Shown here piece by piece: positions 1 to 64,000 of a DNA stretch of 64,000 bases (positions within the stretch are counted from its first letter, which is position 1; every line of letters starts with the position of its first letter). The translations under genes were made by a program, and so were the position numbers. The DNA is from Kribbella sp. NBC_00382. Its GTDB lineage: Bacteria > Actinomycetota > Actinomycetes > Propionibacteriales > Kribbellaceae. The notes beneath the pieces were generated by a model, which saw only the letters and a list, made by a program, of their open reading frames with translations, was not told the DNA's origin and did not search any database. The DNA lies in NCBI RefSeq assembly GCF_036067295.1, contig NZ_CP107954.1:4650001-4714000 (forward strand). Reading direction: 5' to 3'.

Positions 1-186
1 GCTGCTGTGGTTGACGCGGTGCCGGGCGACAGGTGGTGCTGGGTCGGGCTGCTGCGGGTGACGACGCCGTGCTGACTGCAAGGCAAGGGCTAAGAGCAGG
101 GGCTAAGAGCAACTGACAGTCCCCGCTGCCGCTGTGGTTCAGGCGGTGCCGGGGTGCCAGGTGGCGCTGGGCTAGCTGCGCGCCAG
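1..186. repeat. imperfect direct repeat in gene-free DNA
   Basis: A segment starting GCTGTGGTTG at 4 recurs in diverged form at 131, a period of about 127 bp, both copies continuing into a GCGGTGCCGGG block and a GGTGSYGCTGGG block. Between them GGGCTAAGAGCA occurs twice 13 bp apart (87 and 100). No credible gene is seen in 1-590; open frames there lack ribosome sites and family resemblance. Confidence 0.5.
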
Positions 187-590
187 TTCGTCAACGATAG
201 TTGACTGTAGCTGTCCGGCTCGCCATGCGGGCGAGAGCCTCGGGACATCCGACCACCGCCGAGGCTGGGACAGTGTCCGGGGTGGCAGGCGGTGTTGGGT
301 CATTGGGTACGGATCCGTCATCGTCGGCTAGGCGACCTGGCTGCTGGGGATGCGGGTAAGCCGCGCAAGTACGGGCTGAGCGCTGCGTGTCTGAGCGGAC
401 GGCTTGTACTGCGTGTCCCCGCGGCTGGTTGCCCAAGCGAGCAACCAAATCCGGCGCCTGCCCCGAACGACCGTGCATCGATCCATTCAACCTACAGGTG
501 TTCGGCTGGTTTGAAGTGGTGAGGAATTCACGTTGTGGATAAGGGGATTCCGGCCCGAAACTGTCGGCGGCGCGGTCTAGCCTTTGGGGT

Positions 591-2663
591 ATGGACGATC
601 GTGACGTGGAGACGATGAGCGACAGCGAAGCGCTGTCCGATCTCGATGTCACGCGCGCGAAAATAGCTGTTTTGGAGTCGCGCGAGATCAAGATCTTGGA
701 CCGGTTGGAACAGAACCGGTACGCCAAGACCCTCGGTGCTCACGACCTTCCCCGGCTACTCGCCCACCGCTACCGCCTCGACCTGGCCGACACGACCCGG
801 CGCGTGAAGCTGGCCGTCGACCTGCGCAAGTACCCGGCCGTGGCCGCCGCCCTCCCCACCCCCGGCAACGTGATCCCCGACGCTGGCGTGGTCCTGAACC
901 TGCCCCAGGCACGCGCCATCATGTCCGCCCTGGAGCAGATCCCGAAGTCAGCGAACGTCCCCGTCGAAGAACTCGACGCGGCCGCAGAACAAATGGTCGA
1001 GGCGGCCCGGCACATGAAGCCGAACGAGCTGCAGTCGATGGGAGTGCAGGTCCGCAACATCCTCGACACCGACGGCCCCGAACCCCGCGAAGACGCCGCC
1101 CGCCAGCGCGAAGAGGTCTGGGTGACAAAGGTCGAAGACGGGGTGAAGTTCGGCGGCTACCTCGCCGGTGAGAACGCCGAGAAACTGCAGACAGTCCTGC
1201 AGACCGGCGCCAAACCCCACAAAACCGAGGACGGCGAGATGGATCCCCGGTCGCGCGGCAAACGCCAGGCCGACGCCCTGATCGATGCCCTCGACATCTC
1301 CCTAGCCTCCGGTGACCTGCCCACCCGCGGTGGGATCAAGCCGCACATCACCGTCACGATCAACCTCGACGACCTCCTCGACGCCGGGCGGCAGGCGACC
1401 GGTGACCTGACCTACGGCGACGGCCTGTCCGCCTCCGCGATCCGCCGCCTCGCCTGCGACGGCGGGATCATCCCGGTGGTGCTCGGCTCGGACAGTCAGC
1501 CGTTGGATGTCGGCCGAGAGAAGCGGTACGTCACCGACGGCCTGCGCAACGCCCTGAACCAGCGCGACCGAGGTTGCGTGGTCTGTCATGCGCCGCCGAT
1601 CTACTGCGACGCACACCATCTGGTCAGCTGGGCCGACGGCGGTGTCACCAGCCTCACCAACCTCGTGTTGTTGTGCCGGGTCGACCACACGTCCCTGCAC
1701 GACGGGCACTGGACCATCACCATTGTCAACAACCAGGTCCAGGTCACCCGCCCCACCTGGGCCGACCCACCCCGACCAGACACCGAGCGAAGACTCAACC
1801 AGCCCAGTACTACCTCCGCCACCGCACCCGCGACGACGGCCACTGGCCCCTGCTCGTCACCCGCGACGACGGTCCCCGACTCCTGGCCTGCACCGACTGC
1901 CACGGGTGGGCCACCTGCTGCATCCAAGCGCACGTCGCCGGGTGCTGACCCTTGGCCTTCAGAGGCCACCGTCGAGGGACCCACGTCGGCGGACGCTGAC
2001 CCCTGCTCGCCACCCGCGACGACGGCCGCTGAGCCCTGGTCTGCGCCGACCGCCACGGGTGGACCACCTGCGGCACCCAAGCACGCCTCGCCGGGTGCTG
2101 ACCCCTGGCCTTCAGAGGCCACCGTCGAGGGTCCCGCGTCGGCGGACGCTGCCCCCTGCTCGCCACCCGCGACGACGGCCGCTGACCCCTGGTCTGCGCC
2201 GGCCGCCGCAGACACAGATCACGCGGTGGCGGATGGGAGCTCTGGTACCAAGTCAGCAACCACATCCGGTCCGCCTGCAGGTCCTGCACCGGCTTCGGGG
2301 CCTGCTCAGGCACCGAGACTGAACTGGCCATACAGCGACGATGCTGCCTGGATCACCGCTGAAGAGGCGAACGCGCTCGATCCCTGGGGCGACAACTCCG
2401 CGGGTGCGGATGTACCGGCGATGCCCGAGCCAGTGAGTGAATCCACCGGGAGTCAGCCCTGTGCGGGTGATGCGCCTTGGGTTACTTCGGAAGAGGCTGC
2501 GGCTCTCGACCCCTGGGGTGAGAATCCTGCGGGTGCGGCGATAGCTCGTGCTGGGCTCGGGGCAAAGCCCGCGCCGACGTCTGGCCGGGTTCGGACTGAG
2601 GACGATTCTTGGGCGACGCCGGACAGGACAGCAGGCTTCGATCCTTGGGCGGACAGCGCGTGA
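591..2663 (+). CDS. DUF222/13E12-family HNH endonuclease-like protein with repetitive C-terminal tail
   Basis: A 690-residue protein of the actinobacterial DUF222 plus HNH (REP13E12) family, which usually runs 400-500 residues. Residues 1-250 are the helical DUF222 part. The HNH centre near residues 328-360 keeps the CVVCHAPP knuckle, the DAHHLVSWADGG core and LCRVDHTSLHDG, so the nuclease fold looks intact; a mobile-element or defence role is only inferred for the family. From about residue 385 the protein is low-complexity Pro/Ala/Thr with 51-residue tandem repeats, then three diverged copies of a WxTxEEAxALDPWG motif. A TAGCCT -10 box at 578-583 lies 7 nt before this ATG, which suggests a leaderless start; a second in-frame ATG lies at 615. 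Tail function unknown. Confidence 0.9.
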   Translation: MDDRDVETMSDSEALSDLDVTRAKIAVLESREIKILDRLEQNRYAKTLGAHDLPRLLAHRYRLDLADTTRRVKLAVDLRKYPAVAAALPTPGNVIPDAGVVLNLPQARAIMSALEQIPKSANVPVEELDAAAEQMVEAARHMKPNELQSMGVQVRNILDTDGPEPREDAARQREEVWVTKVEDGVKFGGYLAGENAEKLQTVLQTGAKPHKTEDGEMDPRSRGKRQADALIDALDISLASGDLPTRGGIKPHITVTINLDDLLDAGRQATGDLTYGDGLSASAIRRLACDGGIIPVVLGSDSQPLDVGREKRYVTDGLRNALNQRDRGCVVCHAPPIYCDAHHLVSWADGGVTSLTNLVLLCRVDHTSLHDGHWTITIVNNQVQVTRPTWADPPRPDTERRLNQPSTTSATAPATTATGPCSSPATTVPDSWPAPTATGGPPAASKRTSPGADPWPSEATVEGPTSADADPCSPPATTAAEPWSAPTATGGPPAAPKHASPGADPWPSEATVEGPASADAAPCSPPATTAADPWSAPAAADTDHAVADGSSGTKSATTSGPPAGPAPASGPAQAPRLNWPYSDDAAWITAEEANALDPWGDNSAGADVPAMPEPVSESTGSQPCAGDAPWVTSEEAAALDPWGENPAGAAIARAGLGAKPAPTSGRVRTEDDSWATPDRTAGFDPWADSA
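1847..2206 (+). repeat. 153-bp in-frame tandem repeat within the HNH gene
   Basis: Units begin at CCCCTGCTCG at 1847, 2000 and 2153, a period of exactly 153 bp or 51 codons, with two full copies and a partial third. Each unit encodes a Pro/Ala-rich block containing GADPWPSEATVEGP. Because the period is a multiple of three, unit gain or loss would keep the frame and only change tail length. Confidence 0.85.
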
Positions 2664-2890
2664 TGCCAGCAGGTAGCTGAACTGCCTCGACCCAGCAGCC
2701 TTCCTCGCGTGCGCCACTCTGCTTGAGGGCCTCAGACAGGTCGCGGCAATTGGCGGTGCTGCCCTGCATAACCAGTTGCCGGAACGCTTCCACCTGTTGC
2801 TTCCACCCGGCGCCCGCCCCTTGCGGCTTCCGGTCAGCTGTACCCCAGACGGGTCCACATTTCCCACGCCGCGGGTGATGGGCCGGACGT

Positions 2891-3195
2891 CAGTCGGTGG
2901 CCTGCGCGATGGATGCGATCTTGTGCGAGTGGCTGTAGACCGTTGTGTTCCTCCTGACTGCGTCGGCGGGTGCCGCGAGGTCCGCGGGTGGTGTGCGGTC
3001 TGGCGGCAGTCGGTGGGCTTCGTGATGGATGCGGTCTCGGGCGAGTGGCTGTGGACGGTTGCGCTTCTCCTGACTGCGTCGGCGGGTGCCGCGAGGACTG
3101 CGGGTGGTGTGCGGTCTGCCGGCAGTCGGTGGTCATTGGGGCGGGTGCGGCGGTGGACGGGTGACCGTAGACGGCTGCGTTCGCATCGGCTGGGT
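2891..3195. repeat. 116-bp tandem repeat, two good copies and a decayed third
   Basis: CAGTCGGTGG begins units at 2891, 3007 and 3123, exactly 116 bp apart. The first two units match through CTCCTGACTGCGTCGGCGGG and GGTGGTGTGCGGTCT; the third diverges after its first third. The period is not a multiple of three, so this is not a coding repeat. Confidence 0.8.
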
Positions 3196-3700
3196 CTACG
3201 AGTGCGCCGAGGTCTTGGATGCTGCGGGTGACGGAGTATGGGCTGGTGTTGGTGGTGTCGCGGCGGCCTTGGTGGTCGTGCGAGATGACGGTGAAGTGCG
3301 GGGCGAGGGCTTCGGTCAGGGGTGGGTTGCTCGGCGGTCGGAGAGGGCTCCGCTGAGCAGGATGACCGGTATGGCGCCTGGCTGGCTGGCTGTCGTGTCG
3401 GCCGGGCTGGGGCCGTCGAGGGCTGATGGGTTCGGGGGGCTGCTGTGTGTGGGGTGGCGGTGCTCATGTCCGCTTGGGGTGGTCGCGGCTGTGCCGCTGC
3501 GCTGCCATAAGCATCGGCAGAGTCGGCGGTCGGAAGTCGGGTGGCAGTCGGCGGTTGGCGGTTGGCGGTCGCGAGTGGTTGTTGGGTGAGCGGGTGAGGG
3601 AGGGATGCCAGGTGGCTGTGTGTGAGCGGCGGGACGCATGGTCGGGTGGCGTGGTCGTGGGGGTGTCAGCGGCGGCGTCAGCGGCGGGGGCGCCGTTGTC

Positions 3701-3734
3701 TGGTGCGTGGTGCGTGGTGCGTGGTGCGTGGTGG
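3701..3734. repeat. heptamer (TGGTGCG)4 microsatellite
   Basis: Four perfect tandem copies of TGGTGCG at 3701-3728 followed by a partial copy. It lies about 40 bp upstream of the predicted promoter of the ABC-F leader, where slippage could alter promoter context; no effect is known. Confidence 0.85.
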
Positions 3735-3768
3735 ACGGTGGCGACGGGTCGTAGCTGGAGAAAATCGG

Positions 3769-3797
3769 CTGACGTTTTCTTCGTGGCGACCTACTCT
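3769..3797 (+). promoter_or_regulatory. predicted promoter of leader peptide/ABC-F transcript
   Basis: CTGACG at 3769-3774, a 17-nt spacer and TACTCT at 3792-3797 fit a housekeeping actinobacterial promoter. The expected start, 7 nt past the -10 box, is 3804, the A of the leader ATG, so the leader peptide would be leaderless. Prediction from sequence only. Confidence 0.6.
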
Positions 3798-3803
3798 GGG
3801 GGC

Positions 3804-3827
3804 ATGGCTACTTGCCTCTGTGTCTAG
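3804..3827 (+). CDS. candidate 7-residue leader peptide MATCLCV
   Basis: ATG at 3804 opens a seven-codon frame, MATCLCV, ending in TAG at 3825, and coincides with the predicted transcription start. Short upstream frames control translation or attenuation of several ABC-F resistance genes, and leaderless Cys-containing upstream frames occur in mycobacteria. The main start lies 59 nt downstream with only a weak GAAAG ribosome site, so reinitiation or release after leader translation is plausible. Whether it is translated is inference. Confidence 0.5.
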   Translation: MATCLCV

Positions 3828-3886
3828 CTGCGGACCCGCTTCCACGCCAGAAGTGTGTCCAGTTGCAAGTACAGAAAGTAGTCATC

Positions 3887-5485
3887 ATGATCACCGTTCG
3901 CGGTGTGGATATTCGTGTCGGCGCTCAGCTTCTGCTGTCCGACCTTTCGTTTCACGTCAGCCCTGGGGACCGGATCGGTCTGGTTGGGCGTAACGGCGCC
4001 GGGAAGACGACGCTGCTGAAGGCGCTCGCGGGTGAGGAGCGGCCGGCGGCTGGGGCGATCGCGGCTACCGGGTCTGTTGGGTATTTGCCGCAGGATCCTC
4101 GGGCGGCTGATCCGGCGGTCACCGTCACCGCGCGCATTCTGTCTGCTCGCGGGCTTGACCGAGTGGTGGAGCGGCTGCGTAAGGCTGAGACGGCCATGAG
4201 CACGGCGACAGGCGAGGCGCAGGAGCGGGCGATGGCTGCCTACGCACGCGCCGAGGCTCAGTTTCAGGCGGCTGGTGGGTATGCGGCTGAGGCTGAAGCC
4301 GGGCGGCTTGCGGGTGGTGTGGGGTTGCCTACGCGGGCGCTCGAGCAGCCGGTTGGTGAGTTGTCGGGTGGTCAGCGTCGGCGGGTTGAGTTGGCGCGGA
4401 TCTTGTTCGCGGAGCACGACACTTTGCTGCTCGACGAGCCGACCAACCACTTGGATGCGGACTCGGTCGGCTGGCTGCGGTCGTTCCTGCTCGGCTACTC
4501 GGGTGGGCTCGTCGTGATCAGCCACGACCGTGACCTGCTCGCCGCGACGGTCAACCGGGTGTTCCACCTGGACCCGCAGCGGACGACGATCGATGTCCAC
4601 AACACCGGCTGGAAGAAGTACCTCACCCAGCTGGAGCTCGACGAACGCCGTCGTACCCGGGAACGCCACACCGCCGAGCGCAAAGCCGCCGTCCTCAACG
4701 CCCAAGCCGACAAGATGCGGGCAGGAGCCTCGACCGCGATGGCCGCCAAGAACATGGCCAGGCGGGCCGAGAAGCTCCTCACCGACCTCGAGCCGGTACG
4801 CCGAACCGCCCGCGTGGCCAAGATCCGTCTACCCGACCCGGCACCCTCCGGCCGCACCCCACTCACGGCCAGCGGACTGACCAAGTCGTACGGCGGATTG
4901 CAAGTACTCAAGGGCGTCGACCTAGCCGTAGATCGCGGCAGCAGGTTGGTCATCCTCGGGCTCAACGGCGCGGGCAAGACGACCCTGCTTCGCATCCTGG
5001 CCGGCCGGGAACATCCCAACAGCGGTCAGGTGGCGCACGGTCATGGGCTGCGACTCGGGTACTTCGCGCAGGAACACGACACGCTCGACCTGGCCAGCAC
5101 CGTCCGGCAGAACCTGGCCGATGTCGCGCCGGGCCTGACGGATGGAGAGGTGCGCAATGTGCTCGGCTCGTTCCTCTTCACCGGGGACGATGCGGACAAG
5201 CCTGCCAGCGTACTGTCCGGCGGCGAGAAGACCCGGCTGGCCTTGGCCGGCCTGGTCCACTCGGGCGCCAACGTGCTGCTCCTCGACGAACCGACCAACA
5301 ACCTGGACCCGGCATCGCGCAAAGAAGTACTCGGTGCCGTAGGCAACTATCTCGGCGCGATCATCATGGTCACCCACGACGAGGGCGCCATCGAGGCCCT
5401 CCGGCCGGACCGGGTGCTGATCCTGCCGGACGCCACCGAGGACCTCTGGACCGACGACTACCTCGAGCTGGTGTCGCTCGCCTAA
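3887..5485 (+). CDS. ABC-F family ATPase (translation factor or ribosome-protection type)
   Basis: A cytoplasmic 532-residue protein with two ATP-binding cassettes and no membrane domain, the ABC-F layout. Cassette 1 has Walker A GRNGAGKTT near residue 36, signature LSGGQRRRVELA and Walker B LLLDEPTNHLD; an Arg/Lys-rich linker follows; cassette 2 has GLNGAGKTT, signature LSGGEKTRLALA and LLLDEPTNNLD. Family members bind the ribosomal E site and either assist translation (EttA-like) or relieve antibiotics; the sequence alone does not say which. ATG 3887 was chosen because the protein then starts with the family-typical MITVRGV; an in-frame TTG at 3812 lies inside the leader region. A strong hairpin terminator follows directly. 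Confidence 0.93.
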   Translation: MITVRGVDIRVGAQLLLSDLSFHVSPGDRIGLVGRNGAGKTTLLKALAGEERPAAGAIAATGSVGYLPQDPRAADPAVTVTARILSARGLDRVVERLRKAETAMSTATGEAQERAMAAYARAEAQFQAAGGYAAEAEAGRLAGGVGLPTRALEQPVGELSGGQRRRVELARILFAEHDTLLLDEPTNHLDADSVGWLRSFLLGYSGGLVVISHDRDLLAATVNRVFHLDPQRTTIDVHNTGWKKYLTQLELDERRRTRERHTAERKAAVLNAQADKMRAGASTAMAAKNMARRAEKLLTDLEPVRRTARVAKIRLPDPAPSGRTPLTASGLTKSYGGLQVLKGVDLAVDRGSRLVILGLNGAGKTTLLRILAGREHPNSGQVAHGHGLRLGYFAQEHDTLDLASTVRQNLADVAPGLTDGEVRNVLGSFLFTGDDADKPASVLSGGEKTRLALAGLVHSGANVLLLDEPTNNLDPASRKEVLGAVGNYLGAIIMVTHDEGAIEALRPDRVLILPDATEDLWTDDYLELVSLA

Positions 5486-5490
5486 AACAA

Positions 5491-5522
5491 GAGGGCCCGC
5501 GCCACCAAAGGCGCGGGCCCTC
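5491..5522. terminator. bidirectional hairpin terminator between ABC-F and chitinase genes
   Basis: A perfect 13-bp stem (GAGGGCCCGCGCC paired with 5510-5522) encloses a 6-nt loop, 6 nt after the ABC-F stop and 29 nt from the convergent chitinase stop. Two CAGAAAACCT direct repeats follow. Confidence 0.9.
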
Positions 5523-5551
5523 AGAAAACCTCAGAAAACCTCAAACAAACC

Positions 5552-6934
5552 TCAGCGACCCTGAAGCGACTTCACGTTGTCGCCGAAGGTCCAGTTCTTC
5601 GAGCCGTCCCAGTTGATCGACCAGGTCATCAGGCCCTTGAGTTGCCCGTTGAAGCTGTTCCACGCCTGCGACACCAGCGACGGCGCCATGTACCCACCAC
5701 CGGCACCGTTCTGCGCGGGCAGACCGGGTACCTGCTTGTCATACGGAACGCGGATCGTGACGCCCTGGACGACGAGCCCGTTGTTGAGGCAGGTCGTCTG
5801 CGCGACGAAGCCCTGCACGGTTCCCGCGGAGTACGAGTCGCCCGAGCACCCGTACATGCTGCCGTTGTAGTACTGCATGTTCAGCCACCACAGCCGGCCG
5901 TTGTCGGCGTACTTCTTGATGATCGGCAGGTACGAGCCCCAGATCGAGCCGTAGGTGACGCTGCCACCGGTGACGTACGCCGTCTCCGGCGCCATCGTCA
6001 GACCGAAGTTCGACGGCATCTGGGCCAGTACCCCGTCGATGATCCGGATCAGGTTGGCCTGCGAGGCGGAGAGCTGGTTGATGTTGCCGCTACCGGAGAG
6101 GCCGGTCTCGATGTCGATGTCGATGCCGTCGAAGTTGTACTGCTTCAGCAGCGGCACGACCGTCGCGACGAACCGGTCGGCGACCGTGGACGAGCTGAGG
6201 TCGATCCCCGCGGCAGCGCCACCGATCGACATCAAGATCGTCTGCCCGGCCGCCTTAGCCGCGCACATCTCAGCCGGAGTGGCGACCTTCACGCCCGCGT
6301 CCATGCCGTCTTCCCACTTCACCGTGCCGTCGGACAGGATCACCGGGAACGCCGCGTTGATGACGTTGTACCCGTGCTGCGCGATCCGCGAGTCCGTGAT
6401 CGGCGTCCAGCCGAACGGCGGGTGCACACCGTTGGACGAACCGTCCCAGTTCTCCCAGTAGCCGTGCAGCACCTTCCCAGCCGGCCGCGACTTCACCGGA
6501 CAGGTGGTCGACCCAGGCGGCGGCGTAGTCGGCGGGGTCGTCGGCGGAGTGGTTGGAGGTGTTGTGGGCGGCGTAGTCGGCGGGGTCGTAGGTGGCGTGG
6601 TCGGGGGAGTGGTGGGCGGTGTGGTCGGAGGTGTGGTCGGCGGGGCACCGTCGCAGGCGCCGAGGTCGAGCCAGAGGGAGGCGGCCGCGACCGGGTTCCA
6701 GCCAGAGCCCGGCGGCGCGGTGTGCGCCTGCCGGGCCTGGTAGGTCCTGTTCTGGTACGTCACCTTGGCGCCGACGGCATAGGCCACCCCTTCAGCCCAC
6801 GCGGGTGCGGTACAAGCAGCCTGTACCGCCGCCTGAGCGGACTGACCTGCCTGGACGGCCACCACCCCAGCCCCTGCGAGGAGCAACCCCGTGGTGATGG
6901 CACCCGCGAGCAAACTGCCGAGCCGTCGGTTCAT
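5552..6934 (-). CDS. secreted family 18 chitinase with N-terminal chitin-binding module
   Basis: Hydrolyses beta-1,4 links of chitin outside the cell. Residues 1-40 are a Sec signal peptide. Residues 43-95 form a CBM5/12-like module (AWAEGVAYAVGAKVTYQNRTY then a conserved WLDLG). A (PPTT)n linker of about 45 residues follows. The GH18 domain carries the DGIDIDIE catalytic motif ending in the proton donor Glu276 and ends with GLMTWSINWD. Length fits small Streptomyces-type chitinases. ATG 6934 (MNRRLGS) was preferred over a GTG six bases upstream because GGAG at 6940-6943 is spaced 5 nt from it. Single-gene unit. Confidence 0.95.
   Translation of the reverse strand: MNRRLGSLLAGAITTGLLLAGAGVVAVQAGQSAQAAVQAACTAPAWAEGVAYAVGAKVTYQNRTYQARQAHTAPPGSGWNPVAAASLWLDLGACDGAPPTTPPTTPPTTPPTTPPTTPPTTPPTTPPTTPPTTPPTTPPPGSTTCPVKSRPAGKVLHGYWENWDGSSNGVHPPFGWTPITDSRIAQHGYNVINAAFPVILSDGTVKWEDGMDAGVKVATPAEMCAAKAAGQTILMSIGGAAAGIDLSSSTVADRFVATVVPLLKQYNFDGIDIDIETGLSGSGNINQLSASQANLIRIIDGVLAQMPSNFGLTMAPETAYVTGGSVTYGSIWGSYLPIIKKYADNGRLWWLNMQYYNGSMYGCSGDSYSAGTVQGFVAQTTCLNNGLVVQGVTIRVPYDKQVPGLPAQNGAGGGYMAPSLVSQAWNSFNGQLKGLMTWSINWDGSKNWTFGDNVKSLQGR
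6519..6650 (-). repeat. 12-bp repeat encoding the Pro-Thr linker of the chitinase
   Basis: A run of degenerate 12-bp units encodes the repeated PPTT linker between the chitin-binding module and catalytic domain. In-frame, so length may vary between strains without breaking the gene. Confidence 0.8.
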
Positions 6935-7024
6935 GGCCACTCCGATCTAATACGCAAGGACCTTTCTTTTATTCACGGTAGGGGTTGGGTCGATCGGCTG
7001 CCACGACATGTCGGAAACCCGCCA

Positions 7025-7849
7025 TCAGCGCAGGCCCAGCTCCGAGCTGACCCAGGCGAGCCGGTCGTCCTTGGCGTCCTGGGTGAGGAAGTGGTCGGAC
7101 TTCTCGTAGAGGCTGACCTTCGCGCCCGGCTTGGCCGTACTGAAGGCGGCCCGTACCTCCGGCGTGACGAAGATGTCGCGACCGGCCCACTGGAAGTAGA
7201 CGTCATGGGCGCGCGCGACATTGTCGACCGGATCGAGGCCGGCGAAAACCTTGCGATAGGCAACTGCCTGGTCGGGCTCAAGCCCCAGCCAGAACGTGTC
7301 GAACCAGTTTGCCCAGGTCGCATCACCCGCCATGAAAACCATCGCATGAGCCCGCTTGCCGATCAGAGATGCGTACATCGCGCCGTAGTCGTGCCCGATG
7401 ACGGCAGTACGCCGTGAGTCCACACCGTCTTGCGCGAGCAACGCCTGGTACGCCGCTTCGACCGCCGCGAGCTGATCCGTCACCTTCGTCCGATCGGTCT
7501 TGTCGCCAATCGGATCGCCGGCCCAGGGAAAGCTGAGCTGCGGCAGGATCGCGACCGCGCCCTTGCTCGCCAATGCGATCGCCTCGGACAGGAACTCGGT
7601 CCGGTTCTGCGTCGAGCTCGGCGGCTCGAACCAATGCAGGTAGAGCGCTCCGGCCAGCTTCTGATGCTTCTTAGCCACCGGCCTGACCAGGTACGCCGTG
7701 ACCGGCGCCTGCCCATGTACCGGGATCTGGATGTCCGTCACCACCACCGGCTGCGGCTTGCTCGAATCCGTCACCGCCGACGACGCCCCGGCCGCTGCAA
7801 CGCCCAGCAGCAAGGCCCCGACCATCGTCGCCACCGCGAGTCTTCTCAT
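7025..7849 (-). CDS. secreted alpha/beta hydrolase with Asp at the nucleophile position
   Basis: A 274-residue exported protein: MRRLAVATMVGALLLG begins a Sec signal peptide cleaved near ASSA. The mature part resembles the dienelactone hydrolase branch of alpha/beta hydrolases. The nucleophile elbow reads GHDYGAM, with Asp where Ser or Cys is normal; a late His in KSDHFL and an acid near GRDIFVTPE could complete a triad. Asp elbows are typical of haloalkane dehalogenases and epoxide hydrolases, so the reaction cannot be assumed to be ester cleavage. The ATG at 7849 was chosen over 7870 because GAGGGG sits 6 nt before it. Divergent from the CGNR gene. Confidence 0.75.
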   Translation of the reverse strand: MRRLAVATMVGALLLGVAAAGASSAVTDSSKPQPVVVTDIQIPVHGQAPVTAYLVRPVAKKHQKLAGALYLHWFEPPSSTQNRTEFLSEAIALASKGAVAILPQLSFPWAGDPIGDKTDRTKVTDQLAAVEAAYQALLAQDGVDSRRTAVIGHDYGAMYASLIGKRAHAMVFMAGDATWANWFDTFWLGLEPDQAVAYRKVFAGLDPVDNVARAHDVYFQWAGRDIFVTPEVRAAFSTAKPGAKVSLYEKSDHFLTQDAKDDRLAWVSSELGLR

Positions 7850-7948
7850 CGCCCACCCCTCACAATCCATCAGTTGATAAACTCTTTTAATAACTGACGA
7901 CCGTAGAGCGGCTGGGCCGGACGGTCAAGACGGTGGAGGATGTGCGGA

Positions 7949-8473
7949 ATGAGCAGCGTGCCGGCGACCGACCCCTGGTTGGGGTTCGTGCTGGACCTCT
8001 GCAACACGTACGACCTGCTCGAGGACCCGCCCGACCAGCTGACCATCCCGCTCGCCACCCGCCTGGCCGCTCACCATGAGCTCGCCGACCCCGGCCTGAC
8101 CGCCACCGACCTCGAGCCGGTACGCGCGGTGCGCAACCGCCTCTACGGAGTCTTCGCCGAGGCCGCCGAGGACGCGCAGTACGGCGTACTGAACGACATC
8201 TTCACCTCGTACGCCGCCCAGCCGCGCCTGATCGCCGGTCCACGGCTGGCAGCAACTGGTGGCGCAGACCCAGTCGCACGCCTGGCGATCTCAGCAGCAG
8301 ACGCCCTGGCGCGAGCGGTCGCGGACGGTGCCGCCGACCGACTCCGTACCTGCGCCGGCGACCCCTGCCGCTGCGTCTACGTCGACCGCACCAAGGCCAA
8401 CCGCCGCCGCTACTGCTGCGAACTCTGCAATGACCGGATGGCCTCCGCCGCCTACCGCAGCCGCAAAAGCTAA
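7949..8473 (+). CDS. CGNR zinc-finger/ABATE-domain protein, putative regulator
   Basis: A 174-residue protein of the actinobacterial ABATE plus CGNR family, thought to be stress-responsive DNA-binding regulators. The N-terminal part has the family-like WLGFVLDLCNTYDLL opening; the C-terminal finger near residues 130-172 has C-x4-C then YCCELCNDRMASAAYR, the usual metal-binding and basic helix. Start at ATG 7949 is supported by GGAGG ending 9 nt upstream; an earlier ATG at 7940 abuts that site. Targets unknown. Confidence 0.85.
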   Translation: MSSVPATDPWLGFVLDLCNTYDLLEDPPDQLTIPLATRLAAHHELADPGLTATDLEPVRAVRNRLYGVFAEAAEDAQYGVLNDIFTSYAAQPRLIAGPRLAATGGADPVARLAISAADALARAVADGAADRLRTCAGDPCRCVYVDRTKANRRRYCCELCNDRMASAAYRSRKS

Positions 8474-8626
8474 GGCCTTGCGCCGGGTCTCAACCCACGG
8501 GTGGAGACCGCAGATCCATCCGGGTCACACCTGGAGGCCGACGTTCCGGCGACGCAATCCGACGACTCTGGAGACATCCAGAAAGTGCGCCGGATCCGCC
8601 GGCCAAAACGTCGGAAGGACAGTGCA

Positions 8627-9115
8627 ATGTCGGTCAACCTCCTGCTGGGCATCCTGATCGGGGCCTTGGTCGTGGTTCGCGTGATGGCCCGTCAACTGCG
8701 CGGCTCGATGGTGACCCAGCGATCGCTGGTGGTGATGCCGCTGATCCTCGTGATCGTCGGCCTGCTCTCCGCCCGCGACGCCTTCAGCACCGCGTCGCCC
8801 GGCGAGCTCGCCTTCTTCGTCTTCGACGTCGCCGTACTGATCCTGATCGGCTTCGCCCGCGGCTCGAGCACCCAGCTCACGGTCCGCGACGGCGGACTGC
8901 ACCAGAAGGGCACCGGAGTCACCCTCGCCCTCTGGCTGCTGACCATCGGCATCCGCGTCGGTGCAGGTTTCGCCGGTGCGGCCATCGGCCTCAACGGATC
9001 CCTCACCACAGCCGCCCTGCTGCTGACCTTCGGACTGAGCATCGCGGCCCAGAACGTCGCCGTCTACCTCCGCGCCCAGCGCCTGCACATGCCGCTGGCG
9101 GCCGAGCGGGCATGA
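8627..9115 (+). CDS. small multi-pass membrane protein upstream of a two-component system
   Basis: A 162-residue protein with about five hydrophobic segments, beginning MSVNLLLGILIGALVVV. It looks like a CcdC/DUF1453-type membrane protein, though that assignment is weak. ATG 8627 follows AAGGA by 7 nt. Its stop overlaps the start of the histidine kinase (ATGA at 9112-9115), so the two are translationally coupled and it may sense or modulate the same membrane signal. Confidence 0.8.
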   Translation: MSVNLLLGILIGALVVVRVMARQLRGSMVTQRSLVVMPLILVIVGLLSARDAFSTASPGELAFFVFDVAVLILIGFARGSSTQLTVRDGGLHQKGTGVTLALWLLTIGIRVGAGFAGAAIGLNGSLTTAALLLTFGLSIAAQNVAVYLRAQRLHMPLAAERA

Positions 9116-10335
9116 TGTTGCCCATGACCAATCCGGACCAGCCGACCCCCGAACGCCTTACCGGCGGGCGGGGGTTGCTTGCTGCCGGGTGGCGGCGGGT
9201 CGTCGAGTTCTGGGCTTCGCCCGGTCTTGCCACGTTGCTGCGGTTGGTGCCGGCGGTGCTGGTGATCGCGACACTGGTCGTAGCGTCGCGGTCGCCGGAG
9301 GCGCACAAGTTGCCGTGGACCCTCATCCTGGTGCTGGCGGCAATTGTTGTCATTGGCAACTTCGTGGTCATCCGGTACGCCGAGGTGTCGAGCGAGCGCA
9401 CCATCGGGCTGCTCGTCTTCGTGCTGGTCGGATCCCTGCTCTGGTACGCCCTGCCGAACAGCCCGCTGATCGTCCTGCCGTTCTGGGCGGTCCGAGCTGC
9501 CGTGAGGTATCACCGCCCCGGCCGTGGCGAGACGCTGGTCATCTTGCTGGGCATCCTGGGCGCCAGTCTCCCGGCCTTCGCGGCGACAGGTTCGGCCAGC
9601 GGCGCGGTCGGTATCGCGATCGGCGTGGTCGCCCTGCTGCTCGCCTCCACCAACCGTCGTGCGCGCGAAGAGCAACTGGATGAGCTGCAGGTATCGCTCG
9701 CCCGCAAGCAGGCTGCGATCGAGGAGCACAGTCGCGCCGCCGCACTCGCCGAGCGCGCGCGGATCGCTCGTGACGTGCACGACGTACTGGCTCATTCGCT
9801 CGCCGGCCTGTCGCTCAACCTGCAAGGAGCGCGCCTGATGCTGGTACGAGACGGTGCTTCAGCAGAGGCGATCGAGCAAGTGACCCGCGCGCAAGGGCTG
9901 GCCGCCGAGGGTCTGGCCGAGGCCCGTCGAGCGGTGGCGACGTTGCGCGAGGATTCGGTGCCCGACGCTCGGGCGATGGCCGACCTCGTCACGGCGTACC
10001 GGCTGGAGACGGGGAGTGCGGCGACCTTCGACATCGAGGGGCAGTCGCGCGAACTGGCGCCCGAGGCGATGGCGGCGTTGTATCGCGCGTTGCAGGAGGC
10101 CCTCACGAACACCCGCAAGCATGCGCCGGCGGCACCGATCAACGTCGTACTCCGGTACGAAGCCGCCCGTACCGTCCTCACGGTCGACGACCATCCCGGC
10201 AAGCCGCCGGCCCGGGTCGTGAGTGGGGGCTACGGTTTGCTGGGGATGCGGGAGCGGGCCGAGTTGATCGGTGGCAGCCTCGAGGTCGGGCCGACAGATG
10301 ACGGATGGCGGGTTCAGCTGGTGATACCGGGATGA
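9112..10335 (+). CDS. NarL/DesK-type sensor histidine kinase
   Basis: A 407-residue membrane kinase. Residues 35-190 hold five or six transmembrane helices without a large extracellular loop, so the signal is probably sensed in the membrane. The HisKA_3 helix has ARIARDVHDVLAHSLAGL with the phospho-His in the first DVHD. The HATPase_c domain has the N-box EALTNTRKHA and the G-box GGYGLLGMRERAELIGG. It overlaps both neighbours by 4 bp and is paired with the downstream response regulator. Confidence 0.93.
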   Translation: MMLPMTNPDQPTPERLTGGRGLLAAGWRRVVEFWASPGLATLLRLVPAVLVIATLVVASRSPEAHKLPWTLILVLAAIVVIGNFVVIRYAEVSSERTIGLLVFVLVGSLLWYALPNSPLIVLPFWAVRAAVRYHRPGRGETLVILLGILGASLPAFAATGSASGAVGIAIGVVALLLASTNRRAREEQLDELQVSLARKQAAIEEHSRAAALAERARIARDVHDVLAHSLAGLSLNLQGARLMLVRDGASAEAIEQVTRAQGLAAEGLAEARRAVATLREDSVPDARAMADLVTAYRLETGSAATFDIEGQSRELAPEAMAALYRALQEALTNTRKHAPAAPINVVLRYEAARTVLTVDDHPGKPPARVVSGGYGLLGMRERAELIGGSLEVGPTDDGWRVQLVIPG

Positions 10336-10967
10336 GCGATCTGCGCGTGGTGGTCGCCGACGATCAGACGGTTGTGCGCGACGGGCTGGTGACGCTGCTG
10401 CGGTTGCTGCCCGGGATCGATGTGGTCGCGGCCGGGTCGGACGGGATGGAGGCGGTCGAGCTCGTTGCGGAGTACAAGCCGGATGTTCTGCTGGTGGATC
10501 TGCGGATGCCGCGGTGCGACGGTGTCGAGGCGACGCGGCGGGTGCGTGCGGAGTACCCCGGGACCGAGGTGGTCGTGCTGACGACGTACAGCGACGACGA
10601 TTCGGTGCTCGGCGCGCTCAAGGCCGGTGCTCGGGGCTTCCTCACGAAGGATGCCGACGCGGAGTCGATCGGTCGGGCGTTGCACGCGGCCGCAGCGGGG
10701 CAGTCGATCATCGACGGTGAGGTGCAACGACGGTTGATCGAGGCAACGACCGCCGTACCGATACCGCAGGAGTCGGACGGGCTGACCCCGCGCGAGCTGG
10801 AGGTATTGCGGCTGATCGCGGCCGGCCTGTCGAACACCGAGATTGCCCGCCGCCTGGTGGTCAGCGAGGCAACAGTGAAGACCCACATCAACCACCTGTT
10901 TGCCAAAGCGGGCTTGCGTGACCGGGCCCAAGCAGTTGCCTACGCCTACCGCCTCGGGCTTGGTTAG
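10332..10967 (+). CDS. LuxR/NarL-family response regulator
   Basis: A 211-residue regulator. The receiver domain starts LRVVVADDQTVVRDGL and has the phospho-acceptor Asp in VLLVDLRMPRCDG; the C-terminal LuxR helix-turn-helix is complete (LTPRELEVLRLIAAGLSN through ATVKTHINHLFAK). Start ATG overlaps the kinase stop, giving a three-gene operon 8627-10967. Target genes cannot be told from the sequence. Confidence 0.94.
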   Translation: MSDLRVVVADDQTVVRDGLVTLLRLLPGIDVVAAGSDGMEAVELVAEYKPDVLLVDLRMPRCDGVEATRRVRAEYPGTEVVVLTTYSDDDSVLGALKAGARGFLTKDADAESIGRALHAAAAGQSIIDGEVQRRLIEATTAVPIPQESDGLTPRELEVLRLIAAGLSNTEIARRLVVSEATVKTHINHLFAKAGLRDRAQAVAYAYRLGLG

Positions 10968-11486
10968 ATGGTAGGCGTGACGATTCGGCATGGTGAGCTC
11001 AGCGATGTCCCCGCGGTTCTCGGTCTGCTAGACAAGGCGACGGAGTGGTTGGTCGCGCAGGGGCGGACCGATCAGTGGGGGACCGAGGCGCACTCGACCA
11101 ATCCGCGGCGGGTCGCGCAGATCGAGGAGTTCGCCTACGGCCAAGGGCTTTGGGTCGCTGAGCTCGATGGACGGGTGGTGGGTGCGCTCGCCGTGGGGGA
11201 CGCGATGTCGTACGTCCCGCCGGCGACAGAGCCGGAGCTGTACATCCGCTTGCTCGTGACCGATCGCGCGCTTCAGGGCACGGGCATCGGCACCGACCTG
11301 CTGGATCACGCGCGATTGCTCGCGCGCGGTCTCGGCGTCGGCCTACTTCGGGTGGATTGCTTCGGCGGTGGCGATGGCGCTCTCATCCGGTACTACGAGA
11401 AGCAGGGATTCACTCGCGCGGAGCATTTCGGCGTACCGGTCAGTGATTCGGAATGGCCGGGTCAGGTCCTTTTCCAGCGGCTGTGA
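10968..11486 (+). CDS. GNAT family N-acetyltransferase
   Basis: A 172-residue GNAT-fold protein; the acetyl-CoA loop is seen as ALQGTGIGTDLLDHARLLA and the C-terminal part as LRVDCFGGGDGALIRYYEKQGF. Substrate unknown. It starts directly after the response-regulator stop, so may be co-transcribed. An in-frame GTG lies at 10977. Its last 47 bp overlap the end of the convergent CDF transporter gene. Confidence 0.88.
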   Translation: MVGVTIRHGELSDVPAVLGLLDKATEWLVAQGRTDQWGTEAHSTNPRRVAQIEEFAYGQGLWVAELDGRVVGALAVGDAMSYVPPATEPELYIRLLVTDRALQGTGIGTDLLDHARLLARGLGVGLLRVDCFGGGDGALIRYYEKQGFTRAEHFGVPVSDSEWPGQVLFQRL

Positions 11487-12522
11487 TCCCGATCGGGCGA
11501 TGCACAATGCCGTGCGCGTCGCTGCAATGAGCATCCTGTACGCCGCCTGACGCGTGGTCGACCTGGAGCGTCGAGTGGGTCAGGTGGTGTCGGTCGGCCA
11601 GCAGTGTCTCGATCTGGCTGCGGATCAGGTGGCAGTCGAGCCCCTCGCTGACCAGGATGTGCGCCGACGCCGCCGGCTCGCCTGACGTGATCTCCCAGAC
11701 GTGAAGATCGTGTACCTCGACCACACCCGGTACTGCGCACAGCTCGGCGCCGACCACAGCCGGGTCGATGCCGGCGGGCGCTGCCTCGAGGAAGATGCGC
11801 CCGGAATCGCGAACCAGGCCGATGCCCGCCTTGAGCATCAGCGCGGCGACGATCAGCGCGGCGATCGCATCGGCCCGGGCGAACCCGGTGAGCAGGACGA
11901 TGAGACCGGCGATCGCGGTCGCGACGAAGGCGAAGAGGTCGTTGAGGATGTGCTGGAACGCGCCCTCGACGTTCAGGCTGGAGCGGTTCGCCTTGCTGAT
12001 CAGCCAGGTGGCGATCAGGTTGACCACGATGCCGACGACACCGGTGATCAGGACCAGCGCGCCCTGGACCTCGGGCGGGTGGATCATCCGGTTGACCGAT
12101 TCGTACACGAAGAACGCGGCGAGCAGGAGCAGCGTGATGCCGTTGGCCTGCGCCGACAGGATCTCGACCCGCTTGAGCCCGTACGTGTAGCCGCCGGCCG
12201 GTGGTCGGGCTGACAGCCGGATGGCGATCAGCGCGAGCGCGATGGCGGCCGCGTCGGTGAGCATGTGCGCCGCGTCGGTGATCAAGGCCAGCGAACCGGC
12301 CGCGAACCCGACGACCACCTCGGCCGCCATGAACGCCAGAATCAGCGCCAGCGCCCCACCCAGCAGCTTCCGATCCGCATCCGCACTAACCCCATGCCCA
12401 TGACCGTGCCCGTGTCCCGCAGCCTTGCCCGGTGCTGTGCCGTGTCCGGCCACCATGCCGAGCGCGTCCGTCGTGTGGTGGTCGGTCACGTGCCCGTCGG
12501 TCGTGTCGTGGTCGGCGGTCAT
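11440..12522 (-). CDS. cation diffusion facilitator, zinc-type exporter
   Basis: A 360-residue inner-membrane metal/proton antiporter. The N-terminus is His-rich (GHGHGHGHG near residues 37-45), as in ZnT/CzcD-like proteins. Six transmembrane helices follow; the tetrahedral metal site shows as HMLTD in TM2 and HILND in TM5, a His-x3-Asp pair in each, the pattern linked to Zn(II) and Cd(II). A cytoplasmic domain follows (VHDLHVWEITSG). Start ATG 12522 overlaps the ArsR stop, so sensor and exporter are one operon. The 3' end overlaps the convergent acetyltransferase by 47 bp. Confidence 0.94.
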   Translation of the reverse strand: MTADHDTTDGHVTDHHTTDALGMVAGHGTAPGKAAGHGHGHGHGVSADADRKLLGGALALILAFMAAEVVVGFAAGSLALITDAAHMLTDAAAIALALIAIRLSARPPAGGYTYGLKRVEILSAQANGITLLLLAAFFVYESVNRMIHPPEVQGALVLITGVVGIVVNLIATWLISKANRSSLNVEGAFQHILNDLFAFVATAIAGLIVLLTGFARADAIAALIVAALMLKAGIGLVRDSGRIFLEAAPAGIDPAVVGAELCAVPGVVEVHDLHVWEITSGEPAASAHILVSEGLDCHLIRSQIETLLADRHHLTHSTLQVDHASGGVQDAHCSDAHGIVHRPIGITAAGKGPDPAIPNH

Positions 12523-12929
12523 TGGGTGCGCTCCGGGTGGATGGCGTCGGTGTGTTCGGTGTGGGCGACGGCGAGGTCGACCAGCATCCGGACGTGGGCG
12601 TCGTCGAGGCGGTAGTACGCCATCCGGCCGTCGCGGCGTACCGAGACCACTCGATGGGCCCGCAGCAGCCGCAGCGCGTGCGACGTCGCCGACTCGCTCA
12701 TCCCCGTCACCGCGGCGAGATCGCAGACGCACAGCTCACCGTCGAGCAGCGCGACGAGCAGCTTCAGCCGCCGAGGATCGCCGAGCAGCCCGAACACATC
12801 GGCCGTATCGACGACATCCTGCTCAGAAGGCATCCTGGCGTTGACGGCCGCCACCCGCTCCGGATCGACCAGCTTGACGTTGCAGCTGTCGATCGCCGCG
12901 GGAGCTTGCACATCTGCAGAACTCTTCAT
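12519..12929 (-). CDS. ArsR/SmtB metal-sensing repressor
   Basis: A 136-residue winged-helix repressor expected to release DNA when it binds metal and so induce the CDF exporter. It has the alpha3 motif ELCVCDLA (Cys67, Cys69) and an N-terminal Cys16, as in CadC/CmtR-type Cd/Pb/Zn sensors. It also has an alpha5-type set, DDAHVRML then HTEH near residues 109-126, like the D-x-H/H-x2-H site of SmtB/CzrA/NmtR. Both metal-site types in one chain recall staphylococcal CadC. ATG at 12929; longer upstream frame is antisense to HutD. Confidence 0.92.
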   Translation of the reverse strand: MKSSADVQAPAAIDSCNVKLVDPERVAAVNARMPSEQDVVDTADVFGLLGDPRRLKLLVALLDGELCVCDLAAVTGMSESATSHALRLLRAHRVVSVRRDGRMAYYRLDDAHVRMLVDLAVAHTEHTDAIHPERTQ

Positions 12930-12983
12930 ACGTCCACTGTAGGCTACCGCTCGCCTCCTGACCATCACCGAGAGGAGCATCAC

Positions 12984-13439
12984 GTGGCCCGGATCCTGAC
13001 GCCCGATGCCGTCACCCCCGTCCCCTGGCGCAACGGAGCAGGCTCCACCCGGCAACTCCTCGACGACCCGGCCGGCTGGCGCCTCAGCGTCGCCGACCTC
13101 GACCAGGACGCCGAGTTCTCCGACTTCCCGGGCCTCGACCGGACCTTCCTCCCGCTCGTCGACGTCGTCCTCCACATCGATGGCGAGCGCCGGCCGGTGG
13201 CTCGCGGTACTGCCACCACCTTCCCCGGAGAGGCGAGCGTCGCGGTGGAGCTCGTCGCCGGACCCGGCCGGGCCGTGAACCTGATGACGGCTCGCGGCCG
13301 GTGCAGCGGAGGCCTGACCGCGATCGCGCGACGGGAGTGGGAGCAGCGAGACCGCGAGCAGCCGGAGCTGTTCGTCGATCTGGGCGACGTGCTGGTCGAG
13401 GTGCGGGTGCGAGCCCGTGGCGGCTCGCCGGCGAGTTAG
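12984..13439 (+). CDS. HutD/Ves family protein
   Basis: A 151-residue cupin-like protein of the HutD family, found with histidine utilisation genes in proteobacteria but of uncertain biochemical role. The family opening TPVPWRNGAGSTRQL and the FSDFPGLDRTFLPL block are present. GTG 12984 follows AGGAG by 6 nt. Here it stands alone, divergent from the ArsR-CDF operon, with no hut genes nearby, so a link to histidine is not supported by context. Confidence 0.85.
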   Translation: MARILTPDAVTPVPWRNGAGSTRQLLDDPAGWRLSVADLDQDAEFSDFPGLDRTFLPLVDVVLHIDGERRPVARGTATTFPGEASVAVELVAGPGRAVNLMTARGRCSGGLTAIARREWEQRDREQPELFVDLGDVLVEVRVRARGGSPAS

Positions 13440-13447
13440 CCGACTAG

Positions 13448-13948
13448 CTAGTTGAGCTTCAGTTCGTACTCGATCTGGGCGATCGGCTCGCCGTCGCCGA
13501 AGTCGCGGGTGGTGGTGGCGCCCGTCTCCGTGAAGCCCGACTTCGTGTAGAAGCGCCGGGACTGCGGGGTGTCGCGCAGAGTCCACAGATGGACGCCGGC
13601 GAATCCATCAGCCCGCAACCGGCGCAACGTCTCGCTCATCAAGGCTGCCGCCACCCCGGTTCCCCAGCCGTCCGGATGCCCGTAGAAGCTGTGGATCTCG
13701 GCAAACTCCGGCCGGGCCGACGAGGGCCCCGACCAGGAGAAGGCCAGGACACGTCCGTCGACGGCGGCCACCACGACCAGACCTTCCGGCGAAGCGACCC
13801 GGTCATGCCAACGGGTCAGCCTCGACTTGATCTGCTCCGCGGCGAACGACTCGTCGAAGAACTGCGCATACGCCGCCTCCCAGGAGGCCGCATGCACGAC
13901 CCCGACCCCCTCACCGTCCGCCACCGTCGCCTGGCGTACCTCGATCAT
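13448..13948 (-). CDS. GNAT family N-acetyltransferase
   Basis: A 166-residue GNAT protein starting MIEVRQATVADGEGV; the acetyl-CoA loop GWGTGVAAALMSETLRRL and the terminal RRFYTKSGFTETG are recognisable. It lies 18 bp downstream of rocD on the same strand and may be read with it. Substrate unknown. Confidence 0.85.
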   Translation of the reverse strand: MIEVRQATVADGEGVGVVHAASWEAAYAQFFDESFAAEQIKSRLTRWHDRVASPEGLVVVAAVDGRVLAFSWSGPSSARPEFAEIHSFYGHPDGWGTGVAAALMSETLRRLRADGFAGVHLWTLRDTPQSRRFYTKSGFTETGATTTRDFGDGEPIAQIEYELKLN

Positions 13949-13966
13949 CCACCCAACCCCTTCTGG

Positions 13967-15169
13967 TTAGCCCGCAAGTGCCTTGAGTGCCAGCGAGAGC
14001 CGTTCGGTCATCCAGTCGAGCTCGCCGGTGGTGATGACGAGCGGCGGCGACAACCGGATGGTCGAGCCATGCGTGTCCTTCGCCAGTACGCCGTACTCCG
14101 CAAGCTTCTCGCAGAGCGCCCGCCCGGTCCCAAGCGCCGGATCCAGATCCAACCCAGCCCACAACCCATGCACCCGCAGCCCAGCAAGCCCCTGCGCCCG
14201 CAACGGCTCCAGCCGGTCGCGCAACTCCTGCTCCATCGCCAGCGCGTACGCCTGCAACTCACCCGGCTCGAGCAACTTGATCACCGCCCGCCCGATCGCC
14301 ACCGCGAGCGGGTTCCCACCGAACGTACTGCCGTGCGTCCCAGGCGTGATCACATCCATCACCGCCCGATCGGTCACCACGGCCGACAACGGCATGATCC
14401 CGCCCCCGAGCGCCTTCCCAAGGATGTAGACATCCGGTACGACGCCCGCCCGCGAACTCGCAAACGTCGCACCGGCCCGCCCAAGCCCCGACTGAATCTC
14501 GTCGGCCATCATCAACACCTGGTTCCGGTCGCACACCGAGCGAACCGCCGCCAAATACCCCGGAGGCGGTACGACGACCCCCGCCTCGCCCTGCACCGGC
14601 TCGATCAGGACGGCGACCGTCGTCTCGTCGATGGCGGCCTCAAGCGCCGCCGCATCGCCGTACGGAACAGACCGGAAGCCCGGCGTATACGGCCCGAAAC
14701 TGTCATGCGCCTCGGCATCGCCGGAGAAGCTGATGATGCTGATCGTCCGCCCATGGAAGTTGCCATCAGCAACGATGATCGTGGCCTTGCCATCAGGCAC
14801 GCCCTTGACCAGGTACCCCCATCGGCGGGCCAGCTTTAGCGCGGTCTCGACCGCCTCGGCGCCCGAGTTCATCGGAAGTACCGCATCCTTGCCGGACAGC
14901 GCAGCCAACTCAGCGCAGAATGGCCCAAGCTGATCATGGTGAAAGGCCCGGCTGGTCAACGTGACCCGCCCGAGCTGCTCCGTAGCCGCAGCGACCAGCG
15001 CCGGATGCCGATGCCCGAAGTTGAGCGCCGAGTACCCAGCCAAACAGTCCAGATACCGCTCGCCGGATGTGTCGGTGACCCACACCCCCTCCGCTGTCGC
15101 GACGGTAACGGGCAACGGGTGGTAGTTGTGCGCGCCGTAGCTGTTCTCCAGCGCCATCGGATCAGTCAC
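13967..15169 (-). CDS. rocD: ornithine-oxo-acid aminotransferase
   Basis: A PLP enzyme of class III that moves the delta-amino group of ornithine to 2-oxoglutarate, giving glutamate semialdehyde in arginine/ornithine breakdown. 400 residues, normal for RocD. The opening SYGAHNYHPLPVTVATAEG, the NSGAEAVETALKLARRW cofactor block, the LIEPVQGEAGV motif, DEIQSGLGRAG and the Schiff-base Lys in ILGKALGGG are all present. A possible Lrp-type palindrome lies 79 bp upstream. Downstream P5C dehydrogenase is not adjacent, though a RocA-like dehydrogenase lies at 21102-22649. Confidence 0.95.
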   Translation of the reverse strand: MTDPMALENSYGAHNYHPLPVTVATAEGVWVTDTSGERYLDCLAGYSALNFGHRHPALVAAATEQLGRVTLTSRAFHHDQLGPFCAELAALSGKDAVLPMNSGAEAVETALKLARRWGYLVKGVPDGKATIIVADGNFHGRTISIISFSGDAEAHDSFGPYTPGFRSVPYGDAAALEAAIDETTVAVLIEPVQGEAGVVVPPPGYLAAVRSVCDRNQVLMMADEIQSGLGRAGATFASSRAGVVPDVYILGKALGGGIMPLSAVVTDRAVMDVITPGTHGSTFGGNPLAVAIGRAVIKLLEPGELQAYALAMEQELRDRLEPLRAQGLAGLRVHGLWAGLDLDPALGTGRALCEKLAEYGVLAKDTHGSTIRLSPPLVITTGELDWMTERLSLALKALAG

Positions 15170-15247
15170 GGATCAGCCTCTCGGTCGCAAAGCCCAGACG
15201 CCCAGAGCCTAGGGCCCAAGGCGGCTCAGGCCGAGAGCGCCCATCAA

Positions 15248-15268
15248 ATTGTCCGACATTCGGGCAAT
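15248..15268. promoter_or_regulatory. Lrp/AsnC-like palindrome upstream of rocD
   Basis: ATTGTCCGA and TCGGGCAAT flank CAT, a 21-bp palindrome with one mismatched pair, 79 bp before the rocD start in the 120-bp gap after the acetyltransferase gene. TTGTCCGA-type arms resemble actinobacterial Lrp/AsnC sites, and rocD is often Lrp-controlled. No Lrp gene is adjacent, so this is inference. Confidence 0.5.
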
Positions 15269-15289
15269 CTGGCCGCCATGACAAGGCCA

Positions 15290-15757
15290 TCACAACAGCT
15301 CCAGCACCAGACGCGGCCGAGCCCACGTCACCCGGCCGCGCGGCTCCAGCAATCCCACCCGCGTCGCGCCCATCGCGAGATAGAACCCTTCCGCCGGCGG
15401 GTGCGACACGATGTGGATCCGCCGCAGCCCGAGCGCCGCGGCCTCGACCCGCAGGTCGTCCATCAAAGCCCGCCCGACTCCTGCCCCCTGCCGATCGTCC
15501 GCGACGAACAGATAGTCCAACTCACCTTCGCCGGGCTCACCGCGGCCCGGGATCTCCAGCGTGTAGAAGCCGGCGACTCCACGCTCGTCCTCAGCCACCC
15601 GGGCCGGGTTCTTCGCCAGGTAGGCGGCATCGATCGTCTGCTCCACGATCACCGCCCGGTACTCGCCGTCATACGCAGCGGAGGTTCTCGCCAGCTGGGT
15701 GAGTACCGGTCCGTCCGCCGCGACGGCCGCCCTCAAGGTCAGTGTCACGGTGTGCAT
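15290..15757 (-). CDS. GNAT family N-acetyltransferase
   Basis: A 155-residue GNAT protein; the acetyl-CoA loop reads DDRQGAGVGRALMDDLR and the end LRRIHIVSHPPAEGFYLAMGA. ATG 15757 (MHTVTLTLRA) is preferred to an upstream in-frame start at 15808 because the extra residues run through the palindrome and the metE terminator. Substrate unknown. Confidence 0.82.
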   Translation of the reverse strand: MHTVTLTLRAAVAADGPVLTQLARTSAAYDGEYRAVIVEQTIDAAYLAKNPARVAEDERGVAGFYTLEIPGRGEPGEGELDYLFVADDRQGAGVGRALMDDLRVEAAALGLRRIHIVSHPPAEGFYLAMGATRVGLLEPRGRVTWARPRLVLELL

Positions 15758-15761
15758 GTTA

Positions 15762-15776
15762 TGCGACTCAGTCGCA
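15762..15776. promoter_or_regulatory. perfect palindrome just upstream of an acetyltransferase start
   Basis: TGCGACT-C-AGTCGCA, 7-bp arms around one base, lies 5 bp upstream of ATG 15757, where a bound protein would block initiation. No cognate regulator is adjacent. Confidence 0.45.
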
Positions 15777-15785
15777 AAGAGGGAA

Positions 15786-15823
15786 GACTGGGACCAGCCT
15801 TCCGACAAAGGCTGGTCCCAGTC
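15786..15823 (-). terminator. terminator after metE
   Basis: A perfect 16-bp stem (15786-15801 with 15808-15823) around a 6-nt loop, 3 bp after the metE stop, followed on the minus strand by a pyrimidine-rich run. It separates metE from the acetyltransferase gene. Confidence 0.9.
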
Positions 15824-15826
15824 GGT

Positions 15827-18124
15827 TCAGGAGGGCGAGAGGGTGTCCCGTACTTCGCGCGCCGCGCCGACGAGGTTCTGCAAGGAGTCGCGAACCTCCG
15901 CCCAGCCGCGCGTCTTCAACCCGCAATCGGGGTTGACCCAGAGCCGCTCAGGCGGGATCGCGGCCAGCCCCTTCTGCAGCAGCGAGACGATCTCCGGCGT
16001 ACCGGGCACCCGCGGCGAGTGGATGTCGTAGACCCCAGGCCCGACCTCACGCGGATAGCCGGCCGACCCCAGTTCGTGAGCGACCTGCATATGCGACCGG
16101 GCCGCCTCCAGGCTCGCCACATCGGCGTCCATCTCGTCCAGCGCGTTGAGGATGTCGCCGAACTCGACGTAACACATGTGAGTGTGGATCTGCGTGTCCG
16201 CGCGCACCCCACTCGTCGTCAGCCGGAACACCTCAGTACCCCAGGCCAGGTACTCCGCCCGGTCCGCCTGCCGCAGCGGCAACGTCTCGCGCAACGCCGG
16301 CTCGTCCACCTGGATCACCGCGGCACCGGCCGCTTCGAGATCGTTCACCTCGTTCCGCAGCGCCAGCGCGACCTGCCGAGCCGTGTCGCCAAGCGGCTGG
16401 TCGTCGCGGACGAATGACCAGGCGAGCATCGTCACGGGACCGGTGAGCATGCCCTTCACCGGACGGTCGGTCTGCGACTGCGCGTACTTCCACCACCGAA
16501 CGGTCATCGGCTCCGGCCGCGAAATATCACCCGCGAGCACCGGCGGCCGCACATACCGAGTGCCATACGACTGCACCCAGCCGTGCTGCAGCGCGAGGTA
16601 CCCATCCAGCTGCTCGGCGAAGTACTGGACCATGTCATTGCGCTCGGGCTCCCCGTGCACAAGCACATCCAGCCCGGCCTTCTCCTGGAACGCGAGCACC
16701 TCCCGGATCTCCGCCGCGATCCGCTCGTCGTACTCCGGTACGCCGATCCGCCCGGCGCGCAGCTCAGCCCTTGCCGTGCGCAACTCATCGGTCTGCGGGA
16801 ACGACCCGACAGTAGTTGTCGGCAGCAACGGCAACCCAAGCCGCGCGCGCTGTACAGCGGTCCGCTCGGTGTAGGGCGCAGAGCGCAGGCTGTCGGCCGC
16901 CGTCACCGCGGCGACCCGGTCGCGGACCTCCGCGCGGTTCGTCAGTGGCGAGGAGGCCCGCGAGGCCAGCGCCGCACGGTTGGCGGCCAGCTCGTCCGCG
17001 ATTGCCTCCGTCCCCTCGGTGATACCGCGCTTGAGGACCGCGATCTCAACCGTCTTCTGACGCGCGAACGCCAACCAGGGAACGACTTCCGGGTCGAGGT
17101 CGGTCTCCGCACTGACATCCAACGGAACATGCAGCAGAGAGCTCGACGAGCTGACATCGACCCGGCCGGCGAGGCCCATCAGCGTCGCGAGAGTGGCCAG
17201 CGACTTGGTGAGGTCGTTGATCCAGATGTTGCGGCCGTTCACGACCCCGGCGACGAGGCGCTTGTCGCGGATACCGGCCACTGATGCGAGCGCGTCGAGG
17301 TTGGCGGCGGCCGGCCCGGTGAAGTCGATGGCCAGGCCTTCTACGGGTGCCTTCGCGAGTACCGGGAGGGCTTCGCCGAGGCGGTCGAAGTACGAGGCGA
17401 CGAGCAGCTTCGGGCGGTCCGCGAGTCGGCCGAGCGTCGCGTAGGCGCGGGCCGTGGCGTCCAGCTCGTCGGCTGTACGGTCCTGGACGAGCGCCGGTTC
17501 GTCCAGTTGCACCCATTCGGCTCCGGCGGCACGGAGGTCGGCGAGCACCTCGGCGTACACGGGGAGGAGTTTGTCGAGCAGGGACAGCGGTTCGAAGGCG
17601 ACGCCGGGTGTGGGCTTGGCCAGCAGGAGGTAGGTGATCGGGCCGACGAGGACCGGGCGGGCCTTGAGGCCGAGCGCGACGGCTTCTTGGAGTTCGCTGA
17701 CCTGCTTGGCGGAGTTGGCCGTGAAGACGGTATCGGGGCCGAGCTCGGGGACCAGGTAGTGGTAGTTGGTGTCGAACCACTTGGTCATTTCGAGCGGCGC
17801 GACCTCTTGGGTGCCGCGCGCCATCGCGAAGTACCCGTCCAGCGGGTCGGCCTCGACGGCCGCGCGGTGACGCTCGGGGATCGCGCCGACCAGGACGGTC
17901 GTGTCGAGGACGTGGTCGTAGTACGAGAAGTCACCGGTGGGGATCTCGTCGATGCCGTCGGCGGCGAGTTGCCGCCAATTGGCCGAGCGGAGTTCCCGAG
18001 CGGTCTGCCGGAGGGTGTCAGCGCTGACGCTGCCCTTCCAGTAGCCCTCGATGGCCTTCTTCAGTTCACGGTTCGGGCCCTGCCGGGGATAGCCGTACAC
18101 GGTGGCCACGGACTGCGTAGTCAA
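15827..18124 (-). CDS. metE: cobalamin-independent methionine synthase
   Basis: 5-methyltetrahydropteroyltriglutamate-homocysteine methyltransferase, the B12-free last step of methionine synthesis. 765 residues, the usual length. N-terminal and C-terminal barrels are complete; the C-terminal zinc site shows as HTHMCYVEF (His-x-Cys) with a later NPDCGLKTR Cys. The start is TTG 18124 with AAGGAG 6 nt upstream. Expression is expected to fall when cobalamin is present through the riboswitch upstream, so a B12-dependent MetH is likely elsewhere in the genome. Confidence 0.97.
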   Translation of the reverse strand: MTTQSVATVYGYPRQGPNRELKKAIEGYWKGSVSADTLRQTARELRSANWRQLAADGIDEIPTGDFSYYDHVLDTTVLVGAIPERHRAAVEADPLDGYFAMARGTQEVAPLEMTKWFDTNYHYLVPELGPDTVFTANSAKQVSELQEAVALGLKARPVLVGPITYLLLAKPTPGVAFEPLSLLDKLLPVYAEVLADLRAAGAEWVQLDEPALVQDRTADELDATARAYATLGRLADRPKLLVASYFDRLGEALPVLAKAPVEGLAIDFTGPAAANLDALASVAGIRDKRLVAGVVNGRNIWINDLTKSLATLATLMGLAGRVDVSSSSSLLHVPLDVSAETDLDPEVVPWLAFARQKTVEIAVLKRGITEGTEAIADELAANRAALASRASSPLTNRAEVRDRVAAVTAADSLRSAPYTERTAVQRARLGLPLLPTTTVGSFPQTDELRTARAELRAGRIGVPEYDERIAAEIREVLAFQEKAGLDVLVHGEPERNDMVQYFAEQLDGYLALQHGWVQSYGTRYVRPPVLAGDISRPEPMTVRWWKYAQSQTDRPVKGMLTGPVTMLAWSFVRDDQPLGDTARQVALALRNEVNDLEAAGAAVIQVDEPALRETLPLRQADRAEYLAWGTEVFRLTTSGVRADTQIHTHMCYVEFGDILNALDEMDADVASLEAARSHMQVAHELGSAGYPREVGPGVYDIHSPRVPGTPEIVSLLQKGLAAIPPERLWVNPDCGLKTRGWAEVRDSLQNLVGAAREVRDTLSPS

Positions 18125-18132
18125 GAGTCTCT

Positions 18133-18173
18133 CCTTCGTGAGCTCGTCTTGAAGAGATCAAGGGCCACGAAGG
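18133..18173 (-). promoter_or_regulatory. candidate Shine-Dalgarno-sequestering hairpin of the metE riboswitch
   Basis: In the metE leader, CCTTCGT (RNA 5' to 3', 18173-18167) can pair with ACGAAGG (18139-18133), which is the ribosome site of metE. This 7-bp stem with a 27-nt loop would hide the site, the common expression platform of actinobacterial cobalamin riboswitches. No rho-independent terminator is seen between aptamer and start. Confidence 0.55.
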
Positions 18174-18261
18174 GGACAGCACACGGGTGACTCGGACCAG
18201 CCACGCGCACGCCGACCTGCCCACGAGGTCACCGAGATCACCACGGGCGCACGGGGCGCCA

Positions 18262-18425
18262 ATGGGCAGTGGCAGGTCTTCGGACTCGTGGGCTCGCCTG
18301 TTGCCAGACACCTACTGGCCGTCGCTTCCCAAGCCCTCTCGGGCCCAGTGCGTATGACGGCGGTCGTTCCCACTCACCGCTGCGGGGCAGTCCCGGATTC
18401 ACACCGGGTTCCCTCTTACGACGTC
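18262..18425 (-). promoter_or_regulatory. cobalamin riboswitch upstream of metE
   Basis: On the minus strand the leader has the aptamer landmarks in order: GGGAACCCGGTGTGAATCC, GGGACTGCCCCCGCAGCGGTGAG-like core (here CTGCCCCGCAGCGGTGAG), the variable arm, GAGTCCGAAGACCTGCC and the B12-box-like GCCACTG at 18273-18267. The 5' boundary falls on the stop codon of the preceding aminotransferase gene (TAA at 18418-18416). Confidence 0.93.
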
Positions 18426-19735
18426 CTACCTGGCGGGCAGGACGAACCAACTGCAGCCACCACCCTACGTGCTGCGCTGGCCGCCCGCTCGGCGAGTTCC
18501 GCGATCTGAGCGTCGGTGATCACCAGCGGCGGTCCGAACAGGATCAGGTCTCCGTTCACCCCATCGGCACATCCGGTGGAGTGGTAGAGCAGGACGCCAT
18601 CCTCCTTGCCCGCGGCGACGATCCGTTCGGCAAGACGGTCAGCTCGCGGGTACGGCGCGCGAGTCGACCGGTCGGCGACGAACTCAACGGCGCACAGCAG
18701 ACCCAGACCACGGATGTCCCCAACGGCAGGGTGATCGCCGAGCGCTTTCTCCAGGGTTGCCTTCAGCAGGGCGCCCTGGTGCTCAGAGGCTGCGATCAGG
18801 TCGCGATCCTTGAGGACCTTGAGTACTGCGTGCCCAGCCGCCGCGCCGACGACGTGGTGCGAGTAGGTGAAGCCGTGCGTGAACCCGGCGATCTTCTCGT
18901 GGACTTCACCACTGCAAGCAGCGAACCCAAGCGGCCAATAGCCGGACGCTGCACCCTTCGCGGCAACCAGGATGTCCGGCCGCACACCCCAATGCTCACA
19001 GGCGAACCACTTGCCGGTCCGCCCGAACCCGGTCATCACCTCGTCAGCAATCACCAGTACGCCGTACTTCCGGCAGACCGCCGTAATCGCGGGCCAGTAG
19101 TCGTCCGGCGGGACACATGCGCCAAGTGCCGCACCGGAGATCGGCTCGGCGATGAATGCCGCAACTCGCTCGGGGCCCTGAGCAACTATCAGCCGCTCCA
19201 AATGATCCGCGTGTTGTTGCCCACTGAGCGAGGATCGGTATTCATAGGGCGTCGTGGTGTGCACGGCCGATCCCAACCAGGGAAGGTAAGGCGCCTTCAG
19301 TCCAGCCCGGCCCGAGACGTCCAGCGCGCCACGAGTATTGCCGTGGTACGCGCCCTCGCGACCGATCACCACCGACCGGTCCTCACCACGCGCTAGGTGA
19401 TAGGCACGAGCCATCTTGAGTGCGGTCTCGACCGCCTCGCTGCCACCCGACACCGGATAGACGAACGGATCGTCCATCGGCAGCAGCGGCGAGAGCTCCG
19501 CGATGTAGTCCTCCAACGCGGCGGACGTGAAAGCAGTGCCGTGCGCATAGGCCACCAGCTTGGACTGCTTGGCGATGGCGTCCCCGACCTCTTCGACACC
19601 GTGCCCGATGCCGACCACGATCGCACCGCCCGAGCCGTCGAGGTACCGGCGGCCGTCGGTGTCGAAGAGCAGTGCGCCGGTGCCCCGGGCAACAACCGGA
19701 AGGTCGTTGCCCGAGGCCCGAGAGAAGACGGCCAT
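18416..19735 (-). CDS. class-III PLP aminotransferase
   Basis: A 439-residue fold-type I, class III transaminase for an omega-amino acid or polyamine-type substrate; which one cannot be told. Conserved blocks include VSGGSEAVETALKMAR, EGAYHGNTRGAL, IAEPISGAALG, DEVMTGFGRTGKWFA and the Schiff-base Lys in VAAKGAASGYWPLG. It starts 2 bp after the gabT stop and is the third gene of a leftward operon. Its stop codon is also the first bases of the metE riboswitch. Confidence 0.9.
   Translation of the reverse strand: MAVFSRASGNDLPVVARGTGALLFDTDGRRYLDGSGGAIVVGIGHGVEEVGDAIAKQSKLVAYAHGTAFTSAALEDYIAELSPLLPMDDPFVYPVSGGSEAVETALKMARAYHLARGEDRSVVIGREGAYHGNTRGALDVSGRAGLKAPYLPWLGSAVHTTTPYEYRSSLSGQQHADHLERLIVAQGPERVAAFIAEPISGAALGACVPPDDYWPAITAVCRKYGVLVIADEVMTGFGRTGKWFACEHWGVRPDILVAAKGAASGYWPLGFAACSGEVHEKIAGFTHGFTYSHHVVGAAAGHAVLKVLKDRDLIAASEHQGALLKATLEKALGDHPAVGDIRGLGLLCAVEFVADRSTRAPYPRADRLAERIVAAGKEDGVLLYHSTGCADGVNGDLILFGPPLVITDAQIAELAERAASAARRVVAAVGSSCPPGRTS
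18423..18450 (-). promoter_or_regulatory. possible metE/riboswitch promoter inside the upstream gene
   Basis: On the minus strand TTGGTT (18450-18445), a 16-nt spacer and TAGGAC (18428-18423) would start transcription near 18416, the riboswitch 5' edge. The -10 lacks the usual final T, so support is weak; read-through from the operon upstream is the alternative. Confidence 0.3.
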
Positions 19736-19737
19736 CG

Positions 19738-21105
19738 TTATCCGGCCAGTGCGGCGCCGAACAGCTCCAGCGCGGTCTGGGCCTGAGCGGCCGTCACCAC
19801 CAGCGGCGGCGACATCCGGATCGAGGTCTCGCCACACTCGAGCACGAGCAGCCCGCGCTCGAACGCACGCTGCTGAACGGCATTGGCCTGCTCGGCGGTC
19901 CGGAACTCGACGCCGATCATCAGGCCGAGCCCGCGGACGTCGACGATCTGCTCGGGGAACTTCTGCTGCAGCTCGCGCAGTCCGGTCATCAACTGCCGGC
20001 CGATGGTGTCGGCGTTGGCGAGCAGCCCCTCCTCGTGGATCACCTCGAGCGTGGCCAGCCCGGCGGCGCACGGGATCGGGCTACCGCCGTACGTCGAGCC
20101 GTGGGCGCCGGCCGGCCAGCTCTCCATCAGCTCGGCGCGGGCCATGAACGCACCCAACGGCAGGCCGGAGGCGAGACCCTTGGCGCTGATCAGGACATCC
20201 GGCTCGACGTCCTGGTGCTCGATCGCCCACATCTTGCCGGTACGTCCCGCGCCGGACTGCACCTCGTCGGCGACCAGCAGGATGCCGTACCGATCGCAGA
20301 GCTCGCGCAGCCGTGCCATCCACGCCGCCGGCGGGACGATGTAGCCGCCCTCACCCTGGATCGGCTCGACGAAGATCGCCGCCACCTCGCTCGGCGAAAC
20401 CTGGTAACGGAAAAGCGTGTTCTCCAGGTAGTCGAACGTCGCCTCCTCGTCGTGGACGGGAGCCCCCGTGATCGGGTCCCGCCCGTTGAACGCGTACGGC
20501 GCGTGCAGCACGCCGGGCAGCAACGGGCCGAATCCCTTGTGGTACTTGGCCTTCGACGCGGTCAGGGTGACCGCGCCCATGCTGCGGCCGTGGAAGGCGC
20601 CGAAGAAGCTGATCACGTACGGGCGTCCGGTCGAGTACCGGGCGAGCTTGAGCGCCCCTTCGACCGCCTCGGCGCCGGAGTTGCTCAGGAACACCCGGAC
20701 CGGATCGCTCATCGGCGCCGTCGCGGCCAGCGCCGAGCACATCTCCGAGTAGATCGGCAGGTAGAAGTCGCTCGCCGAGTAGTGCAGCAGGGTCTCGGTC
20801 TGCTGCTTGACCGCCTCGACGACGCGCGGGTGGCAGTGGCCGGTCGAGTTGACCGCGATACCGGCGTTGAAGTCGAGGAACAGGTTGCCGTCGGCGTCCT
20901 CGATCGCGAGTCCGTGGCCGCGCTGCGGGACCAGCGGGTAGGCACGCGGCAGCGAGCGGCTGGTGATGGCGAGATCGCGCTCGACGATGGCCGCGGAGAG
21001 CGGGCCGGGCAGTGCGGTCCGTACGTCCGGGACCGAGCGGCCGGCCAGCCAGTCGGGCGTGGCGGATGCCTGGGCTGACTGGTCTGCGGGGAGGGTCGCG
21101 GTCAT
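19738..21105 (-). CDS. gabT: 4-aminobutyrate aminotransferase
   Basis: A 455-residue class III PLP transaminase, expected to convert GABA and 2-oxoglutarate to succinate semialdehyde and glutamate. Blocks seen: GIAVNSTGHCHPRVV, NSGAEAVEGALKLARY, FHGRSMGAVTLTASK, VEPIQGEGGYIVPP, DEVQSGAGRTGKMWA and Lys in ISAKGLASGLPLGA. Start overlaps the dehydrogenase stop by 4 bp (ATGA). GABA is the best guess from family and operon; related omega-amino acids are possible. Confidence 0.88.
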   Translation of the reverse strand: MTATLPADQSAQASATPDWLAGRSVPDVRTALPGPLSAAIVERDLAITSRSLPRAYPLVPQRGHGLAIEDADGNLFLDFNAGIAVNSTGHCHPRVVEAVKQQTETLLHYSASDFYLPIYSEMCSALAATAPMSDPVRVFLSNSGAEAVEGALKLARYSTGRPYVISFFGAFHGRSMGAVTLTASKAKYHKGFGPLLPGVLHAPYAFNGRDPITGAPVHDEEATFDYLENTLFRYQVSPSEVAAIFVEPIQGEGGYIVPPAAWMARLRELCDRYGILLVADEVQSGAGRTGKMWAIEHQDVEPDVLISAKGLASGLPLGAFMARAELMESWPAGAHGSTYGGSPIPCAAGLATLEVIHEEGLLANADTIGRQLMTGLRELQQKFPEQIVDVRGLGLMIGVEFRTAEQANAVQQRAFERGLLVLECGETSIRMSPPLVVTAAQAQTALELFGAALAG

Positions 21106-22649
21106 CGGGTTACCACCGTTCGGGATTGTTCGCGCAGGAACTGCTGGACGTAGTACAGGCCGCCGCCGGCCTTGCCGGAGGTACCGGAGCCCTTCCAGCC
21201 GCCGAAGGGCTGGACACCGGGCCAGGCGCCGGTGGTCGCGCCGGCGGCACGGTTGACGTAGACGACGCCGGCCTCGATCCGGTCGAGGAACTCGTCGACC
21301 TCGGCGTCATCGGCCGAGAAGAAGCCGGCGGTGAGGCCGAGCTCGGTGTCGTTGGCGAGGGTGAACGCCTCGTCGAGCGAGTCCACCGGGACGACGGCGA
21401 CGAACGGGACGAAGAGCTCGTCGCGCAGCAGCCGGTCGTCCGCCGGCAGACCGGTGACGACGGTCGGCTGGACGTAGTTGCCGTCGATGACGTTGCCGCC
21501 GGCCACCACCTTGCCGTGCTCGCGAGCGTGCGCGACGGCGGCCAGGTACCGCTGGACTGCCTTGGGGTCGATGACCGGGCCGACGAAGGTGTCGCGGGCG
21601 GTCGGGTCGCCGACGATCGCCGTCTTCGCCTTCTCGGCAAGGGCTGCGACGAAGGGCTCGAAGACCTCACGCTGCACGTAGACGCGCGAACACGCGGAGC
21701 ACTTCTGACCGGAGAACCCGAACGCGGACCGGGCGATGCCGGCAGCGGCGAGGTCGATGTCCGCCTGCGCCGACACGACGGCAGGGTTCTTGCCGCCCAT
21801 CTCACAGACCACCGGCTTCGGGTACGACGTGGCGAAGCTGCGGTAGATCGACATGCCGACCTGGTACGACCCGGTGAAGGTCAGTCCGGCGACCTTCGGG
21901 TGAGCGACCAGCAGCCCGCCGACCTCGTCCCCACCAGGGATGAGGTTGAACACGCCTGCGGGCAGCCCGGCGTCACCGAAGCACTCGGCGAGCTTGGCGG
22001 CGGTGAACGAGCCTTGCGGACTCGGCTTGAGCACGACCGTGTTCCCGGCGACGAGCGCTCCACCGGCCGGGCCGGCGGCCAGTGCCATCGGGAAGTTGAA
22101 CGGGCTGATCACGCCCCAGACACCGAACGGGCGCAGGACGCTGGTGGTCAGCTCCTTGTCGGAGAGCTGCTCCATCGGGCGGACGAAGCCGTCGTTGTCC
22201 TCGACCATCCGGCAGTAGTACCGGATCAGGTCGGCCGACTCCTCGACGTCGCCGAGCGCTTCGAGGCGGTTCTTGCCGACCTCTAGGCTCATCAACGCGG
22301 CGAGTTCGTTGGATCGCTCGCTGATCAGGTCCGCTGCGCGGCGCAGTACCTCGATCCGCTGTTTCCAAGGGGTTGCGGCCCACCCGGGGGCGGCGGCCGC
22401 GGCGGCCTTCACCGCGTCGTCGACGTCGGCGGCGACCGCGCTCTTGACCGTGCACAGGACCAGCGACGGATCGCCGGGGCTGGTCACGTCGAAGGCTTCA
22501 CCGCCCGGGCGGGCGACGCCGTCGACGGTCGGCGTGATGGTCGCGCCGAGCCAGCCGCGGGCCTCCTCCAGCCCCTTCTCGTAGGCGGCCTGCAGGTCCT
22601 CGTTGTCAGCGGAGAGTGTTGCGTAGGTGACGCGGAATTTCTCGGTCAT
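21102..22649 (-). CDS. aldehyde dehydrogenase, RocA/PruA-like
   Basis: A 515-residue NAD(P)-dependent aldehyde dehydrogenase. Catalytic Cys lies in FSGQKCSACSR and general-base Glu in CEMGGKNP; the cofactor stretch ISPFNFPMALAAGPAGGAL is complete. The QKCSACSR signature and the ESADLIRYYC block are more like 1-pyrroline-5-carboxylate dehydrogenases than like GabD. Operon position with gabT would favour succinate semialdehyde. Both intermediates are C4/C5 semialdehydes, so substrate is open. AAGGAG lies 5 nt before ATG 22649. Confidence 0.88.
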   Translation of the reverse strand: MTEKFRVTYATLSADNEDLQAAYEKGLEEARGWLGATITPTVDGVARPGGEAFDVTSPGDPSLVLCTVKSAVAADVDDAVKAAAAAAPGWAATPWKQRIEVLRRAADLISERSNELAALMSLEVGKNRLEALGDVEESADLIRYYCRMVEDNDGFVRPMEQLSDKELTTSVLRPFGVWGVISPFNFPMALAAGPAGGALVAGNTVVLKPSPQGSFTAAKLAECFGDAGLPAGVFNLIPGGDEVGGLLVAHPKVAGLTFTGSYQVGMSIYRSFATSYPKPVVCEMGGKNPAVVSAQADIDLAAAGIARSAFGFSGQKCSACSRVYVQREVFEPFVAALAEKAKTAIVGDPTARDTFVGPVIDPKAVQRYLAAVAHAREHGKVVAGGNVIDGNYVQPTVVTGLPADDRLLRDELFVPFVAVVPVDSLDEAFTLANDTELGLTAGFFSADDAEVDEFLDRIEAGVVYVNRAAGATTGAWPGVQPFGGWKGSGTSGKAGGGLYYVQQFLREQSRTVVTR

Positions 22650-22693
22650 GGATGCTCCTTGGCGGAGTGGCCGGATGGTGGGGACGCGCAGAG

Positions 22694-22830
22694 GCCCACC
22701 GATCGCAGAGCGATCGATGGGCTCGTGATGGGGTCCTAGCCGGGGGGAAGCAGAGTGAGCGGCTTGAGGGAACCAGCGAGTCGCATTGGACGGTCCCCTT
22801 CCTGATTCGCCTGCTCAGCTGTCCCGGCCT
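22694..22830 (-). promoter_or_regulatory. candidate structured 5' leader of the dehydrogenase-gabT operon
   Basis: Next to the gene is a 13-bp hairpin with one mismatched pair and a 3-nt loop (22694-22706 with 22710-22722). Farther 5', GCGAATC (22810-22804) can pair with GACTCGC, and AGGGGACC between them with GGTTCCCT beyond, giving an interlocked, pseudoknot-like pairing with G-U pairs. A TATAAA -10-like box lies just upstream. It matches no riboswitch class I recognise. Confidence 0.35.
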
Positions 22831-22963
22831 TTATAGCACCTGCCGGCCGTCCGGCGTGGTGATCCGCTTCACGCAGACCGGCTCGACCTCTTGTCGGACG
22901 CTGCGGAGTGTGCGCCAATGTGACTAAACGTAACGATGGTATGGCTGTGGGGGCGAATGGGCA

Positions 22964-25900
22964 ATGGTCGTGGTGGTGGGGGAACCGGTAGCGCAGGAAG
23001 TGGTGGAGGAGGCGCCTGAACCTGCCGATTTCCGCTGGATCGGCGCGACTCTGGCCGGGCTGGCGGCGGTTTGGCTGGCGATGAACGAGATCAGCCTGCT
23101 GGCGGCGGGATTCCTCGCCGAGGGTGGCTCATCGTGGTCGTTCAACGGGATGAGCGGACCGCTGGCCGCGAAGCAGTACGGCGGCTGGCACGCCAAGCTC
23201 ACCGGCGAGCAGCTGAACGACTGGTTGCCCTTGCTGGCGATCTACCTGGTGCTCGACCTCGTCTTCATCGCCATCTACGTGTCGGCGCTGAGACGTTTCA
23301 TCGCGACCGGGCCGGTTCTCGTACTGGCCGGGCTCGACGTGGCCGAGGACCTGATGACGTACTGGCTCGGCAGCCAGCGATGCGACCAGGGCGACTGCGT
23401 GCCGGCCGCGTCCGCGGTCATCCTGACGGTGATCACGACGCTGAAATGGCTGGCCTTCCTGGCCGTGCTCTTCCTCCTGGTCCGCGGTCACTGGTCGACG
23501 ATCAAGGCAGCGGTACCGCGGATCCGCCGGGCGCTGTGGATCCAGCGCTTCAGCCTGCTCGCCTTCCTGCCGCTCGCGCTGCTGGCGATCGTGCCCGGTA
23601 CGGACGTCCTCGACCAGCTCCCGGACATCCAGCGCCGATGGCTCGACAACGGCACCGGCGTCGGTCAGGCACTCATCGCCGCGTTCCTGTACTACGCCGT
23701 GCTGCTGCCCACCCTCTTCCTGCTCGGGCGGCTTCGCGCCGACTGGGCCGTCCGCCGGGTCCGCGGCGAGAGCCACGAATGGCCCTTCTACAACAAGGAT
23801 TGGGAGAAGCGGCGGCAGAACCTGATGCTCTGGGTCGTCGGGCCGATCCTGTTGCCGGTGGTCGCGGTCGTGATCGCGGTGTCCGGTCAGGGTGAGGTGT
23901 TCAAGCGGCGGCTGGTCGTGTTCTGCCTGATTCCGCTGCTGGTGCTCGGGTTGTCGCATCTTCTGCGCGACAAGCCTGGCGTGCACCCGAAGGCGTTGCG
24001 CCCGGTCGGCAGCTGGTTCCCGCGGGACGTGATGATCGCCGGCGACATGCTGGCGGTGATCGCTGTGTCGCTGGGTGGTCTGGGGATGGTCCGTGCTTTC
24101 GCCGCCCTTGCCGCGGGCGATGCGGTCGGGCTTTTCGATTCGTCGTACGCCGTGCATCCGGCGGTGGCGCTCCTGATCGGGGCGGTACTGGCCGTGGGCA
24201 CCTGGCTCGTTTCGTGGCCGGTGCTCAAGGCGATCAAGAAATGGGGCTGGCCGGAGACGAAGGGGGTGCTCGGGTGGTACGGGCGCATCGCTACTCCTGG
24301 GGTCAATCCGAACGGTCAGACCGCTGTCGATGCGGTCCCGCGGAGCAAGGTGCGGGCCGGGTTCGTGCTGGGGGCGAGCTTCGCGATGCTGTTGCTGGGG
24401 TCGTTCCCGCGACGGTTCGCTGACGTTCTCGGCGTACTGGCGTCGACGCTGCTGGCGATGGCGACGCTCGGTGTCCTGGTCGGGGTGATGGTGGCGTATG
24501 CGCAGGAGCGGCAGCCGCCGGAGATCTTCCAGACCAAGTGGTTGCGGATGCGCGCGACGCCGATCATCAGCCTGCTGGTCCTCGCGATGGTGGCGACCGC
24601 GCTGATCGGCGGCAAGACCGAGGTGCATCCGTTGACCGCCACTGGCAATCTGCCTGATCGGCCGAGCATGCGGGAGGCGTTCGACGCGTGGGTGGCTCAG
24701 GCGGGGTGCTCTGTGCCGCTGGATGGTGGGCTGAGGCTGCGGCCGATGATGATGGTGGCCGCGGAGGGTGGTGGCATCAGAGCGACGTACTGGACTGCTT
24801 CCGCGCTCGAGCGGCTCAGCACGACTGGCACCGGGTGCGCCAAGAAGTCGGTGCTGTTCTCCGGTGGTGCGAGTGGCGGCGCGTTCGGGCTGACCGTTGC
24901 GCGGTACACGGACAAGCCGTTGACGGCGGTCAAGGCGATGGCGGGGCATGAGGCGCTCGGCGCTGCGACGATCTCGTTGATGTCGAGTGATCTGCTGGCC
25001 AGTGTGGCCGGGTTGCGGTTCGATGCGGCCGCGGAGTACCGGACGCCGTCGCGGCAACCGCTGGACCGGGCCGGGTTGATGGAGACGGCTTGGGAGCGCA
25101 AGGTTCCCTCGATGCGACGGCACTTCCTGCCGGATGACGGCAAGGCCGACGGGGCGATGACCGGGCAGCTGATTCTGACTACGTCCGCTGTTCGCAACGG
25201 GTGTCGTGCGCTGGTGAGTCAGGTCGACCTCAGCGACGGAGCTAGTACCGCGGGTGGCGCACCGGTCTGTGGAGCTGGCGTGGCCGGGGCGCACGACTAC
25301 GACCTCTTCGCCGAGTACGGCCGTACTGCGGAACGCTCCGACAAAGGCTGCCTCGGCAACCCACAGGCGTTGACCGCTGGGTTGCTGGCGTCTCGCTTCC
25401 CGTATGTGACGCCGTCCGGGGTGGTCGGCAGCTGTGGTGATCTCAAGCCGGCGCAGCTGGTGGATGGCGGGTACACGGACAACACGGGGATCGGTACCAT
25501 CGTCGATCTCGCGCCTTCGTGGGGTGCCCTGGTCCGCGCGCACAACGACAAGGTGCTTGCCGATGGCGCTGGCGAGGTCATCGTGCCGTTGGTGGTCTAC
25601 ATCGAGAACGGCACCGGCAAGGACTACAGCGTCGGCGGCGACGACCCGGTCGACGGGATCGGCAACACCTTCAAGCCCGGTACGACGCTGCCGGCTGTCC
25701 CCGAACTGCTGGTGCCCCCGGCAACCAAATTCATCTCGGCCAAGGAGGACGGTACGGAAGACCGGGCGTTGCTCCGGGAAGCCCGGGCCGCCGCGGCCGC
25801 CCAGCTCTGCACCGAATCATCCGCCTGCGCGACGCTTCACTCGGACCTGCCCAACCTCGTCTACGTCATCAGCCAAAGCACGCAACCGTCCTTATCCGCA

Positions 25901-26050
25901 CCACTCGGCTGGACCCTCTCTCAATCCAGCCAGAACGACCTGGACACGGACCTAGACCTACAAGCCCAAAAACAATGCGGCCCAACCTGCCCCGGCTACG
26001 GCACCTTGAACGACCTCGTCGCCACCCTGGGCCAAGACCCCAACGCATAA
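22964..26050 (+). CDS. polytopic membrane protein fused to a patatin-like phospholipase domain
   Basis: A 1028-residue protein. Residues about 25-560 contain ten or more transmembrane helices in two blocks split by a cytoplasmic stretch with NKDWEKRRQN. Residues about 590-990 form a patatin-like lipase: oxyanion-hole motif AAEGGGIRATYW, nucleophile elbow FSGGASGGAFG (Gly-x-Ser-x-Gly) and the catalytic Asp in LVDGGYTDNTGIG. All dyad residues are present, so an active lipid acyl hydrolase at the membrane is expected; substrate unknown. The start is uncertain, as several GTG codons follow ATG 22964. Monocistronic, divergent from the dehydrogenase operon. Confidence 0.85.
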   Translation: MVVVVGEPVAQEVVEEAPEPADFRWIGATLAGLAAVWLAMNEISLLAAGFLAEGGSSWSFNGMSGPLAAKQYGGWHAKLTGEQLNDWLPLLAIYLVLDLVFIAIYVSALRRFIATGPVLVLAGLDVAEDLMTYWLGSQRCDQGDCVPAASAVILTVITTLKWLAFLAVLFLLVRGHWSTIKAAVPRIRRALWIQRFSLLAFLPLALLAIVPGTDVLDQLPDIQRRWLDNGTGVGQALIAAFLYYAVLLPTLFLLGRLRADWAVRRVRGESHEWPFYNKDWEKRRQNLMLWVVGPILLPVVAVVIAVSGQGEVFKRRLVVFCLIPLLVLGLSHLLRDKPGVHPKALRPVGSWFPRDVMIAGDMLAVIAVSLGGLGMVRAFAALAAGDAVGLFDSSYAVHPAVALLIGAVLAVGTWLVSWPVLKAIKKWGWPETKGVLGWYGRIATPGVNPNGQTAVDAVPRSKVRAGFVLGASFAMLLLGSFPRRFADVLGVLASTLLAMATLGVLVGVMVAYAQERQPPEIFQTKWLRMRATPIISLLVLAMVATALIGGKTEVHPLTATGNLPDRPSMREAFDAWVAQAGCSVPLDGGLRLRPMMMVAAEGGGIRATYWTASALERLSTTGTGCAKKSVLFSGGASGGAFGLTVARYTDKPLTAVKAMAGHEALGAATISLMSSDLLASVAGLRFDAAAEYRTPSRQPLDRAGLMETAWERKVPSMRRHFLPDDGKADGAMTGQLILTTSAVRNGCRALVSQVDLSDGASTAGGAPVCGAGVAGAHDYDLFAEYGRTAERSDKGCLGNPQALTAGLLASRFPYVTPSGVVGSCGDLKPAQLVDGGYTDNTGIGTIVDLAPSWGALVRAHNDKVLADGAGEVIVPLVVYIENGTGKDYSVGGDDPVDGIGNTFKPGTTLPAVPELLVPPATKFISAKEDGTEDRALLREARAAAAAQLCTESSACATLHSDLPNLVYVISQSTQPSLSAPLGWTLSQSSQNDLDTDLDLQAQKQCGPTCPGYGTLNDLVATLGQDPNA

Positions 26051-26085
26051 TCCGCGGGCACATCGCCAACCGTCTTCCCCAACCC

Positions 26086-26160
26086 AAGGGACTGTGGATC
26101 GCGTTGCCGGGCACCCGCCATCCGCCTTACCCCGCGCAAGGGGCTGTGGATCGCGTCACC
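26086..26160. repeat. 52-bp direct repeat after the patatin-fusion gene
   Basis: AAGGGRCTGTGGATCGCG occurs at 26086 and 26138, 52 bp apart, both followed by a CCGGGC block. It leads into the structured repeat unit at 26170. Confidence 0.7.
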
Positions 26161-26169
26161 GGGCTGCTT

Positions 26170-26281
26170 GAGTGTCCTAGTCGTGGTGGCGCGTATCAAG
26201 GGCGCCTTCGGCGTCCCTTCGGGATCGAACGAGTTCGACCCTTGACACACACCACCATGACCAGGGAAAGACGCAGCTATC
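26170..26281 (+). repeat. structured intergenic repeat, unit A
   Basis: A ~110-bp unit also present inverted at 26932-27040. It folds as a long outer stem (26181-26200 with 26241-26260, 17 of 20 positions able to pair) enclosing two hairpins: CGCC-TTC-GGCG (26203-26213) and TCGAAC-GA-GTTCGA (26225-26238). Flanks GAGTGTCCTA and the 20 bases from 26261 are identical in both units while the outer stem differs but still pairs. It lies between two convergent genes. Family and function unknown. Confidence 0.75.
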
Positions 26282-26931
26282 CCGGAGCCGCTGACAAGAC
26301 CGGCAACAAATGAACGACGGGCTGGCCGCCAAGGCCCGGTGGACCCGTCTTGCGGCCCGGGACTAGCACGGCGGGTCCCGTGGAGTAGGCCCCGTCGCGC
26401 CGGCGCCCTGTTGGGGTGGACACTGGCACCCGCCAGCCGACCCCGGAAACACCGCACTGAACCGGTTCGGGGAGGATCCTCGCCGGAGCCGGGGCGGATC
26501 GTAGCCCGATTCAGGGGTATTTTCCTCCCAGCCCTCTTATTCCCAAGGGATTTCCCTCCCAGCGATCCCATCGCGGACCGCCATGCACGCACAACTCGCG
26601 GGAACCACTCCGACCCGCCGGGGCAATCGGTTGCCCGGGGAGTTGCGTATGCGCCGACGTCCGCTCGTTGCCCTCAGCAATCACCTGGGCAGCTCCATCT
26701 CAGGAGTTGACCCCTGAGATGGTGGGTTGCCCCATCAGAATCTGACGAGGCAACCCCCACTTGCAGGGTCAACCCCGCACAAACCGACCAGCCCGGCCTA
26801 CCTCACCCCGCAACCCGACCGCCCTTGCCATCATCACCCCGGGACACGGCCCGCCTTGGCGAACGTCAACCCCGCAATACGACCGACCTTGGCAAGGGAC
26901 CCTTGGGCTCAGACTCCTCCGCGGGATCCCG
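26282..26931. other. gene-free spacer between the two inverted repeat units
   Basis: No convincing gene in 650 bp; open frames on both strands are out of context and lack ribosome sites. GGACCCG near 26340 has an inverted partner about 35 bp on, and two adjacent hairpins at 26695-26760 are listed separately. Confidence 0.5.
26695..26760. repeat. two adjacent perfect hairpins
   Basis: CCATCTCAGG (26695-26704) pairs with CCTGAGATGG (26713-26722). Directly after it GGGTTGCC pairs with GGCAACCC across a loop that itself contains TCAGA/TCTGA. They could act as bidirectional terminators for the convergent genes or be remnants of a mobile repeat. Confidence 0.65.
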
Positions 26932-27040
26932 ATAGCTGCGTCTTTCCCTGGTCGTGGCAGTGCGGGTCAAGGGTCGAACTTGTTCGATCCCGAAGGGACG
27001 CGAAGCGCTCTTGACGCGCACTGACTCGGCTAGGACACTC
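26932..27040 (-). repeat. structured intergenic repeat, unit B (inverted copy)
   Basis: Inverted counterpart of unit A. Its outer stem (26958-26971 with 27010-27023) pairs at 13 of 14 positions with a sequence largely different from unit A. Inner hairpins are TCGAAC-TT-GTTCGA (26974-26987) and CGC-GAA-GCG (26999-27007), against CGCC/GGCG in A. The changes keep pairing, which argues for selection on structure or recent spread of a folded element. Ends about 95 bp from the convergent GH31 stop. Confidence 0.75.
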
Positions 27041-27134
27041 CCGCAGCGGGAGCCCGCACACCACGGCCCCTCACGGCGTGAGTACCCCGCACCCACGCCG
27101 GCTGCACTCGGCCGATGGGATTGACCAGTGGCGG

Positions 27135-29372
27135 CTAGCTGAAGATGGGGGCGAGGGTGGGCCAGCGGTCTGCCTTGCAGTAGACGGGGAGGACCTCCAG
27201 GGGGACGTCTCGGGTGACCAAGCCGGGTTGGACGGGTTCGCCTGTCCAGGCGTCGATCCAGTCGCCTTCCGGGAGGTACGTGGTCCAGGTGGTGGCTGAT
27301 GGTTCGAGGACCGGGTTGATGAGGAGGTCGTTGCCGAGGAGGTACTGGTGGGGGTGGTTCCAGATCTCGTCGTCGGTGGGGTGGTCGAAGAAGAGGGGCC
27401 TCATCAGGGGGCGGTCGGTGGAGATGGTGAGGGCGGCTTGTTCGGTCAGGTACGGGATCAGGCGGTCGCGGAGTTCGGCGTACCGGCGGAAGAGCGGGAC
27501 GATGCGGTCGTCGCCGGTGGTCTCGGCGACGTGCCACGGGGTGCGGTCGCGGAGGGGGAGTTGGTGGTGGTTGAACTCCGAGTGGTACTGCATGATCGGC
27601 ATGAACACCGAGGCTGCCGCAGCGCGTAGGTAGAGCTCGGCATCCGGGACCGGGCCGGAGAAGCCGGCTAGATCCCAACCCCAGTAGACGATTCCGCAGG
27701 ATGCGGCGGAGAGACCGGCGGTGACCGAGGAGCGGAATGCCTCCCAGGTGGAGTCCTCGTCGCCGGCCCAGAAGATGCCGTGCGCTTGCGAACCGGTGAA
27801 GCCGGAGCGGGAGAACGTCACCGGCGCTTTGCCGACTGAACGGAGCAGGTCGCCGAACGCGCGGGCGTAGTGCACCGGGAACAGGTTGTTGCCTTCGTCG
27901 CCTCGTTTGCCGTCGGCGTACTGGAGGTCGTGCCCCCACGCGTGCTCGCCGCCGTCGGTCTTGAAGCCATCCACATCGAGGTCGTCGACGAGGTAGCGAC
28001 GCTTGGCGGTCCACCAGTCGCGGGTGCGCTGGGTGGAGAGGTCGGGCATCAGCGCCTGCGGGAACCACCAGCCGCGGTTGTGGTACGCCGTACCGTCCGC
28101 CTCCAGTACTGCGTGCCCGTCACGCACCATCGCTGCCGCGTCGGCCGCGACCTGCCCGGTGCTGAACTCCGTCTTCTGCAACGGAATCTGCCAGAGGATC
28201 ACCTTGATCCCGCGCGCGTGCAGCTCGTCGATCATCGCCTTGGGATCAGGCCAAGCCCCATCCGCCCGATACTCGAAATCTCCCGCGCTGTGCGCACTCC
28301 CATCCTCGGTCACCTCATACCGAGCATCCCGCCAAATGGTGATGCCCTCCTCATCACTCCAGGCCTCGATCACCACCGCCCCCACCGGGATGCTCAGATC
28401 CCGATGCGCATCCATCCGCGCCATCACCAGCTCCTGGGTGTTCCACTCGTTCCCCGAAGCCCACAACCGGAACACCCACTCCGGCAGCTCCTCAGCCCGC
28501 CCCACCTCATCCAAAAACTGCTTCAGTACTACGTCAGCCGACCCTTCATAGATGCCGAGGTCAACCACCGCCTCATCACCCAAAGCCACCTCGACCACGA
28601 GCTTGTCGCCCTCCGTCGAGTACCAGGTCCGCCGCGAGGTCCGCACATGAAATCCCCACCCGTCCCCACCCACCACATGCGCAAACGGCATCGGCAGATA
28701 CGTCCGCCCATGCACCCCTTGCGACTTGTACTGCTCAAACACCACCGCATCCAGTTGCTTCCCCCGCTGATCCAGAGAGTCGTATCGCTCCCCAAACCCC
28801 ACCAGATGCTCCCCCTCAGCAAGCGGCAAGCTGAACCGAGCCCGATGCACCCCCTGCGACGAGGTCAGCCACTCAACCCCACCCACCCGATCCCCACCAC
28901 CCACCAACACTCCACCGTCCGAACCCCAGGTCGCGGGCGAGACCTCAAACCACTCCGTGCTCTCCACCGGGCTGGCGTGGTTGGGGGAGGCGGAGGCCCC
29001 GCCCCCGATGCCAGGGCCTGCCGGCCCGGCGGAGCCGGCCGCGGCTTCGCCGTAGGCGTGGAAGCGGTACTTGATCGGGTCCGTCAGCGGTGGCGTGACT
29101 ACCGACCAGCCGCCGTCGCCGCCGAGTGCTGTTGCTTGGGCCTCTGCGAGGTGGCCCTCGCCGCCTGCCAGCGCCGCCGCGTCAGCGGCGTTTGCTTCGG
29201 CCGGGGTGAGCGTCAGCTCGACATCGCCCCACTCGCACACCACTCGGGTGACGTCGGGGGACACCACGACGCCGAGGTGGACCTGCTGGCCAGCCAGCGG
29301 TTGGACGGGGATGCGTTGGTCGGGGGAGGTGGCGTAGGGGTGTTCGATGCCGTGGGGGCGGTGGGTGAGCAT
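27135..29372 (-). CDS. cytoplasmic GH31 alpha-glycosidase (cycloalternan-degrading-like)
   Basis: A 745-residue GH31 enzyme without signal peptide. Catalytic nucleophile Asp473 lies in GFKTDGGEHAWG and acid/base Asp538 in WAGDEDSTW. The barrel stretch LWASGNEWNTQ...EAWSDE is closely matched by the secreted GH31 at 36197-39508 (LWGSANEWNTQ...EQWSDE), so the two are paralogues acting on related bonds. In cycloalternan-using bacteria such an intracellular partner opens the imported ring. Alternatives are alpha-xylosidase or general alpha-glucosidase. Start overlaps the GH15 stop by one base; last gene of the leftward operon. Confidence 0.9.
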   Translation of the reverse strand: MLTHRPHGIEHPYATSPDQRIPVQPLAGQQVHLGVVVSPDVTRVVCEWGDVELTLTPAEANAADAAALAGGEGHLAEAQATALGGDGGWSVVTPPLTDPIKYRFHAYGEAAAGSAGPAGPGIGGGASASPNHASPVESTEWFEVSPATWGSDGGVLVGGGDRVGGVEWLTSSQGVHRARFSLPLAEGEHLVGFGERYDSLDQRGKQLDAVVFEQYKSQGVHGRTYLPMPFAHVVGGDGWGFHVRTSRRTWYSTEGDKLVVEVALGDEAVVDLGIYEGSADVVLKQFLDEVGRAEELPEWVFRLWASGNEWNTQELVMARMDAHRDLSIPVGAVVIEAWSDEEGITIWRDARYEVTEDGSAHSAGDFEYRADGAWPDPKAMIDELHARGIKVILWQIPLQKTEFSTGQVAADAAAMVRDGHAVLEADGTAYHNRGWWFPQALMPDLSTQRTRDWWTAKRRYLVDDLDVDGFKTDGGEHAWGHDLQYADGKRGDEGNNLFPVHYARAFGDLLRSVGKAPVTFSRSGFTGSQAHGIFWAGDEDSTWEAFRSSVTAGLSAASCGIVYWGWDLAGFSGPVPDAELYLRAAAASVFMPIMQYHSEFNHHQLPLRDRTPWHVAETTGDDRIVPLFRRYAELRDRLIPYLTEQAALTISTDRPLMRPLFFDHPTDDEIWNHPHQYLLGNDLLINPVLEPSATTWTTYLPEGDWIDAWTGEPVQPGLVTRDVPLEVLPVYCKADRWPTLAPIFS

Positions 29373-30523
29373 CAGGCGTCCTTGCTTTCGAGGTAGTCAG
29401 CGATGGTGAAGCCGAGCTCGTCGGCGAGGATCAGGTACATGCCGTGGGACCAGAGGAGCGGGCTGGCGACGCCTCCCCAGCGGGCTATCCACTCGTTGCG
29501 GGAGCCGGGGTGGAGGAGGTGGTGGGGGACTTGCTCGGGGAGATCGCCGTGTTCGTCCACCTGGTCGGCTATCCAGCGGAGATGCTTCAGAGCCCCAGCG
29601 GTATCGCCAGCAGCGGCTAGGTTCCAGCCGAGGAGAGCGGACAGCAAGATCCACTGGCCGCCGCCGTAGAAGACGTCAGCGGTGAAGCGATGAACCCCAC
29701 CGTCGAAGTCCAGGTCCTTGGCAACAGCCGCCCGCGTCATCGCCGCCAGCGAGTCGTCGGCAGAGACCAGCCCGAACGGCACGATGCAGGCCGGCAACGA
29801 CCCATCGACCGCCGAACTCCCGAGCCACTTCACCAGATGCCCGTCGACGATCCCTTCCGTCGTCACCAACGAACGGATGTCGGCGGCAACCTTCAACGCC
29901 GCCGCCGACCAAGGTGCCGACCGCAACGACGAGCAGGTGCCAACAGCAACCAACCCACCATGGATCGCTCCGAGCGTCGACACATGCCGGTGCTCGACGT
30001 GCTCCTCCCACCAGTCGTAACAAGGCCGATCCCAGAACGCCACCAGATAGTCGACCGCGACATCGATCCCCTCCCGCCAGCGCGACAGATCCAGCCCGTG
30101 CCGCGCCGCGTGAGTGACCACCGACCACAGCCACATCCCGTAGCCGTCGGTCTGGAAGTCCCACCAAGGATCCGACCCGTCCTCGCCGTCGAAGGTGAAC
30201 CGCGTCGGCAGCATCGCCTCGTTCGACGGCACCTCACCCCGGGCGAGCGCCGCGCGCAGGTCGTCCACCTGCCCGCGGCGACGCCGCAGTACGCCATCGA
30301 CCCAGTCGTGGAACCGGCCGGCCGACGCCACATCGCCGTACCGGGAGATGCCTTCGGCGGTGAACGATCCGTCGCGCAACCACGCATACCCCTTGTACGC
30401 CGAGAAGGTCGGCGAAGCGGGATAAGCGCCACCGGCATCCTGGTACTGGGTGATGACGGCGTGACTGTGCTCGGCCAGCGCACGCAGCCGGGTGAGCTCT
30501 TGCAGATCTGGGGCGGCGGTCAT
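29372..30523 (-). CDS. GH15 family glucoamylase-like glycosidase
   Basis: A 383-residue (alpha/alpha)6-barrel protein of the GH15 type without signal peptide, shorter than secreted glucoamylases. The substrate loop YAWLRDGSFTAEG, the general-acid region CYDWWEEHVEHRH and the C-terminal base region DLPEQVPHHLLHPG are seen. It would release glucose from short alpha-1,6 or alpha-1,4 oligosaccharides made by its GH31 neighbour. ATG 30523 follows AAGGA by 4 nt; an in-frame GTG at 30535 overlaps the preceding gene. Confidence 0.88.
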   Translation of the reverse strand: MTAAPDLQELTRLRALAEHSHAVITQYQDAGGAYPASPTFSAYKGYAWLRDGSFTAEGISRYGDVASAGRFHDWVDGVLRRRRGQVDDLRAALARGEVPSNEAMLPTRFTFDGEDGSDPWWDFQTDGYGMWLWSVVTHAARHGLDLSRWREGIDVAVDYLVAFWDRPCYDWWEEHVEHRHVSTLGAIHGGLVAVGTCSSLRSAPWSAAALKVAADIRSLVTTEGIVDGHLVKWLGSSAVDGSLPACIVPFGLVSADDSLAAMTRAAVAKDLDFDGGVHRFTADVFYGGGQWILLSALLGWNLAAAGDTAGALKHLRWIADQVDEHGDLPEQVPHHLLHPGSRNEWIARWGGVASPLLWSHGMYLILADELGFTIADYLESKDA

Positions 30524-30531
30524 GGGTTCCT

Positions 30532-31788
30532 TCACTTCTTCAGCAGGCCGTTGACCTTGGTCTGAGCATCCGCGAGCGCCTTGTCGACCGGCTTGCGACC
30601 GGCAGCGGCAGAGGTCAGCTCAGCGGTGACCAGGTCCTGCATCTCCTGCTGACGCTCGATCACCGGCGGCAGCACGGTCGCCTCGAGCGCGGAGAAGACA
30701 GCCTTGCGGTTGGCGGGCTTCTTCTGGTCGAGGTACGGCGCGAGCTTCGCCTCGTCAGCCACCGGCGGCAGCTCCCACGAGGTCGCGAGCCGGGTCTTGG
30801 TGGTGTCGTCCGAGGAGGCCAGGAAGGTGACCCACTTCTGCGCGGCGTCGGCGTTCTTGGAGGCGGCCGACACGACCAGTCCGTTCACGAACATCGCGGA
30901 CGCCTTCTTGGTGTTGCCCGGCTCGACCGCGACGTCCCAATCGAACGGGGCCTCCGCCATCGCGCTGAACATCCAGATCCCGGTGTGCCACATCGCCAGC
31001 TTGCCCGACTTGAACAGCTTCGAGTCGAAGTCCGGCGTACCGGCGCCGTCGGCCTCGGTCGGCATCGTCTTGCCTACCTTGTCGATCAGGAACTTCGCCG
31101 CCTCGACCCCCTGCGGTGAGTTGAAGGTCGCCTCGGTCCGGTCGGCGTTCAGGAACTCGCCGCCGTTCTGCGCTAGCACCTTGTAGAACTCGTTGTACGA
31201 GACCGGCTGGTAGTCACCCCAGACCTTCGCGCCCTTGTCGGTCAGCTTCGCCGCGGCCGCCTGCTCGTCCTTCCACGTCCACGCGTCCGTCGGCTCAGCC
31301 ACGCCGGCCTTCTTGAACAGCGCCTTGTTGTAGAACAGCACGACGTTCGAGAACGATTCCGGTACGCCGTGCTGCTTGCCGCCATCGTTGAACGCGTCCA
31401 CCAGCGACTTCTTGTAGGCCGCCGTGTCGACGTTCTTGAGCTCGGCCAGCGAGCCGTTCTTCGCGTACGTGACGAAGTTCTCGTAGTTCAGCTCGAAAGC
31501 GTCGGCCGCGGTGCCACCAGCCACCGAGGTCTGCAGCTTCGTGAAGTAGTCGGCGTAGGGAACGGTCTCGACCTGGACGGTGATGTTCGGGTTGGCCGTC
31601 TGGAAGGCGTTGACGATCGCCGTCAGGTCCTTCTCGTGGCCGTCGTTGGAGGAGAAGTTCATGTACCGGACGACGCTCTTGCCCTCAGGTGCTGCGGCTT
31701 CCTTGGTCGCGGAGCCCTGCCCGCAGGCGGTCAGCGTGAGTGCGAGCGCGGCGGTCAGTCCGAGGCCCACTGTTGTGAGATGACGCAT
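30532..31788 (-). CDS. sugar ABC transporter substrate-binding lipoprotein
   Basis: A 418-residue family 1 solute-binding protein. The N-terminus MRHLTTVGLGLTAALAL leads to lipobox LTAC, so it is a lipid-anchored receptor on the outer face. Mature parts RYMNFSSNDGHEKDL and FYNKALFKKAGVAEPTDAWTW are typical of maltodextrin/oligosaccharide receptors. Operon context suggests an alpha-glucan oligosaccharide ligand, perhaps cyclic. Confidence 0.93.
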   Translation of the reverse strand: MRHLTTVGLGLTAALALTLTACGQGSATKEAAAPEGKSVVRYMNFSSNDGHEKDLTAIVNAFQTANPNITVQVETVPYADYFTKLQTSVAGGTAADAFELNYENFVTYAKNGSLAELKNVDTAAYKKSLVDAFNDGGKQHGVPESFSNVVLFYNKALFKKAGVAEPTDAWTWKDEQAAAAKLTDKGAKVWGDYQPVSYNEFYKVLAQNGGEFLNADRTEATFNSPQGVEAAKFLIDKVGKTMPTEADGAGTPDFDSKLFKSGKLAMWHTGIWMFSAMAEAPFDWDVAVEPGNTKKASAMFVNGLVVSAASKNADAAQKWVTFLASSDDTTKTRLATSWELPPVADEAKLAPYLDQKKPANRKAVFSALEATVLPPVIERQQEMQDLVTAELTSAAAGRKPVDKALADAQTKVNGLLKK

Positions 31789-31812
31789 GGCGGTTTCCTT
31801 CGCTTTCGGGAG

Positions 31813-32637
31813 CTACTTGATGCCGGTGTGGGCGACACCGGCGATGATGTGGCGCTGCGCGAGCAGGTACACGATCGCGATCGGGACGATCGAGACGACG
31901 GAGCCCGCCATCACGACATCCCACTGAGTGGTGAACTGGCCCTGCAGGGTGGACAGGCCGAGCGGGAGCGTCATGAACTCCGGCGACCTGATCACCACCA
32001 GCGGCCAGAGGAAGCTGTTCCAGCTGCCCATGAACGCGAACACGGCGACGGTCGCGAGCGCGGGCCGGATCAGCGGCAGCACGATGGTGGTGAAGATCCG
32101 CAGGTGGCCGGCGCCGTCGATGGTGGCCGCCTCGTCCAGCTCCATCGGTACCGCGGTGACGGCCTGGCGGAGCAGGAACACCCCGAACGCCGACGCGATC
32201 GTGGGGGCCAGCAGGGCGAAGTACGTGTCCTGCAGGTTGAGCGTCTTCATCTCGATGAACAGCGGTACGACGAGCACCTGCAGCGGCACCATCAGCGTCG
32301 CCAGGTAGAAGCCGAAGACGACGTTCTTGAGCGGGAAGTGCAACCGCGCGAACCCGTACGCAGCCATCGAACCGGTGATCAGCTGGAGCACCGTCGACGC
32401 GATCGCGATACCGAGCGAGTTGACGATGATCCGCCAGATCGGGATCGCGTCGACCAGTGTCCGGTACGCGTTGAGCGTCGGGTTGTCGACAACCAGCTTG
32501 GGGCCGTCGGCAAGGGATCCCTCCGGGGTGATCGAGGTGATCACGGTCCAGAGGAACGGGAACAGCATGATCGCGGCGCCGACCAGCACAGCGGCGTACA
32601 GGGCGATCTTCGCGGGCAACGACCTGGTGTCACGCAT
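31813..32637 (-). CDS. sugar ABC transporter permease, MalG type
   Basis: A 274-residue inner-membrane permease with six helices. The cytoplasmic EAA loop, ELDEAATIDGAGHLRIFTTI, docks the ATPase. It overlaps the preceding permease gene by 8 bp. No ATPase gene is present in the operon, so a shared MsiK-type ATPase elsewhere probably energises it. Confidence 0.95.
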   Translation of the reverse strand: MRDTRSLPAKIALYAAVLVGAAIMLFPFLWTVITSITPEGSLADGPKLVVDNPTLNAYRTLVDAIPIWRIIVNSLGIAIASTVLQLITGSMAAYGFARLHFPLKNVVFGFYLATLMVPLQVLVVPLFIEMKTLNLQDTYFALLAPTIASAFGVFLLRQAVTAVPMELDEAATIDGAGHLRIFTTIVLPLIRPALATVAVFAFMGSWNSFLWPLVVIRSPEFMTLPLGLSTLQGQFTTQWDVVMAGSVVSIVPIAIVYLLAQRHIIAGVAHTGIK

Positions 32638-33499
32638 AGTGCACCCACCGGCGCTGGCCGCGGATCTGGAAGACGGTGATCAGCAGGATGACGGCGAACA
32701 AGATCCAGGACAGTGCTGAGGCTTCACCAGCGCGTCCGTACCGGAAGGTCAGGTCGTAGATCTGCCCGACCACCACCTGGCTGGAGCCTTGCGGGCCGCC
32801 GCCGGTCATCACGTAGACCTGGTCGAAGACCTGGAAACCGTTGATCAGGGAGATCACCACCACGAAGAAGGTCGATGGGGAGAGCAGTGGGAGGGTGACC
32901 CGCCAGAAGCGCTGCCAGGCGCTCGAGCCGTCCACCTTCGCGGCCTCGTAGATGTCCGACGGGATCGACTGCAGGCCGGCGAGCAGGATGACCATCACGA
33001 AACCGAGGTCCTTCCAGGCCGAGCTCAGGATGACGGCCGGCAGGGCCCAGTGCGGGTCGGTCCACCAGCCGGGTTGGGGGAGACCGATCCCGCCGAGTAC
33101 CTGGTTGACCAGGCCGTTGGTCGGATTGAGCAGCCATTTCCAGACCAGCGCGACGACGACCCAGCTGGTGACGACGGGGAGGAAGTACGTGGCCCTCAGG
33201 AACGAACGGCCCTTGAGTTTCTGGTTGAGCGCGAGTGCGAGGCCGAGCCCGCCGGCGTACACGATCGGCAGGTAGCCGGCGACGTAGATGAGCGTGTGCA
33301 GGAAGACCCGGCGGGTGTTCTCGTCGGTCAGCAGGTTCGTGTAGTTGCCGAGACCGACCCACTCCATCGGCGAGATCAGGTTCCACTTGTGCAGGCTCAC
33401 CCACAGGGACGAGACCATCGGCACCAGCGTGAAGACGAAGAGCGGGATCGCGCTCGGGAGCAGGAAGAACAGGACCCAGCCGAGGTTCTTCCGCTTCAT
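32630..33499 (-). CDS. sugar ABC transporter permease, MalF type
   Basis: A 289-residue permease with six transmembrane helices and EAA loop [20 protein letters not shown]. Starts at ATG 33499, overlapping the ROK stop by 4 bp (ATGA). Forms the channel with the MalG-type permease that follows. Confidence 0.95.
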
Positions 33500-34704
33500 C
33501 GCGTTTCCAGCCGGGCGCGAACGAGGCGGCTTTGCTCGCCGCCGTTGCCGGCTGAGTCGAACGGGGAGCTCAGGACCAGCGACGCCGCGCCGCGGGCCCA
33601 CTGGTCCTCCGTCCACGGCTCCACCGCGATCGGTACCGCGCGCCGGGCCGGTAGCAACGATCGCCGGAACGACGGCTCGAACCCGGTCTGCCAGAACTCC
33701 CATCCGTCCACTCCCTCACCCATCAGCACGACGACCTCGGGGTCGACCGTGTGGATCACGCCGGCGAGCGCTCGACCGAGCATGCCGCCGGCTTCCTCGA
33801 AGATCTGTTGTGCCGCGGTGTCACCAGTACTTGCCGCCCGCAACAAAGTGGCGAGCGAGCCACGCGGGCCGATCACCTTGCGCGCGCGGGCTGTGCGAGC
33901 GATCCCGGCCGCGCCGATGTACGCCTCGAGGCAGCCGGTCGAACCGCAGGTGCAGGGCGGCTGCTCGGTGCCGGGCGACCAGACCGGGATGTGCCCGATC
34001 TCGCCGGCGCCACCGTTGGCCCCGCGGTAGATGCCGCCGTCGACGACGATGCCGCAGCCGATGCCACGCCCGATGGTGACGACGAGGTACGACGAATGCG
34101 CGCGCCCGATTCCGTACAGTCGCTCGGCCGCTGCGAGGGTGTTGACGTCGTTGTCGACGAGGACGGGGGTGCCGATGGCCGAGCGTAGTACCGGGCCGAC
34201 GGGAGCGGACTGCCAGCCGAGGGTCGGGGCGTCGACGATGCCGGAGGCCTGCGAATCGACAGCCCCCGGCACGCCGACGCCGACGCCGAGCAGCCGGTCG
34301 TCGAGTTCAGCGACCTGCTTGGCGAGGATCTGGCCGAGGCGCTCGATCGCGTCGGCGGCCGTGGGGTCGTACTCGAGCTCGGTCGACGAGCGGACGGTTC
34401 CGTCCAGCTCGACGGTCACCACTGCGACGTGGTCAGCCGTTACCTTGGCGCCGAGAGCGACCCCTGCGTCGGTGACCAGCCCGAGGAGTCGCGCCGGACG
34501 GCCGCCCTTGGACGGTACCGACTCCAGCTCCTCGATCAGCCCGCGGGCGATCAGGTCCTTGGTCACCTGGGTGACCGTCGCCGGGCTCAACCCGAGCCCC
34601 TTGGCGATCTCGGTCCGCGACGTCGGCCCCTGGGTCCCCAGCAACCCGACGATCCCCGACGGCACCAGATCGCCCCGAGGGATCGGACCCTGTCCACTCG
34701 CCAC
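33496..34704 (-). CDS. ROK family regulator, first gene of the leftward alpha-glucan operon
   Basis: A 402-residue protein: N-terminal winged helix ([20 protein letters not shown], residues about 30-55) and a sugar-kinase-like ROK domain. The zinc cluster shows as [14 protein letters not shown]. It probably represses its own operon until a sugar binds. GTG 34704 has GGGAG upstream. It is translationally coupled to the permeases. AT-rich operators lie directly upstream. Confidence 0.93.
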
Positions 34705-34714
34705 AGCTTCTCCC

Positions 34715-34750
34715 GACTTACTTCGCCACTAAATTTAGTCAAAAACTAAG
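34715..34750. promoter_or_regulatory. promoter and ROK-type operator of the leftward operon
   Basis: ACTAAATTTAGT (34728-34739) is a perfect 12-bp palindrome followed after 5 bases by another ACTAA half-site at 34745, unusually AT-rich here. On the minus strand TTGACT (34742-34737) and TAAGTC (34720-34715), 16 nt apart, form a candidate promoter overlapped by the palindrome. TTAGT-type half-sites fit ROK repressors. Confidence 0.6.
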
Positions 34751-34779
34751 GCGACGGTGAGGGGCTGTCAAGAGGTGGC

Positions 34780-34879
34780 GTCCCGCTCGACAGGAGGTAC
34801 TCGACTGTTCGCCGTGGGTAGTCGGCCGGCTGAGCGTGGCGACCGCCGCCGACGGCGGGTACCTCCTGTCGAGCGGGAC
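34780..34879. mobile_element. 100-bp element with 21-bp terminal inverted repeats, copy 1
   Basis: Ends GTCCCGCTCGACAGGAGG... and its exact complement form perfect 21-bp inverted repeats (34780-34800, 34859-34879) around 58 bp. An equal-length copy lies at 46644-46743; in both, TGAGCGTGG sits at the same offset, 51 bp from the left end, while most of the rest of the interior differs. It looks like a MITE-type or structured repeat. It lies between the two divergent ROK operons. No target duplication is evident. Confidence 0.75.
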
Positions 34880-34885
34880 GAGCCG

Positions 34886-34914
34886 TTGACAGCGGTCGGC
34901 GACCGGCCTAGCTT
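34886..34914 (+). promoter_or_regulatory. promoter of the rightward ROK-GH31 operon
   Basis: TTGACA (34886-34891), a 17-nt spacer and TAGCTT (34909-34914), a near-consensus promoter, 6 bp beyond the end of the 100-bp element. Expected start about 34921. Confidence 0.7.
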
Positions 34915-34934
34915 TTGGGGACTTCCTTCGGTGA

Positions 34935-34945
34935 CCTTAGTAAGG
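34935..34945. promoter_or_regulatory. candidate ROK operator CCTTAGTAAGG
   Basis: Perfect 11-bp palindrome in the 5' leader, sharing the TTAGT core with the operator at 34728-34750 across the divergent gap. It abuts the likely start codon of the second ROK gene, so binding would block transcription or initiation. Confidence 0.5.
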
Positions 34946-36168
34946 TGGTGGGGCGGGTGCAGCCGGTTCGGGTGGGGAGCAAGGAGCTGATCCGGGAGAT
35001 CAACTCGTCGCTGGTGCTGGGGGAGCTGCGCGGCGGGCTGGTGTCGCGGACGGAGCTGGCCAAGCGGACCGGGTTGAGCCTGCCGACCGTCTCCGAGATC
35101 GTGGCGGAGCTGATCGGCTCCGGGGTGATCGAGGAGCGCGAGACGGCGTCGTCCGGGGGTGGGCGGCGGCCCGTGCTGCTCGGGCTGAAGCCTGACGCTG
35201 GGTATGTGATCGGCATCAAGGTCACCGAGACCCGCGTGATCGCCGTACTCACCGACCTCAACGCCGGGATCGTGGAGCGGGCGACCGCGAGCCTGGGTGA
35301 CGACGACGTCGCGACTGTCGTGCGGGCGATCGCGGGGGTGGTCAAGAAGCTCCGCGCGGCGGCGTCTCGCCATTCGGGTGGTGGGGCGCGGCCGAGCCCC
35401 GTGTACGGCGTTGGTGTCGGGCTCGCTGGTGTGATTGACCGGGCCAGCGGGGTGGTTCGGCATGCGACGTACGCCGATTGGCGCGATGTCGACCTGGCTG
35501 GGTTGCTGACCAAGCGCACCGGGTTGCCCGTGGTGGTGGACAACGATGTGAACACGTTGGTCGCCAATGAGCAGTGGTTCGGGGCCGGGCGGGGTGTCTC
35601 CGACGTGGCTGTGGTCAGCATCGGGCGTGGTGTCGGGCTCGGTATGGTGCTCGACGGCCGGCTGTACCGCGGTGCCGGGGGCGGCGCGGGCGAGTTCGGA
35701 CATACGAAGGTCGTTGCCGACGGCCCGCTTTGTGACTGTGGCGGCCGCGGCTGCCTGGAAGCTCTGATCGGTGAGCCCGCCATCCTCACCGCGACCGGCA
35801 GCACCACCATTGAGCAGGCTGTCGCCGCCGCCCGAGGTGGCGATCAAACCGCTGTCGATGTCTTCGATCAAGTCGGCCGCACCCTGGGAACGGCCGTCGG
35901 CAATCTCGTCAACCTGCTGAATCCCAAGCTGATCGTGCTCGCCGGCGAGGGTACGCGGGCGAGCAATCTGTTCCTTCCCGGCTTCGAGGAAGCCTTGCAA
36001 CTAGCTGTGTTCGACGGACTCCAGCGCGAGCTGGACGTGGTCGTCGACGACTGGGACGACGAAGCCTGGGCGCAAGGCGCCGCGGGCCTTTTCCTGGGCG
36101 AACTCTTCCAGCCCAACCTCCGCCCCGACGAGGCCGACCGCCCGTCCCTCACCAAACGTTCCGCCTGA
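34945..36168 (+). CDS. ROK family regulator, first gene of the rightward operon
   Basis: A regulator of about 407 residues: winged helix (SRTELAKRTGLSLPTVSEIV) and ROK domain with zinc cluster CDCGGRGCLEALIG and [10 protein letters not shown]. The start is uncertain: GTG at 34945, 34948 or 34957 all lie downstream of the predicted transcription start; an in-frame TTG at 34915 lies upstream of it. Gap to the secreted GH31 is 28 bp. Two different ROK proteins flank one gap, so cross-regulation is likely. Confidence 0.9.
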   Translation: MVGRVQPVRVGSKELIREINSSLVLGELRGGLVSRTELAKRTGLSLPTVSEIVAELIGSGVIEERETASSGGGRRPVLLGLKPDAGYVIGIKVTETRVIAVLTDLNAGIVERATASLGDDDVATVVRAIAGVVKKLRAAASRHSGGGARPSPVYGVGVGLAGVIDRASGVVRHATYADWRDVDLAGLLTKRTGLPVVVDNDVNTLVANEQWFGAGRGVSDVAVVSIGRGVGLGMVLDGRLYRGAGGGAGEFGHTKVVADGPLCDCGGRGCLEALIGEPAILTATGSTTIEQAVAAARGGDQTAVDVFDQVGRTLGTAVGNLVNLLNPKLIVLAGEGTRASNLFLPGFEEALQLAVFDGLQRELDVVVDDWDDEAWAQGAAGLFLGELFQPNLRPDEADRPSLTKRSA

Positions 36169-36196
36169 AATCTTCTCTCTGAAGTGAGGCCTGTCC

Positions 36197-39100
36197 ATGA
36201 CCCATGCCCTGACGAAGCCGCGAAGGCGGTGGGTCGCTGCGCTCCTGGTGCTCGCAGCGGTCATCTTCCAGCTGTCCCCGACGCCCGCCTTCGCCGGCAC
36301 GCTGACCGGCGTCTTCCACGCCCCGTACGGCGCCGACGAGCTCTACAACACCGCCCTGACCGAGCGCGCCCCGCGCGACCCGATGGCCGGCGAGGCTGTC
36401 CAGATCAAGGCAACCACCTGGCCGATCTCCTCGGGTCAGACCGTCTGGATCACCTGGACCAAGAACGGCGTCAACCAGACGCCCATCGGCGGCGCTTTCG
36501 ACTACAACAGCGGCAACAACACGTACTGGAAGGTCGCGCTCGGCACCTTCGCGCGCGGTGACCAGATCACCTACACAGTCAATGCCGACGTCGACGGCGC
36601 GAACCAGAAGACCACCGGCCCGTTCTCCTTCGCCGTGACCTCGTACTCCGGTACGGGCAACGTCTCCGGCTTCGTCAACAACGGCACCAGCGTCGACGTC
36701 ACGACCGGCGACACCGCTGGCAGCTTCACCCCGAAGGTCCGCTTCGCCTTCCCCGCGATCGATCGCTTCCACGTCCAGGTCGCCCCGACGGGCAGCGGAC
36801 TCAACATCACCGGCTCCTCGGCGTACACGGTGACCGACAGCGCGGGCACTCTCCAGATCGCCACCACCAAGGTCGTCCTCAAGATCCAGAAGTCGCCGTA
36901 CCGGGTGGCCGTCTACAAGGGCGACGGCACGACGCTCATCGCGAGGCAGTACGACCCGGCGACCTTCCGCAACACGGGCTGGGCAAGCGACGGCAGTACG
37001 ACGGTGACGAAGGTCGAGGACCACTGGCTCTCACCGGCCGGCGAACGCTTCGAAGGACTCGGGGAGCGGTACGACGCACTCGACCAGCGCGGCAAGGACG
37101 TCCACAACTACGTCTACAACCAGTACCAGGACCAGGGCCCGACCGCCCGTACGTACCTCAGCGTCCCGTTCGTCACGAACACCGCCGGCTACGGCATCTA
37201 CGTGCCCAGCACCCGGTACTCCGTGTTCAACCTCGGCACCCACCTCAGCGACATGGCCGGGTTCACCGTCGACACCGGCGGCGCCCTCAACTCGACGGTC
37301 GACTACTACTTCTTCACCGGTACGCGGGCAGAGATGCTCGACCAGTACACGGCGACCACCGCACGACCCAAGCTGCCGCCGAAATGGTCGTTCGGGCTCT
37401 GGGGCTCCGCGAACGAGTGGAACACCCAGGCCGAGGTCAACGCCGAGCTCGCCAACATGACGTCGAACCAGATCCCGCACAGCGCGATGGTGCTCGAGCA
37501 GTGGAGCGACGAGGCGACCTTCTACCTGTGGCACGGCGCGACGTACACGCCGAAGCCGGGCAACCAGGCGCTCACCTATGCCGACCTGACCTTCCCGGCC
37601 GGCGGTGAGTGGACCGATCCGAAGGCGATGGTGACGGCCGCCCACAACCAGGGCGTCAAGATGGTGCTCTGGCAGATCCCGGTGCTGAAGCAGGACTTCG
37701 ACACCAATCCTCCGACGGCTCCGCAGCAACACGTCAACGACCGTGACTATGCCGTTGCCCAGGGCTACGTTCTCGGCGATGGTGCCGGCGGCCCCTACCG
37801 GATCCCGGCCGGGCAGTGGTTCGGCAACAGCACGGTGCCCGACTTCACCAAGACGGCCGCGACCAACTGGTGGATGAGCAAGCGCTCCTACCTGTTCGAC
37901 GACGTCGGCATCGACGGCCTCAAGACCGATGGCAGCGAGGCGGTCTTCGGTCGCAACGTGACGAGTGGTTCCGGTCGCAAGGGCGACGAGCTGCACAACG
38001 CCTATCCGAACGAGTACACCCGGGCGTACAACGACTTCGTCACCACTAAGAAAGGTGCCCAGGGCACCTTGTTCAGCCGCGGCGGTACTTCGGGAGCCCA
38101 GGCGAACTCGATCTTCTGGGCCGGTGACCAGGCGTCCACCTTCGATGCGTTCCAGCAGGCAGTACGGGCCGGCCAGAGCGCGGGCGCGTCGGGCATCCCG
38201 TTCTGGTCGTGGGACATGGCCGGATTCACCGGGACATTCCCGAGCAGCGAGCTCTATCTCCGGGCCGCGGCGCAGTCGACCTTCTCGCCGATCATGCAGT
38301 ACCACTCGGAGAAGTCGAACCCGGGCGTCTCCGAGGCCCGTACGCCGTGGAACGTCCAGGCACGGTCCGGCGACACGACCGTCATCCCGAAGTTCCGCAA
38401 GTTCGCCAACACCCGGATGAACCTGATCCCGTACCTCTACACCGAGGCCAAGAACGCCTCCACCACAGGCCTGCCGATGATGCAGTCGATGAGCATGGCC
38501 TTCCCTGGCGACACGACGGCGGCGGCGCAGGACCAGCAGTACATGTTCGGCCGGCAGTTGCTGGTGGCACCGATCACGACCCAGGGCGCAACCAGCAAGA
38601 ACGTCTACCTGCCTGCCGGTGAGTGGTACGACTTCTGGAACGGCGGTCGTGCGCAAGGCGCCGGTACGAAGGTCTACAACGCCGACACCGGCACGATCCC
38701 CGTCTACGCCAAGGCCGGCGCGATCGTCCCGCTCAACCTGAACGCGAACTACGAGCTCGGCGGCAACATCGGCAACAGCGTCGACACCTACACGAACCTT
38801 GCCTTCCGCATCTATCCGTCGGGCACGACGAGCTACGGGTACTTCGAGGACTCGGCGAACCAGACCCGAACGGTCACCTCGACGGAGAACTTCGCCGGTC
38901 ATCAGGTGACGGTGAGCGTTCCGCCGCTCGCCACCAAGAGCACGCTGCAGGTGGCGTCGAGCAAGCCGTCGTCGGTGACGAAGGATGGCGTGGCGATGAC
39001 TGCGCACGCGACGCTCGCCGCGTTGCAAGGCGCGACGGAGGGTTGGTACTGGGATCCGGTCCAGCAGCTCACGCTGGTGAAGACGGCGTCGAGTGCGGCG

Positions 39101-39508
39101 GCGCGGAGCGTAGTACTGAACGGTGTCGACAAGGCTGCTTATGAAGCTGAGTTCGGCAGCAACACCGGTACTACGGTGAACACCGATCACGCCGGATTCA
39201 CCGGCACCGGATTCGTCGACGGGTTCGAAACCGCGGGCGATGCCGTACAGGTCGACACCAATGCGGCGGTCACCGGCAGCCACGTGATCAAGCTGCGCTA
39301 CTCCAACGGCGCGGCGACCACGGCGACCCGCACGATCCAGGTGGATGGCGTGAGTGTCGGCTCGATCAACCTGCCGAGCACCGGCAACTGGGACACCTGG
39401 GGGACAGCCACGCTGACCACCAGCCTCACCGCAGGCAAACGCGTGGTGAAGGTGGTCTACGGCTCTGGTGGAGTCAACCTCGACAACATTTCGGTGGCGC
39501 GGCCATGA
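36197..39508 (+). CDS. secreted GH31 enzyme with C-terminal CBM35/6-like module (3-alpha-isomaltosyltransferase-like)
   Basis: A 1103-residue exported protein; signal peptide ends near PTPAFA. An Ig-like N-terminal domain (about 35-150) precedes the GH31 barrel with nucleophile Asp578 in LKTDGSEAVFG and acid/base Asp644 in FWAGDQAST. Residues about 995-1103 are a carbohydrate-binding module (TGFVDGFETAG, LRYSNGA, NLDNISVARP). Length and order resemble the cycloalternan-forming 3-alpha-isomaltosyltransferases of about 1090 residues. Transglycosylation versus hydrolysis cannot be read from sequence. Its stop overlaps the next GH31 start (ATGA). Confidence 0.9.
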   Translation: MTHALTKPRRRWVAALLVLAAVIFQLSPTPAFAGTLTGVFHAPYGADELYNTALTERAPRDPMAGEAVQIKATTWPISSGQTVWITWTKNGVNQTPIGGAFDYNSGNNTYWKVALGTFARGDQITYTVNADVDGANQKTTGPFSFAVTSYSGTGNVSGFVNNGTSVDVTTGDTAGSFTPKVRFAFPAIDRFHVQVAPTGSGLNITGSSAYTVTDSAGTLQIATTKVVLKIQKSPYRVAVYKGDGTTLIARQYDPATFRNTGWASDGSTTVTKVEDHWLSPAGERFEGLGERYDALDQRGKDVHNYVYNQYQDQGPTARTYLSVPFVTNTAGYGIYVPSTRYSVFNLGTHLSDMAGFTVDTGGALNSTVDYYFFTGTRAEMLDQYTATTARPKLPPKWSFGLWGSANEWNTQAEVNAELANMTSNQIPHSAMVLEQWSDEATFYLWHGATYTPKPGNQALTYADLTFPAGGEWTDPKAMVTAAHNQGVKMVLWQIPVLKQDFDTNPPTAPQQHVNDRDYAVAQGYVLGDGAGGPYRIPAGQWFGNSTVPDFTKTAATNWWMSKRSYLFDDVGIDGLKTDGSEAVFGRNVTSGSGRKGDELHNAYPNEYTRAYNDFVTTKKGAQGTLFSRGGTSGAQANSIFWAGDQASTFDAFQQAVRAGQSAGASGIPFWSWDMAGFTGTFPSSELYLRAAAQSTFSPIMQYHSEKSNPGVSEARTPWNVQARSGDTTVIPKFRKFANTRMNLIPYLYTEAKNASTTGLPMMQSMSMAFPGDTTAAAQDQQYMFGRQLLVAPITTQGATSKNVYLPAGEWYDFWNGGRAQGAGTKVYNADTGTIPVYAKAGAIVPLNLNANYELGGNIGNSVDTYTNLAFRIYPSGTTSYGYFEDSANQTRTVTSTENFAGHQVTVSVPPLATKSTLQVASSKPSSVTKDGVAMTAHATLAALQGATEGWYWDPVQQLTLVKTASSAAARSVVLNGVDKAAYEAEFGSNTGTTVNTDHAGFTGTGFVDGFETAGDAVQVDTNAAVTGSHVIKLRYSNGAATTATRTIQVDGVSVGSINLPSTGNWDTWGTATLTTSLTAGKRVVKVVYGSGGVNLDNISVARP

Positions 39509-42372
39509 GGGGCCGGACGAGCATGCTCGCGCGGCTGCTGGGCTTGGTGCTGCTGGTGCCGATGCTGGTTGTCCTGCCGGTGCAGGCGGCTCAGGCCGCG
39601 GTGCAGCGGGTTCAGTTCACTGCCGGGGGCAACTACTTGGTGGTGGAGTTTCTCGATGACGATCTGGTGCACTTCGAGATGGGAGCGGGGGCCGGACCTG
39701 GTACCGGGTCGCCGATCTTCACCACCGATCAGATCGCCAAGACCAACTATCCCGGGCCGACCAGCCTCAACCAGGTCGGCGGAGTACTGACGACACCGGG
39801 CATCAAGGTCGACGTCAACACGACGACCCTGTGCGCGACCGTCTACGACACCGCCCGTACGCCGCAACTCCTGCTCAACACGACCTGCCCGCGCAATCTC
39901 AGTCAGGCGTGGAAGGGGTTGAGCTTCACCAAGTCGTCGATGCAGAACGCGTACGGGCTCGGCGAGCAGTTCTTCATGGGTGGCAGCGCCGACGGCGACT
40001 GGGTCGGGCGGCAACGTACGAGCGGTACCTACGGCAACGCGATGCTCTACGACACGGACAACGGGCCGGTCGCCAACGCGCAGATCCCGGTGCTGTTCGC
40101 GGTCGGCGCCAACACCACCAACTACGGGATGTTCGTCGACCAGGTCTACAAGCAGGACTGGAACCTGACCGGCGACCCGTGGACGATGGACACCTTCGGC
40201 GATCAGCTCCGGTGGTACGTGATGAGCGGACCCGATCTGCCCGACCTCCGCAAGGACTATCTCGAACTGACCGGCCGTCCGCCGGTACCGCCGAAGAAGG
40301 CGTTCGGCCTCTGGATGTCGGAGTACGGCTACGACAACTGGAACGAGATCGACACCACGCTGTCCGGATTGCGCGCGAACAAGTTCCCGACCGACGGCGT
40401 GATGCTCGACGTCAACTGGTTCGGCGGCGTGACGGCCGGCTCGGACAGCACCCGGATGGGCACGCTCGAGTGGGACCCGGTCAACTTCCCCAATGCGGCG
40501 ACCAAGCTGGCGGCGTACAAGAACACCAACGGCGTCGGCGTGATGACGATCGAGGAGTCGTACGTCGGCAAGAACTTGCCCGAGCACACGTCGATGGCGT
40601 CGTCGGGCTACCTGATCCGGGCGGGCTGCTCGAGTTGCAGCCCGGCGTACCTGACCGGGAACGACTGGTGGGGGCGCGGCGGCATGATCGACTGGACCCA
40701 GCCGGCCGCGAGCGCGCAGTGGCACAACACCCAGCGGCAGCCGCTGATCAACGACGGCGTGATGGGTCATTGGCTCGATCTGGGTGAGCCCGAGATGTAC
40801 GACGCCGGCGACTGGACGTCCGGGTTGCTCGCGGGCAAGCATGCGCACTCCGACTACCACAACCTCTACAACCTCGAATGGGCGAAGGGGATCGCGAAGG
40901 GCTACACAGACAACGCCGTACAGCAGAGGCCGTTCATGCTGGCCCGATCCGCGGCCGGCGGTATCCAGCGGACCGGTACGGCGATGTGGTCCGGCGACAT
41001 CGGCTCCAAGCTCACGGCGCTCGCGTCGCAGCAGAACGTGCAGATGCAGATGTCCATGTCGGGCATCGACTACTTCGGCTCCGACATCGGCGGCTTCCGG
41101 CGCGAGATGCTGGACAGCGATCTGAACGAGCTCTACACCCAGTGGTTCGCGAACTCGTCCTGGTTCGACGTCCCGATCCGGCCGCACACCGAGAACCTCT
41201 GCAACTGCGCCGAGACCTCGCCCGACTCGATCGGCGACGTACCGAGCAACCTGGCCAACCTGCGTCAGCGGTACGAGCTCACGCCGTACTACTACTCGCT
41301 CGCGCATCGCGCCAACACGACCGGCGAACCGCTCATTCCGCCGCTGGTCTACCAGTACCAGAACGACCCGAACGTGCGGGAGGTCGGCCACGAGAAGCTG
41401 ATCGGCAAGGACCTGCTCGTCGGCGTCGCGGCCGGGGCGAACCAGCGCAAGCGGGACGTCTACCTGCCGGCCGGTACCTGGTTCGACTACTACACCAACA
41501 CCAAGACGGTCAGTACCGGGCAGAACCTGACCGACGTACCGCTGTGGCGCAACGGCAAGTTCCAACTGCCCGCGTACGCCCGGGCCGGCGCGATCATCCC
41601 GAAGATGTACGTCGACGACCAGACGATGAACGTGGTCGGCAAGCGGGCCGACGGGACGACTCGCAACGAGCTGGTCGCCCGGGTCTACTCGGACTCGACC
41701 GCCTCGTCGTTCACGCTGGCCGAGGACGACGGCTCGACGATCGGGTACCAGACCGGGGCGAAGCGGACGACCGATCTGACCCAGTCGCGGGCCGGCAACA
41801 CGGCGACGGTGGGCGTCGCGGCGTCCTCCGGTACGTACACCGGGGCGCCGTCGTCTCGTCAGAACGTGGTCGAGTTGGTGGCTGACACGCAGGCCTCGGG
41901 AGTCACGCTCAACGGGAGCGCGCTGACGCAATACGCGAACAAAGCGGCGTTCGATGCGGCTGGTAGCGGCTGGTACAACGCCGGCGGCAACCTGGTCGTC
42001 GCCAAGTCGGCGTCGCTGGCGGTCAGTACGGCGAAGTCGTTCGTCTTCACGCTCGGTCAAACGGTCGTTTCGAAGACCTTCAGCTGCTCCAACGGGACGA
42101 CGACGGCCGGGCAGTCGGTCTATGTCGTCGGCAGTGCGCCGCAGCTCGGGGCCTGGTCGGTGGCGAGCGCGGTGAAGCTGGCGCCGTCCGCCTACCCGAC
42201 CTGGACGGGGACCATCAGTAACCTGCCGCCCAGCACGACCGTTGAATGGAAGTGCATCAAACGCCAGGAAGCGAACTATCCGGCGACGGCCGACCAGTGG
42301 GGCCCGGACCCGAACCTCTCGTTCACGACCCCCGCGACGGGCAGCGGCGGGACCGCCTCGGGCGGGTTCTGA
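39505..42372 (+). CDS. secreted GH31 enzyme with C-terminal CBM20 starch-binding module (6-alpha-glucosyltransferase-like)
   Basis: A 955-residue exported protein with a Sec signal peptide ending near QAAQA. GH31 nucleophile Asp425 lies in HWLDLGEPEMYD and acid/base Asp498 in MWSGDIGSK, a different subgroup from the preceding gene. The last 100 residues are CBM20-like (VYVVGSAPQLGAWSV, WECK-like VEWKCIKR), so it binds starch granules. Beside a CBM35-type GH31 it fits the role of 6-alpha-glucosyltransferase, first enzyme of cycloalternan synthesis. A secreted starch alpha-glucosidase is the alternative. A strong terminator follows. Confidence 0.9.
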   Translation: MRGRTSMLARLLGLVLLVPMLVVLPVQAAQAAVQRVQFTAGGNYLVVEFLDDDLVHFEMGAGAGPGTGSPIFTTDQIAKTNYPGPTSLNQVGGVLTTPGIKVDVNTTTLCATVYDTARTPQLLLNTTCPRNLSQAWKGLSFTKSSMQNAYGLGEQFFMGGSADGDWVGRQRTSGTYGNAMLYDTDNGPVANAQIPVLFAVGANTTNYGMFVDQVYKQDWNLTGDPWTMDTFGDQLRWYVMSGPDLPDLRKDYLELTGRPPVPPKKAFGLWMSEYGYDNWNEIDTTLSGLRANKFPTDGVMLDVNWFGGVTAGSDSTRMGTLEWDPVNFPNAATKLAAYKNTNGVGVMTIEESYVGKNLPEHTSMASSGYLIRAGCSSCSPAYLTGNDWWGRGGMIDWTQPAASAQWHNTQRQPLINDGVMGHWLDLGEPEMYDAGDWTSGLLAGKHAHSDYHNLYNLEWAKGIAKGYTDNAVQQRPFMLARSAAGGIQRTGTAMWSGDIGSKLTALASQQNVQMQMSMSGIDYFGSDIGGFRREMLDSDLNELYTQWFANSSWFDVPIRPHTENLCNCAETSPDSIGDVPSNLANLRQRYELTPYYYSLAHRANTTGEPLIPPLVYQYQNDPNVREVGHEKLIGKDLLVGVAAGANQRKRDVYLPAGTWFDYYTNTKTVSTGQNLTDVPLWRNGKFQLPAYARAGAIIPKMYVDDQTMNVVGKRADGTTRNELVARVYSDSTASSFTLAEDDGSTIGYQTGAKRTTDLTQSRAGNTATVGVAASSGTYTGAPSSRQNVVELVADTQASGVTLNGSALTQYANKAAFDAAGSGWYNAGGNLVVAKSASLAVSTAKSFVFTLGQTVVSKTFSCSNGTTTAGQSVYVVGSAPQLGAWSVASAVKLAPSAYPTWTGTISNLPPSTTVEWKCIKRQEANYPATADQWGPDPNLSFTTPATGSGGTASGGF

Positions 42373-42384
42373 ACCCCTCCCGGC

Positions 42385-42415
42385 AACGCGCTCTCCGGTA
42401 TCCGGAGAGCGCGTT
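42385..42415 (+). terminator. terminator of the secreted GH31 operon
   Basis: Perfect 14-bp stem AACGCGCTCTCCGG/CCGGAGAGCGCGTT with a TAT loop, 12 bp after the stop. No U-run follows, as is common in actinobacteria. Confidence 0.85.
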
Positions 42416-42422
42416 CCGGGTT

Positions 42423-42521
42423 CTGGACAGTCGTCCAGTTACTGGCACAGTGATGCCAGTGTCACCGGCTGTCAGACCCTCTGAGACCATCGTCACGTGC
42501 ACGTATGTCCTGAGTAAGGAC
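42423..42521. repeat. cluster of short inverted repeats
   Basis: CTGGAC-AGTC-GTCCAG (42423-42438), ACTGGCA-CAGTGA-TGCCAGT (42441-42460), ACGTGCACGT near 42493 and GTCCT-GAGTA-AGGAC near 42507 follow each other in 100 bp of otherwise gene-free DNA (42373-42687). They could be operator sites or transcript hairpins; no regulator is adjacent. Confidence 0.5.
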
Positions 42522-42687
42522 TGTGTGAAGAATCGCTGCTGACGGCTTTCCAGGCGTGGTTCGCACGCCGCGGGACCGTAAGTTCAGAGAGGTGTCGGTC
42601 GAAGTCAGGAGTGAACGAAGTGCAACGGGGCAGTCGGGTCGTGCCGTCGGCATGCCCGTCAGAACTGGCGTCGGCAGCGGTGCCGGG

Positions 42688-42948
42688 ATGACGCTGATCA
42701 ACAAGATCCTGATCGCCGCCGGCATGATCCTGCTACTGGCCGGCGTAGCCCTGGGCTTCCGCGCGGTCTCCGCCACCGGAACCAACTGCGGCTCCGTCTT
42801 CCAGCCGGCCGCCGGCATCACTCCCATGGCCTGCGACGGCCGCCTGAACAACGCAGCCACCCTGGTAACCCTGATCCTGGTAGCCGGCGGCCTCTGCCTA
42901 GCCGCCGCCCTAACCGTCAAGGTAGTCCGAGACCGCGTCACCGCCTGA
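42688..42948 (+). CDS. small two-helix membrane protein
   Basis: An 86-residue protein with two transmembrane helices around an external loop carrying two Cys (NCGSVFQPAAG and MACDGRLNN) that could form a disulphide. ATG 42688 (MTLINKILIAAG) removes a disordered N-terminus; an earlier in-frame ATG is at 42652. No family function recognised. Confidence 0.65.
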   Translation: MTLINKILIAAGMILLLAGVALGFRAVSATGTNCGSVFQPAAGITPMACDGRLNNAATLVTLILVAGGLCLAAALTVKVVRDRVTA

Positions 42949-43105
42949 GATACCCATCGGGGTAGGTGTAGCCGGCCGATCTTCCTGTGCCATTCGCTTG
43001 AGGAATCTCCGGGCCCGGGTCTGCCACAGCCGACGTTAGTACCGTGTAAGCCTGCTCAGGCTGGATCGCGCGTAGCGTCGTGGGCAACCTGAAGGAGCTG
43101 AGTTC

Positions 43106-43321
43106 ATGTTCGATCAGATGAGCATGCCGGTCCTGTTCGCGGTCCTGATCTCGACCCTCGCGGTCGTCAGCATCGGAGTCTTCATCGCCGTCCGGGTGAT
43201 GGGCGAGCGCGTCGCCACACCCCGGCCGAAAGCCGCCGTTCCAGCCTCGTCCCACCCGCAGGAACTGCCTGCGGCCAGCCCGGCGATCACTGACTCAACG
43301 CCACCGTCCGAGCTCACCTAG
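43106..43321 (+). CDS. small single-pass membrane protein
   Basis: A 71-residue protein with one N-terminal transmembrane helix (PVLFAVLISTLAVVSIGVF) and a Pro/Ala-rich tail. AAGGAG is spaced 8 nt from ATG 43106, which supports translation. Unrecognised. Confidence 0.7.
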   Translation: MFDQMSMPVLFAVLISTLAVVSIGVFIAVRVMGERVATPRPKAAVPASSHPQELPAASPAITDSTPPSELT

Positions 43322-43340
43322 GCCGTCGCCGAGTCGCGCG

Positions 43341-43382
43341 TGGGAAGGAAACCCGCATGTGTGGGTAGGAAATCCGCGTGCG
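43341..43382. promoter_or_regulatory. two 21-bp tandem repeats upstream of the epoxide hydrolase gene
   Basis: TGGGAAGGAAACCCGCATGT- and TGGGTAGGAAATCCGCGTGC-type units at 43341-43361 and 43362-43382 match at 17 of 21 bases. A 21-bp period puts both on one face of the helix, as expected of paired operator sites. They lie 31 bp before ATG 43413. Confidence 0.55.
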
Positions 43383-43412
43383 TGGGGGTGGGTGGTGGGG
43401 GAGGGTGTTGCT

Positions 43413-44555
43413 ATGAGCATCGAATCGTTTCGGGTGGAGATTCCGCAGGGTGAGGTTGATGAGCTGCGGGCGCGGCTTGGGGTGACTCGGTGGCCGGAGG
43501 AGTTGCCGGGGGTGGGGTGGGATTACGGGGTACCGGTCGGGTACTTGCGGGAGCTTGCGGAGTACTGGCGGGATGAGTACGACTGGCGGGCGGCTGAGGC
43601 TCGGATCAATGAGTGGGAGCAGTTCACGACCACGATCGATGGGGCTCGGGTGCATTTTGCTCATCTGCGGTCGCCGGAGCCGGATGCGGTGCCATTGCTG
43701 ATTACGCATGGGTGGCCTGGGTCGATCGTTGAGTTCCAGGAGATCGCGGGGCCGTTGACTGATCCTCGGCGGTACGGCGGGGAGGCGCGGCCGGCGTTTC
43801 ATTTGGTGATGCCGAGTATTCCTGGGTTCACGTTGTCGGGGCCTACTCGGGAGACGGGGTGGGAGCAGGTTCGGGTGGCGCGGGCGTTTGCGGAGTTGAT
43901 GGCGCGGCTGGGGTATGAGCGGTACGGAGTACAGGGTGGGGATTGGGGTGCGGCGATCTCGCGGGAGATCGGACGGCTCTATCCGGAGCGCGTGATCGGC
44001 GTACATCTGAACCTGATTCCGGGGGCGGGGGCGACCTCTGAGCCGACGGACGATGAGTTGGCTCCGTTGTCGCCTGAGGAGCGGGAGCGGACGGTGGCGT
44101 CGTGGCGACGGTTCGAGGGGTGGTTGGAGGAGTCGCAGGGGTATGCGGATCTGCAGACGACCCGGCCGCAGACACTTGCTTATGCGTTGACCGACTCGCC
44201 GGTCGGGCAGTTGGCGTGGATCGCGGAGAAGTTCGAGGAGTGGTCGGGGGACGGCGGGATCGACCGGGATCACTTGCTCACCAACGTGTCGCTCTACTGG
44301 TTCACCCGGACAGCAGGGTCGGCTGGGCGGATCTACTACGAACGCAAGCACTGGGGGCAGCCGCTTGAGCCGTCCACCGCGCCGACCGCGCTCGCGGACT
44401 TCCCGCAGGACAACTTCATCCCGCTGCGGCATATCGCCGAGCGGACCAACAACATCGTCCGCTGGACCGAATACCCGCGTGGCGGTCATTTCCCCGCGCT
44501 GGAAGAACCTGATCTGCTGGTCACCGACATCCGCGCGTTCTTCGCCAGCCTCTGA
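43413..44555 (+). CDS. epoxide hydrolase with EHN N-terminal domain
   Basis: A 380-residue alpha/beta hydrolase with the microsomal-type N-terminal epoxide hydrolase domain (SIESFRVEIPQGEVDELRARL). HGWPGSIVEF is the oxyanion HGxP motif, the nucleophile Asp lies in GVQGGDWGAAI, and the late His in YPRGGHFPALEEP completes the triad. Ring-opening of an epoxide with water is expected; substrate unknown. ATG 43413 with GGGAGG upstream is preferred to 43359. Confidence 0.9.
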   Translation: MSIESFRVEIPQGEVDELRARLGVTRWPEELPGVGWDYGVPVGYLRELAEYWRDEYDWRAAEARINEWEQFTTTIDGARVHFAHLRSPEPDAVPLLITHGWPGSIVEFQEIAGPLTDPRRYGGEARPAFHLVMPSIPGFTLSGPTRETGWEQVRVARAFAELMARLGYERYGVQGGDWGAAISREIGRLYPERVIGVHLNLIPGAGATSEPTDDELAPLSPEERERTVASWRRFEGWLEESQGYADLQTTRPQTLAYALTDSPVGQLAWIAEKFEEWSGDGGIDRDHLLTNVSLYWFTRTAGSAGRIYYERKHWGQPLEPSTAPTALADFPQDNFIPLRHIAERTNNIVRWTEYPRGGHFPALEEPDLLVTDIRAFFASL

Positions 44556-44617
44556 GGATCATCGGCGGCGGGCTGCTGCTCACGATGTCGCAGGAGCCGA
44601 CCGACTGGGGGTCGAAG

Positions 44618-45568
44618 CTACGGCCGTAGCACGAGCTTGCCTGTGGTGCGGCGGGAGAGGAGGTCCTCGTGGGCTCTGCGGGCCTCCAGCAACGGGTACT
44701 CCGTGACGACCGGCTGGAGCTTGCCGGTGGCAACTAGGTTGAAGAGTTCGGTGAGGGGCTCGCGGTACGTGCCGGGGAGTTCGAGGGCGGGGCGGAGCCA
44801 GAAGCCGGCGACGGTGAGGTTGTGGTTGGCGAGCAACCCCGGGTCGAGCAGGGGGCGGCGACCTTCGCGGGCGGCGTTGCCGTAGGTGACGAGCCGCCCG
44901 AATCCGGCGAGCGCGCCGAGGGCGGCGTTGAAGGTCGCGCCACCGGTTGCCTCCAGCACCACGTCCACCGGCCGATTGTTGTTCGCAGCAACGACCCTGG
45001 CGGCGTACCCGTCCGGTTCGCTGCCGATCGCGACGTCCGCGCCGAGGGAGAGCGCGAGCTTGCGTTTGTCCTCCGTCGACGCCACCGCGACTACCCGGCC
45101 GGCGCCGAACAGCCTGGCGAGCTGGATGGCCAACGTACCGACTCCGCCAGCGGCAGCGTTTACCACAACAGATTCACCGCGTGCGAGGCGAGCGCTGTTG
45201 CGCAGCAGATGCCAGGCGGTGAGTCCTTGGACGAGCAGCGCGAGTGCCTCGGCGTCGCCGACCGGGCCGGGGACGTCCACTGCGTCGGCCGCCGGTACCA
45301 CCGCGAGTTCGGCGTACCCGCCGCCGTCGAAGGTCGGGGCGAGGACCCGGCGACCGTCGTCGGTGCGGCCGACGACCTCGGAGCCGGGGATGAAAGGGAG
45401 TGGGGTGACGGTGGTGTACGAGCCGTCGGTGCGGTGGGTGTCGGCGTAGTTCACTCCGGCGGCGTCGACCTCGACCAGAAGCCCGCCCTCGCCCGGGACC
45501 GGTGCGGGGACGTCGACGGGTTCGAGGACCTCGGGCCCGCCGTACCGGCTGACCTGGATGGCGCGCAT
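44618..45568 (-). CDS. zinc-binding-dehydrogenase family quinone oxidoreductase
   Basis: A 316-residue MDR-family NADPH oxidoreductase starting MRAIQVSRYGGPEVLE. The Rossmann motif is NAAAGGVGTLAIQLARLFGA; catalytic zinc ligands of alcohol dehydrogenases are absent, as in quinone oxidoreductases. Divergent from the LysR gene, which probably controls it through the shared 134-bp gap. Confidence 0.9.
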   Translation of the reverse strand: MRAIQVSRYGGPEVLEPVDVPAPVPGEGGLLVEVDAAGVNYADTHRTDGSYTTVTPLPFIPGSEVVGRTDDGRRVLAPTFDGGGYAELAVVPAADAVDVPGPVGDAEALALLVQGLTAWHLLRNSARLARGESVVVNAAAGGVGTLAIQLARLFGAGRVVAVASTEDKRKLALSLGADVAIGSEPDGYAARVVAANNNRPVDVVLEATGGATFNAALGALAGFGRLVTYGNAAREGRRPLLDPGLLANHNLTVAGFWLRPALELPGTYREPLTELFNLVATGKLQPVVTEYPLLEARRAHEDLLSRRTTGKLVLRP

Positions 45569-45630
45569 GGAATGGTATCCGTTCTCTCGGCTCGATGGAG
45601 GTTCCACCGTAGGGCCGGAATCCGGGCGCC

Positions 45631-45689
45631 TTGCAGAGTTGCACGTTGTTGCAATGACCCGCTTCCATGAGAGCTGCTCATGGAAGCGG
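45631..45689. promoter_or_regulatory. LysR-type operators between oxidoreductase and lysR
   Basis: CCGCTTCCATGA (45659-45670) and its exact complement (45678-45689), 7 bp apart, form a perfect 12-bp inverted repeat. A second site, TTGCA-N14-TGCAA (45631-45654), lies next to it. Two adjacent dyads in a divergent gap fit recognition and activation sites. Confidence 0.65.
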
Positions 45690-45702
45690 CTACGCTGGTT
45701 TC

Positions 45703-46575
45703 GTGGACCTCACCGCCGCCGAACTGCGCATTCTCGACGCTGTCGAACGGGGTGGCAGCTTCTCGGCCGCGGCGTCGACATTGGGGCTGACTCAGTCGGC
45801 TGTCTCGCATTCGGTGCGGATGACCGAACGCAAGATCGGTACCGTCCTCTTCGACCGCGGCCGGCACGGCGCTCGCCCGACACCGGCCGGCGAACGCGCG
45901 ATCCTGCATGGCCGTGGCGTGCTCCGCTTGATGGACGTACTCCGCGCTGACGCGCTCGCGGCCTCTGGTGGTTCGCTCGACACCCGCTTGCGGATCGCCG
46001 CCTTCCGCAGCGCGGCCGCGCAACTGCTCCCACCGGCGCTGACCCGGTTGACGGCTCGGCATCCGCAACTCTCGTACGACGTATCGATCGTGCGGGATGT
46101 CGGCGGTGGTACGGCGACCGAGGTGGTCGAGGGCCGCGCCGACCTAGCGATCGTGAACCTCCCGCACCGGCTCCCCGCATCGGCCGGCCTGGTCGGCGGC
46201 GAACTACTCGACGAGCCGTATGTACTGATCCACCCGGCTCGTTGCTCGGACCCCCGATCTCTCCCACTGATCGACTGGACCGAGAACTGCTCGACCGAGA
46301 CGCGGCAGTGGTTCCGCACCCAGGATTGGTTGCCTCCAGCCACCATCAACGTTGCCGACGATACCGTCCTGCTCTCGATGGTCGCCCACGGCCTCGGCAT
46401 GGCCGTCGTCCCTCGGACCACTGCCGCCGACCGTGCCGCCGACGTCGCACTCGAGGACCTAGGCCCAACCACCCCTCGCCGGACGATCGGCTACCTCACC
46501 ACCCCAGCCCTATCCCGCAGCACAGCCCTCCGCGAACTGGTCGCCGAGCTTCGAGCCACCCGCCCAACCAACTGA
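45703..46575 (+). CDS. LysR family transcriptional regulator
   Basis: A 290-residue LysR protein with N-terminal winged helix (LRILDAVERGGSFSAAAS, LTQSAVSHSVRMTERKIG) and a periplasmic-binding-like effector domain. GTG 45703 (VDLTAAELRIL) was chosen because TACGCT (45691-45696) lies 6 nt before it, a leaderless arrangement; an ATG at 45667 lies inside the operator. The stop codon is the first part of an ACTG repeat. Confidence 0.9.
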   Translation: MDLTAAELRILDAVERGGSFSAAASTLGLTQSAVSHSVRMTERKIGTVLFDRGRHGARPTPAGERAILHGRGVLRLMDVLRADALAASGGSLDTRLRIAAFRSAAAQLLPPALTRLTARHPQLSYDVSIVRDVGGGTATEVVEGRADLAIVNLPHRLPASAGLVGGELLDEPYVLIHPARCSDPRSLPLIDWTENCSTETRQWFRTQDWLPPATINVADDTVLLSMVAHGLGMAVVPRTTAADRAADVALEDLGPTTPRRTIGYLTTPALSRSTALRELVAELRATRPTN

Positions 46576-46602
46576 CTGACTGACTGACTGACTGACTGAC
46601 TG
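46571..46602. repeat. (ACTG)8 tetranucleotide microsatellite at the lysR stop codon
   Basis: Eight perfect ACTG units overlap the LysR TGA (46573-46575). Because the stop lies in the first unit, slippage does not change the protein. Such a long perfect tetranucleotide run is uncommon in GC-rich actinobacterial DNA. Confidence 0.95.
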
Positions 46603-46643
46603 CAGCGTCGGCGGCGAAGCTGGCCAACTGCGCCGGGGGAGCT

Positions 46644-46743
46644 GTACCGCTCGACAGGAGGTAGTGGTCATCCCGCGGCCGACCGCGGCCGCCGTGAGCG
46701 TGGTGGTCGGCGGATCGGTCGACTACCTCCTGTCGAGCGGGAC
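46644..46743. mobile_element. 100-bp element with terminal inverted repeats, copy 2
   Basis: Same length and end sequences as 34780-34879, with one mismatch between its 21-bp ends (46644-46664, 46723-46743). The interior can form GCCGACC/GGTCGGC, different from copy 1, around the shared TGAGCGTGG. The right end is translated: it encodes the last six residues (VPLDRR) and TAG stop of the epimerase gene on the minus strand. Confidence 0.75.
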
Positions 46744-47709
46744 GGTGTCGACCGTGAGCTTGCCGTTGTCGATGAGCCAGGTGAGGGCGTCGAGGGTTGC
46801 GGCGAGAGCGGAGTACGAGGGGCGGAAGCCGAGGAGTCTGTTGGCCTTCTCCATCGAGCAATGCGGGCTGTGGGTGATGTGGTCGAGGGTGATGGCGGCA
46901 TCGCGGTCCGAGACCGTCTTGCGCCACTCTTCCCATGGCAGGAAGGACAGCCGTGGCTCCTGGCCGAACCAGCGAGCCACCCCCTCGGCGTACCCGCGCA
47001 GCGTCATCGCGCCGGCGGCGACGGCATGGAAGCTCTCGCCGATCGCGACCGACCGATTGGCCAGCGCGGCGAGGAAGACGCCGGCGACGTCGGCCGCGTG
47101 CACGTGCTGCACCGTCTCCAGGCCGAGGTTCGGAAGTACCAGTTCGTTGCCGTTAGCAAGAGTCTCGAAGACGCCGAGGTCGAGGTGCCCGGCCGGATTG
47201 ATCGGCGCCCACCCCGGCCCGGTGATGTGCCCAGGCCGGATCACGGTCGCGGGCAACCCGTCGGTGCCGAGCAGTCCGTCGCCGCCGAGCAGGTAACGCT
47301 CGATCGCGGCCTTGGCGATCCCGTACTCGCCGAACGGGACCGTCACCGCCTCTTCCGGCGTCGGTACGAGCGCACTCGGGCCGTGCACCCAGATGGTCCC
47401 GCAGTGCAACAGATGCCGCACCTGACCCCGCAGCGCCTCACCCAACTGCCGGGCACTCTCCTCGGTGAAGCAGATCAGATCGATCACCACGTCAGCACCG
47501 AGCGCGCGAACCCGCTCCCCGAAGGTCCCGGCGGCGTCCTCCGCATCCCGATCGACCTGAACGCGCTCGACCCGATTCCAGGCCGAGCTTGCCCGGTACG
47601 GCGTACGCTCGCCGCGGCTGAGCACGACGACCTGATGCCCCAGTTGCACCAACTCCGGGACCAGGTAGCTGCCGATGTGCCCGGTACCTCCGATGACCGC
47701 GATTCGCAT
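46723..47709 (-). CDS. NAD-dependent epimerase/dehydratase family protein
   Basis: A 328-residue extended short-chain dehydrogenase beginning MRIAVIGGTGHIGSYLVPEL, the dinucleotide motif. A YGIAKAAIERYLL stretch holds the Tyr-x3-Lys catalytic pair. Substrate, probably a nucleotide sugar or small sugar derivative, is unknown. The last codons come from the inverted end of the 100-bp element, so the original C-terminus may have been replaced. ATG 47709 is preferred to one at 47718. Confidence 0.85.
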   Translation of the reverse strand: MRIAVIGGTGHIGSYLVPELVQLGHQVVVLSRGERTPYRASSAWNRVERVQVDRDAEDAAGTFGERVRALGADVVIDLICFTEESARQLGEALRGQVRHLLHCGTIWVHGPSALVPTPEEAVTVPFGEYGIAKAAIERYLLGGDGLLGTDGLPATVIRPGHITGPGWAPINPAGHLDLGVFETLANGNELVLPNLGLETVQHVHAADVAGVFLAALANRSVAIGESFHAVAAGAMTLRGYAEGVARWFGQEPRLSFLPWEEWRKTVSDRDAAITLDHITHSPHCSMEKANRLLGFRPSYSALAATLDALTWLIDNGKLTVDTVPLDRR

Positions 47710-47761
47710 ACCGTCCACCCTAGGCGGCGGCGCCGGGTGGGGCGCGAACTATGGTGGCGGG

Positions 47762-48388
47762 ATGAGTTTCACCGGTTTCCCGGCGGCGGCGCTGGACTTC
47801 TACGACGATCTCGAGATGGACAACAGCAAGACGTTCTGGACGGCGAACAAGCACGTCTACGAGGAGTCCGTCCGGGCGCCGATGGTCGCGCTGCTGGCTG
47901 CGCTGGAGGAGGAGTTCGGAGCGGCCAAGATCTTCCGGCCGTACCGTGACGTTCGCTTCGCCAAGGACAAGACGCCGTACAAGACCGCCCAGGGCGCTTT
48001 CGTCGCGCTCGGTCCGTCCACCGGGTACTACGTTCAGGTGGCGGCACCTGGTGTCCGGGTCGGTGCCGGGTTCTACGAGGCGTCGGCCGATCGGCTCGCG
48101 CGGGTGCGTACGGCGATCGACGAGGACCGTCGTGGCAAGGAGCTCGAGAAGCTGCTCGCCAAGCTGCAAGCATCCGGCTGGACCCTCGGCGGCGACAAAC
48201 TCAAGACGACTCCTCGCGGCTACACCGCCGACCACCCTCGCATCGAGCTACTCCGCCACAAGTCGATGACGCTGGGCAAGTCCTACGGCTTCGAGCCCAT
48301 CATCCACACCCCAGCCCTAGCCGACCAGATCCGCACCGACTGGCGCACCACAGCCCCGTTCCTCGACTGGATCAACACCAACGCCTAA
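47762..48388 (+). CDS. DUF2461/TIGR02453 family protein
   Basis: A 208-residue protein of the DUF2461 family, of unknown function. Family blocks FYDDLEMDNSKTFWTANK, FRPYRDVRFAKDKTPYKT and GYYVQVAAPGVRVGAGFY are present. TATGGT (47750-47755) ends 6 nt before ATG 47762, so the transcript is probably leaderless. Divergent from the epimerase gene. Confidence 0.9.
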   Translation: MSFTGFPAAALDFYDDLEMDNSKTFWTANKHVYEESVRAPMVALLAALEEEFGAAKIFRPYRDVRFAKDKTPYKTAQGAFVALGPSTGYYVQVAAPGVRVGAGFYEASADRLARVRTAIDEDRRGKELEKLLAKLQASGWTLGGDKLKTTPRGYTADHPRIELLRHKSMTLGKSYGFEPIIHTPALADQIRTDWRTTAPFLDWINTNA

Positions 48389-48792
48389 CCGGTGAATTCC
48401 AGCACAGGCCGGCCACGAGCATGACCACCACCGGCCAGGCGGCCAGCACCCCTGCCAGATACTGAGTCGAGCACCGGCAAGAGATCTGCAAGTCACTGGC
48501 CCCTGGCTCTGGCCCAGGAGTGGGCCACGCACCTGCCGGCTAACGGGCAGTCGGCCCTGGACGTCAGCTAGCACGGGCGGGGCTGGTGGTCAGTAGAAGG
48601 AGCGCCTGACGGGCGAGATCACTTGTCGGGTGCCACCCTTCGGGGTGACGTCCATCCAGTACGACGTGTTCTTCGGCTGCCCATCTATTACCTGGTGGGC
48701 GGATGGAAGCACCGCTGGTTGATGCGCCGACTCCGGCGGTGGCTAGGCGACCGCGGGTGTACCTCCTGGAGAACCGGTTCTGGTGGAGCGGT
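48389..48792. other. 400-bp interval with no recognisable gene
   Basis: Neither strand offers a frame with start, ribosome site and family resemblance. A short plus-strand stretch near 48490-48570 reads like protein in one frame but is interrupted at both ends, so decayed coding sequence is possible. A GTGTACCTCCTGG near 48757 resembles part of the 100-bp element end, without the rest. Confidence 0.4.
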
Positions 48793-49662
48793 TCAGGTGT
48801 AGTCGTGGAGGATTTGGGCTAGTTTGTCGCGGGTTTTGCTGGGTGGGGGTGCGGCTACGCAGAGGGCTTCCATGGTGGCCGTGTACTGGTCGAGGTCTTC
48901 GAGCTTGTCCAGGTAGAGGGCGCTGGTGAGGTGCTCGATGTAGACGATGTCCGGTAGGTCCTGCTCGGGAAAACGCAGGATGCTGTACGCGCCGCCGGTG
49001 GCTGCGTGGCCGCCGGAGTCGAAGGGCATGACCTGCAGAGTCACGTTGGGCATGTGGGATGCCTCGATCAGGGACTCCAGTTGGATGCGCATCGCCTTCA
49101 GGCCGCCGATCGGGCGGCGTAGTACCGACTCGTCGACCACGGCCCAGAGGCGGACCGGGTTTGCCCGCTGCAGGACCTCCTGGCGGTTGACCCGCAGGGA
49201 GACGCGGCGCTCGACCTCCTCGGCCGGGATCAGCCCGCGGCCGAGCTGGACGACTGCGCGGACGTACTCCGGGGTCTGCAGCAGACCCGGGACGAACTGC
49301 AGCTCATAGGTACGGATCAGCTGCGCGGCGGACTCGAGCCCGAGATAAGAGTGGAACCAGCTGGGCAGTACGTCGCCGAAGCGGTGCCACCAGCCGGGGT
49401 TGTTCGCGTCGCGGGCAAGAGCAAGCAGCCGCTCGCGCTCTTCGGGGTCGTCGATGCCGTACAGAGACAGCAGGTCGCGGACGTCGCGCTCCTTGAAGCC
49501 GACCCGGCCCAGCTCCATCCAGCTGACCTTGGACTCCGACGAGCGGATCTCCCAGCCGGCATCGGACCGGGTGATCCCAGCCGCCTCACGCATTCTCCGC
49601 AGGTGTGCGCCGAGGATGATCCGCAGCGCGGTCGGCCCGCCTGGCGCGCCCGACTCCGTCAC
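48793..49662 (-). CDS. Scr1-type XRE/DUF5753 transcriptional regulator
   Basis: A 289-residue protein with an N-terminal helix-turn-helix (LRRMREAAGITRSDAGWEI, SESKVSWMELGR) and a DUF5753 domain (QFVPGLLQTPEYVRAVV, LRVNRQEVL, VTLQVMPFDSGGHAATGG). Family members pair with DUF397 proteins in toxin-antitoxin-like or developmental modules of Streptomyces. GTG 49662 is supported by GGAGG 5 nt upstream; an ATG at 49722 is possible. The DUF397 partner lies 1.2 kb away rather than adjacent. Confidence 0.88.
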   Translation of the reverse strand: MTESGAPGGPTALRIILGAHLRRMREAAGITRSDAGWEIRSSESKVSWMELGRVGFKERDVRDLLSLYGIDDPEERERLLALARDANNPGWWHRFGDVLPSWFHSYLGLESAAQLIRTYELQFVPGLLQTPEYVRAVVQLGRGLIPAEEVERRVSLRVNRQEVLQRANPVRLWAVVDESVLRRPIGGLKAMRIQLESLIEASHMPNVTLQVMPFDSGGHAATGGAYSILRFPEQDLPDIVYIEHLTSALYLDKLEDLDQYTATMEALCVAAPPPSKTRDKLAQILHDYT

Positions 49663-50069
49663 ACTCACCTCCGACGCCCCAACTTGATCCCAAACGGCGG
49701 CCTGCCCACCCCGACGAATCATCTCACGGCCGGACCGTGATCTGTCGAAGTTCTTACATAGAGTCGTGGGTGCTGTCCACCAGCTCGTCCACAGCTCGGC
49801 CACCAGCTCGCCGATCAGACCGCCGATCGGACCTGCGATCACCGGTGACTGGACCGGCGAGCAGGTCGCTCCGGCCGGTTCGAAGCGGCATCGATTCCAC
49901 AGCCCCTCACAGTGCGTGATGGTCGATCAGCAAGCGACCAGCTGCACGCCGACGGTCCGAAGTACCGGTAATCGCTTCCCGGTCAGCTTGTTCGGACCTT
50001 TCGAGGCTCAAATCGGCCCCTCGGAGGCCTCGGCTGAGCCTTCAGTTGGTCACAAGTCGAAAACGTGCG

Positions 50070-50096
50070 GATGCACGTGCATCGGGCGCTTGCATT
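50070..50096. promoter_or_regulatory. TGCA palindrome, site 1
   Basis: GATGCACGTGCATC (50070-50083) is a perfect palindrome followed by TTGCATT at 50090. The same ATGCACGTGCAT core plus TTGCATT occurs before the DUF397 gene (51160). Likely a regulator site; the interval 49663-50238 holds no other feature seen. Confidence 0.6.
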
Positions 50097-50238
50097 CGTT
50101 TCGTGCGACCGCCATGATTGCTTCATGCACAGAAGGTGAGCTGTATCTCGCAAAAAGTGACATCGCGTGATCCAGCACTCCGGTTCTACAGATCCGTCGG
50201 GCGGTACGCCGGCATGACTGGTTGGGGACCCCGAGTCG

Positions 50239-50430
50239 ATGAATGACGACGACACCGAAGCCATCGGTTTCGCTGCCCGCCCTGCCGGCGAGCGAGCGCC
50301 CGGCGAGCTGACCGAGCGGGAGATCCAGGAACTGGTGGCGCGCTGCCCCGAGCAGCAGCGCTGGGCCTTCGAAGGCTGGCTCCGAGGTGAGCGCCTGCTG
50401 GACGGCGATCCGATCGTGAGCCTGGGATGA
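50239..50430 (+). CDS. small acidic hypothetical protein
   Basis: A 63-residue soluble protein, MNDDDTEAIGFAARPAGERA at its start, with a predicted helix ELTEREIQELVARCPEQQRW. No family recognised. Its stop overlaps the next small gene by 4 bp (ATGA), which supports both as real. Confidence 0.55.
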   Translation: MNDDDTEAIGFAARPAGERAPGELTEREIQELVARCPEQQRWAFEGWLRGERLLDGDPIVSLG

Positions 50431-50642
50431 CCACCGAACGAGCGGGAGGACGGAAAATGGTGCGGATCTGGTTGGGCGACCACCTGATCGCCGAATACGT
50501 CGCGGAGCCCGACCGGGCCTCGCGTTACCAGCGAGTGATGACGCCGAAGTTCACCGGTCTGCGGATCACCGTGGACGGCGCGGCGACGGCTGGTGCCTCC
50601 GAGCTCCCCAGCGAGCAGCTCTGGCCGCTCACTGTGCAGTAA
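50427..50642 (+). CDS. small hypothetical protein, coupled to the preceding gene
   Basis: A 71-residue protein with a beta-rich core (KMVRIWLGDHLIAEYVAEPD, FTGLRITVDG). No family recognised. A terminator follows at 50686. With the preceding gene it forms a two-gene unit beside Scr1/DUF397 genes, so a partner role is possible but unproven. Confidence 0.6.
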   Translation: MTTERAGGRKMVRIWLGDHLIAEYVAEPDRASRYQRVMTPKFTGLRITVDGAATAGASELPSEQLWPLTVQ

Positions 50643-50685
50643 AAGCAAGTAGTACAAGGCGGTAGCAGTACTACGCAGTAAAGCA

Positions 50686-50718
50686 AAAGGCCGGCCTCCT
50701 AGCGGAGGGCCGGCCTTT
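50686..50718 (+). terminator. terminator of the small gene pair
   Basis: AAAGGCCGGCC-TCC pairs with GGAGGGCCGGCCTTT, one bulged base, TAGC loop, followed by a T-rich stretch; 43 bp after the second stop. Confidence 0.85.
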
Positions 50719-50842
50719 GCTGTTCTCTTACGAAGAGCCTCGGCGGGCACCGATCATCCGGTACGCCGTGATGCCACGCCTCGGCATGTCGCAACCGAAT
50801 CGTGCGACCGCCGCAACCGGCTATGCAGGTGCCCGTAACAGA

Positions 50843-50882
50843 AAGGGGCCCCCGCACCACTCGCCTGGTGAAGGGGCCCCTT
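50843..50882 (-). terminator. terminator of the DUF397 gene
   Basis: AAGGGGCCCC (50843-50852) pairs with GGGGCCCCTT (50873-50882), with an inner CACCA/TGGTG stem; 14 bp after the DUF397 stop on the minus strand. Confidence 0.85.
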
Positions 50883-50896
50883 GCTCTGTGGATTGA

Positions 50897-51130
50897 TCAG
50901 GCGAGATCGTCGAACTCGCCATCGTGAACGCCGCCGAGAAAGGCTTCGATCTCGGCCTTGGTGAAGACCAGCGCCGGTCCGTCCGTGTGACGCGAGTTCC
51001 GCATCGCCACACCGCCGCCAGGAAGCTTCGCCACCTCTACGCAGTTGCCGTTCGGGCCACTCCGCTGACTCTTTCGCCAGATCAGCTCGTCGATCGCGTC
51101 GGCGGGCATGCCGTTGTAGAGAGCAGTCAT
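50897..51130 (-). CDS. DUF397 protein
   Basis: A 77-residue DUF397 protein. The family pattern is clear: LIWRKSQRSGPNGNCVEVA, then GGGVAMRNSRHTDGPALVF and the helix EIEAFLGGVHDGEFDDL. Such proteins sit beside Scr1-type regulators and are toxin-like or partner proteins; mechanism unsettled. ATG 51130 follows GGAAGG by 8 nt; a longer frame to 51196 would run through the TGCA operator. Confidence 0.88.
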   Translation of the reverse strand: MTALYNGMPADAIDELIWRKSQRSGPNGNCVEVAKLPGGGVAMRNSRHTDGPALVFTKAEIEAFLGGVHDGEFDDLA

Positions 51131-51159
51131 CAGCTGCACCTTCCGTACGTCTTTGGCAT

Positions 51160-51191
51160 ATGCACGTGCATTTGGGCTTGCATTTGCATCG
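51160..51191. promoter_or_regulatory. TGCA palindrome, site 2
   Basis: ATGCACGTGCAT (51160-51171) then TTGCATTTGCAT from 51178, 30 bp upstream of the DUF397 start. Identical 12-bp core to site 1 and with the TGCATTTGCA form found at site 3. Rest of 51131-51446 holds no gene I can support. Confidence 0.6.
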
Positions 51192-51446
51192 TACACGTTG
51201 GAGGGCCGTGTGTCCGGTCCACTACACGCCGTGTTCGAGAGCCTGTCGGCGGGGCCTGTGATATCGCTATCCGTGACCGATTTGAGGGTCGTCGCAGGCC
51301 CTTGTCGGGTGTTCGCACGACGATCTGCCGGGCGTTCGGCGTAACCCCGCGGGGACTCGTCCCGTTGAGAAATCAGGCGGGTGTGCAGGCTTCGTTAAAT
51401 CGGCTCCTGAACACTCCAGGAAGGGCCGAACCAGGCTGCCGCTGGT

Positions 51447-51463
51447 ATGCAAATGCACTACGA
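51447..51463. promoter_or_regulatory. TGCA palindrome site 3 with -10 box of the methyltransferase
   Basis: ATGCAAATGCA (51447-51457) is the complement of the TGCATTTGCAT at site 2. It touches TACGAT (51458-51463), a good -10 box, so a bound regulator would compete with RNA polymerase for the methyltransferase promoter. Confidence 0.55.
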
Positions 51464-51501
51464 TGGCGGCAACGATTCCCTACGACACGAAGGCTGCGCC
51501 G

Positions 51502-52326
51502 ATGGCTCCCGACAGCCCGGATCCCGCTCCGGAGTTCGACACTTCCCAACCGACCATCGCGCGCGTCTACGACGCGTTGCTCGGTGGCAAGGACAACTTC
51601 GCAGCCGACCGCGAGGGTGCGGCGACCTACCTGAAGTACGTTCCGGATGCCGGCCGTTGCGCGATCGACAACCGGGACGCGCTGGTCAAGGGTGTGCAGT
51701 ACCTGGTGCGCCAGGCGGGGATCGACCAGTTCCTGGACATCGGCTCCGGCCTGCCGACGCAGAAGAACACGCACCAGGCGGCGCAGGAGATCAACTCCGA
51801 GGCCAAGGTCGCGTACGTCGACAAGGACCCGATCGTGCTCGCCCACGGGCGCGCGCTGCTGGCGACCAACGACAGCACCATCGTCGTCACCGCCGACCTG
51901 CGGCAGCCGAAGGAGATCCTCGACAACGAGGAGATCAAGGCGCACCTGGACTGGGACCGCCCGATCGCGCTGATGATCGTCGGCATCCACATGCACTTCC
52001 ACGACGACGAGCTGCCGGACGAGTGGGTCCGCACGATCATGGACACGCTGGCCCCGGGCAGCTACCTGTTCATCACCGACTTCGTCGACACCGGTGAGCC
52101 GCTGCAGAAGGCGATCGAGCAGGCCGGTCTGGAGAGCCTGGGCAACGGCTGGATCCGGACCCCGGAGCGGATCACCGAGCACTTCCTCGGTCTGCCGCTG
52201 ATCCCGCCGGGCCTGGACTTCCTGGCCCGCTGGTTCCCGGAGGACCCGGACGGCGACGTGCCGGACGTCGAGGACCTGCAGCCGTACCAGCGGATCCTGA
52301 TGGCCGGAATCGCCAAGAAGGGCTGA
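51502..52326 (+). CDS. SAM-dependent methyltransferase, DUF574/Methyltransf_19 family
   Basis: A 274-residue methyltransferase of the actinomycete DUF574 family. IARVYDALLGGKDNFAADR is the family opening; the SAM loop is FLDIGSGLPTQKNTHQ. Substrate is unknown; these genes often neighbour Scr1/DUF397 genes in Streptomyces. ATG 51502 follows GAAGG by 8 nt; an in-frame ATG at 51463 overlaps the -10 box. A terminator follows at 52348. Confidence 0.9.
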   Translation: MAPDSPDPAPEFDTSQPTIARVYDALLGGKDNFAADREGAATYLKYVPDAGRCAIDNRDALVKGVQYLVRQAGIDQFLDIGSGLPTQKNTHQAAQEINSEAKVAYVDKDPIVLAHGRALLATNDSTIVVTADLRQPKEILDNEEIKAHLDWDRPIALMIVGIHMHFHDDELPDEWVRTIMDTLAPGSYLFITDFVDTGEPLQKAIEQAGLESLGNGWIRTPERITEHFLGLPLIPPGLDFLARWFPEDPDGDVPDVEDLQPYQRILMAGIAKKG

Positions 52327-52347
52327 CCCCAGCCCATCGGCCTCGGA

Positions 52348-52375
52348 GGCGCGCATCCCACAGGGGGTGCGCGCC
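52348..52375 (+). terminator. terminator after the methyltransferase gene
   Basis: GGCGCGCATCCC pairs with GGGGTGCGCGCC (one G-T pair) around ACAG, followed by a pyrimidine run; 22 bp after the stop. Confidence 0.85.
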
Positions 52376-52503
52376 TTCTGCTTTCCCTGGGGTACTTCGT
52401 TGCCAACTCGCCCTTGTCGATTGTGACTGTGGGCGTCGGGTACCGGCACAATGAGCAGTGAGACAGCCTCGAGCAACGGAGTACTGACGTTTCTGCGTTC
52501 CGG

Positions 52504-53337
52504 ATGATCAGGACGGTGCCCGCCGACGCGGTGGCCATCGTGCGGTTCTACCCGCCGATGGTGATCTGCTTCGCGGCCGCGCTGGCTGGTACGGCGCTCG
52601 TCTTCGACGTCTTCTACCTGGCCGCGAACCCTGGGCTCGGGCTGGCCATGGTCTACACCGTTCCGGTACTGGCCGGGCTGATCGCCGGACTGGTCGCTGC
52701 CGCTGACGACGTCGAGCTGGAACGTCGCGTGCTGGTCTGGACGATCGCGGCGACCGTTGCCGTCGGCATCACCAACGCCGTCGTGCTGGCGCTGATCGCG
52801 GCGATGCGGCGGACCAACCCGTCGGATTGGAAGTCGGGCGGACAGTCGGTGCTGTTCGCCGCTTGTACGGTGTTCGCCGTCGCGGTGATGGTGGTGGTGG
52901 TCGGTGGACTGATCGGTGTGCTGGGCATCGACCTCAAGACGAGGCTGCCGAAGAAGAAGTCCGTGGCGCCAGCGCCCGCGGCGATTCTGCGGTCGAAGCC
53001 GATGGTGAGTAAAGAGGCGGCTGCTCGCGCGAAGCCGGTACGGGCCGAGTCGGACGACCAGGGCGATCTGCTGCTGGACGGATCAGGCGATGGGGAAGGC
53101 GAGCTGCTGGAGGAGGCCGGTGAATCCGGCCGTCGCGTCGAGCCGGTCTCCGCGCTCACGCCGCCGTCGTTCCTGCCACCGCTCCCGAAGGTCATCGACC
53201 TCGACGAGGCCCGCCCGGTCACCCCGTGGACCGAAGGCACCGGCCACGCCGACCGCCGCGGCTCGCGCTCCCGCCGCATCCCCGCAGTACCCCCCACCCG
53301 CCGCCCCCAACGCCCCGGCCGCCGCGGCGACCGCTGA
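52504..53337 (+). CDS. four-helix membrane protein with long charged cytoplasmic tail
   Basis: A 277-residue protein: four transmembrane helices in residues 15-145, then a disordered tail with acidic (DGSGDGEGELLEEAGE) and basic Arg-rich parts (SRSRRIPAVPPTRRPQR). No family recognised. Such tails often bind partners or nucleic acid at the membrane; that is speculation. Confidence 0.7.
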   Translation: MIRTVPADAVAIVRFYPPMVICFAAALAGTALVFDVFYLAANPGLGLAMVYTVPVLAGLIAGLVAAADDVELERRVLVWTIAATVAVGITNAVVLALIAAMRRTNPSDWKSGGQSVLFAACTVFAVAVMVVVVGGLIGVLGIDLKTRLPKKKSVAPAPAAILRSKPMVSKEAAARAKPVRAESDDQGDLLLDGSGDGEGELLEEAGESGRRVEPVSALTPPSFLPPLPKVIDLDEARPVTPWTEGTGHADRRGSRSRRIPAVPPTRRPQRPGRRGDR

Positions 53338-53488
53338 GCCAGCGCCGGTCGCCCCAGCGTCTCGGCCTCCGTAGCATGCGCTGACCGAGCTAACCGTCGC
53401 GCCCGCCGCCCGGTCATGGCGGGCGCTGAGGGTGCCGTCGTTGGCCGGGCCGTACGGCGGGCGGGTGGAGTAGACGTAGCCTGCGAGG

Positions 53489-54613
53489 GTGACCTGGGAT
53501 CTGGTGATAGTCGGGGCTGGGCCGGCGGGGGCTGCGGCTGCGTTGGGGGCGTTGGCGGTTGAGCCTGGGTTGTCGGTGTTGTTGCTTGATCGGCAGGAGT
53601 TTCCGCGGGACAAGGCGTGTGGGGATGGGATTGCTCCGCAGGTTTTTGATCTGTTGGCGGAGGTTGGGGTTACGGGGGTGGTCGACGACCGGACGCCGAT
53701 TCGCCGGCTCTCGCTGCGGCGTGGATCGCTTGGGGTTGATCGGATGATGGCGCGGCCGGCATACGTGGTTCCGCGGGCTGTGTTCGACGCGCGGCTGGTT
53801 TTGGCGGCGGTGGACGCGGGGGCGGTACTGCGGAAGCAGCGCGTGACTCGGGTTGAGGTGCAGCGGTCGTCGGTGCGCGTTGATGACGTCGACGCACGGA
53901 TGGTGGTGGGTGCGGATGGGGCGTACTCGCTCGTCCGAGGGGCGTTGGGGATCGCGGGCGGGCCGGTGGCGTTGGCGTTGCGGGGATATGCGCCGACGCC
54001 TTCGGGGAGGGCTGAGCAGCAGGTGATCGTGTTCGGGACGGCGCGGCAGCCGTCGTATGCGTGGTCGTTCGATCGTGGGGACGGCTGGTCGAATGTTGGG
54101 TACGGCGAGCAGCTCAGGGCTGGGCGGGAGCGGCCCACTCGCGCCGGGCTGCTCCGTGAGCTCGAAGTGTTGTTGCCTGGAGCAACTGATGGGGCTGTGG
54201 ACTGGCGCGGGCATCATCTGCCGCTGGCCTCGTGGAGGTGGCGGCCGGAGACAGGGCGGGTGATGCTGGTGGGTGACGCGGCTGGGCTGATCAACCCGAT
54301 GACGGGTGAGGGGATCTACTACGCGATCGCCACCGGGATGCTGGCGGGGCGGGCTGCGGTCGGTGCGCTGCGGCGGGGCTCGGGCGATGCAGGCACGGAG
54401 TACCGGCGGTCGGTGGGAGCGTTGCTGGGGAGACACCTGCGGGATACGGCATTCGCTGCCCGGCTGACTCGGTCGGGGCGGGTGCTCGACGCGGGAATCA
54501 GAGCGTCGGCGGCGGATCAGGTTGTGTTCGACAACCTCGTCGAGATCGGCCTCGCCGATGGCGTACTACGATCCGCCGCGCTCCGCCGGATCGTCGGACA
54601 CCTGGCGCGATGA
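53489..54613 (+). CDS. FAD-dependent geranylgeranyl-reductase family protein
   Basis: A 374-residue flavoprotein of the geranylgeranyl reductase/GGR group, which reduces isoprenoid double bonds (menaquinone tail or lipid). FAD motif DLVIVGAGPAGAAAALGAL at the N-terminus, FPRDKACGDGIAPQ is the family CxGD-type region, and VMLVGDAAGLINPMTGEGIYYAI is the second FAD motif. GTG 53489 lies 6 nt after TAGCCT (53477-53482), a leaderless arrangement. No isoprenoid genes are adjacent. Confidence 0.88.
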   Translation: MTWDLVIVGAGPAGAAAALGALAVEPGLSVLLLDRQEFPRDKACGDGIAPQVFDLLAEVGVTGVVDDRTPIRRLSLRRGSLGVDRMMARPAYVVPRAVFDARLVLAAVDAGAVLRKQRVTRVEVQRSSVRVDDVDARMVVGADGAYSLVRGALGIAGGPVALALRGYAPTPSGRAEQQVIVFGTARQPSYAWSFDRGDGWSNVGYGEQLRAGRERPTRAGLLRELEVLLPGATDGAVDWRGHHLPLASWRWRPETGRVMLVGDAAGLINPMTGEGIYYAIATGMLAGRAAVGALRRGSGDAGTEYRRSVGALLGRHLRDTAFAARLTRSGRVLDAGIRASAADQVVFDNLVEIGLADGVLRSAALRRIVGHLAR

Positions 54614-54650
54614 GTCGCCGCGGCGCTGGGCGCGGCTGAGCCGACGTTGG

Positions 54651-55631
54651 TCAGGGCGCGGCTGAGCCGGCGCTGGTCAGGGCGTGGCGTTGGGTGTCGG
54701 TTAGGCGGGTGACGGTCACGGTGTAGGTGTCGGGGGCGACTGTGGTCAGGGCCAGGGGGTCGGTGTCGTAGGTCTGGGCGGTGGTGAGGGCGGTCGTGAC
54801 TCGGGCGAGTGGCCAGGTGAGGGCGGCGGCTAGTTGGGGGGCGGTTAGGGGGCGGGCGGCGTGGATCAGGGCGGCCAGGATGGTGGCGGTGTCTTCGGCG
54901 GCCTCGGGGTCGGGGCCGAGGCCTGACATGTCGTCGCTGAGGTGCTGGAAGAACTGGCTCATTCGTTCGAGGCGTTCGCCTGCGGGAGTTGACGGGTCTA
55001 GGAGTTCGGCGCCTTTGCGGGCGGTGCCGGCCCAGTTGGCGTTGGCGCGGGCGCTGGTCCGCCAGGCCTGGATCCAGATGTCCTCGGCGATCAGATAGCG
55101 CTCGTGGCGGCCGGCCGGATCTGGTTCGCGGCGCGCCAGTTCGAGGCCCTCCAGGTAGGTGATCGCCTTGGAGATGGAGGCGGGGCTGACCTTGAGCTCG
55201 CGGACCAGGTCGGCGGCGGTGAGGCTGGGGGCGTCAGCGGTGTAGAGGTGGGCGAGGACGCGCGACGCCATCCGGGGCAGGCCGGTCTCGACCATGGTCT
55301 CGGCGAATAGTTCGGCGTACTCGCGGACGGCGGCGCGGTCGCGACCGTAGGCGTCCTTGGTGGGAGCTTCCGTCTCAGGTGCAGGGTGCTTGCGGCGGCG
55401 GGCTCGGGAGCTTGTGGCGAGGTGGGCGTGTTCGGCGCGGTAGCCGGTGCGGCCGCCGTTGCGGGTGACCTCGCGGCTGATCGTCGAGGTGGGGCGGTCG
55501 AGCTCGCGCGCGATCTCGGCGTACCCATGGCCCTCAATTAACCGGGTGGCGATCAGCCGGCGGTCCTGCTGGGTCAGCCGTCCTCCCGGCATCGGCGGTC
55601 TCCCTGGGTTTGCGTTCGCGGTCAAAGTCAT
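54651..55631 (-). CDS. transcriptional regulator: HTH_38 (IS30-type) domain fused to MarR-type winged helix
   Basis: A 326-residue regulator with two different DNA-binding units. Residues about 18-65 (LTQQDRRLIATRLIEGHGYA, EIARELDRPTSTISREVTRN) match the HTH_38 domain of IS30 transposases; residues about 105-175 are MarR/GbsR-like (LTAADLVRELKVSPASISKA, ITYLEGLELARREPD). No transposase catalytic domain is present. ATG 55631 is 4 nt from a TATTGT -10 box. Divergent from an ABC-2 exporter, which it probably controls. Confidence 0.85.
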   Translation of the reverse strand: MTLTANANPGRPPMPGGRLTQQDRRLIATRLIEGHGYAEIARELDRPTSTISREVTRNGGRTGYRAEHAHLATSSRARRRKHPAPETEAPTKDAYGRDRAAVREYAELFAETMVETGLPRMASRVLAHLYTADAPSLTAADLVRELKVSPASISKAITYLEGLELARREPDPAGRHERYLIAEDIWIQAWRTSARANANWAGTARKGAELLDPSTPAGERLERMSQFFQHLSDDMSGLGPDPEAAEDTATILAALIHAARPLTAPQLAAALTWPLARVTTALTTAQTYDTDPLALTTVAPDTYTVTVTRLTDTQRHALTSAGSAAP

Positions 55632-55721
55632 TGCAACAATAGCCCAGGGTTCCCAAATAAAAGAGAGTTCGCAGCCAGAGGATCGTTGCCGACAGTAGAA
55701 ACGCAACGTAGCTTCCGGGGT

Positions 55722-56600
55722 ATGACTGAGGTTGTTCTCGAGGTGGACGGGCTGCGGATGCGGTACGGCGCCACCGACGTGCTGCATGACGTGACGCTGC
55801 GGGCGCGGCGGGGTGAAGTACTGGCGTTGCTCGGTCCGAACGGGGCGGGCAAGACGACGACGATCGAGATCCTGGAGGGTTTCCGGCTGCGGTCGGCCGG
55901 GCGGGTCTCGGTCCTCGGAGTGGATCCGGCCGAGGGCGACGAGCGGTGGCGGGCGCGGCTGGGCGTAGTACTGCAATCGTGGCGGGACCACGGCAAGTGG
56001 CGGGTGCGGGAGTTGCTCAAGCATCTTGGCGAGTACTACGCGCCGTACTCGACCGCCGCGGTGCAACGGCCGTGGGACGCCGATGAGCTGATCGAAGCGG
56101 TCGGGCTCACCGAGCATGCGGGGCAAAAGATCAAGACGTTGTCGGGTGGGCAGCGGCGCCGGCTCGATGTTGCGATCGGGATCGTCGGGCGGCCGGAGGT
56201 GCTGTTCCTCGACGAGCCGACGGCTGGGTTCGATCCGGTGGCGCGGCATGAGTTCCATGAGTTGGTGGCTCGGCTGGCGGCGGAGGAGGGGACGACGGTG
56301 CTGCTGACGACCCACGATCTCGACGAGGCCGGCAAGCTGGCCGATCGCATCCTGATACTGGCCGGCGGGCGGATCGTTGCCGCTGGCACCGAAGCCGAGT
56401 TGACCCGGCTGATCGCGGGGCAGGACGAGGTTCGGTGGACTGTCGACGGGCAGCGCTTCACCGAGTCGGTTGGTGAGTCGACGGCGTTCGTACGCGGGCT
56501 GTTCAGCCAGTACGGCGAGGCGCTGACGGAGCTGGAGGTCCGGCGGGCGACGCTCGAGGACACGTACCTGACCCTGGTACGACAGAACGAGGTGGCGTGA
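55722..56600 (+). CDS. ABC exporter ATP-binding protein (ABC-2 type)
   Basis: A 292-residue ATPase with Walker A GPNGAGKTTT, signature LSGGQRRRLDVAIG, Walker B VLFLDEPTAGFDP and switch His in TTHDLDEA. DrrA-like exporter component. TAGCTT (55709-55714) lies 7 nt before ATG 55722, so the transcript is probably leaderless. Overlaps the permease start. Substrate unknown; a drug or lipid is usual. Confidence 0.93.
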   Translation: MTEVVLEVDGLRMRYGATDVLHDVTLRARRGEVLALLGPNGAGKTTTIEILEGFRLRSAGRVSVLGVDPAEGDERWRARLGVVLQSWRDHGKWRVRELLKHLGEYYAPYSTAAVQRPWDADELIEAVGLTEHAGQKIKTLSGGQRRRLDVAIGIVGRPEVLFLDEPTAGFDPVARHEFHELVARLAAEEGTTVLLTTHDLDEAGKLADRILILAGGRIVAAGTEAELTRLIAGQDEVRWTVDGQRFTESVGESTAFVRGLFSQYGEALTELEVRRATLEDTYLTLVRQNEVA

Positions 56601-57439
56601 TGAGCCCGCGGACGATGGCGATCCGGACCGGCTGGCGGCGGGGCGTGATCGAGCTGCGGCAGTCCTTCACGAACCCGGGCGAGCTGGTCAGCCACTTCCT
56701 CTGGCCGGTGCTCCTGCTGATCGCCCTGTACTTCCTGCGCGACAAGTCTTTTGGAACGACCGGTTTCGGGCTGGGCGCGTTGGCGTTGCCGAGCATGCTT
56801 GGGATGAACGCGGCGATGGGCATGATCAGCATGAGCCAGCAGCTCACCGCCGATCGCGAGGACGGCACGCTGCTGCGGGCGAAGGCGACGCCCAACGGCA
56901 TGCTCGGGTACTTGGTGAGCAAGGTCGTCTCGGTGGCGGGTGGGCTGATCGTCGACCTGGCGATCCTGCTGATCCCGGGGCTGTTGATCATCGATGGACT
57001 TGCGGTGAATCGGCCGTGGACCCTGCTGTGGGTGCTGCTGCTCGGGTTGCTGGCGACCTTGCCGATCGGGGCCGTACTGGGGTCGGTGTTCACGAGTGCG
57101 CGGTCGCAGGGGTTGATCCAGTTGCCGGTGCTGGCGCTGATCGGGATCTCGGGGATCTTTTACCCGGTGACGGCGTTGCCGGGGTGGTTGGAGTTCGTGG
57201 CGCAGTTGACGCCGATCTACTGGCTCGGGCTGGGGATGCGGTCGGCGTTGCTGCCGGGGGATGCGGTCGCGGTGGAGGTCGGCGAGTCTTGGCGGCATTT
57301 GGAGACGGTGGGGGTGCTCGGCGTGTGGGCGGTTGTTGGGTTGCTGGTGGCTCCCGTCGTACTGCGTCGGATGGCGCGGCGGGAGTCGGGGTCGAGCGTG
57401 GCCGGTCGTCGGGAGAAGGCGTTGCAGCGGATCGGATGA
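56600..57439 (+). CDS. ABC-2 type exporter permease
   Basis: A 279-residue inner-membrane permease of six helices with the conserved late block GISGIFYPVTALPGWLEFVAQLTP (only in part quoted: SGIFYPVTALPGWL). TGATG overlap couples it to the ATPase. Forms a DrrAB-like exporter. Confidence 0.92.
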   Translation: MSPRTMAIRTGWRRGVIELRQSFTNPGELVSHFLWPVLLLIALYFLRDKSFGTTGFGLGALALPSMLGMNAAMGMISMSQQLTADREDGTLLRAKATPNGMLGYLVSKVVSVAGGLIVDLAILLIPGLLIIDGLAVNRPWTLLWVLLLGLLATLPIGAVLGSVFTSARSQGLIQLPVLALIGISGIFYPVTALPGWLEFVAQLTPIYWLGLGMRSALLPGDAVAVEVGESWRHLETVGVLGVWAVVGLLVAPVVLRRMARRESGSSVAGRREKALQRIG

Positions 57440-57475
57440 GCTCGGTTGCCCGGCGCCAAGGCGCTTGCGGAGTAC

Positions 57476-58477
57476 TCAGTGGGTTAGCGGCAGTCCGAGG
57501 AGTTCGAAGTGTTCGGGGCCGATGAACGAGGTCACGGCGGCGATCTTGTCGTCGCGCAAGGTCAGGACGGTGATCGACCAGGCGGTGTGCTCGCTGTCGG
57601 GCGTCATGCCGAGGTAGCCGGCGATCGCGGGCTGGCCGTTGGCGGTGGTCGCGAGGTTGTGCCAGCTCGGGCAGCGCGTCAGTGGGACCTCGGTGGCGAA
57701 ATCCATCACGGCGGCTCGCCCCGAGTACCAGTGGCCGAGCGGCGGCATCGACCAGGTGACGTCTTCGGTGAGCAGCGCGACGAGGGCGTCGGCATCGCCT
57801 TGCTCGAGGGCTGTCGAGTAGCTCGCGACCAGTTGCTGGACGCGTTCGTTGCCGAGGGCATGGATCGTCTGTTGCTGGCTTTGCTCGGGGACCTTGTCGG
57901 CGACGAGACGGCGGGCGCGTTGGAGGGCGCTGTTCACCGAGGCGGTCGAGGTGTCCATCATGGTGGCGATCTCGGCGGCGCTGAACCCTAGTACCTCGAA
58001 GAGCAGCAGTGCGGCGCGCTGGTTGCCGGGGAGGTGCTGGAGAGCGGCGACGAAGGCGAGCTCGACTGCTTCGCGCTGTTCGTAGCTCGCTGCGGGGGTG
58101 TCGCTGGGGTACGGACCGAGCCAGGCGATCTCGGTTCGCGGTGGGTCTTCGAGTACTGCGCGGTCGCTCGACGGGCTGAGGTCCATCGGGAGCGCACGGC
58201 GGCCGCGGCTCTCGACCAGGTCGAGACAGGTGCGGGTGGCAACGGTGTACAGCCAAGATCGGAGCGTACTGCGGCCTTCGAAGCGGGCGATCGCCTTCCA
58301 CGCCCGGAGCAACGCGTCCTGCAGAGCGTCGTCGGCATCGTGGGACGAACCGAGCATCCGGTAGCAATGCGCATGCAGCTCCCGCCGCAACGGCCCGACC
58401 AGCCGCGTGAACGCCGCGTCGTCGCCCTGCTGCGCCTTGGCGAGATCGGCTGTCGGGTCGAGGGAGGTTTCGCTCAC
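57476..58477 (-). CDS. ECF RNA polymerase sigma factor with C-terminal SnoaL-like domain
   Basis: A 333-residue sigma factor, longer than simple ECFs. Region 2 (RELHAHCYRMLGSSHDADDA, LQDALLRAWKAIARFEGRST) and region 4 (LQHLPGNQRAALLLFEVLGF, SAAEIATMMDTSTASVNSAL) are complete. The C-terminal 130 residues form an NTF2/SnoaL-like domain as in SigJ/SigX5-type factors, which work without an anti-sigma factor. GTG 58477 overlaps the hydrolase stop (GTGA), placing it in the acdS transcript. Confidence 0.9.
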   Translation of the reverse strand: MSETSLDPTADLAKAQQGDDAAFTRLVGPLRRELHAHCYRMLGSSHDADDALQDALLRAWKAIARFEGRSTLRSWLYTVATRTCLDLVESRGRRALPMDLSPSSDRAVLEDPPRTEIAWLGPYPSDTPAASYEQREAVELAFVAALQHLPGNQRAALLLFEVLGFSAAEIATMMDTSTASVNSALQRARRLVADKVPEQSQQQTIHALGNERVQQLVASYSTALEQGDADALVALLTEDVTWSMPPLGHWYSGRAAVMDFATEVPLTRCPSWHNLATTANGQPAIAGYLGMTPDSEHTAWSITVLTLRDDKIAAVTSFIGPEHFELLGLPLTH

Positions 58478-59256
58478 ACCGATGAGTCTGCCAGGAAGTC
58501 GAGGACCAGTTGGCTCGCGACGGATTGGAACTCGTGGAAGTAGGCATGGCGGGCATGGGGGATGACGTGGGCGCGGGCGTCGGGGATGCGGCTGGCGAGG
58601 AGGTCGGCGTTCGCGGCTGGGCTGAAGAGGTCGTCGGCGCCGTGGAGGATCAGGGTGGGGGACTTGATCGCGGGGAGTTCGTCCCAGGCGTCGTGGTTGT
58701 TGCTGGCGACGAGGTGACGACCTCGGGCGTACGTCGGCATGGTGGAGTCGCCCAATACGTAGTACGGGCCGGGGTGGTTGGCCAGCCAGGTTGGGGTGTA
58801 CATCAGGTCGAGCAGGATGCGGTCGCGTCCGGCCTGGTCTGCTCGGGCGAGGGCTTGGCGGATGTCCTGGCTGCGCTCGTAGCCGTGCTTCTTGCCGGGG
58901 GACGTGCAGCCGAGGACGAGTGATCGCACTCGCTCCGGATAGCGGATCGCGAGCCATTGGGCGACCCGCCCGCCCATCGAGGTGCCGTAGACGTCGATCG
59001 ACTCGATCCCTGCATCGTCCAGTACTGCGATCACGTCGTCGGCGAAACCCTCGGTGCTGTAGACGACGTCCGGGCGGTCGCTGTCGCCGGTACCGCGCCA
59101 ATCGAGGGTGATCGTTTGGCGCTCGAAATCTGCTCTGACCGGATCCCACCAGTGATGGCTGTTCGCCTGGCCGGCCAAGAGGAGCAATTGCGGGCCGTCG
59201 CCTTGGAGTTGGTAGGCGATCCGGGTTCCGTCGGCGGCAGTGGCCAGGTGGCCCAT
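58474..59256 (-). CDS. alpha/beta hydrolase
   Basis: A 260-residue cytoplasmic hydrolase; nucleophile Ser in VYGTSMGGRVAQW, acid Asp in LHGADDLFSP and His in IPHARHAYF. Resembles lactone, ester or C-C hydrolases; substrate unknown. Overlaps the acdS stop by one base and the sigma factor start by 4 bp, so three genes are tightly coupled. Confidence 0.9.
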   Translation of the reverse strand: MGHLATAADGTRIAYQLQGDGPQLLLLAGQANSHHWWDPVRADFERQTITLDWRGTGDSDRPDVVYSTEGFADDVIAVLDDAGIESIDVYGTSMGGRVAQWLAIRYPERVRSLVLGCTSPGKKHGYERSQDIRQALARADQAGRDRILLDLMYTPTWLANHPGPYYVLGDSTMPTYARGRHLVASNNHDAWDELPAIKSPTLILHGADDLFSPAANADLLASRIPDARAHVIPHARHAYFHEFQSVASQLVLDFLADSSV

Positions 59257-60266
59257 CAGTTCTTGAAGAGGGCGGAGTAGGCGTTCAGGGCTGATTGGCC
59301 GCCTAGGTGGGCGTAGAGGACGGTGGAGGTACGGGGGATTTCGGCGGTACGGACCAGGTCGATCAGGGCGGCCATGGATTTGCCTTCGTAGACGGGGTCG
59401 AGGATGACGCCTTCGAGCGAGCCGGTGAGGCGGATGGCGTCGAGGGTGGATTGGACGGGGATTCCGTAGTACTCGCCGGCCCAGCCTTCGAGGACGGTGA
59501 TCTCGTCGTCGCGGAGCTCGCGGGCGAGGCCGATCTTGGCCGCGGTGTGACGGGCGATCTTCTCCACCTGGGCGCGGGTCTCGTCGATCTTGGCGGAGGC
59601 GTCGATGCCGAGCACCCGGCGCGGGCGGTCCTGGCCGGCGAAGCCCGCGATCATGCCGGCGTGGGTCGAGCCGGTGACCGAGCAGACGACGATGGTGTCG
59701 AAGAAGACGCCCAGCGCTTCTTCTTGAGCCCGTACTTCGTCCGCCCAGTTCGCGAAGCCGAGGCCGCCGAGCGGGTGATCCGAGGCGCCGGCGGGGATCG
59801 CGTACGGGACACCGCCGCCGGAACGGATCTGCTCGAGTGCGTTCTCCCAGCTCTCCTTGAAGCCGATGCCGAAGCCTGCCTCGACGAGTTCGATGTCGGC
59901 GCCCATCACGCGGGAGAGCAGGATGTTGCCGACCCGGTCGTTGACCGCGTCGGGCCAGTCGACCCAGCTCTCCTGGACCAGTCGCGCTTTGAGCCCGAGT
60001 GAAGCGGCGACGGCTGCGACCTGGCGGGTGTGGTTGGACTGGATGCCGCCGATGGTGACGAGGTGGGTCGCGCCTTGGGCGAGCGCGTCGGGCACGAGGT
60101 ACTCGAGTTTGCGGGTCTTGTTGCCGCCGAATGCCAGGCCGGAGTTGCAGTCTTCGCGCTTGGCCCAGATCTGCGCTCCACCGAGGTGTTCCGTGAGGCG
60201 CTTGAGCGGATGCACCGGGCTGGGTCCGAAGGTGAGGGAGTGGCGGGGGAAGTCGCTCAGGCTCAT
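59256..60266 (-). CDS. acdS: 1-aminocyclopropane-1-carboxylate deaminase
   Basis: PLP enzyme that splits ACC, the plant ethylene precursor, into 2-oxobutanoate and ammonia. 336 residues, the usual length. Schiff-base Lys50 lies in [12 protein letters not shown], the nucleophile-binding SNHTRQVAA follows, and the late VYEGKSM and YAHLGGQSA keep the Glu and Leu that mark true ACC deaminases rather than D-cysteine desulfhydrase, where both are Thr. AGGAG lies 6 nt before ATG. A GntR gene directly upstream is its likely regulator. Suggests a plant-associated lifestyle. Confidence 0.94.
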
Positions 60267-60285
60267 AGATTGCTCCTGTTCGGCG

Positions 60286-60948
60286 TCAGTTGACGTCGTC
60301 GGCGAGGACGGGCTCTAGGGTCAGCCAGTTCTCGCGGGCGGTGTGGGCGGCGGCGTCGGCGTTGCCCTCGATGGCATTGGTGAGGATCTTGTCGTGCAGG
60401 GCGGCCGAGGCGCGGCCGCTGAGGGAGGCGAACCGGATTCGCTCGATCCGGCGGAGCATCGGGGTCACCTGTTCGAGGACCGAGCGGATCATCGGGTTCG
60501 CGCACGCCTCCACGGCGACCTCGTGGAAGTCGTCGTCGGCGGCGAGGGCAGCGTCGACGTCGTTGGCGCGGAGGGCGTTGCGGAAGCGCCGGTTCGCGCC
60601 GCGCATCGCCCGGAACTCCTGCTCGGTCATCAGCGGTACCGCCTCCCGGACCGCGAGCTCGTGCATCGCGGCGGCGACCAGCTGGGCCGATCGCGCCTCG
60701 CGGACGTTGAGCGGGCTGACGATCGTGAAACGGCCGGGCTTGGTCTGCACCAGGCCGGATTGCTCCAACCGGGCGAGCGCCTCGCGAATCGGAGTACGGC
60801 TGATGCCTAGCCAGGCGACGAGATCGGGGTCGTTCAGCCGCTCGCCGGGCGCGAGGGTGCCGTCGACGATCGCGTCGCGGATCGCGCGATAGGCGTCGTC
60901 GCGGAGCAACGACCTGGCGACAACACCCTGAGATTCCGGAACCGGCAT
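60286..60948 (-). CDS. GntR/FadR (FCD) family regulator of acdS
   Basis: A 220-residue regulator with N-terminal winged helix ([40 protein letters not shown]) and an FCD effector domain with metal-binding His ([19 protein letters not shown]). Ends 19 bp before acdS on the same strand. ATG 60948 touches a perfect palindrome, giving autoregulation a simple route. Upstream frame to 60984 would run through that palindrome. Confidence 0.92.
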
Positions 60949-60961
60949 GCAATATATTGCA
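60948..60961. promoter_or_regulatory. GntR operator palindrome
   Basis: TGCAATATATTGCA, a perfect 14-bp palindrome and AT-rich in GC-rich DNA, abuts the GntR start codon and overlaps the only -10-like sequence there. FCD-type GntR proteins bind such sites. It also lies between the EamA stop and gntR. Confidence 0.65.
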
Positions 60962-60970
60962 CGCGGAACA

Positions 60971-61879
60971 TCACAGGATGTCAACCTGAGCTCGTACGAC
61001 GGCTGCCGGTGCGGGGGTCCGCGGGCGGTAGAGGCCGACTAGTAGGCCGGTGATGACCAGGGCTACTCCGGCTAGTTCGGCGGGGGCTGGTAGGCCGAAG
61101 CCGAGGGCCAGGGAAGTGAGGATCGTGCCGACGGGGATGATGCCGGCGAAGAGGCCGGCGCGGTCGGCGCCGAGCATGGGGAGGGCTCGGTACCAGAGGA
61201 GGAAGGCGATGCCGCTGACGAGGATCGCTAGGTAGGCGAGGCCGGTCAGTTCGCCGAGGGTTGGGGTGCGGAGGAAAGGGCCGTCGGTGATCAGGCCGAG
61301 GGTGATCAGCATCGGTACCGAGGTAGCGGCGGTGTAGGCGGAGACGCGGACTGGGCCTAGGCGGACCAGGAGCGGGAGGGCGAGTAGGGAGAAGCAGGCT
61401 TCGCAGGCCAGGGCGCCTACGGAGTACAGGATTCCTTGGGTGTCTGAGGTGCCTAGGCCGGAGGCTAGGACGGTGCCGGCGACCACGATCGACGCGGCGA
61501 TGATGATTCGGCTGGAGGGTCGGGTCCGGTGCATGACCGGGCCGGCGAGGGCTAGGACGATGGGGACGGTGCCGACGATCGTTCCGACGATGGCTGGGTT
61601 CGCGTGCTTGGTGCCTTCGATGACGAAGAGGTTGAAGAGCACCAGTCCGGTCGCGGCGAGCGCGATCAGCAGGAGGGCTTCGCGGCGGGTCGGGCGGATC
61701 AGCGGGATCCGCCGGGCGTACGCGACGGCGAAGAGCAGGAGTGCCGACACCAGGTAGCGCGCAGCTTGGCCGCCGTAGAACGGGTAGTCGTTCACAACCC
61801 CGGAGACCGCAGCGAGGCTGCCGACCAGGAACATCGCACCGCCCGCGCGGCTATAGGTGGACCAGGAATGGTTGCTCAT
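60971..61879 (-). CDS. EamA/DMT family transporter
   Basis: A 302-residue permease of ten transmembrane helices with two EamA repeats (GGAMFLVGSLAAVSG, GILYSVGALACEACFSLLAL). Such proteins export or import metabolites, often amino acids. ATG 61879 (MSNHSW) is preceded 7 nt by TAGCGT, a possible leaderless arrangement; an upstream ATG at 61912 is possible. Ends 22 bp before gntR. Confidence 0.88.
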   Translation of the reverse strand: MSNHSWSTYSRAGGAMFLVGSLAAVSGVVNDYPFYGGQAARYLVSALLLFAVAYARRIPLIRPTRREALLLIALAATGLVLFNLFVIEGTKHANPAIVGTIVGTVPIVLALAGPVMHRTRPSSRIIIAASIVVAGTVLASGLGTSDTQGILYSVGALACEACFSLLALPLLVRLGPVRVSAYTAATSVPMLITLGLITDGPFLRTPTLGELTGLAYLAILVSGIAFLLWYRALPMLGADRAGLFAGIIPVGTILTSLALGFGLPAPAELAGVALVITGLLVGLYRPRTPAPAAVVRAQVDIL

Positions 61880-61913
61880 GGCTTCCACGCTAGAGCCGTT
61901 CTGGCCTTTCATG

Positions 61914-61945
61914 GTGGTCCAAAGAAGGGCTGCTTTAGTGGTCCA
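61914..61945. promoter_or_regulatory. GTGGTCCA direct repeats upstream of the EamA gene
   Basis: GTGGTCCA at 61914-61921 and 61938-61945, 24 bp apart in the same orientation. Direct TGGTCYA-type repeats are known sites of MocR/PdxR-type regulators, which often neighbour EamA genes; no such regulator is in this window. Confidence 0.4.
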
Positions 61946-61964
61946 TAACTTGGCTCTTGCCGAG

Positions 61965-63545
61965 CTACACGATGCTGCCGGCCGCGAGGTAGTTCCGCCA
62001 GCTGCCGTAGGCGGTGATCTCCTCTCCGACCGCGTCGGCGGTGCAGACGAAACCCAGTACTTCGGTGCCGTCGGCAAGTTCCAGCGGGCCGATCGCGAGG
62101 GGTGGTGCGATCGTGGACAGGAAGCCGCCGAGCTCTTCGGTTGGCAGACGCCAGACCTCGACCTCGATGCCCAATCCGTCGACCGGCGGAGTGGTGCGGG
62201 TCAGGCCGGGGCGTGGCAACGGTCCTGGTACTACGAACATGCGGTAGCCGCGGGCGGTTCTCGCCTCGAAGGCGAGGGTGGCGCCCCGGAGTACGAGGTC
62301 GTTGTTGAGGGGTTGGCCGGAGAGGTGGGCGCCGGCGACGGCTAGGAGGATGCCGGGTGTGGGTGGGGCGGTTGGTTGCTCACCGCACCAAACGGCGGCG
62401 AGGTCGATGATCTGGTGATCGTGGTCGGCCGGGGCGAGGAGCTGTACGCCGAAAGGCAGTCCGTCGGTGCGTGCCGGGCCGGGGAAGGCGATTGCGCAGA
62501 GGTCGAGGAGGTTGACCATGTTGGTGAAGCGGCCGAGCCGGCTGTTGACGCCGATAGGGTCCGCGGCCACCTCGGCGAGGGTCGGATGGGTCTCCGTCAC
62601 GGGGAGCAGCAAGGCGTCGATCTCGGTCCACAGCGGCTCGGTTCGGCGTCGCAGTTCGGCTAGTCGGTCGAAGCCGGCGAAGGTTTCGGAGGCGGTCAAC
62701 GCGGCGCCTTTGCGCACGATCGCGCGGACGGTCGGATCGACGGCTGGGTCGTCGTCGAGCTTGTCGCCGAAGGCTAGCCAGCGCTCGGCGAGCCACGGTC
62801 CGGAGTACAGGAGGTCCGCCGTTTCCAGCAGGGCGGTGATGTCGACCGGTACTACGTCGCCGAGTTTCGCTGCTTGGTCGAGGGCTTCGGCCCAGGCCTG
62901 CTCGTGCAGGGGATCGAGGCCGAGTGGCTTGTCCGGTACGCCGATGCGCTGGGTGCCGGTCGGTTGGGTGGCTGGTGTCAGCTGGCGGGAGTACGGGTCG
63001 GCGGGGTCGTAGGCGGACATCACCTCGAAGGCTCGGCGGGCCGTGTCGACCGTGCGGGCGAAGACGGTCACGCAGTCGAGCGAGCGGCAGGCCGGCACGA
63101 CGCCGCTGGTGGAGACGAGGCCCTTGCTCGGTTTGATACCGACGATTCCGTTGAAGGCGGCGGGGACGCGTCCGCTGCCCGCTGTGTCCGTGCCGAGGGC
63201 GAAGTCGACCTCGCCGGCCGACACCGCTACGGCGCTTCCCGCGCTGGAGCCGCCTGAGATGTGGTGCTCGGAGAAGACGGAGTGCGGGGCGCCGTACGGC
63301 GAACGGGTGCCGACCAGGCCGGTCGCGTACTGGTCGAGGTTGGTCTTGCCGAGGGGGACGGCGCCGGCCTCGATCAGGCGGTCGACGACGAAGGCGTTTG
63401 TTGCTGCGGGCATCGTGTTGCGGGGGTCGCCGGCGGTGGTCGGTACGGCGTACAGGTCGATGTTGTCCTTGATGGCGAAGGTCATTCCGTGCAGGGGACC
63501 TGGGCGGGGTTCGGTCGGGTCGACGCGGGTGATCCAGACGGTCAT
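61965..63545 (-). CDS. atzF: allophanate hydrolase
   Basis: A 526-residue amidase that cuts allophanate to ammonia and CO2, second half of the ATP-dependent urea amidolyase route. Amidase triad: Lys in AIKDNIDLY, Ser in GGSSAGSAV (cis) and the nucleophile in [16 protein letters not shown]-terminal domain of about 120 residues ([19 protein letters not shown]) is typical of AtzF. Start ATG overlaps the urea carboxylase stop by 4 bp. Confidence 0.93.
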
Positions 63546-64000
63546 GCGCCCCACCTCGCGCGCTCGGCGTCGAACGCGGCGCGGCGTTTCGCGCGCAGAC
63601 TGACGATGTCCATCGGTGCCTCCTGTTCGATCGCGCGGACGTCGGCGATCGAGAACGTTGCGGGTTGTACTTCGAGATCCGCGCGGCCGGCCTTGATGTC
63701 GGCGCGTTGCCGGGCGAGTTCCTCGGTGCTGACGGGGGTGAACCTGATCTTGTCGAACTGCCTGAGCAGCCAGGGTTGTTCGTCGCGCTCCGAGAGCCGC
63801 CAGACGGGGACGGTGCGGCCGACGAGTTGGTAGCCGCCGGGGCCTTCCATGCCGTAGATGCAGAGGTAGATACCGCCGATCCCGACGGCGTTCTGCGGGG
63901 TCCAGGTGCGGGCCGGGTTGTACTTCGTAGTCACCAGCCGGTGCCGCGGATCGATCGGTACTGCGACGGGTGCGCCGAGGTAGACGTCGCCGAGCCCGAC
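63542..64000 (-). CDS. urea carboxylase, C-terminal part (runs off the window)
   Basis: The frame is open to the window edge; 152 residues are seen. VDPRH-like [20 protein letters not shown], then [20 protein letters not shown] and [10 protein letters not shown], belong to the C-terminal KipI-type (AHS1) region of biotin-dependent urea carboxylase. A coupled allophanate hydrolase supports the call. The biotin carboxylase part lies beyond 64000. The seen end lacks a biotin-carrier MKM motif, so that domain is either absent or the protein differs from the long form. Confidence 0.85.

Follow-up and report, generated by a model that had tools for sequence, protein, structure and literature searches.

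Dispersed 100-bp palindromes in Kribbella and the AbiEi-nuclease genes that they bracket, a candidate two-part mobile system

The window analysed here, a stretch of 64,000 nucleotides from Kribbella sp. NBC_00382, contains two elements of equal length whose ends are conserved and inverted and whose inner bases differ. What kind of element keeps its ends and its length and lets the rest vary? The first-pass annotation had suggested selection on a folded form, in either a MITE moved in trans by a transposase or a structured RNA or DNA element. Our data point to a variant of the MITE reading. We consider it rather likely that the 100-bp element, which carries no gene, is the small half of a mobile system made of two parts, in which the partner is a gene for an AbiEi-nuclease fusion protein. 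The features of the window are as follows.

34780–34879, no strand: copy 1, 100-bp palindromic element between divergent ROK-family regulator genes
34780–34800, plus strand: left arm of copy 1, 21 bp, perfectly inverted to the right arm
34859–34879, minus strand: right arm of copy 1
34831–34839, plus strand: TGAGCGTGG motif of copy 1, element positions 52–60
33496–34704, minus strand: ROK-family regulator gene to the left of copy 1, context only
34948–36168, plus strand: ROK-family regulator gene to the right of copy 1, context only (start assumed; reading frame listed from 34915)
46644–46743, no strand: copy 2, 100-bp palindromic element between LysR-family and epimerase genes, convergent
46644–46665, plus strand: left arm of copy 2, one mismatch against the right arm
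46722–46743, minus strand: right arm of copy 2, in which AGGAGGTAG gives the TAG stop of the epimerase reading frame 46723–47718
46695–46703, plus strand: TGAGCGTGG motif of copy 2, element positions 52–60
45667–46575, plus strand: LysR-family regulator gene to the left of copy 2, context only
46723–47718, minus strand: NAD-dependent epimerase/dehydratase gene to the right of copy 2, last codons inside the element

Copies, arms and interiors

Both window copies are exactly 100 bp long, as had been reported. The ends of copy 1 form a perfect 21-bp inversion (22 bp with the C/G just outside), those of copy 2 are near-identical to them with arms that differ at one of 22 bp (base 3), and the TGAGCGTGG motif sits at the same offset in both. 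Four occurrences of the arm core lie in the window, where 0.5 would be expected, and 100 shuffles never gave as many. The right arm of copy 2 supplies the stop codon and C-terminal residues of the epimerase gene (46723–46743), AGGAGGTAG reading -RR-stop, and an arm at L145:5036–5056 does the same for its neighbour gene. Since arms carry stop codons and C-terminal residues, insertion of an element can trim or extend proteins. In the listed relatives, matches to the epimerase gene start at 46749 or beyond, outside copy 2. Just before copy 2, the end of the LysR-family gene carries a CTGA tandem repeat of about seven units (~46573–46602).

The window belongs to a genome of 8.49 Mb in one contig (G000), and this genome contains further copies. 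A scan with 16 arm bases and at most two mismatches gave 55 matches, against 15 for the reversed pattern. The surroundings of these matches, together with one exact-pattern match, yielded at least 26 copies, which is a lower bound. Twenty of them are 100 bp long, two are 99 bp, and the others measure 96, 101, 102 and 103 bp. The element consists of inverted arms of ~22 bp (GTCCCGCTCGACAGGAGGTAGT) around a varying spacer, with TGAGCGTGG at positions 52–60 in most copies. Among the 20 copies of exactly 100 bp, pairwise identity is 90% in the arms and 43% in the interiors, where composition alone predicts 31%; part of the interior excess is the motif at 52–60, which served to orient the copies. 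According to a rough gene prediction the copies are mostly intergenic, and three overlap a predicted gene end. Of the four copies with lengths other than 99 or 100 bp, three form a variant subtype of 101–103 bp (C1 positions 65662, 3334195 and 7759276) with CGACAGGTAGT as left arm. They resemble a decayed palindrome found beside a broken gene of G000, which is described below, and GTGCACTA-bearing variants also occur among the AACGGGTAGT elements of G032. The copy at C1:8120093 has a different tip, perfectly compensated on the other side (GTGCACGCCGACAGG / CCTGTCGGCGTGCAC).

Elements with exact arms are present in 13 of 38 genomes of the genus, G000 included, and the reversed control pattern in none. 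Scanning a species-level genome collection with a shorter core, ACAGGAGGTA, which is thereby fixed by the search itself, returned 70 loci, 64 of them in Kribbella. The six in Verrucomicrobia and Planctomycetes were set aside because they look like a different, purine-rich repeat; the inverted repeats at L087, L109, L112, L136, L137 and L139 start with ACAGGAGGTAACGGAG, have T/A-rich flanks and probably form a separate repeat family. The outer tip of the arm is species-specific and mostly still inverted (CTAACG/CGTTAG, CCGAAGG/CCTTCGG and others). No relative was found in the viral contigs searched. In G007, seven near-identical copies of a larger repeat (L263–L269) with the ends GCCTGTTG...CAACAGGC, some of them varied, each hold one palindrome, and the larger repeat is perhaps a second, MITE-like element that has picked up a palindrome. 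Recent bursts were dropped as proof of self-mobility, since this larger repeat encloses the seven copies of G007 and may have carried them along.

The first-pass annotation had further suggested that the inner bases, different as they are, can still pair, and that a folded form with variable pairing stems is under selection. The comparison of copies does not bear this out. Mirror pairing at positions 25–50 is not above expectation, with 140 of 520 in the 20 G000 copies (172 expected) and 192 of 572 in 22 copies from other genomes (204 expected). The folding energy of the interior is at shuffle level (mean z −0.21 for 26 G000 copies and −0.17 for 26 others; +1.0 and −0.9 for the two window copies), and we therefore rejected a folded interior with compensatory changes. 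The whole element folds strongly, with z from −6.1 to −7.4 and a hairpin on both strands, and this fold must come from the arms. Only the arms pair, and the interior varies at nearly fixed length. A structured RNA or a bidirectional terminator, for which the hairpin on both strands would be suitable, is thus a very improbable reading: Rfam has no match at the elements, its sole match in the window being a cobalamin riboswitch elsewhere (18254–18467, minus strand, 97.6 bits), the interior is unstructured relative to shuffles, the arm sequence is conserved across copies beyond what a terminator needs, and presence varies between relatives.

Sites shared between genomes give a second view of the interior. 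In pairs with flanks at least 80, 75 or 70% identical (5, 11 and 16 pairs), interior identity is 0.81, 0.70 and 0.66 against 0.90, 0.85 and 0.82 in the flanks, with the qualification that selecting by flank identity raises the flank figure and that pairs share loci. Interiors less alike than their flanks suggest that the interior can change freely. Those arm positions that the search left open stand at about flank level in the same pairs (0.91, 0.84 and 0.79). Nine hand-picked pairs had suggested that arms are more conserved than flanks at shared sites, which a rule-based recount did not support. In one gene-flanking palindrome (L089/L141), 38 of 56 interior positions are identical against 97 of 101 and 91 of 100 in the adjacent flanks; this spacer changes faster than its surroundings.

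The AbiEi-nuclease gene and its palindromes

Paired elements separated by ~1 kb flank a single gene in K. rubisoli, K. capetownensis and K. kalugense. Its product of ~285 aa joins an AbiEi-type N-terminal region to a Vsr/MTES_1575/DUF559-type PD-(D/E)XK nuclease domain. In K. rubisoli it has 288 aa, with matches to AbiEi_4 (E 1.4e-8), the MTES_1575 REase (6e-7, under cut-off) and DUF559 (9.5e-5, over cut-off). PADLOC reports AbiEi in three of three proteins, at residues 12–158 in the K. rubisoli product. In a set of five proteins, Pfam AbiEi_4 is over cut-off in L145 and L179, under it in L178 and not reported for L172 and L343; DUF559 is over cut-off in L145, L172, L179 and L343 and under it in L178; MTES_1575 is matched in all five, always under cut-off. 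Three acidic positions are conserved in 44 intact proteins, D215 in all 44, E226 in 43 (D in the other) and E or D at 228 in all 44, and some of these residues may be catalytic. Six of 50 proteins had been dropped from this set, which also served the Mantel test below with 35 two-flank loci, for stops in the match span or insufficient length. A sequence search of the PDB gave chance-level matches only (best E 0.17), and the structure model of the protein is poor (mean pLDDT 45.5). The gene has matches in all 38 genomes of the genus, only distant ones in a few (e.g. G012), and in 110 of 117 genomes sampled from the order, where many matches are distant and perhaps not the same fusion.

A palindrome lies just before the start, at the stop codon or at both in 47 of 50 Kribbella gene loci (30 returned by a homologue search and 20 chosen from its list, four in G000). 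Both sides are occupied at 38 loci, the upstream side only at five and the downstream side only at four; the three loci without a palindrome are L177 (the broken G000 gene), L180 (a 29% relative) and L192. The background of such inverted repeats is 0.126 per kb in 294 kb of genus DNA, real elements included, or ~0.03 per 225-bp band on each side. The upstream palindrome typically ends 50–60 bp before the gene match, and the downstream one overlaps or closely trails the gene end; in K. rubisoli (L145) the arm itself encodes the C-terminus and TAG stop of the gene. The arrangement is also seen in other genera of the order. At 20 loci chosen from the list (18 closer homologues and two more distant) and scanned with looser settings, at least one palindrome lies beside the gene in 12 and both sides are occupied in four; the near-gene bands hold 16 palindromes in 5.4 kb, the remaining DNA 16 in 52.7 kb.

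The arms are specific to the gene that they enclose. Upstream and downstream arms of one gene are alike at 0.887, arms of different genes at 0.608 (38 loci), and arm distance follows protein distance with a Mantel r of 0.72 (p 0.001, n = 35, not phylogeny-corrected). The partial correlation with the arms is 0.42–0.44 for the N-terminal and middle parts of the protein given the C-terminal part, and 0.26 for the C-terminal part given the N-terminal one. Dispersed copies show the same agreement. The tips of 53 of them match the gene arms of their own genome at 6.83 of 8 positions, against 5.64 under permuted genome labels (p 0.0005, not phylogeny-corrected); the test left out six gene-flanking loci, six loci outside Kribbella, and L083, L094, L095, L121 and L133, for whose genomes there were no examined gene arms. 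The match is broken in two of nine genomes, G024 (2.67 with its own arms and 6.33 with others) and G016 (5.00 and 4.91).

Particular arm types lead to a similar picture. Elements of the AACGGGTAGT type occur in eight of the nine genomes in which a gene with these arms was examined and in five of the other 29 (Fisher p 0.0002, not phylogeny-corrected), with arm types assigned by eye and part of each genome's homologues read. Six of the eight genome counts include one gene-flanking palindrome, and all eight genomes have at least one dispersed copy. The five genomes with AACGGGTAGT elements and no examined gene of that type include G013, with seven such elements and two of its ten homologues read. 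Elements of the CACTCACAAAG type are confined to two of the 38 genomes, G000 and G007, and in both the gene lies between two of them; solo copies with the exact pattern number four in G007 and none in G000. At the murB locus, a gene position common to many genomes, some genomes have ACAGGAGGTAGT arms and others AACGGGTAGT arms, so that the arms on both sides of the gene have changed in concert.

G000 itself has two intact AbiEi-nuclease genes, with arms other than GTCCCGCTCGACAGG, and a broken gene of the right clade beside murB, accompanied by a decayed palindrome. No intact gene with GTCCCGCTCGACAGG arms was found at the six places read, three of the eight counted matches lying elsewhere, and the remaining weak gene matches have no palindrome alongside. 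The GTCCCGCTCGACAGG copies of G000 therefore look orphaned, with no intact partner among the places read. Their arms are clean despite the missing partner, which may mean that the partner was lost recently, that another gene serves the copies, or that selection acts on the arms.

Palindromes beside a gene of this kind could also be operators, and this is the main rival of the mobile reading. PMC7319586 describes AbiEi antitoxins as binding to inverted repeats within their own promoters. The AbiEi-nuclease might then be a regulator or defence protein, the gene-side palindromes its autoregulatory operators, the dispersed copies regulon sites or decoys, and their change of position a turnover of binding sites. 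One palindrome just upstream of the gene, arms kept in G000 while interiors differ, and covariation of arms with protein would all fit. An operator, however, does not need the second palindrome at the stop codon, and the dispersed copies of G000 stand in every gene orientation, convergent included (by the rough prediction, which left one or both neighbours of 11 of the 26 unassigned). At shared sites, moreover, the free arm positions are about as conserved as the flanks and not more so (0.91 vs 0.90, 0.84 vs 0.85, 0.79 vs 0.82 in 5, 11 and 16 pairs). We consider the operator reading unlikely, though it is the most credible of the alternatives, and the comparison of relatives also bears on it.

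Presence and absence between relatives

Sites that are occupied in G000 are empty in relatives. Copy 1 is absent from G023, where 43 bp, not 143, separate the aligned flanks and the intergenic region is 100 bp shorter. The same site is occupied in G028, G007 and G029, with different arms, and persistence at sites common to several species implies that many copies are old. Copy 2725095 is absent in all 20 genomes with one alignment across its site; the other 17 relatives give no one-piece alignment, and in several of them the flanks lie hundreds of bases apart. Copy 2748795 is absent in G028, G029 and G018, and the same gap in G007 holds an element with G007's own arms. Site 2730425 is occupied in G029, by an element with that genome's own arm type, and shows none in G028 and G007. 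Site 8228898 likewise holds an own-type element in G029; the scan accepted no palindrome there in G007, G037, G031, G014 and G025, and only unrelated inverted repeats are found in G028 and G018. The murB locus of G011 lacks the whole palindrome-gene-palindrome unit, which may have been lost there instead of never having been present. The element moves or has moved. In addition, ~100 bp present or absent between aligned flanks is the outcome expected of insertion, which counts against the operator reading.

No target-site duplication was found around the 26 copies, the best direct match being 5 of 8, and the insertions may be too old to retain one. An apparent excess in a few of 80 shift and length settings failed copy by copy. 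Copy 1 lies between CTGTCAA and TTGACAG, and a palindromic target preference was rejected as well, as there is no such excess at 26 G000 sites, 26 other sites and 65 further sites.

MITEs are short, gene-less, dispersed and polymorphic elements with inverted ends, and the Kribbella element is all of these. The idea of a MITE-like element moved in trans thus holds in part. Copies are numerous, their ends and length are conserved, relatives differ in which sites are occupied, and there is a gene whose ends match, but that gene is an AbiEi-nuclease fusion and not a known transposase, and target-site duplication is lacking. An ordinary MITE of a conventional (e.g. DDE) transposon, with the AbiEi-nuclease gene as passenger or favoured neighbour, would share the inverted ends, small fixed size, dispersal and presence/absence differences. 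It would also be expected to leave target-site duplications, and no parent transposon with the same ends was found in G000. Among the G000 arm matches with at most two mismatches no transposase-sized copy stands out; neighbouring matches are 72–78 bp apart, start to start, and the only other spacings below 6 kb are 127, 494 and 5254 bp. The Kribbella element further departs from MITEs in an interior that is free in sequence and nearly fixed in length, and its arms differ by gene and follow the nuclease gene. We therefore regard a conventional MITE as improbable.

A possible mechanism and its relation to known systems

Taken with the pairing of arms and genes and the presence/absence differences, the architecture of the protein suggests that these palindromes are non-autonomous elements, which a dedicated AbiEi-nuclease recognises and probably moves. 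As a rule, a palindrome stands on either side of the gene. In the mechanism we propose, the AbiEi part of each protein would read the arms of its own palindromes, as AbiEi proteins bind inverted repeats, and the nuclease domain would cut at the arms, or at a hairpin or cruciform formed by them. Repair or replication could then copy the palindrome to a new intergenic site, and the whole palindrome-gene-palindrome unit might be copied or moved too, more rarely. The interior would act as a spacer held to length, with one conserved motif. Binding, cleavage and the choice of the AbiEi-nuclease rather than another protein as the mover are what we infer from these patterns.

One close parallel is the REPIN-RAYT system, in which REP doublets occur with a REP-associated tyrosine transposase (PMC3116915) and RAYT genes are flanked by REPs (PMC3733652). 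Both systems have dispersed extragenic inverted doublets able to form one hairpin and tied to nearby genes of one family. The Kribbella protein, however, combines AbiEi with a Vsr/DUF559-type nuclease in place of an HUH/Y1 transposase, and its element has long arms and no evident REP unit of GTAG plus short hairpin, although GTAG is in most arms. Could a RAYT have been missed? An inverted doublet of ~100 bp that folds over its entire length and mostly has GTAG in its arms would suit a REPIN, but the Y1_Tnp profile (PF01797) matches one of 38 genomes of the genus and not G000, while it matches five of 14 control genomes, E. coli included, and the interiors fold no better than shuffles, so that no REP-like short hairpin is evident. 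With the defining enzyme absent from 37 of 38 genomes, membership in REPIN-RAYT was rejected, and a REPIN mobilised by an overlooked RAYT is highly improbable.

TIRtrons are tyrosine transposase genes with long terminal inverted repeats on both sides, and some of these repeats belong to repeat families (PMC3733652). As in Kribbella, inverted repeats enclose a gene and are also found dispersed as a family. TIRtrons differ in their enzyme, a tyrosine transposase instead of a nuclease fusion, and in that each Kribbella flank is a complete ~100-bp palindrome. The main text of PMC3733652 does not contain the words Kribbella, Actinobacteria or Streptomyces. The Kribbella system works like REPIN-RAYT or TIRtrons and is not a member of either, since the enzyme is absent.

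On the protein side, the AbiE type IV toxin-antitoxin system has an AbiEi that binds inverted repeats at its own promoter (PMC7319586), and the Kribbella protein has an AbiEi-like region at residues ~12–160. Unlike in AbiE, this region is fused to a nuclease domain, the palindromes stand on both sides of the gene and are dispersed as well, and no gene for an AbiEii nucleotidyltransferase toxin adjoins at the murB locus, the one examined, where the neighbours encode MurB and a solute-binding protein. The C-terminal domain, with its conserved acidic residues, resembles the MTES_1575/Vsr-family REase and DUF559. The part of PMC3710099 that we drew on places the MTES_1575 domain in a large HEPN-linked protein and does not mention palindromic elements. 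In the open-licence literature of PubMed Central we found no link of AbiEi, DUF559 or MTES_1575 genes to palindromic or mobile elements and no description of Kribbella repeats.

Whether these elements form a new class of mobile DNA in bacteria seems about evenly balanced. The mobilising enzyme of the ~100-bp palindromes would in that case be a Vsr-like nuclease fused to an AbiEi-type DNA-binding antitoxin, and binding specificity and arms would evolve in lockstep. If the pairing of arms and genes means mobilisation, it would be a second, independent invention of the REPIN-RAYT lifestyle, with different chemistry and in Actinobacteria, and the AbiEi-nuclease fusions, whose relatives are widespread in the order, would gain a function. 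The natural pairs of protein and arms, such as ACAGGAGGTAGT and AACGGGTAGT at the murB locus, would also provide material for working out how AbiEi-type regions read DNA. If our reading is true, a domain named for toxin-antitoxin systems and phage defence also serves selfish or domesticated elements.
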